Shown here: one piece after another, positions 1-48,130 of the stretch
How the letters are laid out: each line of letters starts with the position of its first letter
How positions within the stretch are numbered: the first letter of the stretch is position 1
Source of the DNA: an uncultured Oscillibacter sp.
GTDB taxonomy: Bacteria > Bacillota > Clostridia > Oscillospirales > Oscillospiraceae
Assembly: GCA_947382875.1 (NCBI GenBank)
Contig: CANDBG010000016.1
Location: 1 to 48,130, forward strand
Reading direction: 5' to 3'
DNA: 48,130 nucleotides
The notes under the pieces: model-generated
The model's input: the letters and a program-made list of their open reading frames with translations, nothing else
The model's database searches: none
What the model was told of the DNA's origin: nothing
Translations under genes and position numbers: made by a program

Positions 1-76
1 AAGCCGCCGAATCTGAGTGCTTTGCGCCAGATAATAACCCAGTATGGATTGACGCAAGCATCAATCCTACCTGGGC

Positions 77-270
77 CAAGGGTTTCACCCTCTGGACACC
101 TGAGCAGGCGTTGTCACCCTGCACCCGACCCAAAGGGCGTTGCCCTCTGGACACCCAGCAGGCGCTGCCGCCCTGCACCCGGCCCAAAGGTTTCACCTCT
201 GGACACTGACCAGACGCTTGCCGCTCTGGACTCGGCGCAAAGGGCTTGCCGCCCTCTGCACTCCCGCCAA
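77..270. repeat. Degenerate 54-bp tandem repeats
   Basis: Three directly abutting units and a partial fourth start at 77, 131, 185 and 238, with a period of 54, 54 and 53 bases. Each unit opens with CAAAGG or CAAGGG, then carries a CTGGACAC block, a CAGGCG/CAGACG block and a CTGCACCC or similar block ending in CGGCC or CGACC. Units match at most positions but are not identical. There are no unique spacers between them, so this is not a CRISPR array. No good reading frame or start site covers them. They probably belong to the mobile segment that fills the left end of the window. Confidence 0.75.
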
Positions 271-319
271 AGGAGCAGAACACCACCATCTGTGGATGTG
301 CGGCGTTCTGCTCCTTTTC
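269..319 (+). terminator. Rho-independent terminator before the AT-hook gene
   Basis: A 16-bp stem with one mismatch pairs 269-284 with 302-317, around a 17-nt loop, and ends in a short T-run. It closes transcription arriving from left of the window and lies just before the promoter-like sequence of the next gene. Confidence 0.75.
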
Positions 320-343
320 AAGAACTGGAAATTGTGCTACAAT
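315..343 (+). promoter_or_regulatory. Predicted sigma-A promoter
   Basis: TTTTCA at 315-320 and TACAAT at 338-343 are separated by 17 bases. A TGC directly before the -10 gives an extended -10 element. The -35 half is weak and overlaps the end of the upstream terminator. The gene at 376 starts about 30 bases downstream. Confidence 0.5.
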
Positions 344-375
344 AGAAATGAAAATGTGATTGGAGGCGGTGCGGC

Positions 376-819
376 TTGGAGAACGAAAAGCGGAAACGGG
401 GCAGGCCCAGAATCGACGCCCATCTGTCGGAGGCTACGGCGCCCAGCCGGAGGCAGGCCGTCAACGAAAAGTACTTGTTTGACGCTGTGCATTTTATTTC
501 GGTAGCCGCTACCGAAATTCCGGACAGCCACCTTTTGTGGCATTCCGATGACGCAACGAAAACAGCCAAAGGCCGCAACGGTATCCTGGAGCAGATCGGA
601 CGGATGCTTGAACAGGACCATGCGCCGCAGCTTGATTGCATCTATGTCACCAATCTGGCAATCCAAGCGGTAAAGGCCGGTCACACCACAAGAGAAATCG
701 AGAAAGCCATTCGGGAAATCCGCAAGGCGTTGAAGCCTCTGACGGCAGACCCGGAGGACAAAACGCTTTTGCTTGCTATGGGACGAGCTGTGAACGCTCT
801 GGACAAGATGGGGCAATAA
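376..819 (+). CDS. Small hypothetical protein with AT-hook-like N-terminus (147 aa)
   Basis: The gene starts with TTG, chosen because GGAGG at 362-366 lies nine bases upstream and no ATG competes. The N-terminus carries a basic KRKRGRPR stretch (residues 5-12) resembling an AT-hook, which in known proteins binds the minor groove of A/T-rich DNA. The rest is predicted helical and ends in a Lys/Glu-rich helix (residues about 105-125). There is no signal peptide or membrane segment. Position between tandem repeats and an XRE regulator fits accessory genes of clostridial integrative elements, perhaps in element maintenance or transcription control; that role is inference. I do not recognise a named family. 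Confidence 0.7.
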   Translation: MENEKRKRGRPRIDAHLSEATAPSRRQAVNEKYLFDAVHFISVAATEIPDSHLLWHSDDATKTAKGRNGILEQIGRMLEQDHAPQLDCIYVTNLAIQAVKAGHTTREIEKAIREIRKALKPLTADPEDKTLLLAMGRAVNALDKMGQ

Positions 820-993
820 TTCGTGTTTTGCCGCTCTCTTCCGAAAGCCGTTCCTGCCCCTGTTCTCTCAGCGGCGTTTCGTTTCCCCTGGTACGCTCTA
901 TGCGATACTTCACCGGGAAACATATCCCTTTCGGACGGTCATTCTGTTTTCAAGCTGCACTGCTGTGATAAAAGTATCGTAACAGAAAAAAGA

Positions 994-1075
994 CCACTCT
1001 CCCGTATATCCAAGAGGTAGGAAATCCGGGGTTAAAACCGGGAATTTCCGCGCTCTCGGAAATGTGGGAGAGTGG
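994..1075 (+). other. Nested inverted repeat in the leader of the XRE regulator
   Basis: The 280 bases between 820 and 1098 hold no convincing gene. Near their end, a perfect 10-bp arm (CCACTCTCCC, 994-1003) pairs with GGGAGAGTGG at 1066-1075, and an imperfect inner hairpin built on GGAAATCCGG and CCGGGAATTTCC lies inside. In RNA this would fold as a two-tier structure ending 10 bases before the Shine-Dalgarno of the next gene. It could be an operator, a leader structure or a former terminator; nothing in the sequence decides. Confidence 0.5.
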
Positions 1076-1098
1076 CAAAAAACATGGAGGACAGCGAT

Positions 1099-1905
1099 AT
1101 GTCGTTGACCATACAGGAACGAATAAAGGATTTGCGGGTGGAACGTGGGCTGACTTTGAAGGAGCTTGCAGAACAAACGGGCCTGTCCTCGTCCGCGCTG
1201 GGCAGCTACGAGGCAGACGATACCAAGGACATCAGCCACTATGCGCTTATCAGGTTGGCAAAATTCTATGGTGTGACCACCGACTATCTGCTGGGGCTGA
1301 CAGAAACAAAACGTCACTCAAATGCGGACTTTGCAGACCTGCGTTTGAGTGACGATATGATCGATATTTTGAAAAGCGACCGGGTGGACAATGCTCTGCT
1401 TTGCGAACTGGCGGCACACCCGGATTTTGTCAAACTGCTGGCTGACATACAGATTTATGTGGAGGGCATCGCCGCCATGCAGATACAAAATCTGAATGCG
1501 TGGGTAGATGTGGCAAGGGCTGAAATTGTAGAGAAGTACCAGCCGGGGGAGAATGACGGAACGGCCTATCTCCTGCAAGCGGCCCATGTGGATGAGGGCG
1601 AGTATTTTGCCAGCCGGGTGCATCGTGACATTGATGCAATCATAGCAGATATGCGGGAGGCACATCGGGGCCGGAGCGACAGCGCACCGGAAAGCTCCGC
1701 CGCAGATGAATTGAAGCGCGACCTGGAGGAAGTTGCCCAATTCAACGGCAGCAAGCTGGAACAGTTGATTATGCTGTTCTGCAAGCAGACGAAACTCCGC
1801 TACAACAAGCTGACCGAGGAGGAAAAACAATGGCTCGCCCGGATTGCGCAGAAGTCGGAACTGCTGAAAGGGGCAGTGTCACAAAGGGGAAAGAAACGGA
1901 AATAA
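1099..1905 (+). CDS. XRE-family HTH transcriptional regulator with long C-terminal region (268 aa)
   Basis: The first 65 residues form a classical XRE/Cro helix-turn-helix: the ERIKDLRVERGLTLKELAEQ helix pair, a GLSSSALGSYE recognition segment, then AKFYGVTTDYLLG. The remaining 200 residues are helical and unassigned, with a Lys/Arg-rich end. The start at 1099 was chosen over an in-frame ATG at 1072 because GGAGG at 1086-1090 is eight bases ahead. It lies in the accessory segment beside a second XRE gene, which suggests control of element genes. The target is unknown. It converges on the small XRE gene downstream. Confidence 0.85.
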   Translation: MSLTIQERIKDLRVERGLTLKELAEQTGLSSSALGSYEADDTKDISHYALIRLAKFYGVTTDYLLGLTETKRHSNADFADLRLSDDMIDILKSDRVDNALLCELAAHPDFVKLLADIQIYVEGIAAMQIQNLNAWVDVARAEIVEKYQPGENDGTAYLLQAAHVDEGEYFASRVHRDIDAIIADMREAHRGRSDSAPESSAADELKRDLEEVAQFNGSKLEQLIMLFCKQTKLRYNKLTEEEKQWLARIAQKSELLKGAVSQRGKKRK

Positions 1906-1986
1906 AATTACGGCTTTATCTTGATTCTCCAAAATTTTTTGAACAAGGACAGCATCTGTCTACCCTGTATGCTATAATGGATACAG

Positions 1987-2223
1987 TCAATCATCTTCAA
2001 ACGTAAGAAATCTATGTGGAGATACTTCGAGTACAGCCGCAATGTCAAACAAGGCATCCAGCGACAATGCTTTGGTGATATTTGGCGCCTCCAGATGTCC
2101 GATAAAGGCTGGGGTCAAACCTACCTGCTCTGCCAGTTCCTCTTGGGTCAGTCCTCGCAATTTTCGATAGTAAGCAATTTTCAAACCGATTTGGCGGTAC
2201 TTGTCTGCATAAATCTGTTTCAT
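1987..2223 (-). CDS. Small XRE-family HTH regulator (78 aa)
   Basis: The product is essentially one helix-turn-helix domain: IGLKIAYYRKLRGLTQEEL, then EQVGLTPAFIGHLEAPN and a short C-terminal helix with SPHRFLTFE. The ATG at 2223 has GGAGG eight bases upstream; the longer open frame to 2394 has no ribosome site and reads through the intergenic region, so it was rejected. It is transcribed divergently from the WYL regulator, with about 127 bases between them, so it probably represses this divergent region. Single-domain XRE proteins of this size are common in integrative elements. Its operator was not identified. Confidence 0.85.
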   Translation of the reverse strand: MKQIYADKYRQIGLKIAYYRKLRGLTQEELAEQVGLTPAFIGHLEAPNITKALSLDALFDIAAVLEVSPHRFLTFEDD

Positions 2224-2269
2224 AGGCAATTCCTCCGCATCTTTATATGATAAAGAATCGAGATAGGAA

Positions 2270-2298
2270 TTGACATGAGCGGATAAATATATTATTAT
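2270..2298 (+). promoter_or_regulatory. Strong predicted promoter of the WYL operon
   Basis: A consensus TTGACA at 2270-2275 and TATTAT at 2293-2298 are separated by exactly 17 bases. They lie in the A/T-rich divergent region, about 52 bases before the WYL start codon. Either the WYL protein or the divergent XRE protein could act here. Confidence 0.75.
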
Positions 2299-2350
2299 AA
2301 GTAACAGATATAGATATGTATTTACCAGCACATATCCAGGAGGACAGTTT

Positions 2351-3277
2351 ATGGAAGATGTAACATTCCTCAAATCTGACCGTATCCTCCACATCTATTT
2401 CCAATTAGCACAGGGGGAGGCCGCAACAAAAAAAGAATTGGCACAACAGTTCCATGTCACCGAGCGAAGCATTCAACGTGATCTCGGCGTGTTGCGCTGC
2501 TTTTTGGAAGAACTGGGTACCATGCAGGAGATTGTCTGCGATAAGGTATCGCACAAATACTACATTCAGGACAGTTCGGTACAGACGTTGAGCAACAGCG
2601 AAATCCTGGCGGTCTGCAAAATTCTATTAGAGAGCCGTTCCATGCGAAAAGATGAAATGCTCCCGATTTTGGACAAGCTGATTTCACGCTGTGTTCCAGA
2701 GCAGAACAAGAAAGCGGTACAGGAACTAATCGCAAATGAGAAATACCACTACATAGAGCCGCATCATAATAGGCGTATCTTGGATGGACTATGGGAAATC
2801 GGACAGGCGGTTCAGAAGCATCAGGTATTGGAAATTCAATATGAGCGTTTGAAGGAACCTAGATTGATCGTGCGGCGAGTGCTGCCGGTAGGAATTATGT
2901 TTTCAGAGTATTATTTCTACCTGACCGCATTTTTAGAGGACAAAACAAATTTCGATAACCCTGACGATTTGTTTCCGACTATCTACCGCATCGACCGTAT
3001 CCGCTCACTCAAGGTACTGGATGAACACTTCCATGTGCCGTATAAAGACCGTTTTGAGGAAGGTGAATTCCGGAAACGTGTGCAGTTTATGTATGGCGGA
3101 AAATTAGAGCATATTCAATTCCGCTATACTGGTCCTTCATTAGAAGCGGTGCTGGACCGCCTGCCAACAGCGGAAGTCGTGGGCGATGAAAACGATGGGT
3201 GGGTCATCCGGGCGGAGGTGTTCGGAAAAGGTATTGATATGTGGCTGCGAAGTCAAGGGGACTACATAGTAATATGA
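2351..3277 (+). CDS. WYL-domain transcriptional regulator (308 aa)
   Basis: Residues about 10-60 form a winged HTH of the HTH_11 type (ATKKELAQQFHVTERSIQRD). A WYL-type sensor domain follows at about 145-230, with LEIQYERL and RVLPVGIMFSEYYFYLTAF, and a WCX-like C-terminal domain ends the protein. Known WYL regulators such as BrxR and CapW sense nucleic-acid or nucleotide ligands and often repress bacterial defence operons. The start has AGGAGG upstream and a near-consensus promoter. It is followed by the glycine-zipper and 467-residue genes, all co-directional with short gaps. Control of those two genes is inferred from position. Confidence 0.88.
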   Translation: MEDVTFLKSDRILHIYFQLAQGEAATKKELAQQFHVTERSIQRDLGVLRCFLEELGTMQEIVCDKVSHKYYIQDSSVQTLSNSEILAVCKILLESRSMRKDEMLPILDKLISRCVPEQNKKAVQELIANEKYHYIEPHHNRRILDGLWEIGQAVQKHQVLEIQYERLKEPRLIVRRVLPVGIMFSEYYFYLTAFLEDKTNFDNPDDLFPTIYRIDRIRSLKVLDEHFHVPYKDRFEEGEFRKRVQFMYGGKLEHIQFRYTGPSLEAVLDRLPTAEVVGDENDGWVIRAEVFGKGIDMWLRSQGDYIVI

Positions 3278-3332
3278 ACGACCTGTGAGGAATCACCAGG
3301 AAACACAAAAATATTTTAGGAGGAAATTGAAA

Positions 3333-3881
3333 ATGGGAGAATACGTTAAGAGCAAAAAAGATATGCGATTTCAAAGTCAAGATGCCCTGAAGACAGTACA
3401 GAGCGTAATTGATGATGCAGATCTGGCCTTGAACGACAAATCGAGGAGGATGTCCGATTCTCCAATTGGAGAGGCACTTGCTGGTGCGGTTGGTGTTGGT
3501 GTGGGGGCTGGAATCGGTTTTGCCGGACTTTATTTGGGGGGTTCTGTTGTCGGCCTTAGTGCTGCTGGTATTACAAGTGGACTGGCTGCGGCAGGTAGTT
3601 TGATTGGCGGCGGTATGGTTGCCGGAATTGCTGTGTTAGCGGCCCCCGCTGTTGTGCTGGGTGGAATTGGTATGGGTGCCGCATCTCATGTGAGGAATAA
3701 GAAACTCCGCGAAGCAAAAGAACTTATCTATAAGAACGCTATTGCAAAGCAAACAGCAATCGTAAAAGCGCTCAAAGAAGAAAAGGATGCCGACAAAGAA
3801 AGGATTGACTACCTGACTGGGTTAAATGTTCTTCTGCAAGCTGCCATTAAGGATTTGAAACACGATTTGGGAATTTCGTAG
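3333..3881 (+). CDS. Glycine-zipper membrane protein in a WYL-led operon (182 aa)
   Basis: The start at 3333 follows AGGAGG closely; an in-frame ATG at 3285 has no such site. Residues 1-44 are polar. Residues about 45-120 are a long Gly/Ala-rich hydrophobic stretch with repeated GxxxG spacing (for example GVGVGAGIGFAG and AAGSLIGGGMVAG), enough for two or three packed membrane helices. The last 60 residues are a charged helix likely to form a coiled coil (LKEEKDADKERIDYL). There is no signal peptide. Glycine zippers in known proteins support oligomeric membrane insertion. Pairing with the next gene and the WYL regulator makes a membrane effector plausible, but no family name can be given. Confidence 0.7.
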   Translation: MGEYVKSKKDMRFQSQDALKTVQSVIDDADLALNDKSRRMSDSPIGEALAGAVGVGVGAGIGFAGLYLGGSVVGLSAAGITSGLAAAGSLIGGGMVAGIAVLAAPAVVLGGIGMGAASHVRNKKLREAKELIYKNAIAKQTAIVKALKEEKDADKERIDYLTGLNVLLQAAIKDLKHDLGIS

Positions 3882-3905
3882 GTATCTTAGAGGGAGGAAA
3901 CCCTG

Positions 3906-5309
3906 ATGAGCAGATTCCAGTATTCAGAGCAGGAAAAGGATTTGAATAAGGTACTGAAGATGAATCAAGACAGATCATTATCCTTAAGAAATGATTCTGA
4001 CATGGCCGCTACAAGACAGACAGCTGATGCGGCGATTGATTCATCTCTGGAATTATTACAGTCGCTCGGAAGACATATTGATGTTGAAAAGCTGAAGCAG
4101 GAAATTGCTGTTCAAGGAAAAGACCGGCGCTTGGAACACCGTCCAAAGCTGGAAACATGGGATGAAATTGTGCGTCAGTCAAATGAGTACTGTCCTGTGC
4201 CAGTCGTATTGGAAGATATCATGTCTGCAAGTGAAATCGATGCATCCTTCCGTGAGTTGGATACAATAAATAAGGAATTTTCTCGGCAGACAAGCCTTAT
4301 CAACAAAACTGATTTATCGTTTCTCGCTATTGCAACAGCTCTGCAAGTAACAAAAGCATTACTATTTCCCTATATTGCAGCCTCAGCTGGCTATGGAAGC
4401 GGGTTTGACCCGAACAAACGGATGGCTCACAATGACAAATCCATAGAGCAAAAACATAAAGAGGCTAATGACGCTTTTAAGGAGAAAAAACTTGCGGATA
4501 ACAAGGGCAAAATTGGTTATTGGATCAATATTTTATATCAAACACCACCATACGACATTACGCGAGGATCACCTGCCGCGGGCATCCAGCTTCATGGTGG
4601 CGAACACCGGCTGTATACGTTAGGTCACGATCCAATACTCGGCTGGCTCTTTGGAACGATGAATATCCTGACTGATATTATAACAACGAATGATTTCCAG
4701 TCGCGCCGAGTACAAAGGAATCCGATGATAATTTTGCCGGGAAATGTTCCAGTATCCACTATGATACAGGAAAGCCGGGAAATGATAGAGGCAGACAGGT
4801 TGAATTTACCAGCAGCAATCTTTGCTCAAGCACAACACCTAAAGTCAGACGAGTTTACTAAAGCCGGACTCCCCGTTCCGGTTCTCGCTGTTATCAACGA
4901 GCAGTTTGCCAGCAAATTATACAAAGAACACTATGATGCACTATGTTTTTCTCGTGATGCAAAGATTGTAGGTGTTTCTTTTATTCTATCGGTTTTGATT
5001 GATATGATTATCGGCCTTACTCATGGCCTTTTCCGTGATGAAAGTATTGTAAAAGATATTTACGAAGTACGAACCCGTAAAATTCTTTTGATTTCTAATT
5101 CTATTGCATCTGCCAGCACGATTATCAATGCAGGTATTACCTCAAATCCAAAAAATCTTGATATCGGCAGTTTGTTGAACACAGTTGCTCACCTGTTTTT
5201 GGATATCCGCTTTATTGCGCGTATTAAACAAGAATACATTGAAGCACAAATACAGAATAAGTTACAGACAGAATTTGAGGAAATCGATCAAATTTACAGA
5301 GAAATCTGA
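3906..5309 (+). CDS. Unclassified 467-residue protein, partner of the glycine-zipper protein
   Basis: I do not recognise this family. GGAGG lies just before the ATG, 24 bases after the previous gene, so the two are probably co-transcribed. Residues 1-130 are charged and helical. Residues 138-165 are hydrophobic. A distinctive GHDPILGWLFGT motif at 240-251, followed by NILTD, looks like a conserved functional site. Residues 354-371 could cross or dip into a membrane. The C-terminus is a long charged helix. There is no P-loop, nuclease or peptidase motif visible. The gene is A/T-richer than the flanking chromosome, consistent with transfer. A role in defence or in element biology is inference. 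Confidence 0.65.
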   Translation: MSRFQYSEQEKDLNKVLKMNQDRSLSLRNDSDMAATRQTADAAIDSSLELLQSLGRHIDVEKLKQEIAVQGKDRRLEHRPKLETWDEIVRQSNEYCPVPVVLEDIMSASEIDASFRELDTINKEFSRQTSLINKTDLSFLAIATALQVTKALLFPYIAASAGYGSGFDPNKRMAHNDKSIEQKHKEANDAFKEKKLADNKGKIGYWINILYQTPPYDITRGSPAAGIQLHGGEHRLYTLGHDPILGWLFGTMNILTDIITTNDFQSRRVQRNPMIILPGNVPVSTMIQESREMIEADRLNLPAAIFAQAQHLKSDEFTKAGLPVPVLAVINEQFASKLYKEHYDALCFSRDAKIVGVSFILSVLIDMIIGLTHGLFRDESIVKDIYEVRTRKILLISNSIASASTIINAGITSNPKNLDIGSLLNTVAHLFLDIRFIARIKQEYIEAQIQNKLQTEFEEIDQIYREI

Positions 5310-5343
5310 TTACAGGCTACTATGAAGAATTGAGACAACAAAC

Positions 5344-5378
5344 AGGGGGAGCAACTATTGAATGTAGTTGCTCCCCCT
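5344..5378. terminator. Perfect 13-bp hairpin at the island edge
   Basis: AGGGGGAGCAACT at 5344-5356 pairs perfectly with 5366-5378 around a 9-nt loop. There is no strong T-run on either side, so it may be a weak bidirectional terminator or a structure of the element end. It separates the 467-residue gene from the truncated racemase gene. Confidence 0.6.
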
Positions 5379-5452
5379 GCTCGCTTATATGATGTTCGGA
5401 CATGAGTATCTGTAAGCGCAAGTTGTCGGTGTGTATCCTTAAACAAATTACA
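5379..5452. mobile_element. Probable right boundary of the inserted island
   Basis: Reading leftward through the racemase gene, the family sequence continues to about GKTH (codon 121) and then meets a stop at 5448. The bases beyond (5379-5450) match no racemase coding sequence. The junction is therefore close to 5450. The other end and any flanking direct repeat lie outside the window, so neither an integrase class nor an attachment core can be named. Confidence 0.5.
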
Positions 5453-5819
5453 CATCATGCGTTTTTCCAATCCGACGGGCCTCTGCCGCCGCCGCTTGTA
5501 TGGTATGGATCTCCGAATGGAGCGCAATGTCGCAATACCGAACAGCCTCCTCCATTTCGGACAGCATGGGGGAGCGGATCAGCCATTTTTCACAGGGAAA
5601 GCCCGTCAGCTTTTTCAGATTTCCTACCCGTGCATCGCCAAGCCTGGTAATACCGCCGTCCAAAAGCGCGGATGCAGCCCGCAAGTCTGCACAGAACGAT
5701 TTCGTAACACCAGTTACCATAATTCCATGCTTTGCGCACATACCCAGCACCTGACCCGTATTTTCGCGGATTACCCCAAGGTCCATGCATAAGCGGGGAT
5801 ATGACTCTGTTCTGTTCAC
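5448..5819 (-). pseudogene. Truncated ornithine/alanine racemase-family PLP enzyme, N-terminal third
   Basis: The 123 residues match the beginning of the ornithine-racemase-like branch of the alanine-racemase N-terminal family: YPRLCMDLGVIRENT, GVTKSFCADLRAA with the PLP-lysine region, a GDARVGNLKKL segment, RSPMLSEMEEAVRYCDIALHSE and then GKTH. Members of this family are about 350 residues long, so two thirds are missing. The GTG start overlaps the ptb stop by four bases (GTGA), indicating translational coupling in the buk-ptb operon. The frame ends where the island begins. The product is almost certainly inactive, since most of the barrel and the C-terminal beta domain are gone. Confidence 0.8.
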
Positions 5820-6724
5820 TTTTTTGAAACCAGAACACCTAAGGCAAGAGAGGCGTACTTGGACTTCGGGTCGCTGGCCCGGGAAGGCAGAATCACCGGC
5901 GCAGACATTCCCATTACGATTCCGGCGTTAGAGGAATGCAGGAGGTAATTCAGCGTTTTTGAGAACACGTTTGCCGTTTCAATACTGGGCGCAAGCACAA
6001 TATCTGCCTGTCCGGCCACTTCGCTGACAATCCCTTTTTTCTTCGCCGCCTCCGCAGACAGAATGTTGTCAATGGCTAAAGGACCATCGACAATCGCGTC
6101 GCCGAATACCTGACGGTCCGCCATTTTAGAGAGACAGGCGGCGTCCAGAGTTGCCTGCATTTTCGGATTCACCGACTCCACCGCCGCCAGACAGGCCGCC
6201 TTTGGGCGTACCATGCCCAAACGGCGCGCCACATCCATAGCGTTTTTCAAAATATCCGCTTTTTCCATTAGCGTGGGGGCGATGTTCAGCCCGCCGTCGG
6301 TGCTGATCAGCAATCGGTTAAAACCGGGAATGTCCAAAACGATCATGTGGCTCGCCAGACGGCCGATGTTCAAGCCATTGTTTTTGTCCAGAGCCGCTTT
6401 CAGCAGTGCGCCGGTAGACATGGCGCCTTTCATCAGAATATGGTTTTCTCCGTTCTTCACGGAGAGAACCGCGGCCCGTGTTGCCTCGCTGCTGTCGGGG
6501 ATATCGGAAATTTCCAGGCCGGAGATATCCAGCTCAATTTCCGCCGCGGCGGCAGCAATTTTTTCCCGGCTTCCGTACAGCCGCGGAACGGCAAGGCCGG
6601 ACTCCACAGCGTCCTTGACGGCGTGAAGGGTGTTTTTATCGTGGGGCAGGGCAACGGCAATGCCTTGCCCGGGACGCTTCTTCGCCTGTTCCAGCAGTTC
6701 GTCAAAATTTTTGATGGCTTCCAT
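5816..6724 (-). CDS. ptb: Phosphate butyryltransferase
   Basis: This 302-residue protein belongs to the phosphate acetyl/butyryltransferase family and would convert butyryl-CoA or a branched-chain or aryl acyl-CoA plus phosphate to the acyl phosphate and CoA in the cytoplasm. Family signatures include ENHILMKGAMSTGALLKA, the HMIVLDIPGFNRLL-ISTDGG block, and the C-terminal HSSNAGIVMGMSAPVILPSR. The ATG at 6724 was preferred to an in-frame TTG at 6730 because AAAGGA is ten bases upstream. It lies between buk and the truncated racemase, in one leftward operon. Together with buk it yields ATP by substrate-level phosphorylation. Confidence 0.93.
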   Translation of the reverse strand: MEAIKNFDELLEQAKKRPGQGIAVALPHDKNTLHAVKDAVESGLAVPRLYGSREKIAAAAAEIELDISGLEISDIPDSSEATRAAVLSVKNGENHILMKGAMSTGALLKAALDKNNGLNIGRLASHMIVLDIPGFNRLLISTDGGLNIAPTLMEKADILKNAMDVARRLGMVRPKAACLAAVESVNPKMQATLDAACLSKMADRQVFGDAIVDGPLAIDNILSAEAAKKKGIVSEVAGQADIVLAPSIETANVFSKTLNYLLHSSNAGIVMGMSAPVILPSRASDPKSKYASLALGVLVSKK

Positions 6725-6743
6725 AATCAATCGTTCCTTTCAT

Positions 6744-7808
6744 TTATTCGTATGTTTTCGGTGTAATTCCACCTGCAAGCACAGCGTCAAGATAATACGC
6801 AAGACTTTCCATTTCTTCCTCGCCGGGCCGGAGAATGATTTTTCCGAGGAACCGGATTTGTTTGCAGAGCGTTTCGGAGAAAGCGGCGGAATGCATAATG
6901 CCGCCGGTCAGAATAATGGCGTCGACGCGTCCTTCCAGCACGACGGCCATGGAACCAATCGTTTTGGCGGTCTGGTAAGCGAGGCCCTTAAACACATCAC
7001 GGGCTGCGGCGCTGCCCTCATTCATTTTTCGCTCGACATCCCGGAAGTCCTTGGTCCCCAGGTGTGCGTATACGCCCCCCTCGCCGCTGAGCATTTTCAG
7101 CACATCTTTTTTCGTGTATTTTCCGGAAAAACACAGCTTTGCCAATTCCCACGAGTTGAGCTGTCCGGAACGGTCCATGCTGAACGGACCCTCGCCGCGG
7201 CTGGTAGTGGAATCAATGATGCGTCCGCCTGCGTGCGCGCCGATGGATACCCCGCCGCCCATATGCGCAACAATCAGGCGGCAGTCTTCGTAGGGCTTTC
7301 CCAGCTCCGCCGCGGCAGACATGGCAACCCGTTTGTGATTTAAGGTATGTGTTCTTCCGTAACGAGGGAGAAGCGGGTGTCCGGACACACGGGCCACCGG
7401 CTGCATTTCGTCTACGGTAATCGGGTCCGCGATGTATCCGGGAATCTGGTATCGGTCTGAAAGTTCCCGCACCAGCACGGCCCCGAGATTTGCCGCATGT
7501 TCGCCGTATTTCTGGCTGTGCAGGTCGTCCAGCATGGCGTCGCTGATTTCGTATACGCCGGAGTCTACGGATTTCAGCAAGCCGCCGATTCCAATAATAC
7601 CTGCGAAATCCTTCATAGAAAACCCGCTTTCCGAGAGGGCTGTCAGGATGGTTTGCAGACGGAAGGGCGCTTGATCAATGATTTGGGAAAAAGCGGCGCA
7701 TTCTTCCGCCGGGTGGGGGATGGTGCGGGAAAAGCGCGGGACGCCGTTCTCGAAAACGGCGACTTTGGTAGAGGTAGAGCCGGGATTGAGGACCAGGGTG
7801 ACAGACAC
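6744..7808 (-). CDS. buk: Butyrate kinase
   Basis: The protein is a 354-residue acetokinase-family enzyme, matching the usual butyrate kinase length, which phosphorylates ADP from butyryl phosphate. The start motif VLNPGSTSTKVAVFENG is the ATPase phosphate loop, and AHMGGGVSIGAH and the VLTGGI-like ILTGGIMHS adenosine motif follow. A GTG at 7808 was chosen: AAGGAG lies nine bases upstream, and the longer open frame adds 16 residues not found in the family. First gene of the leftward operon, 20 bases before ptb. Proximity to iorAB suggests its substrate could be an acyl phosphate from amino-acid 2-oxo acids rather than only butyrate. Confidence 0.93.
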   Translation of the reverse strand: MSVTLVLNPGSTSTKVAVFENGVPRFSRTIPHPAEECAAFSQIIDQAPFRLQTILTALSESGFSMKDFAGIIGIGGLLKSVDSGVYEISDAMLDDLHSQKYGEHAANLGAVLVRELSDRYQIPGYIADPITVDEMQPVARVSGHPLLPRYGRTHTLNHKRVAMSAAAELGKPYEDCRLIVAHMGGGVSIGAHAGGRIIDSTTSRGEGPFSMDRSGQLNSWELAKLCFSGKYTKKDVLKMLSGEGGVYAHLGTKDFRDVERKMNEGSAAARDVFKGLAYQTAKTIGSMAVVLEGRVDAIILTGGIMHSAAFSETLCKQIRFLGKIILRPGEEEMESLAYYLDAVLAGGITPKTYE

Positions 7809-7860
7809 AGGGCATTTCTCCTTCCTGATTGTAAAAGTGATTCGGCGCTTGAGCAATTCG

Positions 7861-7889
7861 AGTATACCATAAAGTTTTTATAAATGGAA
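7861..7889 (-). promoter_or_regulatory. Predicted buk promoter
   Basis: On the minus strand TTCCAT (7889-7884) and TATACT (7866-7861) are 17 bases apart, about 50 bases before the buk start. The surrounding region is very A/T-rich and shared with the divergent iorA promoter. Confidence 0.55.
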
Positions 7890-7920
7890 GAAAAATTTAT
7901 AATATTTTTATAAAAACATC

Positions 7921-7949
7921 TTGCATTTAGAAAAAATTTATAGTACAAT
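7921..7949 (+). promoter_or_regulatory. Predicted iorA promoter
   Basis: TTGCAT (7921-7926) and TACAAT (7944-7949) are separated by 17 bases, 85 bases upstream of iorA. Back-to-back arrangement with the buk promoter makes joint control of both operons likely. Confidence 0.65.
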
Positions 7950-8033
7950 GAATTCCAGTGAGAAATCTTTCAACAATCCAACACCATTTTTGTACAAATC
8001 GCCTAAATACGCTGTAAAAGAGGAGATCAGACG

Positions 8034-9806
8034 ATGAAGAAAGTCATGCTTGGCAATGAGGCCATTGCCAGAGGCGCCTATGAGGCCGGATGCCTTATAG
8101 CCGCAGCCTATCCCGGTACTCCCAGCACCGAAATCCTGCAAAACCTCAGCAAGTATCCGGAAGTTCAGTCAGAATGGTCCGTGAACGAAAAGGTTGCGGC
8201 GGAAGTCGCTATCGGCGCGTCCATGGCGGGCGCACGGGCCATGGCCGCAATGAAGCACTTTGGCATGAACGTGGCCTCTGACGCCGTATTTCCTTCTGTT
8301 TACGAGGGCGTCACCGGTGCGCTGGTGTACATCTGCGCGGATGACCCCGGTATGAACAGCTCCGGTACCGAGCCGGACAGCCGCAACTTTGCGCCCCATA
8401 TGAAAATGCCCATGCTGGAACCTGCCGACAGTCAGGAGTGCAAGGATTACACCGCTCTGGCCTTTGAGCTTTCTGAGCAGTTCGATACCCCGGTCATGGT
8501 TCGTACGACCACCCGCGTCAACCATGGAAGCAGCGTCGTGGAGCTGGGTGAGCGGAAGGAAGTTCCCGTCCGCCGCTACGAGCGGAACATTATGAAAAAC
8601 ACCAACATCCCCGCCATGGCCCGAAACAAGCACAAGACCGTAGAAGAACGGATTTTGAAGCTGCGGGAGTTCTCCAACCAGACCGAGCTGAACCGTGAGG
8701 AATTCCACACCGACGAACTGGGCGTGATCTGCAACGGCATTTCTTATCAGTATGCAAAAGAGGTCTTTGGCGACCGGGCCTCTTACTTGAAAATCGGTTT
8801 TTCCTATCCCCTGCCGGACCAGAAGCTCAAGGACTTCGCCGCCAAGGTAAAAAAGGTTTACGTCATTGAGGAGCTGGACCCCTACATGGAGGAGCATTGC
8901 AAGGCCCTGGGCATTGCCTGCACCGGTAAGGAGCGCCTGCCGCTGTGGCTGGAATATTCCGCGAACATCATCCGCAAGGGCTTCGGGCTTCCCACAATAG
9001 ACGCCGCATACCATATGGATATAGACGCGCCGGTTCGTCCGGCCAGCTTCTGCGCCGGCTGTCCCCACCGCGGCATTTACCACGAGGTCAGCAAGTACGG
9101 CAGCAAGATTGTCGCCACCGGTGATATTGGCTGCTATGCGCTGAACATTCACCCGCCGTTCAGTGTGACACACACCATGATTGACATGGGCGGCAGCATT
9201 ACCGCCGGAATTGGCTTCGAAAAGGCGGAGCGCGTTGCAAAACGCGATTTCAAGGTGTTTTCCTTTATCGGAGATTCCACCTTCTTCCATTCCGGCATCA
9301 CCGGTTTGGTGAATGCGGTTTATAACGGCGCGAAAACCAGCATTTTCATTCTGGACAACAGCACCACCGGCATGACCGGACATCAGGACAACCCTGTTAC
9401 CGGCGTAACGCTGATGAAGGAAGTCACCACCGCTGTCAGCATCCGGAAAGTCGTGGAGGGCTGCGGCGTGAAGCCGGAGAACATTCGGGTCGTGGACCCC
9501 TACGACCTGGAAGCAACCCGGAAGGCGGTCAAAGAGGCGTATGAGTCCGAGGAGCTGTTTGTGACCATTGTGCAGCAGCCCTGCGCGCTGCTCAAGCCGG
9601 TGATTGCCGCCCGGAAAGGCCAGTACTGCAGGGTAAATGCCGACAAGTGCCGGGACTGCAGGGCGTGCATCAACAAAACAGCTTGTCCTGCGCTGATGGC
9701 GGCGGACGGCAAGGTATCCATTTCCGCCGAGGACTGCAACGGCTGCACGATCTGTCAACAGATCTGCCCGTTCGATGCGATTGAAAAGGTTGGTGAAACG
9801 AAATGA
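8034..9806 (+). CDS. iorA: Indolepyruvate ferredoxin oxidoreductase, alpha subunit
   Basis: This 590-residue subunit would oxidatively decarboxylate aryl pyruvates (from Trp, Phe, Tyr) to aryl-acyl-CoA, reducing ferredoxin. The N-terminus has the pyrimidine-binding domain with AAYPGTPSTEI. The CAGCPHRGIYH motif and the TPP pocket (GDIGCYALN, then GDSTFFHSGITGLVNAVYN and DNSTTGMTGHQ) are typical. The C-terminus has two ferredoxin-type clusters, CRDCRACINKTAC and CNGCTICQQIC, carrying two Fe4S4 centres. The start has GAGGAG upstream. It overlaps iorB by four bases. Acyl-CoA made here could feed ptb-buk. Confidence 0.95.
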   Translation: MKKVMLGNEAIARGAYEAGCLIAAAYPGTPSTEILQNLSKYPEVQSEWSVNEKVAAEVAIGASMAGARAMAAMKHFGMNVASDAVFPSVYEGVTGALVYICADDPGMNSSGTEPDSRNFAPHMKMPMLEPADSQECKDYTALAFELSEQFDTPVMVRTTTRVNHGSSVVELGERKEVPVRRYERNIMKNTNIPAMARNKHKTVEERILKLREFSNQTELNREEFHTDELGVICNGISYQYAKEVFGDRASYLKIGFSYPLPDQKLKDFAAKVKKVYVIEELDPYMEEHCKALGIACTGKERLPLWLEYSANIIRKGFGLPTIDAAYHMDIDAPVRPASFCAGCPHRGIYHEVSKYGSKIVATGDIGCYALNIHPPFSVTHTMIDMGGSITAGIGFEKAERVAKRDFKVFSFIGDSTFFHSGITGLVNAVYNGAKTSIFILDNSTTGMTGHQDNPVTGVTLMKEVTTAVSIRKVVEGCGVKPENIRVVDPYDLEATRKAVKEAYESEELFVTIVQQPCALLKPVIAARKGQYCRVNADKCRDCRACINKTACPALMAADGKVSISAEDCNGCTICQQICPFDAIEKVGETK

Positions 9807-10384
9807 GCGAATTGAAAGCGATTGCAATTGTCGGCGTAGGCGGGCAGGGTACGGTTCTGACCTCCGACATTTTGATTGAGGGCCTGGTGGATCTGGGTTA
9901 TCAGGTGAAGAAAACGGAACAGCATGGCTTATCCCAGCGGGGCGGTTCGGTGAACTGCTTCGTCAAGTACGGCGATCCCGTATATGCGCCCCTGGTGGTG
10001 GAGGGCGAGGCCGATGTGGTTCTGGCCTTTGAGAAAATCGAGGCGCTGCGCTGGCTGAAACTGCTGAAAAAGGGCGGCACCCTGATTGCAAACGATCATG
10101 AAATCCTTCCGATTCCCGTCAAGATGGGCAAAGCCGAATATCCCTCGGACGCCCTGGAAAAGCTGGCGGAAACCGTAGAGCATATGTACATCCTGAAGGC
10201 CACGGAGGAGGCCCGGAAGCTGGGCGCCGCCAAAGTCACCAGCATTATCCTGCTTGGCGCACTGGTCCGGGCGCTGGGACTGGAAGATTATGACTGGAAA
10301 TCCATTATTCGCCGGAAGGTTCCGGAAAAGCTGGCGGAGATGAACTTGAAAGCCTATGAAATCGGACGGAATCTGATGGCCTGA
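9803..10384 (+). CDS. iorB: Indolepyruvate ferredoxin oxidoreductase, beta subunit
   Basis: The 193-residue product is the gamma-domain subunit of the 2-oxoacid:ferredoxin oxidoreductase family. It has the opening AIVGVGGQGTVLTSDIL loop and the HGLSQRGGSVNCFVKYGD motif common to IorB and other gamma subunits. The ATG overlaps the iorA stop (ATGA), which supports a coupled, equimolar complex. It ends at a strong terminator, so iorAB forms a two-gene operon. Confidence 0.95.
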   Translation: MSELKAIAIVGVGGQGTVLTSDILIEGLVDLGYQVKKTEQHGLSQRGGSVNCFVKYGDPVYAPLVVEGEADVVLAFEKIEALRWLKLLKKGGTLIANDHEILPIPVKMGKAEYPSDALEKLAETVEHMYILKATEEARKLGAAKVTSIILLGALVRALGLEDYDWKSIIRRKVPEKLAEMNLKAYEIGRNLMA

Positions 10385-10394
10385 ATTCCTGATT

Positions 10395-10445
10395 CCGGCA
10401 CAATGCGGCATCTGATTTTCCCGCCGCATTGTGCCGGTTTTCTTT
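10395..10445 (+). terminator. Rho-independent terminator after iorB
   Basis: CCGGCACAATGCGGC (10395-10409) pairs perfectly over 15 bp with 10423-10437 around a 13-nt loop, followed by TTTTCTTT. A 12-base copy of the right arm recurs at 10522-10533. Confidence 0.9.
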
Positions 10446-10472
10446 GCCGGAAAATATGATATGCAGATTCAG

Positions 10473-10502
10473 TTGCTTTTGTCATATGCTTTATGATATA
10501 AT
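10473..10502 (+). promoter_or_regulatory. Predicted promoter of the PAS regulator
   Basis: TTGCTT (10473-10478) and consensus TATAAT (10497-10502) are separated by 18 bases, about 49 bases ahead of the start codon. Confidence 0.65.
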
Positions 10503-10550
10503 CTGATGAAATAAACAGCAGGCATTGTGCCGGAAAACAGGAGGGCAGTT

Positions 10551-11201
10551 ATGGAAGATCATTTGCAGATTTTGATTAAAGTGGCCGAGGCCATCGCCAT
10601 GGCAAACGGTTCCACGTGTGAGACAGTGGTACACGACAAGGATTTGAAAATCGTGTATATCGCAAATGGAGAGCTTTCCGGGCGGAGTGTGGGTCATGTG
10701 ATGGATGAAAGCGTATTCCGTTATCTCTTTGATTGGTCCAAACGCTCCAACGGCATTGTCATCCGTCTGACGCGGAAGGAAAACGGCGAGCTGGCAAAAG
10801 CAACCACGGTTTTTTCCTACGACTCCGAGGGAAACTATGCGGGAATGCTTTGCTTTACCCAGGATTTATCGGCCATCAACCAGGCCCGCAACCTGCTGGA
10901 TTCCATCATGAACACGCAGCCCTTCGACACCATCGGGGAAAACACCAACATTACCATTACAGATTATGCGCATATGGTAATTGCAGATATTATCAAGGAG
11001 GTTGGAAAGCCCTCCACACTGGGAACGAAGGAAATCAACTTCCGGATTCTCCGGAAACTGGAGGAAAAGGGTGTGTTTGCCTTGAAGGATGCAGTTCCGC
11101 AGGTGTGCGAGATGCTGAACATCTCCCAGGCGACCCTGTATAACTATCTGCGGGAAATCCGGGTGCATAGTTCCCTGCGGCCTTTGGCAAAAATCCGGTA
11201 A
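10551..11201 (+). CDS. YheO-like PAS and HTH transcriptional regulator (216 aa)
   Basis: Residues 1-115 match the YheO-like PAS domain (VHDKDLKIVYIANGELSGRS; RLTRKENGELAKATTVFSYD). The C-terminal 60 residues are the YheO-type helix-turn-helix, with EINFRILRKLEEKGVFALKDA and ISQATLYNYLREI. Members of this group regulate amino-acid catabolic genes, for example D-amino-acid use by DauR. The ATG has AGGAGG six bases upstream; an in-frame upstream start lies in the leader and was rejected. It lies between iorAB and the aminotransferase operon and is flanked by terminators. Control of one or both is likely but inferred. Confidence 0.85.
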   Translation: MEDHLQILIKVAEAIAMANGSTCETVVHDKDLKIVYIANGELSGRSVGHVMDESVFRYLFDWSKRSNGIVIRLTRKENGELAKATTVFSYDSEGNYAGMLCFTQDLSAINQARNLLDSIMNTQPFDTIGENTNITITDYAHMVIADIIKEVGKPSTLGTKEINFRILRKLEEKGVFALKDAVPQVCEMLNISQATLYNYLREIRVHSSLRPLAKIR

Positions 11202-11225
11202 GGGCGTTTTGCCGGAATCATCAAG

Positions 11226-11272
11226 AGCGGTTTTTGGAAGCATCGCGAAGGGGCTTCCAAAAGCCGCTTTTT
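11226..11272 (+). terminator. Rho-independent terminator after the PAS regulator
   Basis: A 16-bp stem with one G-U pair joins 11226-11241 to 11253-11268, followed by a T-rich tail. It insulates the next operon, so the aminotransferase gene needs its own promoter. Confidence 0.85.
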
Positions 11273-11347
11273 CTATGGCTGTTTTGGCTAAAACAGAGGG
11301 TGTTTTTTGTTCATGCTTATAAAATTACGATAAATTAAGAAAAAGTA

Positions 11348-11376
11348 TAGACAAATATTATAATAAATAGTACACT
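11348..11376 (+). promoter_or_regulatory. Predicted promoter of the aminotransferase operon
   Basis: TAGACA (11348-11353) and TACACT (11371-11376) have a 17-base spacer in an A/T-rich stretch, 70 bases before the aminotransferase start. Confidence 0.6.
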
Positions 11377-11446
11377 GTAATTGTTGGAAGATTTCAATAG
11401 CACGTCCCGCCGCATGAAAAAATATGATGTAGAGTGAGGAGAGACT

Positions 11447-12634
11447 ATGCACGATTATGAACCTGGAAAAATGAAGCGGATTCCGTTTACTGGCATCCGC
11501 CGCATGATGGAAAAAGCCAACAAGCTGGCCGCCGAGGGCCGGAAGGTCATCCATTTTGAAATGGGACAGCCCGACTTTGATACCCCCGCCAACATCAAGG
11601 AGGCCGCCAAACGGGCGCTGGATCAGGGGCTGACCTCCTACACATCGAATTACGGTATCCCTGTTCTGCGCAGCGCCATTGCAGATAAGCTCCAGCGTAT
11701 GAACGGCCTGACCGTTGACCCGAACAGCGAACTGATGGTAACAAACGGCGGCGAGGAAGCCGTTGCGGCCGCAATTCTGGCCCTGCTGGAAAAGGGTGAC
11801 GAAGTGCTGGTGCCGGACCCTGGTTATATCCCGTATTCCAGCCTCATCAAGTTGACGGAAGCCATCCCCGTACCGGTTCCGCTGAATGAAAAGGATAATT
11901 TCTGTTTTGACTTCGAGGCCCTGAAAGCGTTGGTATCTCCGAAAACCAGGCTGTTGATTCTCTGTTCTCCCGGGAACCCGACCGGTACCATGATGAATCG
12001 TGAACAGCTGGAACGTCTGGCGGCCTTTTGCAAAGAGCATGACCTGCTGGTTTTGTCCGACGAAGCCTACGAGCAGGTGCTGTACGACGGGAATCCGCAC
12101 ATTTCGATCGCCTCCCTGCCCGGGATGAAAGAACGCACCATTACGGTGCAGTCCTTTTCCAAAACCTACTCCATGTGCGGCTGGCGCGTGGGCTATCTGG
12201 CGGCCCCGCCGGAGCTGATGCGCATTCTGATCCGTGCGCACCAAACCATTACCATGTGCGCCTGTTCGTTTGCCCAGGCGGGCGCGGCGGAGGCGCTGAC
12301 CGGTCCCCAGGATTCCCTGCACACCATGCTTGCGGAATTTGACCGCCGCCGTCTCCTGGTTTACCAGGGCCTTCTGGATGCGGGCCTGCCCTGCCGGATG
12401 CCCCAGGCCGCCTTTTACCTGTTCCCGGATATCCGTGAATTCGGCATGAGCAGCGTGGAGTTTGCGGATCTGCTGTTGGACAAGTACGGCGTTGCAACAG
12501 TGGGCGGAGCCGAATTCGGCGCGTCCGGCGAGGGACACCTGCGGATTTCCTACGCAACGTCGTATGAAGATTGTCAGGAGGGCGTCCAAAGAATCCGGCA
12601 ATGTGTGGAAGACCTGCGCAGCGGAAAGGCGTAG
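11447..12634 (+). CDS. PLP-dependent class I/II aminotransferase (395 aa)
   Basis: The protein has fold-type I aminotransferase architecture. It shows MGQPDFDTPANIKEAAK near the N-terminus, the GNPTGTMMN segment, LSDEAYEQVLYDG, and SFSKTYSMCGWRVGY, where K239 is the Schiff-base lysine for PLP. The family converts an amino acid and a 2-oxo acid. The substrate cannot be read from sequence; aspartate- or aromatic-type are the nearest groups. First gene of the rightward operon to the aldolase at 17308, and close to iorAB, so it could supply 2-oxo acids. Confidence 0.92.
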   Translation: MHDYEPGKMKRIPFTGIRRMMEKANKLAAEGRKVIHFEMGQPDFDTPANIKEAAKRALDQGLTSYTSNYGIPVLRSAIADKLQRMNGLTVDPNSELMVTNGGEEAVAAAILALLEKGDEVLVPDPGYIPYSSLIKLTEAIPVPVPLNEKDNFCFDFEALKALVSPKTRLLILCSPGNPTGTMMNREQLERLAAFCKEHDLLVLSDEAYEQVLYDGNPHISIASLPGMKERTITVQSFSKTYSMCGWRVGYLAAPPELMRILIRAHQTITMCACSFAQAGAAEALTGPQDSLHTMLAEFDRRRLLVYQGLLDAGLPCRMPQAAFYLFPDIREFGMSSVEFADLLLDKYGVATVGGAEFGASGEGHLRISYATSYEDCQEGVQRIRQCVEDLRSGKA

Positions 12635-12695
12635 TGGACGCTGAAAATCCAGTACCTATTCACTTTGACTTATTGAGATTAAGAGAGGGATTATC

Positions 12696-14096
12696 ATGAA
12701 TGAAAACCATGAAGTAAAAACCCCCAGCCTTTGGCAGGCATTACTCGTTCTGGTCTGCGTCATCGCCGGACTGGTTGCGGCTATCCGCAGCGGCGTCGGC
12801 ATTCAAATCGGATTGGCTATCGGCGGATGTATTGCAATTTGCGCTTCCTTGCTCTTTCATGTCAAGTGGGATATCATCTATCAGAACATTACCCGCGTTG
12901 TCGGATCTTCCGCCAGCACGCTCCTGATTTTGCTGAGCGTCGGCATGATGGTTGGCGTATGGATTATCGGCGGAACCGTGCCGTCCCTGCTTTACTACGG
13001 CCTGAAGCTCTGCTCCCCCACGATTATCGTCCCGCTGACCTTTATCCTTTGCGCCGTTACCTCGCTCTTTACCGGCAGTTCCTTTGGCTCCATTGCCACT
13101 ATGGGTCTGGCGCTGTTTGGCGTCGGCACCAGCATGGGAATTTCCGGCGCGCTCATGGCCGGCGCGGTCTGTTCCGGCGCATTCTTTGGCGATAAGATGT
13201 CCCCGCTGTCCGACACTACCAATGTTGCGGCGGATATGTCCGGGACAAACCTGTATTCTCATATTGGCTCTATGTTATATACAACGCTTCCGGCCGTGGT
13301 GATCTGCCTGGTTTTGTACAGCGTGCTGGGCGCCCGCGCCGCCGCTGCAAATGCAGACTTGAGCAATATTCAAGGCATGATGGAAACCCTGGAGGCCAAT
13401 TTTAATATCAGCATTTTAGCCCTGCTGCCGGCTTTGCTGGTACTGGTGGTTTCCGCGCTGCGCGTCCCGGCGGTGCCCGCGATGCTGGGCTGTACGGCGG
13501 TCAGCTGTGTTTTCGCTATGCTCCTGCAGGGCGCAAATCTGAGCACAGTTTTGAGTGCGGCCATGAACGGCTTTAGCTCCGATACCGGCAATGCGTTGGT
13601 AGACAAAATTCTTTCCCGCGGCGGTATGTCCTCCATGTATGGCACGATTGCCATTATTATCCTGTCCAGCACGATGGGCGCGGCTTTGGAAAGCAGCGGC
13701 ATCATCACTGCTCTGATGGAGGACGGCCTCTTGAAGCACATCCACAAGCCCCGCGGACTCATTCTTTCCACGATGGTGTATTGTTACACGCTGCTGTTTA
13801 TCTCCGGCCATCAGGTTATGCCGATCATCCTTGGCGGGCGTACGTTCCGTCCGGCTTATGACAAGATGGGCATTCAATCCCGCGTCCTGTCCCGCACCTT
13901 GGAAGACACCTGCACCATTGGCGCTCCGATGGTTCCATGGGGGACCTCGGCGGCTTATATGGGTTCTGTCCTTGGAATTGGGATTTCTTACATTCCCTAC
14001 GCATTCCTGAGCTACATTGTTCCGATTGTCGCCATTGTCTACGCCTTCACCGGCTGGAACATCTGGAAAACCGAAACGGCGGATTCGGTGAAATAA
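12696..14096 (+). CDS. NhaC-family Na+/H+ antiporter-type permease
   Basis: The 466-residue protein has about twelve hydrophobic segments and NhaC-family features: TSLFTGSSFGSIATMGLALFG, a GAFFGDKMSPLSDTTNVAA block, and a late TCTIGAPMVPWGTSAAYMG motif. NhaC relatives exchange Na+ with H+, and some take up organic anions. Located inside a catabolic operon between an aminotransferase and a PreA-like enzyme, it more likely imports or exports a pathway compound than serves only pH balance; this is inference. It starts 61 bases after the aminotransferase, with GAGAGG upstream. Confidence 0.9.
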   Translation: MNENHEVKTPSLWQALLVLVCVIAGLVAAIRSGVGIQIGLAIGGCIAICASLLFHVKWDIIYQNITRVVGSSASTLLILLSVGMMVGVWIIGGTVPSLLYYGLKLCSPTIIVPLTFILCAVTSLFTGSSFGSIATMGLALFGVGTSMGISGALMAGAVCSGAFFGDKMSPLSDTTNVAADMSGTNLYSHIGSMLYTTLPAVVICLVLYSVLGARAAAANADLSNIQGMMETLEANFNISILALLPALLVLVVSALRVPAVPAMLGCTAVSCVFAMLLQGANLSTVLSAAMNGFSSDTGNALVDKILSRGGMSSMYGTIAIIILSSTMGAALESSGIITALMEDGLLKHIHKPRGLILSTMVYCYTLLFISGHQVMPIILGGRTFRPAYDKMGIQSRVLSRTLEDTCTIGAPMVPWGTSAAYMGSVLGIGISYIPYAFLSYIVPIVAIVYAFTGWNIWKTETADSVK

Positions 14097-14109
14097 GCGG
14101 AGGCGGCCT

Positions 14110-15318
14110 ATGAAAGATTTGGAAATATCTGCCTTGGGCCTTTCGTTCAGGAATCCGATCATTGCCGCTTCCACGGATATTGCGCGTTCTGTGGAACAGT
14201 TCGAAGCGTTTGCAAAAAGCGGCGCAGGGGCCATCATTACAAAGTCCGTGACGGATGCGGCCGCGCTCCAGGACGACAACATTTCCCGTATTCACGTGAC
14301 GGACATGGCGCAGAACCCGGCGAGAGGCGAGGTGCCGGAATCGTACATTCTGTTTTCCCGGGGCGGTTCTATGCTGGGAATGGAGGCTTTTGAGCCAAAA
14401 GCCGTGGAAATGCTGCGGATTGCGAAACAGTACAATACGGTTGCGATCGCGAGCATTGCCGCCGGACCGGTGGAAAATTGGGTGCGGTTTGCAAAACGCC
14501 TGGAGGACTTGGGGTTCCCCGCCCTGGAATTGAACTTCGGCAATCCCCACGGCGAAGCCTCCGCCAGTAAGCTGGGATTTTTGATTGGACAGTCTCCGGA
14601 GCTGTCGGCGGAGATTTTGAAAGCGGTTCAGGGCGCGGTAAAAATTCCTGTGATTGTAAAAATGACGCCGCAGCTGTCCGATGTGACCGGGACCGCGCAG
14701 CATCTGGAAGCGTGCGGGGCCAAAGCCGTTACCGTCATGCACCGCTTTCAGGGACTGATGGTCGACCCGGAAACGGATGCGCCAATTCTGGGCGGCTGGG
14801 CGGCCATTGGCGGCTCTTGGATGAAGCCGGTTGCTTTGGCGAATATTGCACGGATTTACCGCGGAACCAATCTGACGGTTTTCGGCGGCAATGGGGCCAA
14901 CACCGCAAGAGATGTATATGAATATATGTGCTGCGGCGCAAGCCTTGTGGAAATCGGATCGGCATTCATGCTCCGCGGCCCGGCGTACGCAAAGCGTGTG
15001 GTGGAGGAATTTTACGGTCTTTTGGAGAAAAAGGGCGTCCGCCGCTGTGAAGAGATCGTCGGAAAGACCGCCAGCCAGATTGTTGCCTATCAGAACCTTT
15101 CCGCGCTGCCGAAGCGAAAGGCTGTCTATGATTTGCAAAAATGCAAGGACTGTGCGGGAAAGCCCTGTGTGGAAACCTGTTATTTTGGTGCGCTTCATGT
15201 GAAAGATGGCATACTCAGCCGCGATGAAACAAAATGCAGCGGGTGCAGTCTTTGTCAGACTCGCTGCGGCAAAGATGCGATTGCCATGCAAATTTTGAGA
15301 GAGGATGGTATTTCATGA
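14110..15318 (+). CDS. PreA-like dihydroorotate/dihydropyrimidine dehydrogenase relative with ferredoxin tail (402 aa)
   Basis: Residues 1-310 form an FMN TIM barrel of the DHODH/PreA type: NPIIAAST, a LELNFGNPHG loop at about 139-149, GQSPELSAEIL, VIVKMTPQLSD, and VFGGNGANTA. The C-terminal tail has two clusters, CKDCAGKPCVETC and CSGCSLCQTRC. In dihydropyrimidine dehydrogenase the LACGQDPEL loop carries the catalytic Cys; here the matching position is Ile159 (LIGQSPEL). So pyrimidine reduction by the known mechanism is unlikely. No PreT-like NAD subunit is nearby, so ferredoxin is the likely electron source. The stop overlaps the next start (ATGA). Confidence 0.85.
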   Translation: MKDLEISALGLSFRNPIIAASTDIARSVEQFEAFAKSGAGAIITKSVTDAAALQDDNISRIHVTDMAQNPARGEVPESYILFSRGGSMLGMEAFEPKAVEMLRIAKQYNTVAIASIAAGPVENWVRFAKRLEDLGFPALELNFGNPHGEASASKLGFLIGQSPELSAEILKAVQGAVKIPVIVKMTPQLSDVTGTAQHLEACGAKAVTVMHRFQGLMVDPETDAPILGGWAAIGGSWMKPVALANIARIYRGTNLTVFGGNGANTARDVYEYMCCGASLVEIGSAFMLRGPAYAKRVVEEFYGLLEKKGVRRCEEIVGKTASQIVAYQNLSALPKRKAVYDLQKCKDCAGKPCVETCYFGALHVKDGILSRDETKCSGCSLCQTRCGKDAIAMQILREDGIS

Positions 15319-16187
15319 GAAAAATTGACCTGCACGTTCACGCCGGACCTTCCGTGATGCCCCGTGCGGTGGATGCAGCGGAGATGCTGCTGGAAGCGGA
15401 AAAGAACGAGTATGGGGCCATTGTGATTAAAGATCACTATTTCCCGACGATGATGTCCGCGGATCAGGTGGAAAAGCATATCGGCAGCGGAAACTGCCGG
15501 GTATTTGGCGGAATTGCGCTGAACAACTCGGTCGGAGGCATTAACTTGAAGGCGGTGGACGCCGCGTGTGCCCTGGGCGCAAAATTTGTATGGATGCCAA
15601 CGGTATCCGCCCTCCGGCACAAGGAAATGCATTCCGGCAAAGGTTTGGCGTTTCCAAGCAGTCAGGGGATGAAGGTAGCGGAAAAAACGATTTATTATCT
15701 GGATGGAAATGGAAATCTTCTGCCGGAAGTGATGGAAGTGCTGGACTATCTGGCGAGCCGTCCGGAGGTGATTTTGGCTACGGGACATGGAAGCCGAAAC
15801 GAAATCGATACGCTCATTCATGCCGCAGCGGAAAAGGGAATCCAGCGAATTCTTGTAAACCATCCGCATTACATGATCGGCGCGTCGGTTGCGGACATGG
15901 CCGCATGGAGCCGCTTGGGAGCCTATATTGAGCTGAATGCCACAGTATTTGTACCAGATTCCCGATTCTGTACCAACGATATTCAAGAGACCAGGGAAAT
16001 CGTGGAAGCGGTGGGACTGGATAAGATTGTCGTGGATTCGGATTATGGTCAGAATAAAAACGGCAGTCCGGTCTCCGGCTTGGAAACCTTTATTGATATG
16101 CTGCAAAAGACCTGCGGCTTGAACGAAGATCAGCTGGATCAGATTTGTTACCGGAATCCTGCATGGCTTCTGGGATTGGAAGTCTGA
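15315..16187 (+). CDS. DUF6282 amidohydrolase-like metal hydrolase (290 aa)
   Basis: The product starts with a metal-binding DLHVHAGPS motif (His7 and His9), followed by IVIKDHYFP (residues about 34-42), ATGHGS, HPHYMIGAS and VDSDYGQ. These fit the amidohydrolase/PHP-like superfamily and the DUF6282 group. The chemistry would be metal-dependent hydrolysis, substrate unknown. Start ATG overlaps the PreA-like stop, so the two are translationally coupled, as are reductase and hydrolase in reductive ring degradation. This parallel is inference. The upstream in-frame open stretch lies within the previous gene and was excluded. Confidence 0.83.
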   Translation: MRKIDLHVHAGPSVMPRAVDAAEMLLEAEKNEYGAIVIKDHYFPTMMSADQVEKHIGSGNCRVFGGIALNNSVGGINLKAVDAACALGAKFVWMPTVSALRHKEMHSGKGLAFPSSQGMKVAEKTIYYLDGNGNLLPEVMEVLDYLASRPEVILATGHGSRNEIDTLIHAAAEKGIQRILVNHPHYMIGASVADMAAWSRLGAYIELNATVFVPDSRFCTNDIQETREIVEAVGLDKIVVDSDYGQNKNGSPVSGLETFIDMLQKTCGLNEDQLDQICYRNPAWLLGLEV

Positions 16188-16214
16188 GCAATGATAGAAA
16201 AGGAGTTAAAAAGT

Positions 16215-16550
16215 ATGAAATTCAACTGTGCAAATTGGGACGAACTGCCCTGGACCGAGGTACGTCCCGGCGTCCGCAGAAAGGCCTTTACCGGCGAGGG
16301 CGCGACCTTCGCCATGAATGAGCTTCAGCCTCATCACGAACCAAAGCCCCACCAGCATCCGTATGAGCAGATTGCTTACATTGCCTCCGGCGTCTGCGAT
16401 TACCATATTGAAGATCAGGTTTTCCGTCTGACCCCCGGCGGAATGCTGGTCATCCCGCCGAATCTGGTACACTACGCGGAAGTGGTTGGCGAGGAAGTGC
16501 TGGTAAACTTCGATATTTTCACGCCAAAGCGGGAGGAATATGTAAAATGA
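16215..16550 (+). CDS. Single-domain cupin protein (111 aa)
   Basis: The protein is a small beta-barrel cupin with the first motif HHEPKPHQHPYEQIAYIASG (His-x-His, Glu) and the second motif PGGMLVIPPNLVHYAE. These residues would bind one metal ion. Small cupins of this kind act as isomerases, dioxygenases or ligand-binding accessories in catabolic operons; the reaction cannot be assigned. AAGGAG at nine bases favours the ATG at 16215 over the in-frame ATG at 16191. Its stop overlaps the aldolase start (ATGA). Confidence 0.88.
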   Translation: MKFNCANWDELPWTEVRPGVRRKAFTGEGATFAMNELQPHHEPKPHQHPYEQIAYIASGVCDYHIEDQVFRLTPGGMLVIPPNLVHYAEVVGEEVLVNFDIFTPKREEYVK

Positions 16551-17308
16551 TAGCGCATGGGCTGAAAGCGGACCTGCACACGGGAAAGACAAAAATCGGT
16601 ACATTTGCGAAGCTGGGAAATTCTACGGTACTGGAAGCATTGGGACTGGCTGGCTTGGATTTTGTAATCATCGATACGGAACACGCGCCCTGCGATCAGA
16701 TGCTTTTACTGGATTTAATCCGGGCGGCAGACAGTGTTTTTTTACCGACGATTGTTCGTGTGCCGGAAGGGACCGAGGCGCAAATTCTCAAAGCGTTGGA
16801 TATCGGGGCCTCAGGTGTACAGATTCCCGGTTTGTCCACAGTGGAGGAGGCCGCGGAGGCGGTTTCTTATACCAAGTACGCGCCTCAGGGACGGCGAGGT
16901 TTGTCCTTTGCGCAGCGGTCGGCAGCCTATGGGAACGTGGATAAGGCGGCTTATATGGAGGAATCCAATGCTGGCCTGCTTAACATTGTTCATATCGAAA
17001 ACAAGGAGATGGCGGCGCAGGTGGAGGCGCTGTGCGGCATGGACGCCATTGATGTGCTGTTTATCGGGCCTATGGACATCAGCCAATCTCTTGGGCATCC
17101 CGGTGAGCCTGGACATCCGGAAGTAGTAAAGGCAGTGGACGAGGTGATCCGGATTTGCATGGCAAAGGGAAAACCTTATGGTATTTTTGTTGGAACGCCA
17201 AGCGCTGCACAGAAGTACGCAGACAGAGGCGCTGCATATATCGCTCTGGCTTCGGATATCGCATTTTTAACATCGGGCTATAAAAACATGATGGCGCAAA
17301 TCCACTGA
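16547..17308 (+). CDS. HpcH/HpaI-family aldolase (253 aa)
   Basis: The fold is the class II pyruvate aldolase of the HpcH/HpaI family: IGTFAKLGNSTVLEALGLAG, DFVIIDTEHAP (carrying the catalytic His region), RVPEGTEAQILKALDIGASGV with the substrate-binding Arg, HIENKEM (metal Glu) and IGPMDISQSLG (metal Asp). The family cleaves 4-hydroxy-2-oxo acids to pyruvate plus an aldehyde. The length matches the usual 250-265 residues. Last gene of the operon; it suggests a pathway ending in pyruvate plus an aldehyde. Confidence 0.92.
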   Translation: MIAHGLKADLHTGKTKIGTFAKLGNSTVLEALGLAGLDFVIIDTEHAPCDQMLLLDLIRAADSVFLPTIVRVPEGTEAQILKALDIGASGVQIPGLSTVEEAAEAVSYTKYAPQGRRGLSFAQRSAAYGNVDKAAYMEESNAGLLNIVHIENKEMAAQVEALCGMDAIDVLFIGPMDISQSLGHPGEPGHPEVVKAVDEVIRICMAKGKPYGIFVGTPSAAQKYADRGAAYIALASDIAFLTSGYKNMMAQIH

Positions 17309-17330
17309 TTGGGATTTTGCAAAAGTGATA

Positions 17331-17383
17331 TACTCCCCCTGTGAAAGGCAGTAAACATAAAACTGCCAATCATGGGGGGAGTA
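17331..17383. terminator. Bidirectional terminator between convergent genes
   Basis: A 22-nt imperfect inverted repeat pairs 17331-17352 with 17362-17383 around a 9-nt loop. Outer arms (TACTCCCC) and the inner GGCAGT pair perfectly, with mismatches between. It stands between the aldolase and the convergent LysR gene and serves both strands. Confidence 0.75.
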
Positions 17384-17420
17384 AAATTGTTTATAAAACG
17401 AAAATTGAAAAAAATCCTTT

Positions 17421-18332
17421 TTACAAGTCGTAATCCACCGGATGTTCCTTCAAAAGCTCAATTAAATATTTCACCGGGGCGTTTAGCCTGATGTCATTCC
17501 GATAATACAATCCACATGTATAGTAAACCGGTGGTGTCAGCGCAACGCGCACCATACCATTAAAGCGCTGGTGTCGGGGAACCAGTCCTGCCAAGCCGTT
17601 GTGCTGAATGTATTCCTTGACAGACGGCGGAAAGGAGTAAACCGCCAGCACCGACGGCCAGAAATGGATTTCCGTAAAGTATTCCTCCTCCACCTGCCGG
17701 AGAACAGACCCTTCCATAATCAATGCAAAGGGAATCTTCTCCACCATAGAAAGGGGAATCCGCACGTTTTCATTTCCGGGAATCTGGAAAGAATAATGTG
17801 CCAAGGGATGTCCTATGGGAAGCGCCAGGTCTACCTCGCTGGTAATCAGCGGCACATAGGTCAGGAAATCTTCCTGCTTCAAATAGGCGGAATATCCAAG
17901 ATCCAGATCCCTCGCCAGCAGCATACGGTGAATTTCGGCAGGCGTACCGGACCAGGAACGAAGCTCCGTGCCAGGGTAGCGGGTCTGGAGCTTTTGGAAA
18001 CATCGGACCAGTTTATGGGTGATTTGATCCGCACCGCCTGTTCCGCAGCGAATAGTCCGGGAAAAAGTCTCTTTATATTCCTCCAGTTCCTGTTGGGTAT
18101 TTCTCCAAACAGCCGCGATTTTTCTGGCTCCTTCATAGTAGGTCTTTCCTGCGGCGGTTAACTCCATACCGTGGTTGTTTCTGCGGTAAAACAGTGTTAA
18201 ACCTATTTCCCGTTCCAGGTTGGACAGGAAATGGCTGAGTGTTGGCTGGGTGATGTACAGCCTTTCTGCCGCCTTGGACAAACTGCCCTCCTCTGCAATT
18301 GCCAGAAAATAAAAAATCGTTTTGAGCGACAT
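17421..18332 (-). CDS. LysR-family transcriptional regulator (303 aa)
   Basis: The N-terminal winged HTH is classical: FYFLAIAEEGSLSKAAERLYITQPTLSHFLSNLEREIG. A linker helix and a two-lobe effector domain follow to residue 303, the usual LysR length. The start ATG has AGGAGG on the minus strand. It is transcribed divergently from the tctC operon with 331 bases between, the normal arrangement for a LysR activator and its target. A carboxylate co-inducer is therefore likely, by inference. Confidence 0.92.
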   Translation of the reverse strand: MSLKTIFYFLAIAEEGSLSKAAERLYITQPTLSHFLSNLEREIGLTLFYRRNNHGMELTAAGKTYYEGARKIAAVWRNTQQELEEYKETFSRTIRCGTGGADQITHKLVRCFQKLQTRYPGTELRSWSGTPAEIHRMLLARDLDLGYSAYLKQEDFLTYVPLITSEVDLALPIGHPLAHYSFQIPGNENVRIPLSMVEKIPFALIMEGSVLRQVEEEYFTEIHFWPSVLAVYSFPPSVKEYIQHNGLAGLVPRHQRFNGMVRVALTPPVYYTCGLYYRNDIRLNAPVKYLIELLKEHPVDYDL

Positions 18333-18514
18333 TACACAGTCCTCCTTTTGACCGCAAAAGCAATCCTTCCAAACCGGAATTTTCCATATTTCTTTCGGGA
18401 CGGAAATCGAAAAAATCAGAAAATTGATCTTAATCCATTGAGAGAATTCAAAAAAAATACTGGCGCTTATGAAATTTCCTATTTATTTTATCACAATAAT
18501 AGGCGTTTTCAATA

Positions 18515-18544
18515 AGGCATATAGATTTTCTTTATAGGCATATA
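18515..18544. promoter_or_regulatory. Candidate LysR operator: AGGCATATA repeats
   Basis: The 331 bases between lysR and tctC hold no gene. AGGCATATA occurs at 18515-18523 and again at 18536-18544, exactly 21 bases apart (two helical turns), with a related AGGCG at 18501. The pair sits just upstream of the tctC promoter-like sequence. Confidence 0.45.
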
Positions 18545-18556
18545 AAATATTAGCAG

Positions 18557-18585
18557 TTGCCTTTTTTGACGGTTTTTTGTAACAT
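18557..18585 (+). promoter_or_regulatory. Predicted tctC promoter
   Basis: TTGCCT (18557-18562) and TAACAT (18580-18585) are 17 bases apart, about 78 bases before tctC. The AGGCATATA repeats end 12 bases upstream of the -35, a suitable activator position. Confidence 0.5.
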
Positions 18586-18663
18586 ATGAACAAGCAAACC
18601 GGCTGATTGGGTTTGTGGAAAGATTCTTGTAAGAAAAGCACATAAGAAAGGAAGGACACGAAA

Positions 18664-19728
18664 ATGAAAAAATGGTTTGCTCTCCTGCTCACTCTGGCAA
18701 TGATACTCTCTCTGACTGCCTGTGGTGGTAATTCCGGAGATTCCTCTGACGGTGAAGACTCCGCGCCTCCCGCAAACAGCGATTCCGAAGACAGCGGTTC
18801 CTCCGCCGACAGTGGCTCGGAAGCCTCCGACTGGCCCCAGAGCGCTGTCACCCTCACAGTCTCTGCCGGCGCCGGCGGCGGTACCGATATCTGCGCCCGC
18901 ATTCTTCTGGAACGACTCAGCGACTACGGTAATTTCGTTGTCCAGAACGACACCGACGGCGGCGGCGCGGTCGGCTGGGAGCGGGTCAAGGCCGGAGATC
19001 CCGAAACCTGCAGTGAGGTCATTTTCTACAACACCGGCCTCTATGTCAGCTATGTGACCGGACTCACCGGCATTCATCCCACTGAGGAGCTGGTACCGGT
19101 GGTTTGCCTGCCGACTGGTGCATCGCAATACATCTGCGTTCCCAAGGATTCTCCTTTTGACACCATTCAGGATTTGGTGGACTACGCCAAGGAAAACCCC
19201 GGCAAACTTCAATGCGGCGTGGAATTGGGTTCCCTGAGTCACGTCTATCTGGGTTTGTGCCAGCAGAGCCTGGGCATTGACTGGACCTATGTCTCTACCG
19301 GTTCCGACAATGACCGTATTACCCTTCTGATGGGCAACAACATTGATGTCACCACCATCAACCAAGCCACGGCCCAGAACTACTATGACAGCGGCGACAT
19401 CAAGGTTCTTGCTGCCGAGCAGGGCCGCAGCGACATACTGGGCGAGAAGATGGCCGCCGTTCCCACGCTGGAGGAGGCCGGCTTTGAAAAGGTCAACGTC
19501 AACACCGAGCTGATTGTTTGGGCGCCTGCCGGTGCAGACGACGCCACTTACGCAGCCATTTTTGATGCGTTCAAGGCTGCGATTGATGATGAAGGCACCC
19601 AGTCCAAACTGAAAGAAGGCGGCTCCGAATACTACTGCCCCTTCAACAGCTGGAAAGAGTGCTATGACAATTCGGTGAAAAACCTGGCGACCATCACCCA
19701 GACGTGTCAGGCCCTCGGACTCTGCTGA
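18664..19728 (+). CDS. tctC: Tripartite tricarboxylate transporter substrate-binding lipoprotein
   Basis: The 354-residue protein has a lipoprotein signal peptide ending at LTAC with lipidated Cys20. A Ser/Asp/Gly-rich linker runs to about residue 58, then the TctC/Bug binding fold, with VTLTVSAGAGGGTDICARIL and VQNDTDGGGAVGWERVK, and a GASQYICVPKDSPF segment. It would capture a carboxylate at the outer face of the membrane and hand it to TctAB. First gene of the operon with a LysR-type divergent regulator. The ligand cannot be read from sequence. Confidence 0.93.
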   Translation: MKKWFALLLTLAMILSLTACGGNSGDSSDGEDSAPPANSDSEDSGSSADSGSEASDWPQSAVTLTVSAGAGGGTDICARILLERLSDYGNFVVQNDTDGGGAVGWERVKAGDPETCSEVIFYNTGLYVSYVTGLTGIHPTEELVPVVCLPTGASQYICVPKDSPFDTIQDLVDYAKENPGKLQCGVELGSLSHVYLGLCQQSLGIDWTYVSTGSDNDRITLLMGNNIDVTTINQATAQNYYDSGDIKVLAAEQGRSDILGEKMAAVPTLEEAGFEKVNVNTELIVWAPAGADDATYAAIFDAFKAAIDDEGTQSKLKEGGSEYYCPFNSWKECYDNSVKNLATITQTCQALGLC

Positions 19729-19807
19729 CAGAACTCTCAGTCCTGCCAACTGAACCGACAACAGGAGAGTGGTGGCATCTGCCACCATTCTCTTTCGGAG
19801 GTGTTTT

Positions 19808-20299
19808 ATGAAAAAGAAATTTGTAATGAACCGCGACCGGTATTTCAGCACAGGTATGGCCGTCTTTTCCATCATTGTTTTGTGTCTGACTACCCAGATC
19901 AAGCCTACTTTCGGCAGCATCAGCGGCAGCGACCCAGGTTCCAAAGCCTTTCCCGCCGGTATTGCCATTTTGCTTCTTCTCTCCTCCATCGGGAAGTTTA
20001 TCACCTGCAATAAGCCCGACGAAAAGCCTTTTGTGGAGGGAAAGGAAGGCTGGTTCAGGATTTTAAGCGTTCTGCTTCTTCTGCTGCTCTACACCGTTTT
20101 AATGAAGTACATCGGCTTCATTATCTGCTCCTTCGCGGGCACGGCGCTGCTTCTGTGGATCATGCGGGGACATCGGAGGATTCCTGTTTACACCTGCATC
20201 CTTTATCCCGCAGCTCTCACAGCCGTCCTCTATTTTCTGTTCAATAACATTTTGCAGGTTATCATGCCCGTTGGTCAGCTCTGGAAGGCCATTCTGTAA
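19808..20299 (+). CDS. tctB: Tripartite tricarboxylate transporter small membrane subunit
   Basis: The 163-residue product has four hydrophobic segments in TctB style: a first helix at about 14-33, then GSDPGSKAFPAGIAILLLLSS, RILSVLLLLLLYTVLMKYIGFIICSF and a final ALTAVLYFLFNNI. TctB couples with TctA in sodium- or proton-driven uptake. The ATG at 19808 has GGAG upstream; the ORF frame to 19769 has no good site. It is 80 bases after tctC and 21 before tctA. Confidence 0.88.
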   Translation: MKKKFVMNRDRYFSTGMAVFSIIVLCLTTQIKPTFGSISGSDPGSKAFPAGIAILLLLSSIGKFITCNKPDEKPFVEGKEGWFRILSVLLLLLLYTVLMKYIGFIICSFAGTALLLWIMRGHRRIPVYTCILYPAALTAVLYFLFNNILQVIMPVGQLWKAIL

Positions 20300-20320
20300 C
20301 CCAAAGGAGGGTATACCGCT

Positions 20321-21868
20321 ATGTTGATTTCAGTCTTGCAATCTCTGTTCACTCCGCTTAATCTCGCTCTGATGGCTGCCGGTGTTATCATCGGCATTAT
20401 CTTTGGTGCGATTCCCGGCCTGTCCAACTGTACCGCCCAGGCCCTTCTGCTGCCAATTTCTTTTGCCATGGCTCCGGACACCGCCATCATTTTCATGTCC
20501 TCCATTTTTGTCGGCGGCGTCTCCGGCGGCCTGATTTCCGCAATTCTGATGGGTGTTCCGGGTTCTCCCGCTAATATTGCCACCTGTTTTGACGGATACC
20601 CTATGGCACGAAAAGGCAGGGCCAGCCGCGCTCTGGGCATCTCCATCTTTTCCAGCTTCATCGCAACTCTGGTCAGTGTTGCGGTTGCCATGCTGGTATG
20701 TGACCCGGTCGCGCGGATTGCTGTGAAAATGGGGCCCTGGGAGTTTTTCTCTCTGTGCGTATGCGCCATTGTTCTGGTCGTTTCCATCTCTAAGGGCAAT
20801 ATGTTCAGCGGCCTGACATCGGCCGGCATTGGAATGCTTTTGGGCTGTGTCGGCATCGCTCCGGTGGACGCCGCCAAACGCTTCACCTTTGGTATTACCA
20901 GCCTTTTGGGAGGCATGCCGCTGCTGTCCGTCACCCTGGGCATTTTCGCCATCGCTTCTCTGCTTCACAACTTTGCACAGGGCGATATGGCAAGTCCGGA
21001 TATTGATACCAAGAGCATCAAAGGTATTGGTTTCTCCCTCCGGGAATACCTGACACACACAAAGCTGGTGATCAAGTCCTTCCTTATCGGCTTGGGCATC
21101 GGCTTTCTCCCCGGCATGGGGGCCGGACTCTCCAACGTGGTCGCCTATGCGGCCGCCAAGTCTGGTTCCAAAACGCCCGAGAAGTTCGGAACCGGCTGTG
21201 ACGAGGGCATTATCGCTTCTGAGATCTCCAACAACGCGGCAGTGGGCGGCGCGATTATTCCCATGATCGCTTTGGGTATCCCTGGCGATACTTCCACCGC
21301 ACTTCTTATCAGCGCTCTTATGATTCAGGGAATTGAGGCCGGACCCAATCTGATGCGTACCAATACGGAATTGGTCTACATCTTTTTCGGCGTGCTTCTG
21401 CTCTCCGCCGTGGTGACTTTCCTTCTGGAATGCTTTGGCACCCGGACTTTTCCCTATATTCTTAAAGTCCCTGCCTGTTATCTCTATTCCGCCATTTTCA
21501 TGATCTGCATGGCTGGCGCATATGCAAACGGCAATTCTTACAGCTATTGCTATATTACGGTAGTTATGGTCGTGGTTGGTCTGCTGATGACTTTCGGCAA
21601 TCTGCCCCTGTCCCCTTTCATTCTTGGCTTCATCCTGGGACCTATGATGGAGGAATACCTGCGCAAAGGCATGACCTATTCCACCACCGGCTTCCTGGTT
21701 TTCCTCCAGCGTCCCGCCAGCTTGTGCTTCCTGGCCGTGGCGTTCTTCTTCCTGTTCTGGCCGCTGATCCGCAGCTATCGGGAGGAAAGCAAAAAGAAAC
21801 GGGGAATCGTCACGGAACTGGACAAGATTTCCGAACAGGCGGACAGCTACAACGTAAACGAGGATTAA
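20321..21868 (+). CDS. tctA: Tripartite tricarboxylate transporter large permease
   Basis: The 515-residue permease has about ten to twelve transmembrane segments and TctA signatures: the IFGAIPGLSNCTAQALLLPISFAM loop in the N-terminal half, GGVSGGLISAILMGVPGSPANIATCFDGYPMARKGRA, and the second-half loop FLPGMGAGLSNVVAYAAAK with IALGIPGDTSTALLI. Strong AAAGGAGG site. Imports a tri- or dicarboxylate together with TctB and TctC. Confidence 0.95.
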   Translation: MLISVLQSLFTPLNLALMAAGVIIGIIFGAIPGLSNCTAQALLLPISFAMAPDTAIIFMSSIFVGGVSGGLISAILMGVPGSPANIATCFDGYPMARKGRASRALGISIFSSFIATLVSVAVAMLVCDPVARIAVKMGPWEFFSLCVCAIVLVVSISKGNMFSGLTSAGIGMLLGCVGIAPVDAAKRFTFGITSLLGGMPLLSVTLGIFAIASLLHNFAQGDMASPDIDTKSIKGIGFSLREYLTHTKLVIKSFLIGLGIGFLPGMGAGLSNVVAYAAAKSGSKTPEKFGTGCDEGIIASEISNNAAVGGAIIPMIALGIPGDTSTALLISALMIQGIEAGPNLMRTNTELVYIFFGVLLLSAVVTFLLECFGTRTFPYILKVPACYLYSAIFMICMAGAYANGNSYSYCYITVVMVVVGLLMTFGNLPLSPFILGFILGPMMEEYLRKGMTYSTTGFLVFLQRPASLCFLAVAFFFLFWPLIRSYREESKKKRGIVTELDKISEQADSYNVNED

Positions 21869-21882
21869 TTGCTTTTATACAG

Positions 21883-21896
21883 AAAGGAGCTCCTTT
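21883..21896 (+). promoter_or_regulatory. Shine-Dalgarno inside a perfect palindrome
   Basis: AAAGGAGCTCCTTT is a perfect 14-base palindrome containing the ribosome site of the hydrolase gene at 21900. As RNA it could form a five-pair stem with a four-base loop, or dimerise, and partly hide the site. Confidence 0.55.
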
Positions 21897-21899
21897 AGT

Positions 21900-22748
21900 A
21901 TGGTTATTTTGAACGCAACGGATTACTACCATCAGGCATCTCTCCGCCCCTGGGAGACTGCCACAGGTCTTGTGCGTCTGTCTCCTCATTGCTGGTATGT
22001 AGGCCAGCAATGGGTGGGGGTTCTCCTGATCGAAACCATGAACAAAGACGGCATTATCATGATTGACTCTGGCATTCGGGGACAGATGTGGCAGATTTTC
22101 GAGTGTGTCCGGAAGCTGGGCTACAACCCGGAGAAGGATATTCAGCTTTGTATGCTCTCCCATGCGCATCTGGACCACTGCAGCGGAATGCCCCTGCTGC
22201 TGAATTACAGCCATCCTGTGATGTACATGAGCGCTTACGAAGTGGAGTGGCTCACGGACCCTTCCCGCTGGAACCGCTATTCTCCTATTGACGAATACAT
22301 ACCTTTTGAACCCGACCGGCTGTATGACTATGAAAAGCCCCTTGTCTGGGGCGGCTTTACCTTTGATATTAAGCATACCCCCGGTCACACTCCCGGCACC
22401 AGCAGCTACTTCTTTGACGATGCAGACGAGGATGGAACCGTCTACCGTGTTGGTCTCCATGGCGGTATGGGCATCAACGTCCTCACCGATGAAAACTATG
22501 GCGAGGATGAGGCGGAGCGGGCCAGGAAGGAACGGGGGGATTTCCGCAGGATGATGGAAAGCCTGATGCCGCTGCCTGTGGATATCACCATCAGCAACCA
22601 TGGTCCGAATATTGAACTTGTGGAGCGTATGCCCGATGACCATACGGACTTCCGCCCCTTTGTAGACCCCGCCTATTGGGAAATGCATCTTCGCCGCCAG
22701 CTGAAGGGGCTGGACATTGTGGAGGCAAAGAGCAAGTTCAGCCGGTAA
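21900..22748 (+). CDS. Metallo-beta-lactamase-fold hydrolase (282 aa)
   Basis: The di-metal site is complete: SHAHLDHC at residues 87-94, HTPGHTPG further on, an LHGG segment in place of the usual Asp ligand loop, and a final ISNHGPN. The fold hydrolyses esters, lactones, thioesters or phosphoesters; AHL-lactonase-like members share this pattern. Placed in the tctCBA operon 31 bases after tctA, it may act on the imported compound, for example opening a lactone to a carboxylate; this is inference. The missing canonical Asp at the LHGG loop should be checked by alignment. Confidence 0.85.
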   Translation: MVILNATDYYHQASLRPWETATGLVRLSPHCWYVGQQWVGVLLIETMNKDGIIMIDSGIRGQMWQIFECVRKLGYNPEKDIQLCMLSHAHLDHCSGMPLLLNYSHPVMYMSAYEVEWLTDPSRWNRYSPIDEYIPFEPDRLYDYEKPLVWGGFTFDIKHTPGHTPGTSSYFFDDADEDGTVYRVGLHGGMGINVLTDENYGEDEAERARKERGDFRRMMESLMPLPVDITISNHGPNIELVERMPDDHTDFRPFVDPAYWEMHLRRQLKGLDIVEAKSKFSR

Positions 22749-22790
22749 TCTCGGTGTTCCAAAACCAGAAACGATACGGAGGCAAAAACC

Positions 22791-23708
22791 ATGGATTTGG
22801 TTCCAATTTTACTGCGGCAGCTGATGATCATGGCGATTTACATGGCGGTTGGCTATTTCCTGTTCAAAAAGCGATGGGTTTCGGTCCAAGGCTGCAAGGA
22901 ACTGGGAAATCTTCTTTTGTACATCATCCTGCCCTGCGCAATTGTAAACTCCTACCGGGTGGAGCGGACGCCTGAACGGACCAGCGGTCTGCTGTGGTCC
23001 GCTCTGATCTCCCTGGGGGCGCTGGTGTTGTCCATGGCAGTGAGCAGCCTCCTGTTTCGGGAAAAGAGGGTGGAGCGGTTTGGCGTGTCCTATTCCAATG
23101 CGGGGTTTATTGGCATCCCGCTGGTAACAAGCGTATTGGGAAGCCATGCAGTATTTTATATTTCCTCTTTTGTCGCCTTGCTGAATATCTTCCAGTGGAC
23201 CTATGGCGTGATGGTAATGACGGGTTCCAGAGACAGTGTTCATCCCCGGCAGTTAATAAAAAACCCTATTATTCTCTCCGTCTGTGTTGGACTGCTGCTG
23301 TTTTTCCTTCAGCCTCCTCTGCCGGAGATCGCCGCAGGCGCCCTCTCTGCGTTTGCAGCGATGAACGGTCCGGCGGCAATGCTGATTTTGGGAATCTACT
23401 TGGCCCAGGTAGAGTTAAAAAGCGTATTCAATGCTGGAATTTTGTATATCAGCTCCTGTGTCCGGCTTCTTTTGATTCCGGTTCTGACAGGATTGTTCCT
23501 GCTGTTTCTGCCTTTGGAGCCTACGCTGCGGCTGGCGATTCTGGTAGCCGCCAGCGCTCCGATTGGGTCCAACGTGACAATTTTTGCTCAAATCCATCAT
23601 CTGGATTATGCCCTTGCGGTACGGGAAGTGTGTTTGTCTACCATTCTGTGCGTGGCGTCTATGCCGTTGGTCATTGCTGTATATTGTTTGTTGGCGGATA
23701 TGTTGTAG
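22791..23708 (+). CDS. AEC-family (auxin efflux carrier-like) permease (305 aa)
   Basis: The protein has about ten hydrophobic segments. AEC features include LYIILPCAIVNSYR after the second helix, VSYSNAGFIGIPLV in the first half, and VAASAPIGSNVTIFAQ in the second half. Bacterial AEC proteins transport malate, citrate or related carboxylates. Last in the tct operon, 42 bases after the hydrolase, with CGGAGG ahead, so it may export the product carboxylate. An N-out, C-in 10-helix layout is expected from the family. Confidence 0.9.
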   Translation: MDLVPILLRQLMIMAIYMAVGYFLFKKRWVSVQGCKELGNLLLYIILPCAIVNSYRVERTPERTSGLLWSALISLGALVLSMAVSSLLFREKRVERFGVSYSNAGFIGIPLVTSVLGSHAVFYISSFVALLNIFQWTYGVMVMTGSRDSVHPRQLIKNPIILSVCVGLLLFFLQPPLPEIAAGALSAFAAMNGPAAMLILGIYLAQVELKSVFNAGILYISSCVRLLLIPVLTGLFLLFLPLEPTLRLAILVAASAPIGSNVTIFAQIHHLDYALAVREVCLSTILCVASMPLVIAVYCLLADML

Positions 23709-23934
23709 ATCTCCTTAATGACAATCTGCGCACCACTCACCCGCAGCATGTCCAGCATTCCCGGCAGGCGCTGGGCTTCATTAGCAGTTTTGCAGAGATA
23801 AACAAAGCGGCCCTCTTGGTCAAAAGACCTCGGCAGCATGATATACTTTTTATCCATTGCTTTTTCAATTTGTACAAACGATTTGAAATGTCCGATTCAG
23901 TTTGAATTTGGCCGCTGACGTAATCCTGATTCAA
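23709..23934 (-). pseudogene. Unclassified ORF remnant, possibly frameshifted
   Basis: In the 355 bases between the AEC gene and the YcxB gene, the minus strand has a stretch of protein-like sequence with SFDQEGRFVYLCKTANEAQ and LDMLRVSGAQIVIKEIYNI. A second frame upstream reads SGQIQTESDISNRLYKLKKQ, which could join it by a frameshift. There is no ribosome binding site and the frame runs into the 3' end of the AEC gene. I do not recognise a family. It is most easily read as a decayed gene. Confidence 0.35.
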
Positions 23935-24010
23935 AAGCCGCCCTAACTATATGCCCATCCAATCTCTTGCCTTTTGAAATGCAAATATTGTCGTGCTCCT
24001 GAAGTTTGGA

Positions 24011-24039
24011 TTGACAGTCCCGTTCGAAACGATTAAAAT
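24011..24039 (+). promoter_or_regulatory. Predicted promoter of the YcxB-like gene
   Basis: Consensus TTGACA (24011-24016) and TAAAAT (24034-24039) are 17 bases apart, about 24 bases before the start codon. Confidence 0.8.
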
Positions 24040-24063
24040 ATGGAAAGATCAGGAGGGATGGCT

Positions 24064-24633
24064 ATGGCGGAAAAAGCAAAATTTGTTGGAAGTATTCAAC
24101 ATACCGAAGATACGCTCCAAAGCCTGTTCAAAACCGCTTATCGCACTTACAAACAATGGCGTATTTTGACGCAAATGACCATCGGTTTTGCTATGATCGC
24201 AATGGCGATCTTAGCCGACATGGGCCGGATCTTGCAGGCAATTCTGCTGTTGATTGGCTGCCTGCTCATTGTCAGCGGCGACCTTCCCGCTTCTGCACAG
24301 GCGGATAAGGTTGCAGACGTCCGGAAGGGAAACCTCCCCAAAAATGTATGTACCTTCTTCAAGGGCTGTCTCCAGCTTTCCGGAGAGGGTACCATGCAGC
24401 TGGACTATGGCCGGTTTCAGCGGCTTATCGAAGATAACCAATACCTCTACCTCTTTCTTGGTCCCAAATCGGTATGCATGATCGACAAGGCTACCGTGGA
24501 AGGCGGCACCGTTGACGAACTGAAAGCATTCGTCGGCCAGCGTACTGGTCTGTCCTGGCGGCGTAATTATACCTTTTTAAGCATGAACCTCTTTGATTTG
24601 CGCCAGATGCTCAAGGACCGTCGTCAGCGGTAA
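24064..24633 (+). CDS. YcxB-like membrane protein (189 aa)
   Basis: The protein has two adjacent hydrophobic segments (about residues 35-55 and 58-76) forming a hairpin, then a cytosolic domain ending in the YcxB-like fold (GTMQLDYGRFQRLIEDNQYLYLFLGPKSVCMIDK). The family's function is unknown; the C-terminal part resembles a PH-like domain. The ATG at 24064 has AGGAGG seven bases upstream, while the one at 24058 has it only one base away. It is followed by the tautomerase gene, probably as one unit. Confidence 0.8.
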   Translation: MAEKAKFVGSIQHTEDTLQSLFKTAYRTYKQWRILTQMTIGFAMIAMAILADMGRILQAILLLIGCLLIVSGDLPASAQADKVADVRKGNLPKNVCTFFKGCLQLSGEGTMQLDYGRFQRLIEDNQYLYLFLGPKSVCMIDKATVEGGTVDELKAFVGQRTGLSWRRNYTFLSMNLFDLRQMLKDRRQR

Positions 24634-24693
24634 GCCCGTCCTGCCGGGGAGAGAACCACGGCAGAACGTAAAAATTCGGAGGGGAGTTTTCAT

Positions 24694-24903
24694 ATGCCAT
24701 ATATAACCATTGAAAGTGGAGCTTTATCAAATGAACAAAAAGAAAATTTGATCAGGCGTTTGACCGAGACGGCCTCGGAAATTATGAATGTGCCGCAGGA
24801 ATTTTTCTCAATTACCATTAAAGAACTGCCAGATGGTAATTTTGGTATCGGAGGAAAAACCATAGACAAAGTGAAGTCGGAATTCAGAAAAAAACACAAA
24901 TAA
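24694..24903 (+). CDS. 4-oxalocrotonate tautomerase-family protein (69 aa)
   Basis: The processed N-terminus would begin with the catalytic Pro (MPYITIESG). Family features follow: LSNEQKENLIRRLTETASEIMNVPQEFFSITIKELP and a G-G-K end. The family interconverts enol and keto forms of 2-oxo acids or acts as a dehalogenase; the natural reaction cannot be assigned. GGAGGGGAG precedes the ATG. It is 60 bases after the YcxB-like gene. Confidence 0.88.
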   Translation: MPYITIESGALSNEQKENLIRRLTETASEIMNVPQEFFSITIKELPDGNFGIGGKTIDKVKSEFRKKHK

Positions 24904-25060
24904 CCCCGGGTTTTTCAAATGGAATTTTATATCAACAAACCGCACTGGATTGTATGAAAAGTATGATTGTGAATTTTACCAGATGGCGAATGATGTAAAT
25001 GGCGAACCTTCCAGGGTTTATAGAAAACATATAAATTAAAAATAGAAATCAGAATGGATC

Positions 25061-25089
25061 AGGCAGTTACTCACATCGAGTAACTGCCT
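25061..25089 (+). terminator. Hairpin after the tautomerase gene
   Basis: In the 430-base gap before dctP, AGGCAGTTACTC (25061-25072) pairs perfectly over 12 bp with 25078-25089 around a 5-nt loop, followed by a weak TTCGGCTCTTTT. The rest of the gap shows nothing else convincing. Confidence 0.65.
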
Positions 25090-25333
25090 TTCGGCTCTTT
25101 TGAGAAAACATTTCAAAAAAGCTTGCAGCAGCAGGAAAAGCACAAGGGTGGAAAAAAGGAATATAAAATACCAAAAATTTTCTCCAAAATCTCCGACAGA
25201 AGCTTGCATATTGCACAAAAAAATGTCCGCTAATATGGTATATCTATCTATTGAAACCGATTAACTTATGTATTAAAATACCACCGAGTCGGTCTCTTGC
25301 GACCGCAGATTTGAAAACTAGGAGGAAATGAAA

Positions 25334-26371
25334 GTGAAGAATCTGAAAAAATTTATGGCTGGTATGCTGACTCTTGTGATGTGCCTCGCCATGCTGACCA
25401 GCTGCGGCGGCGACAGCGGCCAGAGCAGTGGCGGCGGCGACCAGAGCAGCGGCGGTGACGGCGGCGAGAAAACCTTCAACCTGAAGCTCGCCCATGGCCT
25501 GGCCGAGGACCACGCGGTACATATTGCCATGACCGCCTGGGCCGATTCCATCAAGGAACAGTCCAACGGCACCATCAACATCGAAATTGTTCCCAACGGC
25601 ACCCTGGGCAGCGAAACCGACTGCCTGAACGCCATCACCATGGGCGCTCTGGAAATGACCAAGGTTTCCGCCTCTGTGCTGGGCAACTTCAAGCCGGAGT
25701 GGAACGTTGCTTCCGTGCCCTACGTCTTCAACGATAAAGATCACTTCTATAAGGTCATGGACGGCGAAATCGCTCAGGACCTGTACAAGCTCACCGAGGA
25801 CAACGGCTTCATTGGCCTTACCTGGCTGGAGTCCGGCGCCCGCTCCTTCTACACTGCAAAGACTCCGATTCGTACCCCCGCCGACCTGAACGGCTTGAAG
25901 ATTCGTACCATGGACTCCCAGATGGCCATTGACATGATGAGCGCACTGGGCGGCTCCGCACAGGTTATGGGTTACAGCGATATTTACTCCGGCATGCAGA
26001 CTGGCGTTATTGACGGCGCGGAGAACAACGTCACCGCTCTGCGCGACCACAAGGACGTGACCCAGTATTATTGCTTCGACGAACATACCCGTATTCCCGA
26101 TATCGTCGTGATCTCCACCAAAGTCTGGAATGAAATGTCCGACAGCCAGAAGCAGATTATGCAGGATACTGCGGTTGAGATGACGAATAATTACAAGACC
26201 GCCTGGAAAGAGTTCGAGGACGAGGTTCTTGCCACAGCCGACAACGTGGAGCTGATTCGTGACGTGGATATCGCCGCGTTCCAGGCGGCCTGCCAGCCGA
26301 TTTATGACAGCCTGAAGAACGGTGATCCTGCGGTCTACGCTTACGTGGAGCGCATTCAGGGCGCCGCCTGA
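25334..26371 (+). CDS. dctP: TRAP transporter substrate-binding lipoprotein
   Basis: The lipoprotein signal ends at LTSC (Cys24 counted from the GTG), then a Gly/Ser-rich linker, then the DctP fold with LAHGLAEDHAVHIAMTAWADSIKEQ and the carboxylate-binding Arg region in LNGLKIRTMDS. TVTALRDH-like ending NVTALRDHK is near the tail. The GTG at 25334 lies eight bases after AGGAGG; the ATG at 25328 is too close. It binds an organic acid outside the membrane for DctQM. Downstream uronate genes suggest a sugar acid or acidic oligosaccharide. Confidence 0.92.
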   Translation: MKNLKKFMAGMLTLVMCLAMLTSCGGDSGQSSGGGDQSSGGDGGEKTFNLKLAHGLAEDHAVHIAMTAWADSIKEQSNGTINIEIVPNGTLGSETDCLNAITMGALEMTKVSASVLGNFKPEWNVASVPYVFNDKDHFYKVMDGEIAQDLYKLTEDNGFIGLTWLESGARSFYTAKTPIRTPADLNGLKIRTMDSQMAIDMMSALGGSAQVMGYSDIYSGMQTGVIDGAENNVTALRDHKDVTQYYCFDEHTRIPDIVVISTKVWNEMSDSQKQIMQDTAVEMTNNYKTAWKEFEDEVLATADNVELIRDVDIAAFQAACQPIYDSLKNGDPAVYAYVERIQGAA

Positions 26372-26523
26372 CCGAAGAATCCCTTGACGCCTGGTTCCCC
26401 TGTGGAATACCGGTCCTGAAACGGCGCGGCCCGGAAATAGCTGCAGCCCTTTCCTGGCTGCGCCAGTATGTATAGAGAATACCTACGTCATTTTGAAATT
26501 AGCCCGAAGGAGGAGATCGGAAC

Positions 26524-27003
26524 TTGAAACGGGTTGATAACATTCTAAACATGGTCATGCGCTTTTTGATGGCGGTGGCGATGGGTGCACTGGTGGTCGG
26601 CGGTATCTATCAGGTCGGCGCCCGCCTGATCGGTGCAAACGCTACCTTCGTCGACGAATTCCTGCGCTACGTCTTGATTTGGGCCTCCATGATCGGCTCG
26701 GCATACTGCTTTTACCGCGACGAACACCTTTCGCTTGATCTGGTCAAAGACCGGGTGAAAGGCCCCGTTGCCATTGCCCTCACTGTTTTTATCGAGTGCG
26801 CGATTCTGTTCTTTGTCATCTATGTCTTTGTTTACGGAGGCTTCCGGATGACCGCAAGCGCCAACAACGCTTCTTCCGTTATGCGCATTCCCTTTAAGCT
26901 GCTCTATTCGGTTATGCCGATTTCCGGCGCGCTGATTGTCCTCGGCCGGATTTTGAAGTATCTGAACCTGCTTTCAGAGAAAAAAGAAGGAGGTAAGACG
27001 TAA
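26524..27003 (+). CDS. dctQ: TRAP transporter small permease
   Basis: The 159-residue protein has four transmembrane segments in DctQ pattern, with VDEFLRYVLIWASMIGSAYCFYRDEHLSLD as the conserved second-helix region. It starts with TTG, supported by AAGGAGGAG seven bases upstream. It overlaps dctM (TAATG). It joins DctM in sodium-driven uptake. Confidence 0.9.
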   Translation: MKRVDNILNMVMRFLMAVAMGALVVGGIYQVGARLIGANATFVDEFLRYVLIWASMIGSAYCFYRDEHLSLDLVKDRVKGPVAIALTVFIECAILFFVIYVFVYGGFRMTASANNASSVMRIPFKLLYSVMPISGALIVLGRILKYLNLLSEKKEGGKT

Positions 27004-28325
27004 TGGTAACGCAAGCAATTCTCGTTCTTTTCGGCAGCTTCTTTATCATGCTGTTTGCCGGCGTCCCTATCTCCGCCGGTATCGGCATCGCTTCCGTCGC
27101 TACCGCGATTTCCAGCGGGATGGATCCCGCCGTCTTCGCGCCGATGGCGGCCCAGCGGTGCTTCTCTGGTCTGGACTCCTTCTCCCTGCTGGCCCTGCCC
27201 TTCTTCTCCCTGGGCGGCAACCTGATGAACAAGGGCGGCATTGCACGCCGTCTGATTCGTCTGGCCCGTCTGCTGGTGGGCAATACGCCCGGTTATCTGG
27301 CGACGACCAACGTGCTTGCCAATATGTTCTTTGGCGCGGTGTCCGGCTCCTCTGTGGCCGCCGCCTCCGCCATGGGTTCCATTATGAGCCCCCTGGAATC
27401 CGAGGAGGGCTATGACGCCAACTATGCCGCTGCCGTCAACATCTGCTCCGCTCCCACCGGACAGCTCATTCCCCCCAGCGGCGGCCTCATTCTCTACTCC
27501 ATCACTGCCGGCGGCGTGTCCGTCGCGGCCCTGTTTATGGGCGGCTACCTCACCGGTATCGCTCTGGGTGTGGCCGTGGCAATCGTGGCGATGATTCTGT
27601 CGATCAAGATGGGCTACAAGAAGTCTACTGTAAAGGAAGAAGACCCCGCTTGGAAAATCTGGGTCGAAGCCATTCCCGCCCTGCTGGCCGTCGTCATTGT
27701 TATGGGCGGCATCATGACCGGTAAGTTTACTGCTACCGAAGCCGGCGTGGTTATGTGCCTCTATTGCGGACTGCTCTCCATCTTCTATCGTGAACTCAGC
27801 CTCAAAACCCTCTATGACCTGCTGGCGGACACCATGAAAGGCTCCGCAACCATCCTGTTCCTGATTGCGGCTTCTTCCATTATGTCCTACGTCATGTCTT
27901 ACACCGGCATCCCCGCCGCCATCAGCAGCGCGCTGATGAGCGTGTCCAACAACCGCTATGTGCTGCTGTTGATCATGAATGTGTTCCTGCTGGTGATGGG
28001 CTGCTTCCTGGACCTGACCCCTGCAGTCCTCATCTTTACCCCGATTTTCCTGCCGATTGCCCGGAGCGTCGGCATGAGCGATGTTCACTTCGGCCTGATG
28101 CTCATTATGAACCTCGTGATCGGCTCCGTTACCCCGCCGGTGGGTTCCGTTCTGTTCGTGGGCTGCGGCGTGGCCAAGGTGAAAATCGAGGGGGTTGTCA
28201 AGTACATCCTGCCGATGTTTGTTGCTATGGTTATCGCGCTGTTCCTGGTCACCTTTATCCCTGCCATTCCTTTGATTCTCCCCTACCTGACGAATCAGGT
28301 GGAGAGCTTCTGGTGGCTTAGCTGA
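27003..28325 (+). CDS. dctM: TRAP transporter large permease
   Basis: The 440-residue permease has about twelve segments and DctM features: GVPISAGIGIASVATAI, the MFFGAVSGSSVAAASAMGSIM loop, APTGQLIPPSG, a second-half GCFLDLTPAVLIFTPIFLPI loop, and LVIGSVTPPVGSVLFVGC. The ATG overlaps the dctQ stop. It ends 60 bases before a strong terminator. Confidence 0.95.
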   Translation: MVTQAILVLFGSFFIMLFAGVPISAGIGIASVATAISSGMDPAVFAPMAAQRCFSGLDSFSLLALPFFSLGGNLMNKGGIARRLIRLARLLVGNTPGYLATTNVLANMFFGAVSGSSVAAASAMGSIMSPLESEEGYDANYAAAVNICSAPTGQLIPPSGGLILYSITAGGVSVAALFMGGYLTGIALGVAVAIVAMILSIKMGYKKSTVKEEDPAWKIWVEAIPALLAVVIVMGGIMTGKFTATEAGVVMCLYCGLLSIFYRELSLKTLYDLLADTMKGSATILFLIAASSIMSYVMSYTGIPAAISSALMSVSNNRYVLLLIMNVFLLVMGCFLDLTPAVLIFTPIFLPIARSVGMSDVHFGLMLIMNLVIGSVTPPVGSVLFVGCGVAKVKIEGVVKYILPMFVAMVIALFLVTFIPAIPLILPYLTNQVESFWWLS

Positions 28326-28386
28326 ACAGCTCACTGACGGCTTAGTTGCCTCCGTGATTGGCGGTAAAGTCTCCGTGGTTATGAGG

Positions 28387-28440
28387 CGGCTTCCGGCCAA
28401 CGTGTCCCTTTGAACGCTGGCCGGAAGCCGTCTTGTTATT
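28387..28440 (+). terminator. Strong terminator between the TRAP and enzyme genes
   Basis: A 16-bp stem with one mismatch pairs 28387-28402 with 28415-28430, followed by a TCTTGTTATTTTT tail. It may limit readthrough from the transporter genes into the GH31 genes, giving unequal levels; otherwise the enzymes need their own promoter, which was not found. Confidence 0.85.
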
Positions 28441-28467
28441 TTTAATTTGTCAGGAGTGAACTCTATT

Positions 28468-30960
28468 ATGAAAATCTGTTCCGTGATGACTGGCTTGGAG
28501 CGTCTGCCCGGCGCGTTCCTGCTGCACACAAACTGCGCTGACATCAAAGTGTACTTCGTCACCGACGAGATCATTCGTGTGCGGGCCGCCTTCGACAAGG
28601 AATTCGCTGAGGAATCCTATGTACTGGCCGCCACCGCCTGGGAAGACCGTCTCGATTCCCTGTTCCAGGGCGAGCGGACCCGTCTGGAACCCTTCCAGCC
28701 TGCCGTGTCCGAAGGCGAAGAAATGCTCACCTTCGACACCGGCAAGCTCCGTTTGGAGGTCGACAAAAATCCCCTCTCCTTCCGGCTCTATGACAGCGAG
28801 GGCGCCCTGCTCTATCAGGATCTCGCGGGCAATCCCTTCGTGCTGGACTCCAATCATCGCGTGGTCCATTACAGCCGTATGGACGAGGAGGACTGCTTCT
28901 ATGGATTCGGCGAGAAGACCGGCCTGTTGAATAAAAACAAGGAGTTCCTCCGCCAGCGCGCCACCGACGCCATGGGCTACGACGCGGAAAAAATGGACAC
29001 TCTGTATAAGCATATCCCCTTCTATATCCGCCTCAGCCGGACTACCCAAAAGGCGGTGGGCCTGTTCTACCACAACTTCTATGAGTCCGTTTTCAACATG
29101 GGCCGGGAGAAAAGCAACTACTGGCCCCGCTACACCTACTGGCAGGCCGATGGCGGTGACATCGACCTGTTCCTGCTGGGCGGCAATACCCTCGCCCGGA
29201 TTGTGGATAATTACACCCTGCTGACGGGCCGTCCGGCCCTGCTGCCCAAGCGGGCTTTGGGCTATCAGGGGTCCTCCATGTACTACCCCGAGTTGGAAAA
29301 GGATAGCGATGACGCTGTGTTGGAGTTCATCGATACCATTAAGGAAGAGGGCTTCCCGATTGACGGCTTCCATCTGTCCTCCGGCTACACCAGCTATCAG
29401 AACCGCCGCTGCGTGTTTGTCTGGAACACCGAGCGTTTCAAGGACCCCAGAGCCTACTTTGCGGCCATGAATGAAAAGGGCGCGCAGAACGTACCCAACG
29501 TGAAGCCGGGCATTTTGCTCATGCACCCGATGTTTGACGAGTTCAAGGATAAGGGCGTTTTTGTCAAGGAGGCGGACAGCGAGGATTATGCCGTCGGCAA
29601 ATGGTGGGGCGGCGACGGCGCGTTCTGGGACTACACCAAGCCTGAAGCCCGAGAAGCCTGGAAAAAATACCTCACCGACGCCATCATTGACGTGGGCACC
29701 GACTCCGTTTGGAACGACAACTGCGAGTACGACAGCCTTCTGGACAAGGACAGCCGGGTTGACTTCGACGGCAAGGGCGGCACCATCGGCCAGCTCAAGC
29801 CGATTATGTGCACCATCATGTGCAAAATCGGCGGCGACGCCGTGGTTGAGCATAACCCGGACGCCCGTCCGTATGTGGTGTGCCGCAGCGGTTCCTCCGG
29901 CATCCAGAAGTACGCGCAGAATTGGTGCGGCGATAACTACACCAGCTGGAAATCCCTGCAATATAACATCCCGATTATTATGGGTATGGGTCTCTCCGGC
30001 CAGCCTAACGAGGGCGCGGATATTGGCGGCTTTGCCGGCCCCGCTCCTGATGAAGAACTTTTCGTGCGCTGGGTGCAGAACGGCGTTTTCCAGCCTCGCT
30101 TCTCCATCCACTCCGCAAGCAACGACAACACCGTGACCGAACCCTGGATGTACCGCAAATCCGCCGGGTTGATCCGCGACGCAATTCTCCTGCGCTACCG
30201 CATGACGCCCTACCTCTACTCCGCCGAGTACGAGGCCAGTCAGACCGGCGCGCCGATTATGCGGGCGTTGGTGTACGAGTTCCAGAATGACCCCGCGGTT
30301 TACGACCAGAGCTTCGAATTCCTTTATGGCCGGGATATCCTGGTCGCCAACGTCCTTGAACCGGGCGCGGCGAGCCGGAAGGTCTACCTCCCCGCCGGGT
30401 GCAAGTGGTACGACTGGAACGACAACTTCAAGTGCTACGAAGGCGGACAGACCATCGAGGTTCCCGTCACGCTGGAAACCATTCCAATGTTCGTCCGGGA
30501 AGGCGCGATCATTCCCCTGGCCTCGAACCAGCTCATGAACATGGAACGCGATCACGCAACCGGCCTCCACATTGTCATGGCCCCCGGCGGCGACCGCACC
30601 TATACCCTCTATGACGACGACGGCGTGACCAACGACTTCAAAAAGGGCGTGTACCGTAAGACGAACATTCATATGTCCGGTACCGACGTGGTGAGGGTCG
30701 ACTTCCGCGCCGAGGGCAGCTACACCGATTTCGTGGAAACCGTTACCGTCGAGATGATTCGCAAGGACCGCAGTCCGTTCTGGGTGGCCCTGGGCGACAC
30801 AAAACTGGAGCACTATCTGAACCGCCGTAAGTTTGAGGCTGCGGAATCCGGCTGGTATTACAGCCAGACCAAAAAGGCCGTTCTGGTCAAGTACCCCAAT
30901 CCGAAGAAGGATCTGACCCTCACCGTTTCGTTTGAAGACTTCGATTTGATCGGGATGTAA
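28468..30960 (+). CDS. Glycoside hydrolase family 31 protein A (830 aa)
   Basis: The protein is GH31 (alpha-glucosidase/alpha-xylosidase type), which cleaves alpha-glycosidic ends. The beta-sandwich N-terminal domain includes FYGFGEKTG. The barrel carries the nucleophile motif SVWNDNCEYD with D417, and the acid/base motif WCGDNYTSW with D489, then GADIGGFAG and MVREGAIIPL-like FVREGAIIPL near the C-terminus. There is no signal peptide, so it acts in the cytoplasm. CAGGAG is 11 bases before the ATG at 28468. The next gene is a paralog. The substrate is unknown; TRAP and uronate neighbours suggest an acidic oligosaccharide. Confidence 0.92.
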   Translation: MKICSVMTGLERLPGAFLLHTNCADIKVYFVTDEIIRVRAAFDKEFAEESYVLAATAWEDRLDSLFQGERTRLEPFQPAVSEGEEMLTFDTGKLRLEVDKNPLSFRLYDSEGALLYQDLAGNPFVLDSNHRVVHYSRMDEEDCFYGFGEKTGLLNKNKEFLRQRATDAMGYDAEKMDTLYKHIPFYIRLSRTTQKAVGLFYHNFYESVFNMGREKSNYWPRYTYWQADGGDIDLFLLGGNTLARIVDNYTLLTGRPALLPKRALGYQGSSMYYPELEKDSDDAVLEFIDTIKEEGFPIDGFHLSSGYTSYQNRRCVFVWNTERFKDPRAYFAAMNEKGAQNVPNVKPGILLMHPMFDEFKDKGVFVKEADSEDYAVGKWWGGDGAFWDYTKPEAREAWKKYLTDAIIDVGTDSVWNDNCEYDSLLDKDSRVDFDGKGGTIGQLKPIMCTIMCKIGGDAVVEHNPDARPYVVCRSGSSGIQKYAQNWCGDNYTSWKSLQYNIPIIMGMGLSGQPNEGADIGGFAGPAPDEELFVRWVQNGVFQPRFSIHSASNDNTVTEPWMYRKSAGLIRDAILLRYRMTPYLYSAEYEASQTGAPIMRALVYEFQNDPAVYDQSFEFLYGRDILVANVLEPGAASRKVYLPAGCKWYDWNDNFKCYEGGQTIEVPVTLETIPMFVREGAIIPLASNQLMNMERDHATGLHIVMAPGGDRTYTLYDDDGVTNDFKKGVYRKTNIHMSGTDVVRVDFRAEGSYTDFVETVTVEMIRKDRSPFWVALGDTKLEHYLNRRKFEAAESGWYYSQTKKAVLVKYPNPKKDLTLTVSFEDFDLIGM

Positions 30961-30981
30961 CCCGGAAAGGAGAACTTCCTT

Positions 30982-33507
30982 ATGCTTTTGAAACAGTACG
31001 TCTCACACGAAAAAACCCCCGTGGGTCATGTGGTCCACGGGGACCAGGCGGACATTCTGCTCGTGTTCCTCAGCAGCGACGTGATTCGCATTCGGGTATC
31101 CTTTTCCCGGGAGTTTCCCGAACAGTCCTACACCCTCGTGACCACCGCCTGGGCCGATCGCCTGGACCCGATCTTCGAAGGCGAACGCACCCGTATTGCG
31201 CCCCTGGACGTACCCTGCGAGGAAAGCGAGTCCGCTCTGACCTTCCGCACCGACACGTTAAAGCTGGTGATGAAAAAGGAAGCGCTGTCCTTTTCACTGT
31301 ACACCGCCGACGGCGCGTGCATCTACCGCGACTTGGCCGAACGCGCCTTTGAAATCGACCAGCTGGGGCGGATCAGCCACTACTCCTGCATGGACCGTCA
31401 GCAGGATCACTTCTTCGGCTTCGGCGAGAAAACCGGCTACTTGGACAAGAAAGGCCGCCGCCTGCGCATGAGCCCCAAGGACGCCATCGGACACGATCCC
31501 GAAAACGGCGACCCGATGTACAAGCACATTCCTTTTTATATCCGGATCAGCGAGCGCAATCTCCACGCCCTGGGCCTGTTCTATCATAACTCCTACGACT
31601 GTGTGTTCGACATGGGCCAGGAAATCAGCGGCTACTGGGAACGTTACTGCTACTGGCAGGCCGACGGCGGCGACATTGATTTGTTCCTCATCAACGGTCC
31701 CCGCATGGCCGACGTGATTGACCGCTATACCTGGCTCACCGGGCGTACCGCTTTGCCAACCAAGCAGTCTCTGGGCTTCTGCGCCTCCACCATGTATTAC
31801 GCCGAGTTGGAAAAGGACTGTGACCAGGAGATTTATAAGGTCATCGACAAGCATCTTCAGGAGAAAATCTATATTGATAACTTCTGGCTGGCCTCCGGTT
31901 ACTCCTCCGGCGAGGAAGACAATCTGCGCTATACTTTCAACTGGAATTATAAACGGTTCCCCGACCCGGAAAAGTTTTTCGAGACCATGAACGCCAAGGG
32001 CATCAACGTCATCTGCAACCTGAAACCCGGTGTGCTGAAAAACCACCCGTACGCCAAGTACTACGAGGACCATGACGCGTTCATCAAGGCCCCCGGCGGC
32101 AAGGGCGACGCCTATGGCCGCTGGTGGGGCGGCGAGGGCCGGTTCATTGACTTCACCGGTCCCAAGGGCCGGGACGCCTGGAAGGAACTGCTGAAAAAGA
32201 ACATTCTCGGCAAGGGCGCAAAGACCGTCTGGAACGATAACTGCGAGATGGACGGCATCGACGACCGGGAGTCCCAATGCGACTTCGAGGGTGAAACCGG
32301 CACTATGGCCGAACTGAAAATCATCCATTCCAATATGATGGCCTACGTGGGCTGGAAGGCCCTGGAAGAAATGTACCCCAACGAGCGGCCCTACGTCATC
32401 AACCGGGCAGGCTTTGCCGGCATCCAGCGGTACGCGCAGGTCTGGGGCGGCGACAACCTGACCGATTGGAAAACCTTGAAATTCAACCTGGCAACCATTA
32501 TGGGCATGGGCCTTTCCGGCTGTGCCAATATGGGCTGTGACATTGGCGGCTTTGCCGGCGGCGCACCGGGTGGCGAACTGCTGCTGCGATGGATTCAGAG
32601 CGGTATTTTCCAGCCCCGGTTCACCATCAATTCTGCCAACGACGACAACACCGTCACACAGCCCTGGATGTATGAGGAGTACCTGCCTCAGGTTCAGGCG
32701 GCCTACGCCCTGCGCTACCGTCTGCTGCCCTACCTGTACTCCCTGATGTACGAGTCCAGCCAGACCGGTATGCCGGTCATGCGCCCGCTGTTTTTGGAGT
32801 TCCCCGAGGATGTGGCGTGCTACCGCGACAAGAATCTGACCTTTATGTTCGGCCCGGCTCTGCTGGTGGCGAACGTGGTAGAGGAAGGCGCGACCGAGCG
32901 CACCATCTACCTGCCCGCCGGAACCAAGTGGTACGACCTGAACGATTTCATGCGGGAATATGAGGGCGGTCAGACGATCACCCTTCCGGTGACGCCGGAT
33001 TCCATTCCGATGTTCCTGCGCGGCAGCGCAATCCTGTTCACGAGCGAGGATGTGACGCACATTCTCTCCGACACCATGCGTCAGCTGGACTTCACCATCT
33101 CCGCTGATACGGACTGCAGTGCGGTGTTCTATGATGACGACGGCCACACCCAGGATTTCAAGAAGGGCGTGTACGCCAAAACCACGATTTCCGTAAAGAG
33201 CGGCGACCGGAAGATTATTTCCTTCCGCAAGGAGGGCGCTTATCCCGGAACCGTGGAACGGCTGACGCTGAAAGTGGTCAGCAAGCAGAAGGGCGCGTAC
33301 TGGGTCAGCGTGGACGGAGAGCAGATTCCCCGTTTCCTGGTCCGGGACAACTGGGAGGATGCCGAATCCGGCTGGTACTACAACCTGTCCGACCGCACTA
33401 TCTGGATCAAGTGCGCGAAGCCGGACAAGGACCATTTTGATATTGTGGTGTCCACGGAGAAATTTGACCTCATTGGTATGGCCGATGAAATGGCAGTCAA
33501 GGAGTAA
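30982..33507 (+). CDS. Glycoside hydrolase family 31 protein B (841 aa)
   Basis: This paralog of GH31 A has the same layout: FFGFGEKTG, nucleophile motif TVWNDNCEMD with D419, acid/base motif WGGDNLTDW with D491, and CDIGGFAGG. It shares long segments with its neighbour but differs in the loops, as expected after duplication and divergence. It is cytoplasmic (no signal peptide), with an AAAGGAG site and a 21-base gap from GH31 A. Different linkage or sugar preference is likely. Confidence 0.92.
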   Translation: MLLKQYVSHEKTPVGHVVHGDQADILLVFLSSDVIRIRVSFSREFPEQSYTLVTTAWADRLDPIFEGERTRIAPLDVPCEESESALTFRTDTLKLVMKKEALSFSLYTADGACIYRDLAERAFEIDQLGRISHYSCMDRQQDHFFGFGEKTGYLDKKGRRLRMSPKDAIGHDPENGDPMYKHIPFYIRISERNLHALGLFYHNSYDCVFDMGQEISGYWERYCYWQADGGDIDLFLINGPRMADVIDRYTWLTGRTALPTKQSLGFCASTMYYAELEKDCDQEIYKVIDKHLQEKIYIDNFWLASGYSSGEEDNLRYTFNWNYKRFPDPEKFFETMNAKGINVICNLKPGVLKNHPYAKYYEDHDAFIKAPGGKGDAYGRWWGGEGRFIDFTGPKGRDAWKELLKKNILGKGAKTVWNDNCEMDGIDDRESQCDFEGETGTMAELKIIHSNMMAYVGWKALEEMYPNERPYVINRAGFAGIQRYAQVWGGDNLTDWKTLKFNLATIMGMGLSGCANMGCDIGGFAGGAPGGELLLRWIQSGIFQPRFTINSANDDNTVTQPWMYEEYLPQVQAAYALRYRLLPYLYSLMYESSQTGMPVMRPLFLEFPEDVACYRDKNLTFMFGPALLVANVVEEGATERTIYLPAGTKWYDLNDFMREYEGGQTITLPVTPDSIPMFLRGSAILFTSEDVTHILSDTMRQLDFTISADTDCSAVFYDDDGHTQDFKKGVYAKTTISVKSGDRKIISFRKEGAYPGTVERLTLKVVSKQKGAYWVSVDGEQIPRFLVRDNWEDAESGWYYNLSDRTIWIKCAKPDKDHFDIVVSTEKFDLIGMADEMAVKE

Positions 33508-33545
33508 TTCCCCGGCGGTTTGATTATTTTGTGAGGTGAATCATT

Positions 33546-34631
33546 ATGGCAATGAAAATGACTTGGCGCTGGTACGGAAAGGACAACGACAACATTCAGC
33601 TCAGCGACATCAAGCAGATTCCCGGCGTAGAGGGCATTGTCTGGGCGCTGCATGACAAGATGCCCGGCGAAATCTGGCAGCCCGAAGAGATTGCGGAGGT
33701 CAAAAAGCAGGCGGACGAGTACGGCTTCAACATTGATGTGGTGGAGTCGGTGAACGTACACGACGACATCAAAATCGGTCTGCCGACCCGCGACCAGTAT
33801 ATTGAGAACTACAAGCAGACCATTCGGAATCTGGCCCCCTTCGGCGTGAAGGTGATTTGCTACAACTTCATGCCCGTTTTCGACTGGACCCGTACCGACC
33901 TGTTCCATCCCGTCGGGGACGGCTCCACCGCCCTGTACTACGAGGCCGCGAAAATCAAGCAGGACCCCCACGAAATGGCCGATTACGTTATGTCCTTTAC
34001 CGAAAAGTACCATATGACGTTCCCCGGCTGGGAACCGGAGCGGATGGCGAAGCTGGATGAGCTTTTCGAGAAATACAAGGACGTCACGAAGGAAAAGCTC
34101 TGGGCAAACTTCAAATATTTCCTGGAAGCTATTCTGCCGACCTGCCATGAGTGCGGCATCAAAATGGCCGTTCACATGGACGATCCCCCGTGGGACATTT
34201 TCGGTCTTCCGCGGCTGTTTACGGACGCGGCGGCGATTGATTACTTCCTCAAGCTGGTGGACGATCCTTACAACTGCCTGACGCTGTGTTCCGGCAGTCT
34301 GAACGCCAACCCGAACAACAACGTAGCGGAGATTGTGCGCAGGCACGCGGACCGCATTGCCTTTGCCCACATCCGCAACATCAAGCACTTTGAGAACGGC
34401 GACTTTTCCGAGGCCGCTCACCGGGACTGCTGCGGTGAAACCGGCATTCTTGACATTCTGAAGGCGTATCACGACGCCGGCTGGGAGGGCTATATTCGTC
34501 CGGACCACGGCCGTCATCTGTGGGATGAGGTTCCGGGCAAGGTCCGCCCCGGCTACGGCCTCTATGACCGCGCTCTGGGTATTATGTATATGCTGGGCGT
34601 GTGGGATATGCTGGACAAACTGGAACAGTGA
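33546..34631 (+). CDS. uxuA: Mannonate dehydratase
   Basis: The 361-residue enzyme belongs to the UxuA family, which dehydrates D-mannonate to 2-keto-3-deoxygluconate with a divalent metal. Features are MTWRWYGKDNDNIQLSDIKQ near the start, GVKVICYNFMPVFDWTRTDL, a CGIKMAVHMDDPPW motif with metal His/Asp, and IRPDHGRHLWDE at the end. GAGGTGA site upstream. It is followed 14 bases later by uxaC. Confidence 0.95.
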   Translation: MAMKMTWRWYGKDNDNIQLSDIKQIPGVEGIVWALHDKMPGEIWQPEEIAEVKKQADEYGFNIDVVESVNVHDDIKIGLPTRDQYIENYKQTIRNLAPFGVKVICYNFMPVFDWTRTDLFHPVGDGSTALYYEAAKIKQDPHEMADYVMSFTEKYHMTFPGWEPERMAKLDELFEKYKDVTKEKLWANFKYFLEAILPTCHECGIKMAVHMDDPPWDIFGLPRLFTDAAAIDYFLKLVDDPYNCLTLCSGSLNANPNNNVAEIVRRHADRIAFAHIRNIKHFENGDFSEAAHRDCCGETGILDILKAYHDAGWEGYIRPDHGRHLWDEVPGKVRPGYGLYDRALGIMYMLGVWDMLDKLEQ

Positions 34632-34645
34632 AAGGAGCTGTCTGG

Positions 34646-36046
34646 ATGAAAGCGTTCATGGACAAGGATTTCCTGCTCACGACTCCGACCGCGCAGCGGC
34701 TGTACCATGAGTATGCGGAAAAAATGCCGATCATTGACTATCACTGTCATGTGGACCCCAAGGAGATTTTTGAGGACCGCCGGTTCGAAAACATCTATCA
34801 GGTCTGGTTAGAGGGGGACCATTACAAGTGGCGTGTAATGCGCTCGAACGGCGTGGAGGAACGGTATATCACCGGCGACGCCTCGGAGCGGGAGAAGTTT
34901 CAGAAGTTTGCGGAGGCGCTGCCCCGGGCCATCGGCAACCCGATGTACCATTGGTGTCACTTGGAGCTGCGCACCTATTTCGGTTATGAAGGGACGCTCA
35001 ACGGCGACACAGCCCAGGAAGTTTGGGATTTGAGCGTCCGGAAGCTGGCGGAAGCGGACATGAGCGTACGCGGTATTCTCCGTCAAAGCAAAGTGGCAAT
35101 GGTGGGAACCACCGATGACCCTACGTCGGACCTGGAGTGGCACAATCGTCTGTCGCAGGACGACGGCGTTTCCGCGAAGGTTTTGCCGTCTTTCCGTCCG
35201 GATAAGGCGCTGAACATTGAGAAGCCCGGCTGGCAGGCATTCCTGACCGAATTGAGCAAGAGTTCCGGCATCGCCATCAAGGACCTGGACAGCCTGAAAG
35301 CGGCTTTGTACCAGCGTATGCAGGTTTTCGACGAAGCCGGCTGCCGCGCCGCCGACCATGGCTTGGATTACGTGCCCTTCCGTCCCGCGAGCTGGGAGCA
35401 GGTGAACGCCGTGATGAAAAAGGCGCTGAGCGGTAAGGCCGTCACTGTGGAGGAGGCGGAGACGTTCAAAACTGAACTGCTGATCTTCTGCGCCAGACGC
35501 TATCACGATATGGAATGGGCCATGCAGATTCACTATAACTGCATGCGCAACCCAAACAGCGCCATGTTCACGAAACTGGGTCCGGACTGCGGCTTTGACT
35601 GCATGAACAACATTAACTGCGCCGGTTCCCTGTACGCCCTTCTGGACGCGCTGTATAAAGACGATGCCCTTCCGCGAACGATTCTGTACAGCCTGAACCC
35701 CGGCGAGAACGAGCTTCTGGACACGATGATCGGGGCGTTTCAGGGTCCCGGACTCCCTGGCAAGCTCCAACACGGAAGCGCGTGGTGGTTTAATGACAAC
35801 AAGACCGGCATGCAGGACCAGCTGATCAGTCTGGCGAATCTGAGTCTGCTGGGCAACTTTATCGGGATGCTGACCGACTCCCGCAGCTTCCTGAGCTACA
35901 CCCGTCACGCCTATTTCCGCCGCATTCTGTGCGAGCTGATAGGCGGCTGGATAGAAAACGGCGAATACCCCGCGGATCTGGACCTGGCGGGCCGGATGGT
36001 TCAGGACATCTGCTACAACAACGCAAAACGTTATTTCCGCCTCTGA
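34646..36046 (+). CDS. uxaC: Glucuronate isomerase
   Basis: The 466-residue UxaC enzyme, at the usual length, converts D-glucuronate to fructuronate and galacturonate to tagaturonate. The metal-binding PIIDYHCHVDPKEIFEDR, TTDDPTSDLEWH, and LPGKLQHGSAWWFNDNKTGM are diagnostic. The ATG at 34646 has AAAGGAG upstream; the longer frame to 34601 is inside uxuA. The reductase joining this step to UxuA (uxuB) is not in the window. Confidence 0.95.
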   Translation: MKAFMDKDFLLTTPTAQRLYHEYAEKMPIIDYHCHVDPKEIFEDRRFENIYQVWLEGDHYKWRVMRSNGVEERYITGDASEREKFQKFAEALPRAIGNPMYHWCHLELRTYFGYEGTLNGDTAQEVWDLSVRKLAEADMSVRGILRQSKVAMVGTTDDPTSDLEWHNRLSQDDGVSAKVLPSFRPDKALNIEKPGWQAFLTELSKSSGIAIKDLDSLKAALYQRMQVFDEAGCRAADHGLDYVPFRPASWEQVNAVMKKALSGKAVTVEEAETFKTELLIFCARRYHDMEWAMQIHYNCMRNPNSAMFTKLGPDCGFDCMNNINCAGSLYALLDALYKDDALPRTILYSLNPGENELLDTMIGAFQGPGLPGKLQHGSAWWFNDNKTGMQDQLISLANLSLLGNFIGMLTDSRSFLSYTRHAYFRRILCELIGGWIENGEYPADLDLAGRMVQDICYNNAKRYFRL

Positions 36047-36054
36047 ATATAAAC

Positions 36055-36098
36055 AAGGTCCCGCTTTTCGCAAGGCTGCGGAAGGCGGGGCCTTCTTG
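36055..36098 (+). terminator. Hairpin after uxaC
   Basis: AAGGTCCCGC (36055-36064) pairs over 10 bp with one G-U to 36085-36094, with extra partial pairing inside. A short T-rich tail follows. It separates uxaC from the MATE gene. Confidence 0.65.
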
Positions 36099-36131
36099 TG
36101 AAAAAACAACCAACCGAGGAAAGCGAAAGTT

Positions 36132-37496
36132 ATGAGAAAACGTTGCACGTCCCGAATACGGGACCCCTTTTATCAGCAGCTCACCGCACTGGTGATTCCC
36201 ATTATGATACAGTCCTTCATGCTGGCGCTGGTCAGCGCCACCGACGCCGCAATGCTGGGCCTTCTGAACCAGGAATCTCTGTCCGCGGTGTCCCTGGCGG
36301 GGCAGGTGCAGTTTGTACTGAACCTTTTTGTAACGGGGATTGCGGCCGGAACCGGGATACTGGCCGCGCAGTATTGGGGGAAGGGAGAACCGGGTTCCAT
36401 GGAGCGGGTGATTCCCACGGCGCTCCGTGCAAACCTGCTCTGCGGTGCGCTGTTTACGTTGAGCGCCTTTTTTGCTCCGCGATTTCTGATGCTCATTTTT
36501 ACCGACGAACCCGCCCTGATCGAGCTGGGCGGTGCGTACCTGCGGGCGGTGTCGCCGTCTTACCTGCTGTGCGCCATTTCCCAAATTTACCTCATCGTAC
36601 TGAAAAACACAGGCGCAGCGGCAGTCAGTTCACGTATCAGCTCGTTTGCCGTGGTGCTGAATATCGTCCTCAACGCCATACTTATTTTTGGCTTGCTGGG
36701 GTTTCCGGCTCTGGGGGTACGGGGCGCGGCTTATGCCACGGCCATTGCGCGGGTTGTGGAGCTGGCATGGAGTGTGTGGGCAATTCGCCGGAGAAACGTT
36801 GTGCGGGTACGGTGGAGTGGACTTGTCCGGCGGGACGTCGTTTTGTCGGGGGACTTCTGGAAGTACACAAGCCCGGCATTGGCGGCGTCCATGGTCTGGG
36901 GGATCGCCTTTACCCTTTACTCCGTGATTATGGGCCATATGGGCACTGACGCAGTGACCGCCAACTCGATTGTCAGCATTGCGAAGAGTCTGTTTTCCTG
37001 TTTGATACGCGGCCTCGGCGGCGGCACAGGGATTATGGTTGGAAATTTGCTGGGAGCGGGCAAATTGGAGAAAGCGCGGGAATACGGCGGACGCCTCACG
37101 CGTCTGGCGATTTTGGTTGGAAGCGCTTCGGGCGGACTGCTGATGGTGTTGTCTCCGTTGATCGTCCGCATGATTGGCTACGGGGAAACGGCTTCGTATT
37201 ATCTTCAAGGGATGCTGTTGTTCTGTGGGGTAAACATGGCGTTTCAGGCGGTAAACCATGTTGTGCTGGACGGTATTTTCTGTGCCGGAGGCGACTCGAA
37301 ATTTGACATGGTGGGAAATCTGGGAGCAATGTGGTGTTTTGCGGTACCGGTAGGATTTCTGGCGGCATTCTGGCTCAAGGTTCCGCCCCTGGCGGTGTAT
37401 TGCATCGTGAATATGGATGAGATTGTAAAGATGCCTGCGGTGTACCTGCATTACAAGAAATACATCTGGGTACGCAACATCACGCGGCAGGACTAG
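36132..37496 (+). CDS. MATE-family efflux transporter (454 aa)
   Basis: The protein has twelve hydrophobic segments in two similar halves, typical of MATE exporters: an N-terminal IMIQSFMLALVSATDAAMLG, the FVTGIAAGTGILAAQYWGKGEP loop, and the second-half GLGGGTGIMVGNLLGAGKLEKAREYG loop. The family exports cationic drugs or metabolites using Na+ or H+. The RBS is weak and it follows a hairpin, so it may be expressed separately from the uronate genes. Confidence 0.9.
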   Translation: MRKRCTSRIRDPFYQQLTALVIPIMIQSFMLALVSATDAAMLGLLNQESLSAVSLAGQVQFVLNLFVTGIAAGTGILAAQYWGKGEPGSMERVIPTALRANLLCGALFTLSAFFAPRFLMLIFTDEPALIELGGAYLRAVSPSYLLCAISQIYLIVLKNTGAAAVSSRISSFAVVLNIVLNAILIFGLLGFPALGVRGAAYATAIARVVELAWSVWAIRRRNVVRVRWSGLVRRDVVLSGDFWKYTSPALAASMVWGIAFTLYSVIMGHMGTDAVTANSIVSIAKSLFSCLIRGLGGGTGIMVGNLLGAGKLEKAREYGGRLTRLAILVGSASGGLLMVLSPLIVRMIGYGETASYYLQGMLLFCGVNMAFQAVNHVVLDGIFCAGGDSKFDMVGNLGAMWCFAVPVGFLAAFWLKVPPLAVYCIVNMDEIVKMPAVYLHYKKYIWVRNITRQD

Positions 37497-37667
37497 CGGC
37501 CGTTATGCCGTAATGTTTTGCTGACACAGCGGATTGTATGTATTTATCGGCATTTTCAGACTTTAGCCGCAAAGCAGACTCAACTGTTTTTGCGCCCCCA
37601 TTCGCGGTTCATGCTGGACGTACTAAGGCGTATGTGCAGTTTTGCAGACTATGCAAGAGAAACACAT

Positions 37668-37934
37668 TCAGAAGTATGGAAATGACCCGCAAGGGCAGAA
37701 TTCCACCCTTGCGGGCCGGTATTTTCTATGGTGGGAATGATTATATTGTTTTGGTTTCGGAGGTATAGGTGTAACGCCAGCTTTGGCAGTCTCTTTTAGA
37801 TTACCAAAATAGTCCTTACCATTTTCTTGTGTTTCACAGAAAAACAACGCATTGGTGATTGAACTCTTGCCGCTGCCGGTAGCTCCAGCCATATTCAGAG
37901 TCAAATCGTAAACAATCAAGCCAGTTTGAACCAT
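37668..37934 (-). pseudogene. P-loop ORF remnant with embedded hairpins
   Basis: The 644-base gap 37497-38140 has no intact gene. On the minus strand a short frame reads AGATGSGKSSITNALFF, a Walker A motif in the style of GTPases, followed by an unmatched tail. A stop lies directly before its ATG, and it runs through the hairpin 37686-37715, so it cannot be a normal gene. It looks like the debris of a larger P-loop gene, perhaps from a past mobile element. Confidence 0.4.
37686..37715. terminator. Perfect 10-bp hairpin in gene debris
   Basis: CCCGCAAGGG (37686-37695) pairs with CCCTTGCGGG (37706-37715) around 10 nt. Only a weak T-rich stretch follows on the plus strand. It could be the terminator of the MATE gene, or part of the relic. 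Confidence 0.5.
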
Positions 37935-37961
37935 TCAGCAAAACCACACAATAAATAGAAA

Positions 37962-38008
37962 CGTCCCCTGTGCAGGACAACAAACTACACAGGGGGCGTA
38001 TTATTTTA
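37962..38008 (+). terminator. Hairpin with T-rich tail
   Basis: An 11-bp stem with one G-U joins 37962-37972 and 37988-37998 around 15 nt, followed by TATTATTTTA. No gene on the plus strand visibly needs it. Confidence 0.5.
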
Positions 38009-38064
38009 CACTTAATTTATCTTTTATTTTGACACTGCCTACCCCATTTCAAAAACTGCATTCT

Positions 38065-38097
38065 CCTGATTTCCGACGGAAATCAGGGGGATTTTTT
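38065..38097 (+). terminator. Hairpin with T-run
   Basis: CCTGATTTCC (38065-38074) pairs with 38078-38087 around a GAC loop, then GGGATTTTTT. It reads on the plus strand, toward the 3' end of the convergent chemotaxis gene. Confidence 0.65.
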
Positions 38098-38140
38098 GTG
38101 TATGAAAGCGAAACGCAGTCTTCAATGCGGCGGGTTGAAT

Positions 38141-39817
38141 TTACATCCCGCGAAGACGGAAGGTCTTCACAAGCTGCTTCAGCACCCCGGATTGGGCGCT
38201 TAACTCCTGACTGGTGGCGGCGCTTTCCTCTGCTGTGGCGGAGTTCGTCTGCACAACGCTGGCGATCTGTCCAATATGGTCCTGAATCTGTTCCACAGCT
38301 TCCGCCTGCGTCTGGGCGTCGGCGGCGATTCCGTTGATAGTCTCCACGATTCCTTTGGCTCCCGTTACCACGCTGTTCAGCTGTCCGGCCGTAGCGTCGG
38401 CAATCCGCATTCCCTGGTTTACCGCGGCGATTGAGCGTCCAATCAGCGCCGATGTGGACTGAGAGGCCTCGGCGCTTTTGGCCGCCAGGCTGCGTACCTC
38501 GTCGGCCACCACCGCAAAGCCCTTGCCTGCTGAACCGGCGCGGGCGGCTTCTACGGCGGCGTTCAGGGCGAGGATATTGGTCTGGAAGGCGATATCTTCA
38601 ATGGTCTTGATAATTTTCTCAATCTCATTGGAACTGTCGGTAATTTCTCCCATAGCGGAGATCATTTCCTTCATTTTCTCGTTGCCCTCGGCGAGCTGAC
38701 GGCCCATATCACCGGCCTGCGCTTGTGCCTGCCGCGCGTTCTCGGCGGTCAGACGAACGCGTTCCGTAACGGTGCGGATCGTTTCTTCCAGTTCTTCCAC
38801 GGAGCTGGCCTGCTCCACAGAACCCTGACTAAGCGCCTGCGCAGCCGTGGACATCTGATCCGCCCCGCCGGAGACATTTTCGGCGCTGCTGACAATCTGT
38901 CCCATGGTGTTGTTGAGCCTTTGGAGAATGTCGTTCAAGGAAGTGCGGATGGAGGCGAAATCTCCGACATATTCCTGTGTAATCTGCGTTGTCAGGTCGC
39001 CATGGGCGATGGACTCCAGCGACTGGGAAATTTCCCCGATATAATTTCTCAAGCGGTCAATGGTGTTGTCAAAGCTGTGGGACAAGATTCCAATTTCGTC
39101 GTTGGACTCGATGCCCACCACCATATTTTGGTGCTGATCCAGTCCCAGGTCTCCCTGTTCCAGCGTCTGCGCCAATATGGTGAGCCGAAAGAGGGGATTC
39201 GAAACGGTTCTTCGGATGTAGGCGCCGATAATCGCGATGCCAAGGATAATCAGCAGAATGCCGACCAGGAAGGACAGCGCAATCGTAAGGCTGATCTGCC
39301 GCATGGCGGCGGACATGGAGATACCGGCAAAAATCAGGCCGTCGACCTGGCCGTTGGCATTATAGGTCGGAACATAAGAACACAAATGATCTTCGCCTAA
39401 AATCGAGGCGCGCCCCACGTAGCTCTTGCCCTGTTCTAAAACCACCTTGACAAGCTCGCTGGACAAGCGGGTTCCCACCGCTCTCTGACCGTTCTGCTGA
39501 ATAGTGGTATAGGCCCGTTCGTCTCCATGAAAAATGGTAAACTCACAGCCCATCTCTTTTTTGAGCGCGTCCAGAAGCGCGGTTTTATCTTCCTCGCCGG
39601 TATAATTGGACAGCTCGTAGCCCAGTATATTGGTACCGCTTACACATTCATCCTGCATAATGGACATGGTGAGCCGGTAGAACATCAGAACACACAGCAC
39701 CACAACCAGCGTAATACTCATGCCCAGCAGCGCTGCAACCAGGTTCCCAACCTTACGGCCAATGCGTTTGGTCTTTTGTTTGTTCTCTCTGCCATGTACA
39801 AACCCCATTGTTTCCAT
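38141..39817 (-). CDS. Methyl-accepting chemotaxis protein with extracellular sensor (558 aa)
   Basis: Layout: TM1 about residues 23-46, an extracellular Cache-type sensor about 47-172 ([32 protein letters not shown] as its core), TM2 about 175-200, a HAMP domain, and a long signalling coiled coil. The hairpin tip contains [20 protein letters not shown]. It senses a small ligand and signals to CheA. The METMGF start at 39817 has GGGAG upstream; the frame to 39865 has no site. No other chemotaxis gene is in the window. Confidence 0.92.
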
Positions 39818-39982
39818 ATGTTTCACTCCCAATTTGGTTTTATATGCTTCCTGCCCGGAAACCATTCTAGCCTGTTTGTTCTCCCGTTACATTCCGGCCG
39901 CATCCTTTCTGTGTTGTGTGTAGGCAGAATAAAAGCCACACCCCGCCATGCCATGGATTGGCAGGTGATAGACATTGCAGTC

Positions 39983-39988
39983 AGTATA
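39983..39988 (-). promoter_or_regulatory. Candidate -10 of the chemotaxis gene
   Basis: The 447-base gap 39818-40264 lies between the divergent chemotaxis gene and spoIIE. On the minus strand a TATACT stands at 39988-39983, which would give a leader of about 160 bases. No convincing -35 was found, and no known riboswitch was recognised. Confidence 0.35.
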
Positions 39989-40210
39989 CCATAAATCTCT
40001 CGTAAAAGGAAGTGTTTTTTAGACGGAACCTTCTTTGAAGATTTTACAAAATCAATTTTGTCATCCAGGTCTGATTGAATGATGTTGACTTATAAGATTT
40101 AAGCCAGAGTAAGCAGGAGGGCATTTCTGCGGCAGACTTATGTTACCCCTGTGATTCCCATCCGGAAAGAAATGCAAGGGAAACGCTGGGGCTTTCTTTT
40201 CCCGACCGTT

Positions 40211-40242
40211 TTTTCTCCAAACCTTGATTAAAATGGAGAAAA
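40211..40242. promoter_or_regulatory. Inverted repeat upstream of spoIIE
   Basis: TTTTCTCCA (40211-40219) and TGGAGAAAA (40234-40242) form a perfect 9-bp inverted repeat with 14 bases between, 22 bases before the spoIIE start. It could be an operator or a leader hairpin. Confidence 0.4.
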
Positions 40243-40264
40243 ATCTCGTTGGGAGGGACAAGCT

Positions 40265-42286
40265 GTGACACACGGTCCAATTACGCTAGAACAAGGGAAG
40301 ACAGGACGGCTGCTTTCCTGGGGCATCCGCTTTTTTCTTTCCGCAGCCCTGACCGCCAGCCAAACGCCGTCTTGTCACGCCCCCTTTGCCTTAGGCTTCC
40401 TGGCCGCTTCCGGACCAGGCGCGGACAGCATCGCAGCCCTCGCCGGAGCCGCGGCGGGAGCGGTATTCTTTCTTGATTTTGCTCATGCTCTGCCATTTCT
40501 CGCCGTGGGCATTCTCATTGTGACGGCTTCTTCCGCCCTGCGGGGCGTCTGGTTCCTGGCGCGGCCAAAAAACACCGCCCTGACTGCGGTAGCCCTCTTT
40601 CTTATGGTGGAAATTCTGTACATCCTTCAATCTCTCTCGCCGCTGGAACAGCTCAAGGGCTGTCTCTCCGCGGCCGGACTGCTGGGCGCGTCCGCCTGGC
40701 TGTTCCGGCCCCTGCTGCGGCCGGAGGAAGCCCGTCTGACCCCGGACAGCATCGTTTACTTAGCCACAGCGCTGCTGCTGGCCGTGTCCGACATCACCTT
40801 CCTGGACCTCTCCCCGGGACGGGCGCTGCTGTGTCTTCTGCTGGCCTGGACCGCCTTCGACCGCGGTCCGACGCAAGGCGCGGCGGTAGGCCTGGGCCTT
40901 GGCCTGACCGCAGACCTGTGCGGCGATACCAAAGGATTGTTAACCGCCGCCTTCGGCCTTGCCGGGCTGACCGCCGGAACCCGGCGTCACCGTTGGAGCG
41001 CCGCACTGGCCTTCCTGACGGCGATCCTGGCCGCCGCCCTGCCCAGCGGAGGCATCTTGCCTCTGCTGGTGGAAGCCGCCCTGGGTATGGCTGTATTTTT
41101 GCTGCTGCCCCCCCGGCTGTTCGGAGGCAAACGTCTCAAGCAGCCTGACCCTCAGGAGCAGGAAGCCGGTCTGCGCTGGAAAGAACAGCTCAATCGTGCC
41201 GCCGGAGCATTGCGGGATCTCTACGACAGTATGGGACGCAACGCTTCGCCGCCCGCCGATGAAAACCCTGCGATTGTCTTTGACCGCGCTGCGGAAAAAG
41301 TCTGTCGGGGCTGTGCGCTCTGTGAGCTTTGCTGGCAGAGAGATTATTCCAGCACATTCAACGCCCTCAACGACGCCACCCCTTTCCTCCTGGAACGGGG
41401 CCGGGCCATGCCCAAAGATTTCCCCGCCTACTTTGCAAACCGCTGCATTCATCTCCCGGAATTTTTGACGGAAATCAATGGGGAATTGTCGGCGTTTTTA
41501 CTGCGGCGGCAGTACCGGCGGCAGCTGGAGGAAACCCGGAAAAGCGCACGGGGGCAGTACGCCCAGCTCTCCGAGCTTCTGACGGCCACCGCCGCCGGGC
41601 TGGGCGCGGCGGTTCCGGCCTCCAATATGGAGAACCGCTGTCAGGTAGGGGCCATGCTGCGTCCCAAAGAGGGCGAAGCCGTCTGCGGCGACACGGTGAC
41701 TTCCTTCCAGACCGAACAAGGTCACTGGTGTCTCCTGCTGGCCGACGGCATGGGCAGCGGCGAACCTGCCCGGAAGGAATCCGCTTTGACATGCCGTCTT
41801 CTGCGGCAGTTCTTAGAGGCGGGCATCGCGCCGGAGGCCGCCCTCAAAACGCTGAACTCTGCGATGGCCCTCCGAGGCACGGAGACCGGCAGCTTTACCA
41901 CCATTGACCTCTGTGTGTTTGACCCGGAGGCCGGGGAAGCCGCTTTCTATAAATTCGGCGCGGCTCCCAGCTACCTCAAAAAGAGCGGCACCGTCCGGCG
42001 GATTACTGGAAAAAGTCTTCCGGCTGGTTTGCGCGGCTCGCCGGCGTCGCCGGACATCACTAAGGTTCCGCTGGAACCGGGCAGTTTTGCCGTGATGATC
42101 AGCGACGGCGTGGCGGACCCGGTTCAGGACGACTGGCTGCAAGATCTTCTGGCCGGTTGGGACGGCGACGACCCGCAGGAGCTGGCCAGCGTGATTATGG
42201 CCGAGAGCATCCAGCGGGAGCATATGCGGGATGACTGCGGTGTTCAGGTGCTCTACCGCCCGGTTTTAGGGGAACGGCTTGTTTGA
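40265..42286 (+). CDS. spoIIE: Stage II sporulation protein E (SpoIIE)
   Basis: The 673-residue protein has about ten hydrophobic segments in residues 15-295, then a Cys-rich segment with KVCRGCALCELCW, and a C-terminal PP2C-type phosphatase domain (CGDTVTSFQTEQGHWCLLLADGMGSGEPARKES; MISDGVADP). SpoIIE dephosphorylates SpoIIAA-P to activate sigma-F in the forespore. It is shorter than the 827 residues of B. subtilis, as in clostridial members. The GTG has GGGAGGG upstream. This shows the host forms endospores or recently did. Confidence 0.93.
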   Translation: MTHGPITLEQGKTGRLLSWGIRFFLSAALTASQTPSCHAPFALGFLAASGPGADSIAALAGAAAGAVFFLDFAHALPFLAVGILIVTASSALRGVWFLARPKNTALTAVALFLMVEILYILQSLSPLEQLKGCLSAAGLLGASAWLFRPLLRPEEARLTPDSIVYLATALLLAVSDITFLDLSPGRALLCLLLAWTAFDRGPTQGAAVGLGLGLTADLCGDTKGLLTAAFGLAGLTAGTRRHRWSAALAFLTAILAAALPSGGILPLLVEAALGMAVFLLLPPRLFGGKRLKQPDPQEQEAGLRWKEQLNRAAGALRDLYDSMGRNASPPADENPAIVFDRAAEKVCRGCALCELCWQRDYSSTFNALNDATPFLLERGRAMPKDFPAYFANRCIHLPEFLTEINGELSAFLLRRQYRRQLEETRKSARGQYAQLSELLTATAAGLGAAVPASNMENRCQVGAMLRPKEGEAVCGDTVTSFQTEQGHWCLLLADGMGSGEPARKESALTCRLLRQFLEAGIAPEAALKTLNSAMALRGTETGSFTTIDLCVFDPEAGEAAFYKFGAAPSYLKKSGTVRRITGKSLPAGLRGSPASPDITKVPLEPGSFAVMISDGVADPVQDDWLQDLLAGWDGDDPQELASVIMAESIQREHMRDDCGVQVLYRPVLGERLV

Positions 42287-42309
42287 TACGTTTCACGGTT
42301 TACGTCAAT

Positions 42310-42345
42310 CTTACAAAATTGTAAGAAACCGCGGCGGATTGTAAG
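42310..42345 (+). promoter_or_regulatory. TTGTAAG repeats, candidate operator
   Basis: CTTACAAAATTGTAAG (42310-42325) is a perfect 16-base palindrome, and TTGTAAG recurs at 42339-42345, 20 bases later. Both stand upstream of a TATACT -10-like element at 42378-42383 and the small membrane peptide. Confidence 0.45.
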
Positions 42346-42432
42346 GGAAAACGATGGAATCCAAGCCTCTGTTTTGCTATACTAGAATTGTTCAGAGGGA
42401 ACAAAAAACACAAATAAATGGAGGAATTTCAC

Positions 42433-42609
42433 ATGAAAACCATCTTTACAACCGCAGCGGCCCTGCTTGCGATTATCCTGATTCGTATGACCCTGTCCTT
42501 CACAATTTCCGAACCAGCCGCAGAGCTGTTTACCCAGGTGTCCGTCACGGCCGTCTTTTTCCTGGCGATTTTCAGAGCGATTGCCATAAGGCGCACGGCC
42601 GCCAGATAA
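42433..42609 (+). CDS. Small two-helix membrane peptide (58 aa)
   Basis: The product has two hydrophobic segments (about residues 2-20 and 27-48) and a basic tail RAIAIRRTAAR, so it is probably an integral membrane peptide with a cytoplasmic C-terminus. GAGG eight bases upstream supports the ATG at 42433 over the upstream frame. It stands alone with its own -10-like element and terminator. I do not recognise a family. Confidence 0.65.
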   Translation: MKTIFTTAAALLAIILIRMTLSFTISEPAAELFTQVSVTAVFFLAIFRAIAIRRTAAR

Positions 42610-42658
42610 AAACGGCGGCAAAAGCAGTGGTGACGTAAGAAAACATTTTACAGCAAGG

Positions 42659-42685
42659 GTCGGCGCAGCGTTAAGCTGCGCCGAC
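42659..42685 (+). terminator. Terminator after the small membrane peptide
   Basis: GTCGGCGCAGC (42659-42669) pairs perfectly over 11 bp with 42675-42685 around a GTTAA loop. A short T-rich tail follows. Confidence 0.75.
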
Positions 42686-42801
42686 TTTCGTATTGTTCGT
42701 GTTTATTGAAATCAAGACTGGATTCCGCTGACGAGAGTTCTGCGCATTGTCATCCATCGTGCGAAATTTCGTGCGGTTCTTCATGCGGGATTGAAATGGA
42801 A

Positions 42802-43638
42802 TCAGGCATGATTTTCCTGTAAAGAACACAAACCGGCTCCAATTGCCGTAGCAAACGTTGCACGTTCAGGAATAATGTAATGGATCGCATACAGCCGCTC
42901 AAAATTTTCAAAATTAGGCTGAACCTGTGATAATGTCGTCATCGCGCCAGTCAGGACGACAGTCTCAGAGTTGCAGCTCTGACACGCCAAAACGGTCATC
43001 GTACCAATTGCCTGCAAAACCAGATTCACCGCGCCGGCGGCCAAATCCGCAGCGGAAGCGTCTTCGGCCAAGTTGCCAAAATTTGCAGCAGTCAGCGACG
43101 GATCAAGCGTCTCCGCAGGATTTTGGGCTATATCGCCAATGGTCAAATCGACCTGACGCAAATCGCCCTGTTCAGCGAGCTTCTTAATCTGTCCAAAGCG
43201 TTCCATATCAACCAATTTCCGGCAGAGTCCGCCCAGCGTACCGCCGCCGATACCGCTTCCGCACAAATGGCGCACAGCCTTGCCGCGTTCCGCCCAAAGA
43301 AAAGCGGTACCGGTACCCATCGTAGCAATAACGGCTTTGTCCTGCCCCGAGAGAGCCAACGCGCCCACGCCGCTGGCGGTAAACTCATCCACCTTGCAAG
43401 TCGGCAAGCCATAAATATCGCGTTCAACATACGACGCGCCTACGCCGGTCAGCACAACCCGTTCCACATCTGACAAGGACAAATGATTTCCGGCCAAATA
43501 ATTACCCAAAGCGCCATAAAGGCTGGTAACGGGGTCTTCTGCGCGGACGCGCAGCATAGAACACACATCCCCTTTTTCGTCAAGCCCGACGATTTTCGTG
43601 GTCGTTCCGCCGATATCGATTCCCAATATGATACTCAT
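42802..43638 (-). CDS. coaW: Type II pantothenate kinase
   Basis: The 278-residue protein is a CoaW-type, ASKHA-fold kinase that phosphorylates pantothenate, the first step of CoA synthesis. Features: IDIGGTTTKIVGLDEKG phosphate loop, the VVLTGVGASYVERDIYGL segment, an MGTGTAFLW turn, and the GSGIGGGTLGGL motif. The ATG at 43638 has an AAGGGA stretch about ten bases upstream; the longer frame to 43674 was rejected. It reads leftward alone. Confidence 0.9.
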   Translation of the reverse strand: MSIILGIDIGGTTTKIVGLDEKGDVCSMLRVRAEDPVTSLYGALGNYLAGNHLSLSDVERVVLTGVGASYVERDIYGLPTCKVDEFTASGVGALALSGQDKAVIATMGTGTAFLWAERGKAVRHLCGSGIGGGTLGGLCRKLVDMERFGQIKKLAEQGDLRQVDLTIGDIAQNPAETLDPSLTAANFGNLAEDASAADLAAGAVNLVLQAIGTMTVLACQSCNSETVVLTGAMTTLSQVQPNFENFERLYAIHYIIPERATFATAIGAGLCSLQENHA

Positions 43639-43750
43639 AGAAAAAGCATCCCTTCCAAAAGATAGGACTATCATAATGGAAGAAAACGGGGTCTGTCAAC
43701 AAATTCCTTCCAAATAAAACGAGAATCGTGCAAAAAAAATTTGGTTCCGG

Positions 43751-43779
43751 TTGCACATTTTTGCAATCTGGATTATACT
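43751..43779 (+). promoter_or_regulatory. Predicted promoter of the TPR-type gene
   Basis: TTGCAC (43751-43756) and TATACT (43774-43779) are 17 bases apart, about 41 bases before the start codon. Confidence 0.7.
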
Positions 43780-43820
43780 GTTCACATCGCACAGAAATGC
43801 AGGACGAAAGGAAGGAGTTT

Positions 43821-45002
43821 ATGGGATTATTTATACACACCCTGCTGTTTCCCGGCGGACATGGGACCGAGTGCTTCCAAGCGCTGCAAGAGTGTGCAGC
43901 AGAGAGCGAATTTGCGCTTAAAATGGAAGAATGTTCCTGGCACACATACGAAAAAGGTCCGGCGGTTCTGCTGAACGACGGCTGTTTTGCCTACGAAATT
44001 CCGGCAGACCTGACCGCCGTATTGAAAACCCCCGTAATGCTGCTCTACACCTACGACGGCGATTTCTGGGGCTACGAACTCTGGCAAAACGGAACCATCA
44101 TCGACGAGTTTCGTAGCGCCATAGATTATTTTGGAGAAGGCGAGAAAGCCAAACCTGGCAATGCGGAAATAATAGGGCTGTGTTTTGGCATACCGCCGGA
44201 AAGAGTTGAACGTTATCTTATCCCCTGGAAAGACACAGAGATTGGCATAGACATCTATGCATACGACAGTGACGCAGCGTACATAGGCGACTGTTGGCAG
44301 GCTGCGGATTTCATGGACGCCATCGGCTTTGATTTCAACGAATTTGATTCCACGGAAAAACTCCCGAATAAAACTTCGGTCCCGGAATTGAAACCAGTTT
44401 CCGAATTGGATTCAGAACCCGAGACACTTTGGTCTCCCCGACCTGTAAGGGAATGCATAGACACACCGGTTTTGCCCAACGCCCTGACCGATCAGAGCTA
44501 CGCGCTCCGTCGAGCGGAGACCTTGGGAGAGGAGGGAAGTGAAATCGTCCATTTTTTATGGAATGGAAAATACAAGGAAGCGGCAGAGTGGCTGTCGGCG
44601 GCAATTGTGTCCGCTCCAGACAAAGCGGTGTATTATCTGCTGCGGGCATTTTGCTGGAATCAGCTGGAAGTCCAGTCCGCCAGGAGCCGAAAGCCGGATA
44701 TGGACCGGGATTTAAGCAAGGCGCTGGAGCTGGAACCCGATAACATTCACGCGCTGCGCGGCCGGTGTCCCACGACGGCGACAACGGCTCGATACAAGCG
44801 GCACATAAGCGACCTGACTCGCTTAATCGAGCTGGACCCGGAAAACGAAGATATTTACTTGGTAGACCGGGCCTATCGCTGCCACTGGACGGGCGATGAC
44901 GCCGCAGCCCGTGCAGACCTGACCAAGGTGCTTCACCACGGAGAGCTGTGGACAGTAGATCTGGTGTATCTCTGCCGTGAATTTGGCATGCCCCTTTCTT
45001 GA
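43821..45002 (+). CDS. TPR-like protein next to an immunity gene (393 aa)
   Basis: Residues 1-170 form an unassigned mixed alpha/beta region (DFWGYELWQNGTIIDEF; GIDIYAYDSDAAYIGD). Residues about 175-245 are a Pro/Ser-rich linker. Residues 265-390 look like TPR helix pairs (AAEWLSAAIVSAPDKAVYYLLRA; SDLTRLIELDPENEDIYL). It has no signal peptide. The ATG is preceded by AAGGAAGGAG. It lies 29 bases before an Imm22-like gene, so both may be immunity or accessory genes of a polymorphic toxin whose toxin is not here. The first domain is unnamed. Confidence 0.7.
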   Translation: MGLFIHTLLFPGGHGTECFQALQECAAESEFALKMEECSWHTYEKGPAVLLNDGCFAYEIPADLTAVLKTPVMLLYTYDGDFWGYELWQNGTIIDEFRSAIDYFGEGEKAKPGNAEIIGLCFGIPPERVERYLIPWKDTEIGIDIYAYDSDAAYIGDCWQAADFMDAIGFDFNEFDSTEKLPNKTSVPELKPVSELDSEPETLWSPRPVRECIDTPVLPNALTDQSYALRRAETLGEEGSEIVHFLWNGKYKEAAEWLSAAIVSAPDKAVYYLLRAFCWNQLEVQSARSRKPDMDRDLSKALELEPDNIHALRGRCPTTATTARYKRHISDLTRLIELDPENEDIYLVDRAYRCHWTGDDAAARADLTKVLHHGELWTVDLVYLCREFGMPLS

Positions 45003-45031
45003 CATATTGGAAAAAGCTGGGAGGTAAAAGT

Positions 45032-45451
45032 ATGAGAAAAGTTGAACAGATTGCTATCAGTTACAGTACAGATGAAAACCGCTGTTCCGTTTTTGCAGGA
45101 ATATGCGAATCGCAGGAACGGTTTGAGCAGTATTGGGAAAAGGACTATGAGCTTTTGAATGATGACTGCATCGGTTTTGAAATGGGGATTGATTTTGGAA
45201 TCAATACCTATGACGAAGATTTTGCCGTGATGGTGATGCAGGAACACACAACAAATCAAATTGATGAGCTTGTCAAAGGCGCGGAAATATTTGACATTGA
45301 GGCAATGAAAAGAATGTATCCGGGTGGCCTGGATATCCCTTGTAATGCGATCATCATTTTAGACAGGGTAATCTATGACGGACCGATCCGGGAGGTAAAA
45401 AACGAAATCTTTGGCCGCTTCAAATTTTTGGGCGTATTTGACAGCTGGTAA
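45032..45451 (+). CDS. Imm22-family immunity protein (139 aa)
   Basis: The protein is a small alpha/beta immunity protein, with a CESQERFEQYWEKDYELLNDDC opening like Imm22, a NTYDEDFAVMVMQEH block, and an ending with CNAIIILDRVIYDG. Imm22 proteins neutralise polymorphic toxins inside the producing or target cell. GGGAGG upstream sets the start at 45032. The match is by motif pattern, so moderate certainty. No toxin is found within 5 kb either side. Confidence 0.65.
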   Translation: MRKVEQIAISYSTDENRCSVFAGICESQERFEQYWEKDYELLNDDCIGFEMGIDFGINTYDEDFAVMVMQEHTTNQIDELVKGAEIFDIEAMKRMYPGGLDIPCNAIIILDRVIYDGPIREVKNEIFGRFKFLGVFDSW

Positions 45452-45538
45452 GGATTTGCGACAGCCTCTTGCATACGGAGACACTTTATCGTATAATAGC
45501 CCGGTACATTTTCAGCGTCAGCGAAAAGGAGAAATCAT

Positions 45539-46138
45539 ATGAATTTTGTATGTCTTGACATGGAGGGCGTTCTGGTCCCGGAAATCTGGATTGCTTTTGC
45601 AGAAACCAGCGGGATACCAGCCCTCCGGCGCACCACCCGCGATGAACCGGACTATGATAAGCTGATGAAGTGGCGTCTGGGCATTCTGAAGGAACACGGC
45701 CTCGGACTTCCGGAGATTCAGGCGGTCATCGCCAAAATCGACCCGCTTCCGGGCGCCAGGGACTTCCTCGACCGTCTTCGCGCTCGAACGCAGGTTGCTG
45801 TTTTGAGCGATACGTTTGAAGAATTCGCCATGCCGCTGATGGCAAAGCTGAACTACCCCACAATCCTCTGCAACTCCCTGGAAACAGCAGAAAACGGTGA
45901 GATTACCGGATACAAAATGCGCTGTCCTCAGTCAAAGCTCACCACGGTAAAGGCACTGCAATCCATGGGCTACGAGACCATCGCCGCCGGTGACAGCTAC
46001 AACGATCTTGCCATGATTCAGGCAAGTAAGGCGGGGTTCCTGTTCAAAAGCACGGACGCCATCAAGGCTGCTCACCCGGAGCTTCCAGCCTTCGAGGAAT
46101 TTGACGATCTTCTGAACGCCATTCAGGCGGCGCTGTGA
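45539..46138 (+). CDS. thrH: ThrH-type phosphoserine phosphatase/homoserine phosphotransferase (199 aa)
   Basis: The protein is a HAD-superfamily enzyme with CLDMEGVLVPEIWIAFAE (nucleophile Asp7), AVLSDTFEEF, and GDSYNDLAMIQASKAGFLF. ThrH dephosphorylates phosphoserine and can pass the phosphate to homoserine. AAAGGAG upstream. It is followed immediately by the DUF1015 gene, a pairing seen near serine synthesis genes, so it is likely the last step of serine synthesis. Confidence 0.85.
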   Translation: MNFVCLDMEGVLVPEIWIAFAETSGIPALRRTTRDEPDYDKLMKWRLGILKEHGLGLPEIQAVIAKIDPLPGARDFLDRLRARTQVAVLSDTFEEFAMPLMAKLNYPTILCNSLETAENGEITGYKMRCPQSKLTTVKALQSMGYETIAAGDSYNDLAMIQASKAGFLFKSTDAIKAAHPELPAFEEFDDLLNAIQAAL

Positions 46139-46146
46139 GGGGCTTT

Positions 46147-47424
46147 ATGGAATTTCAACCATCTGTTTTTCAGCCTGCGGAGATTCTGCTTCCGAAACCC
46201 GGCACAGACTTGACCAAATGGGCCGTGATTGCCTGCGACCAGTTCACCTCGCAGCCAGAGTACTGGCAGGCGGTGGAGGAGACCACAGGAGACGCCCCGT
46301 CAACGCTGCGTCTGATTCTGCCGGAGGCCCTGCTGAACGCCCCGGACGCCGCCGCCCGCATTGCAGCTATCAACGCGGTCATGGAGCAATATCTGTCGAA
46401 GGGCCTGTTCCGTACGCTGGAAAACGCCATGCTCTACATCGAACGTACGCAGTCCGACGGAAACATCCGACGGGGTTTGCTGGGTATGGTGGACCTGGAG
46501 CAGTACGATTTTACGCTCAATTCCGGCGCCTTGGTCCGCGCAACGGAGGGGACCGTATTGGAACGTGTGCCGCCCCGTGTGCGCGTACGGCAGAACGCGC
46601 CGGTCGAGCTTCCTCACGTCATGCTGCTGATCGACGACCCAAACCAGACGGTTATTGAGCCGCTGGCACTGGAACGTGCAGATATGGAGGCGCTGTATGC
46701 GTTTGACTTGCAGCAGGGGGGCGGTCATTTGGAGGGCTGGCGCCTGAACGGCGCGCAAATCTCCGCCGTTGCAGCGGGTTTGGCGGGTCTGTGCCGTCCG
46801 GAGGAGCAAAGCCGGAAGTACGGCCTGAAAAACGCGCCGCCGATGTTGTTTGCAGTCGGGGACGGAAACCATTCCCTGGCGGCAGCCAAGCAGTGTTATG
46901 AGGATTTGAAAAAAGTCACCCCGCAAGAGCAATGGGCCGCACTTCCGAGCCGTTATGCGCTGGCGGAGGTGGTCAACCTTTACGACCCGGCTCTCCAGTT
47001 TGAGCCAATACACCGGGTTGTGTCCGGCGTGGACCCGGAGGCGCTTCTGTCGGCGTTTCAGGCGTTTTACCCGGAGGCGTCCCACAACGCCGGCGAGGGA
47101 CATCGCATTGAATACATACATGCAAATGGAAGCGGCACACTGACCGTACCAAACCCCGCGTCTCAGCTGGCCGTTGGGACGCTGCAAGTCTTTCTGGATA
47201 ACTACCTGCAGCGCCATGGCGGGGAAATCGACTACATTCACGGCGGGGAAGTCACCGAACGCCTGGGACGGGAGCGCGGTTGTATTGGCTTTCGGCTTCC
47301 GGGGATGCAAAAAGAGGAGCTTTTTCAGACCGTCATGACCGACGGCGTACTCCCCCGCAAAACGTTCTCAATGGGCCGCGCGCAGGACAAACGCTATTAT
47401 ATGGAAGCCCGGAAAATTCAATAG
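46147..47424 (+). CDS. DUF1015 family protein (425 aa)
   Basis: The protein is of the DUF1015 family, with DLTKWAVIACDQFTSQPEYWQ near the start and the family signature FAVGDGNHSLAAAKQCYEDLKK, followed by RYALAEVVNLYDPALQFEPIHR. It is thought to be cytoplasmic, of unknown reaction, and often next to serA/serC. The ATG at 46147 has GAGGGG upstream. It follows thrH by eight bases. Confidence 0.88.
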   Translation: MEFQPSVFQPAEILLPKPGTDLTKWAVIACDQFTSQPEYWQAVEETTGDAPSTLRLILPEALLNAPDAAARIAAINAVMEQYLSKGLFRTLENAMLYIERTQSDGNIRRGLLGMVDLEQYDFTLNSGALVRATEGTVLERVPPRVRVRQNAPVELPHVMLLIDDPNQTVIEPLALERADMEALYAFDLQQGGGHLEGWRLNGAQISAVAAGLAGLCRPEEQSRKYGLKNAPPMLFAVGDGNHSLAAAKQCYEDLKKVTPQEQWAALPSRYALAEVVNLYDPALQFEPIHRVVSGVDPEALLSAFQAFYPEASHNAGEGHRIEYIHANGSGTLTVPNPASQLAVGTLQVFLDNYLQRHGGEIDYIHGGEVTERLGRERGCIGFRLPGMQKEELFQTVMTDGVLPRKTFSMGRAQDKRYYMEARKIQ

Positions 47425-47429
47425 AAGCA

Positions 47430-47467
47430 AAAAGAGTCTGCTTTCCGAGAGGAAAACAGGCTCTTTT
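47430..47467. terminator. Bidirectional terminator between convergent genes
   Basis: AAAAGAGTCTG (47430-47440) pairs over 11 bp with one G-U to 47457-47467, and an inner TTTCC/GGAAA stem with a GAGA loop extends it. A-runs and T-runs on both sides let it serve the DUF1015 gene and the aldo/keto reductase. Confidence 0.85.
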
Positions 47468-47477
47468 CCATCGGGTT

Positions 47478-48130
47478 TCAGCCGCCAAAGACCTCCGCCG
47501 CCCGATGCATATTTTCGATTACCGGCACCGCAAAGGGACACCGTTTTTCACAGCTCCCACAGGCGATGCACTCTCCGGCGTGGTGCGGCAGCACGGCATA
47601 ATGTTCCCGTACGGTCTCCGGGACCATGCCCTGGGCTTCCGCAAGACGGAGAAATTTCGTCACCGCCGCTACGTCAATGCCCACCGGACACGGCGCACAG
47701 TGCCCGCAGTACATACAATGGCCTTTCCAGCTGATCTTCGGCAGCGCGGCCAACGCGGCGGCATAATCTTTTTCCGGTTCCTCCGCCGTCTCGTAGGCAA
47801 GGCTGACCTTCAGTTCCTCCAGATTCCGCGCCCCCGACATCACCGACGCCACGCCGGGACGGGTGAGGGCATAGTGGAGGCATTGATAGAGCGTCAGGGC
47901 CTTTCCGGCGGGCGAAAGCTCTGCGTTCAGCAAATCGCCGCCGCCGAAAGCCTTCATGACGGTGATGCCCACGCCCAGACGCTGACAGGTTTCGTACAGT
48001 TCCTGACGAACCGGGTCCATATTCACCAGCGGCGCAGCGTAGTTCTCCGGCTTCCACAGTTCTTCCACGTTCTCCCGGGCGGGCTGAAGGTCGTAGCACG
48101 GATTCACGCTGAACATCAACACTTCAATCA
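47478..48130 (-). CDS. Aldo/keto reductase with ferredoxin tail, partial at window edge
   Basis: This is the C-terminal part (over 216 residues) of an aldo/keto reductase with a terminal ferredoxin domain. Visible are VLMFSVNPCYD, GVGITVMKAFGGGDL, LTRPGVASVMSGARNLEEL, and the Fe-S tail HCMYCGHCAPCPVGID and CIACGSCEKRCPF, two Fe4S4 sites. The reading frame stays open at the window edge, so the N-terminal barrel with the catalytic Tyr is outside. It probably reduces an aldehyde or ketone with NAD(P)H or ferredoxin. Confidence 0.9.
   Translation of the reverse strand, partial: IEVLMFSVNPCYDLQPARENVEELWKPENYAAPLVNMDPVRQELYETCQRLGVGITVMKAFGGGDLLNAELSPAGKALTLYQCLHYALTRPGVASVMSGARNLEELKVSLAYETAEEPEKDYAAALAALPKISWKGHCMYCGHCAPCPVGIDVAAVTKFLRLAEAQGMVPETVREHYAVLPHHAGECIACGSCEKRCPFAVPVIENMHRAAEVFGG

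Follow-up and report, generated by a model that had tools for sequence, protein, structure and literature searches.

Genes and boundaries of the locus

The window, that is, the whole stretch of DNA analysed (48,130 nt; G000:C16:1-48130), belongs to a draft genome of 2.77 Mb in 113 contigs that is 87.5% complete and, judged from named relatives, clostridial. Close to its left end we found a module consisting of a regulator of the WYL type and two genes, here designated A and B, which lie on the same strand with a spacing of 24 bp (Table 1). The WYL regulator and the near-consensus promoter in front of it, both proposed in the initial annotation, were confirmed; the promoter is conserved at two related loci, L010 and L011, and ATTGACATGAGCG within it was invariant in all three sequences. 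Promoter-like sites as such numbered seven in positions 1900-5480, no more than in shuffled sequences (7.2). The divergent HTH_3 gene upstream, overlooked in the initial annotation, is also conserved in L010 and L011. A search of window positions 1-6000 against Rfam gave no match at gathering level.

Table 1. Features of the module and its surroundings in the window
Feature	Position	Strand	Evidence
HTH_3 gene belonging to the mobile element, bordering the cargo slot on the left	1072..1905	+	PF01381, 2.6e-11; 84.5% DNA identity with sister element L130
Divergent HTH_3 regulator, 78 aa	1987..2223	-	HTH_3 match in a longer ORF, 1987-2394; counterparts of 76-78 aa in L010 and L011
Promoter TTGACA-17-TATTAT	2270..2298	+	11/12 consensus; conserved in L010 and L011
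WYL transcription regulator, 308 aa	2351..3277	+	PF13280, 1.3e-8, above the curated cut-off; clade in 10 loci
A, glycine-zipper protein of 182 aa, a relative of the central part of BnzA	3333..3881	+	PADLOC BnzA, 4.4e-12, model positions 294-407
B, BnzB-family protein, 467 aa, with D217, H234, H241, H311 and D315	3906..5309	+	PADLOC BnzB, 2.4e-27
Perfect inverted repeat of 15 nt 3' of B, possible terminator	5343..5379		Absent from the program's list of terminator-like sites
Right end of the mobile element	5401..5456		86-89% shared with G020:C47 and G030:C9; L008 homology ends at 5455
Racemase-like gene fragment, ending at the element end	5448..5819	-	PF01168, weak (0.0037, below cut-off); truncation inferred from length

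The protein encoded by A is rich in GxxxG as described previously, with nine such motifs and three hydrophobic stretches. The GTG at 3285 that had been assigned as its start is probably wrong, as the ATG at 3333 has an AGGAGG box and coincides with the start of A in L008 and L009. The reported A/T-richness of the pair was also borne out: the G+C content of the module is 43.5%, as compared with 54.2% for positions 5460-48130, and none of 79 sliding windows of equal length was as low.

The edge of a mobile segment had been suspected next to the pair, and we located it precisely. A 56-bp sequence downstream of B recurs with 86-89% identity at two other sites in the genus, and the homology of the window to three other loci ends at 5455-5456. 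We read the module as cargo of an integrated mobile element.

Relationship of A and B to the Bunzi proteins

The Bunzi system, composed of BnzA and BnzB, was reportedly described in a founding paper. It is listed among defence systems (PMC10952713, PMC12926258), with a TerB domain given for it in the former and a mechanism listed as unknown in the latter, a 2026 review. We detected no TerB match in A, in B or in the window's own draft genome (87.5% complete), and the domain was likewise undetected in canonical BnzA. Our search of the literature on Bunzi, BnzA/BnzB and glycine zippers in defence, which extended neither to the original Bunzi paper nor to surveys of lactococcal plasmids that possibly describe relatives, yielded no mechanism and no accessions of the lactococcal B relatives.

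The initial annotation had been unable to place the 467-aa protein in any family, which turned out to be incorrect. Residues 24-458 of B matched positions 51-498 of the 504-position PADLOC model of BnzB (E 2.4e-27), and hhalign of 24 B sequences against six BnzB sequences, four canonical and two related, gave a probability of 99.9% (E 4.2e-37). A profile of B retrieved the BnzB proteins of Lactococcus and Vibrio plasmids with E-values of 7e-44 to 1.8e-30. As judged from these profile comparisons, B is a member of the BnzB family. Pfam, NCBIfam and PHROGs offered no usable name for either A or B, and sequence searches of the PDB with B, A and the WYL protein returned unconvincing matches only.

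The match of A to the PADLOC model of BnzA (E 4.4e-12) was retested twice, since matches between glycine-rich sequences can be compositional. With hhalign, 22 A sequences aligned to residues 304-423 of four canonical BnzA proteins (91.7%, E 7.6e-7). A profile of A found the Vibrio BnzA (1.7e-11, residues 285-440), in which GLSAAGLTSGLSALG aligns with GLSAAGITSGLAAAG of the window A, as well as three Lactococcus BnzA proteins (2.8e-5 to 3.8e-4). By homology, A thus appears to correspond to the glycine-zipper region of BnzA together with the sequence C-terminal to it, the N-terminal part being absent.

The module resembles Bunzi in that B is a near-full-length relative of BnzB, A matches the glycine-zipper region of BnzA, and the two genes are adjacent on the same strand in the order A then B. 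It differs in that the 182-aa A covers only positions 294-407 of the 544-position BnzA model, and in having WYL and HTH_3 genes in front, whereas no WYL gene lies directly upstream at three bnzAB plasmid loci other than pLLI11B. We did not file the module as Bunzi, because the N-terminal half of BnzA is absent; on present comparisons it is a Bunzi-related, N-terminally shortened module rather than a textbook Bunzi system.

Both genes are under strong purifying selection, with dN/dS values of 0.03-0.10 among the window, L008, L009 and L011 (11 of 12 comparisons were computable, one value for B being missing). Of 190 pairs drawn from 20 matched loci, 189 showed a higher conservation of A than of B, and the 109 pairs in which B identity fell below 40% had mean identities of 55% for A and 25% for B.

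Despite this divergence, a small set of residues in B is almost invariant. D217 and H234 are present in 57/57 B domains and H241 in 56/57, while H311 and D315 occur in all 56 aligned rows that have a letter at these positions; all five are kept by the four canonical BnzB proteins. Other conserved positions are G246 (57/57), P243 (56/57), P325 (55/57), S314 (54/56), and D136 and D344 (each 53/56). The motif singled out in the initial annotation, GHDPILGWLFGT, indeed begins at residue 240; it holds H241, P243 and G246 and continues into a hydrophobic stretch (244-262), so that part of the Asp-His-His-His-Asp set adjoins such a stretch. D242 within it is not general (46/57). Since the set is kept at 20-25% identity, it suggests a putative metal or catalytic site formed by Asp217, His234, His241, His311 and Asp315, and B may be an enzyme or effector. 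No known enzyme was matched by profile with this set. An AlphaFold model of B built from 24 sequences had a mean pLDDT of 55.7 and a pTM of 0.34, with values below 50 at residues 125-184 and over most of 312-445; such a poor model would neither support nor refute the predicted active site.

The YdjM family (PF04307) comprises membrane-bound metal-dependent hydrolases. By inspection, B has a similar order of D, HR, H and HxxxD, with a G six residues past the last D. Homology to YdjM was rejected, as the profile probability was 1.5% with 33 YdjM sequences and 0.3% with four; the best local alignment spanned 31 columns (P 0.034, against P 0.37-0.69 for three control profiles). We also rejected the 780-800 aa proteins of L053-L055 as fusions of A and B: the A profile did not match them, and the B profile matched that of L055 only, weakly.

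Distribution, cargo slot and regulators

Among 38 places holding this type of B, most of them viral contigs, A was found upstream at a distance of no more than 1 kb in 37, the exception being L068. The count was made by hand and leaves out duplicate contigs, the truncated second copy in L071 and two less related loci, L091 (without A) and L116 (with A); it includes L096, which entered through the search with A, and the near-copies L075/L076, L080/L081 and the L077 group. B is broken by a stop in L074 and L093, and A is incomplete in L071. In nine places the gap between A and B was 350-415 bp, and in eight of these an ORF of 76-132 aa was called. With the window's own genome counted each time, relatives of B were present in 6 of 99 related genomes. 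At the level of the class, 21 of 391 genomes matched the BnzB model, and at that of the phylum the A profile had matches in 3 of 398. Twelve plasmid and two phage records also carried B relatives, and scans of viral contigs located B at 25 loci and A at 23, with the two sets sharing most of their contigs.

On the viral contigs, where neighbours were assigned by a motif rule and inspection rather than by a family scan, the pair has large serine recombinase genes as neighbours in L070, L073, L075, L079, L080, L086, L090, L093 and L096 and tail-type genes in L083 and L084; it lies in Mu-like contigs in the L077 group and between ParB-like and terminase-like genes in L071, and several pairs adjoin lysis-type genes. 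Ties to conjugation or housekeeping genes, named in the initial annotation as the finding that would speak against defence, were absent from the neighbourhoods inspected, and a role of this kind was rejected.

In the sister element L130, an HTH gene 84.5% identical in DNA and the same element end enclose a different load, namely a type I restriction enzyme (2.2e-275), a fused methyltransferase-specificity protein (2.5e-171) and a PifA-like protein (2.8e-80). Downstream of HTH genes with 87% identity, we found a ShosA-like protein in L138 (1.8e-9) and PDC-M26A in L139 (3e-49), the element end being found in neither, and a more distant HTH gene in L155 is accompanied by type I restriction-modification (R-M) genes. 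A pooled PADLOC comparison of 53 slot ORFs with 57 ORFs further downstream, to which L140, the fourth of the loci whose HTH genes are close, contributed only as part of the count, did not discriminate between them, because defence matches, R-M included, turned up among the controls as well, in part from the remainder of the L155 R-M operon. The slot argument therefore rests on L130 and, more weakly, on L138 and L139. Near other B relatives we noted type I R-M genes (L040, L044, L053, L062 and L074) and Cas9 (L058), from nine proteins chosen by hand, seven of which had a match, a count to which no base rate is attached.

The WYL protein of the window has the winged-HTH plus WYL architecture of the CapW/BrxR type, with the WYL domain above its cut-off and the HTH_11 match (1.6e-4) below. 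CapW and BrxR are WYL repressors of CBASS (PMC9122588) and BREX (PMC9122601) defence operons, respectively, and 48% of BrxR homologues are reported to lie near defence systems (PMC9122601). As in those cases, an HTH and WYL protein precedes a defence-type operon in the window. Among PDB chains, phmmer with the window protein returned only unrelated ones at E 1 or better, neither CapW nor BrxR; the relationship to these regulators may be a distant one, and repression in the window would be by analogy. A WYL profile built from nine proteins and run on 95 loci, leaving out L117 as the window's own copy, refound the nine and added L058, so that the clade comprises ten loci (the window, L010, L011, L051, L056, L057, L058, L064, L065 and L066). 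L008 and L009 carry the A-B pair without a WYL gene.

The same WYL clade accompanies B relatives (B') on Lactococcus plasmids, where it once precedes canonical bnzAB. The partner gene varies: it is A in the window, L010, L011 and L057, a dynamin in L066 (1.9e-18), a dynamin split across two ORFs in L056, a protein with EF-Tu domain 3 on pNP40 (7.1e-23) and one with Sel1 repeats and DUF697 in L058. No dynamin GTPase gene, as in LeoABC-type systems, was found among the eight window ORFs scanned. On pLLI11B, the WYL-B' operon lies directly 5' of canonical bnzAB, in the order 205-aa protein, B', bnzA (5.1e-128) and bnzB (2.7e-150). In a tree of 57 B domains, rooted for drawing only and containing several long branches, the window group and the pNP40 group fell on one side of a 100/100 branch, opposite canonical BnzB, L051 and most of the phage pairs. 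The WYL-B' operons of pNP40, pLLI11B and a Eubacterium eligens megaplasmid share with the window both the WYL clade and the side of this branch, and differ from it in their partners, which are the EF-Tu domain-3 protein, canonical bnzAB or dynamin.

Candidate function of the module

The initial annotation had proposed a candidate defence system, and the Bunzi homology of both proteins, the load of the sister element's slot, the carriage on viral contigs and the recurrent WYL linkage, including that on pLLI11B, support this proposal. The adjacency of A and B in 37 of 38 places, the purifying selection, the invariant residues of B and the precedents of CapW and BrxR point in the same direction. 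Against it, the tested Bunzi system may not predict the function of a module in which the N-terminal part of BnzA is missing, L008 and L009 lack the WYL gene, the pooled slot test did not discriminate, and the B residue set has no known-enzyme match and a poor structural model. On balance, we lean slightly towards an anti-phage defence module related to Bunzi.

The mechanism we propose starts from gene order, homologies and the conservation of the promoter and of residues, which the comparisons establish at the level of sequence. The WYL protein would repress the operon, as CapW and BrxR do, perhaps helped by the divergent HTH protein in keeping expression low, and would release it in response to nucleic acid or damage sensed in the course of infection. 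A and B would then assemble at the membrane, where B, as a membrane-associated and probably metal-dependent enzyme, would act on a membrane, envelope or nucleotide substrate and so stop the infected cell or the incoming phage. That B is an enzymatic effector is a tentative proposal, to which we give somewhat less than an even chance.

A membrane effector with a soluble sensor had been suggested earlier; as stated, this was not supported, since B too has hydrophobic stretches, in addition to its almost invariant Asp/His set. A related explanation is abortive infection with A as a pore-forming effector. Its glycine-zipper hairpins would open or depolarise the membrane, while B, evolving faster, would serve as sensor or gate for a phage component. 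The glycine zippers and three hydrophobic stretches of A fit this, and a conservation of A above that of B is what would be expected of a constant effector with a variable sensor. However, an Asp/His set that persists at 20-25% identity is unusual for a mere sensor, and B is membrane-type as well, and we regard this explanation as unlikely. Superinfection exclusion, in which the pair is lysogenic-conversion cargo that keeps related phages from entering or injecting their DNA while the cell survives, seems to us improbable to a similar degree. It would account for the predominance of viral contigs among the places counted, for the several pairs that, by motif rule and inspection, lie beside serine recombinase and lysis-type genes, and for the occurrence of a related B' with WYL on pNP40, a lactococcal phage-resistance plasmid; yet neither the canonical Bunzi relatives nor the window's element are prophages, and a WYL switch suggests induction once infection is under way. 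Least probable of all is a general mobile-element or phage function, such as lysis timing or a stress function, which the generality of carriage by mobile elements, the lysis-type neighbours and the non-discriminating pooled test would allow, but against which stand the homology to a catalogued defence system and the load of the corresponding slot in L130, with its type I R-M and PifA-like genes.

Beyond the preferred reading of a Bunzi-related defence module, we offer as a speculative extension, which we would rather doubt than believe at present, that A and B could form the transferable centre of a larger, modular superfamily of defence systems, with Bunzi as one of its members. B would in that case be an enzyme of a new kind, membrane-associated and metal-dependent, with D217/H234/H241/H311/D315 at its heart. 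WYL control and exchangeable partners would be attached to this A-B core, the partners being the N-terminal part of BnzA, dynamin, the EF-Tu domain-3 protein, the Sel1-DUF697 protein and, as a fusion with A, an ADP-ribosylglycohydrolase.

The comparisons draw attention to the uncharacterised WYL-B' operon of pNP40. They also reveal that a conserved A-B pairing exists without the N-terminal part of BnzA, and that the pair occurs on viral contigs, plasmids and an integrated element despite lacking a usable family name. For Bunzi itself, the relatives supply a short list of residues for mutation in canonical BnzB and point to a possible active site in this system.

Gene sets joining WYL and BnzB-like genes to other partners

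Relatives of B, the BnzB-family protein of the window, were also found in WYL-containing gene sets with partners other than the glycine-zipper protein A (L066, L056, L058 and L064 in the table below). The dynamin-family protein of L056 is encoded by two ORFs instead of one, and the locus containing Cas9, L058, comes from a genome of the window's own genus. In the operon of pNP40, the C-terminal end of the 486-aa protein, annotated as hypothetical, is EF-Tu domain 3 (PF03143, 7.1e-23). We regard this set, carried by a lactococcal phage-resistance plasmid, as a candidate defence operon.

Gene sets at the loci compared (WYL, regulator gene; B rel., BnzB-like protein)
Locus	Positions	Content	Setting
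L066	8846-13661	WYL, B rel., dynamin-family protein, consecutive	Eubacterium eligens megaplasmid
L056	6432-11511	WYL, B rel., dynamin-family protein, consecutive	
L058	4865-13784	WYL, Sel1-DUF697 protein, B rel., Cas9, in this order	
L064	8956-12543	WYL, B rel., 486-aa protein	plasmid pNP40, NC_010901.1
L072	4619-5998	ADP-ribosylglycohydrolase domain, A domain fused behind it; B directly next	
L130	735-8018	type I R-M, PifA-like KAP NTPase	sister element, same slot as in the window's element
Window	5448-5819	racemase-like gene fragment	

Variant arrangements of A and B

An additional ORF of 113-132 aa separates A from B at L069, L073, L075, L079, L086 and L090, and in some of these the end of this ORF resembles the C-terminal part of A. 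The enzymatic domain of the L072 fusion matched PF03747 (1.5e-34); L072 and L107 represent a single contig, which is viral. Near the BnzB relatives of L040 and L041 lie small TerB-like ORFs, one small cysteine-rich ORF and a second protein, whose L040 copy matches PDC-M09A (1.2e-31), and these gene sets are possibly a split version of the anti-phage system Bunzi.

Cargo slot and right end of the mobile element

The sister element, L130, likewise comes from a genome of the window's genus. At the right end of the window's element, the racemase-like gene was apparently cut by the element.
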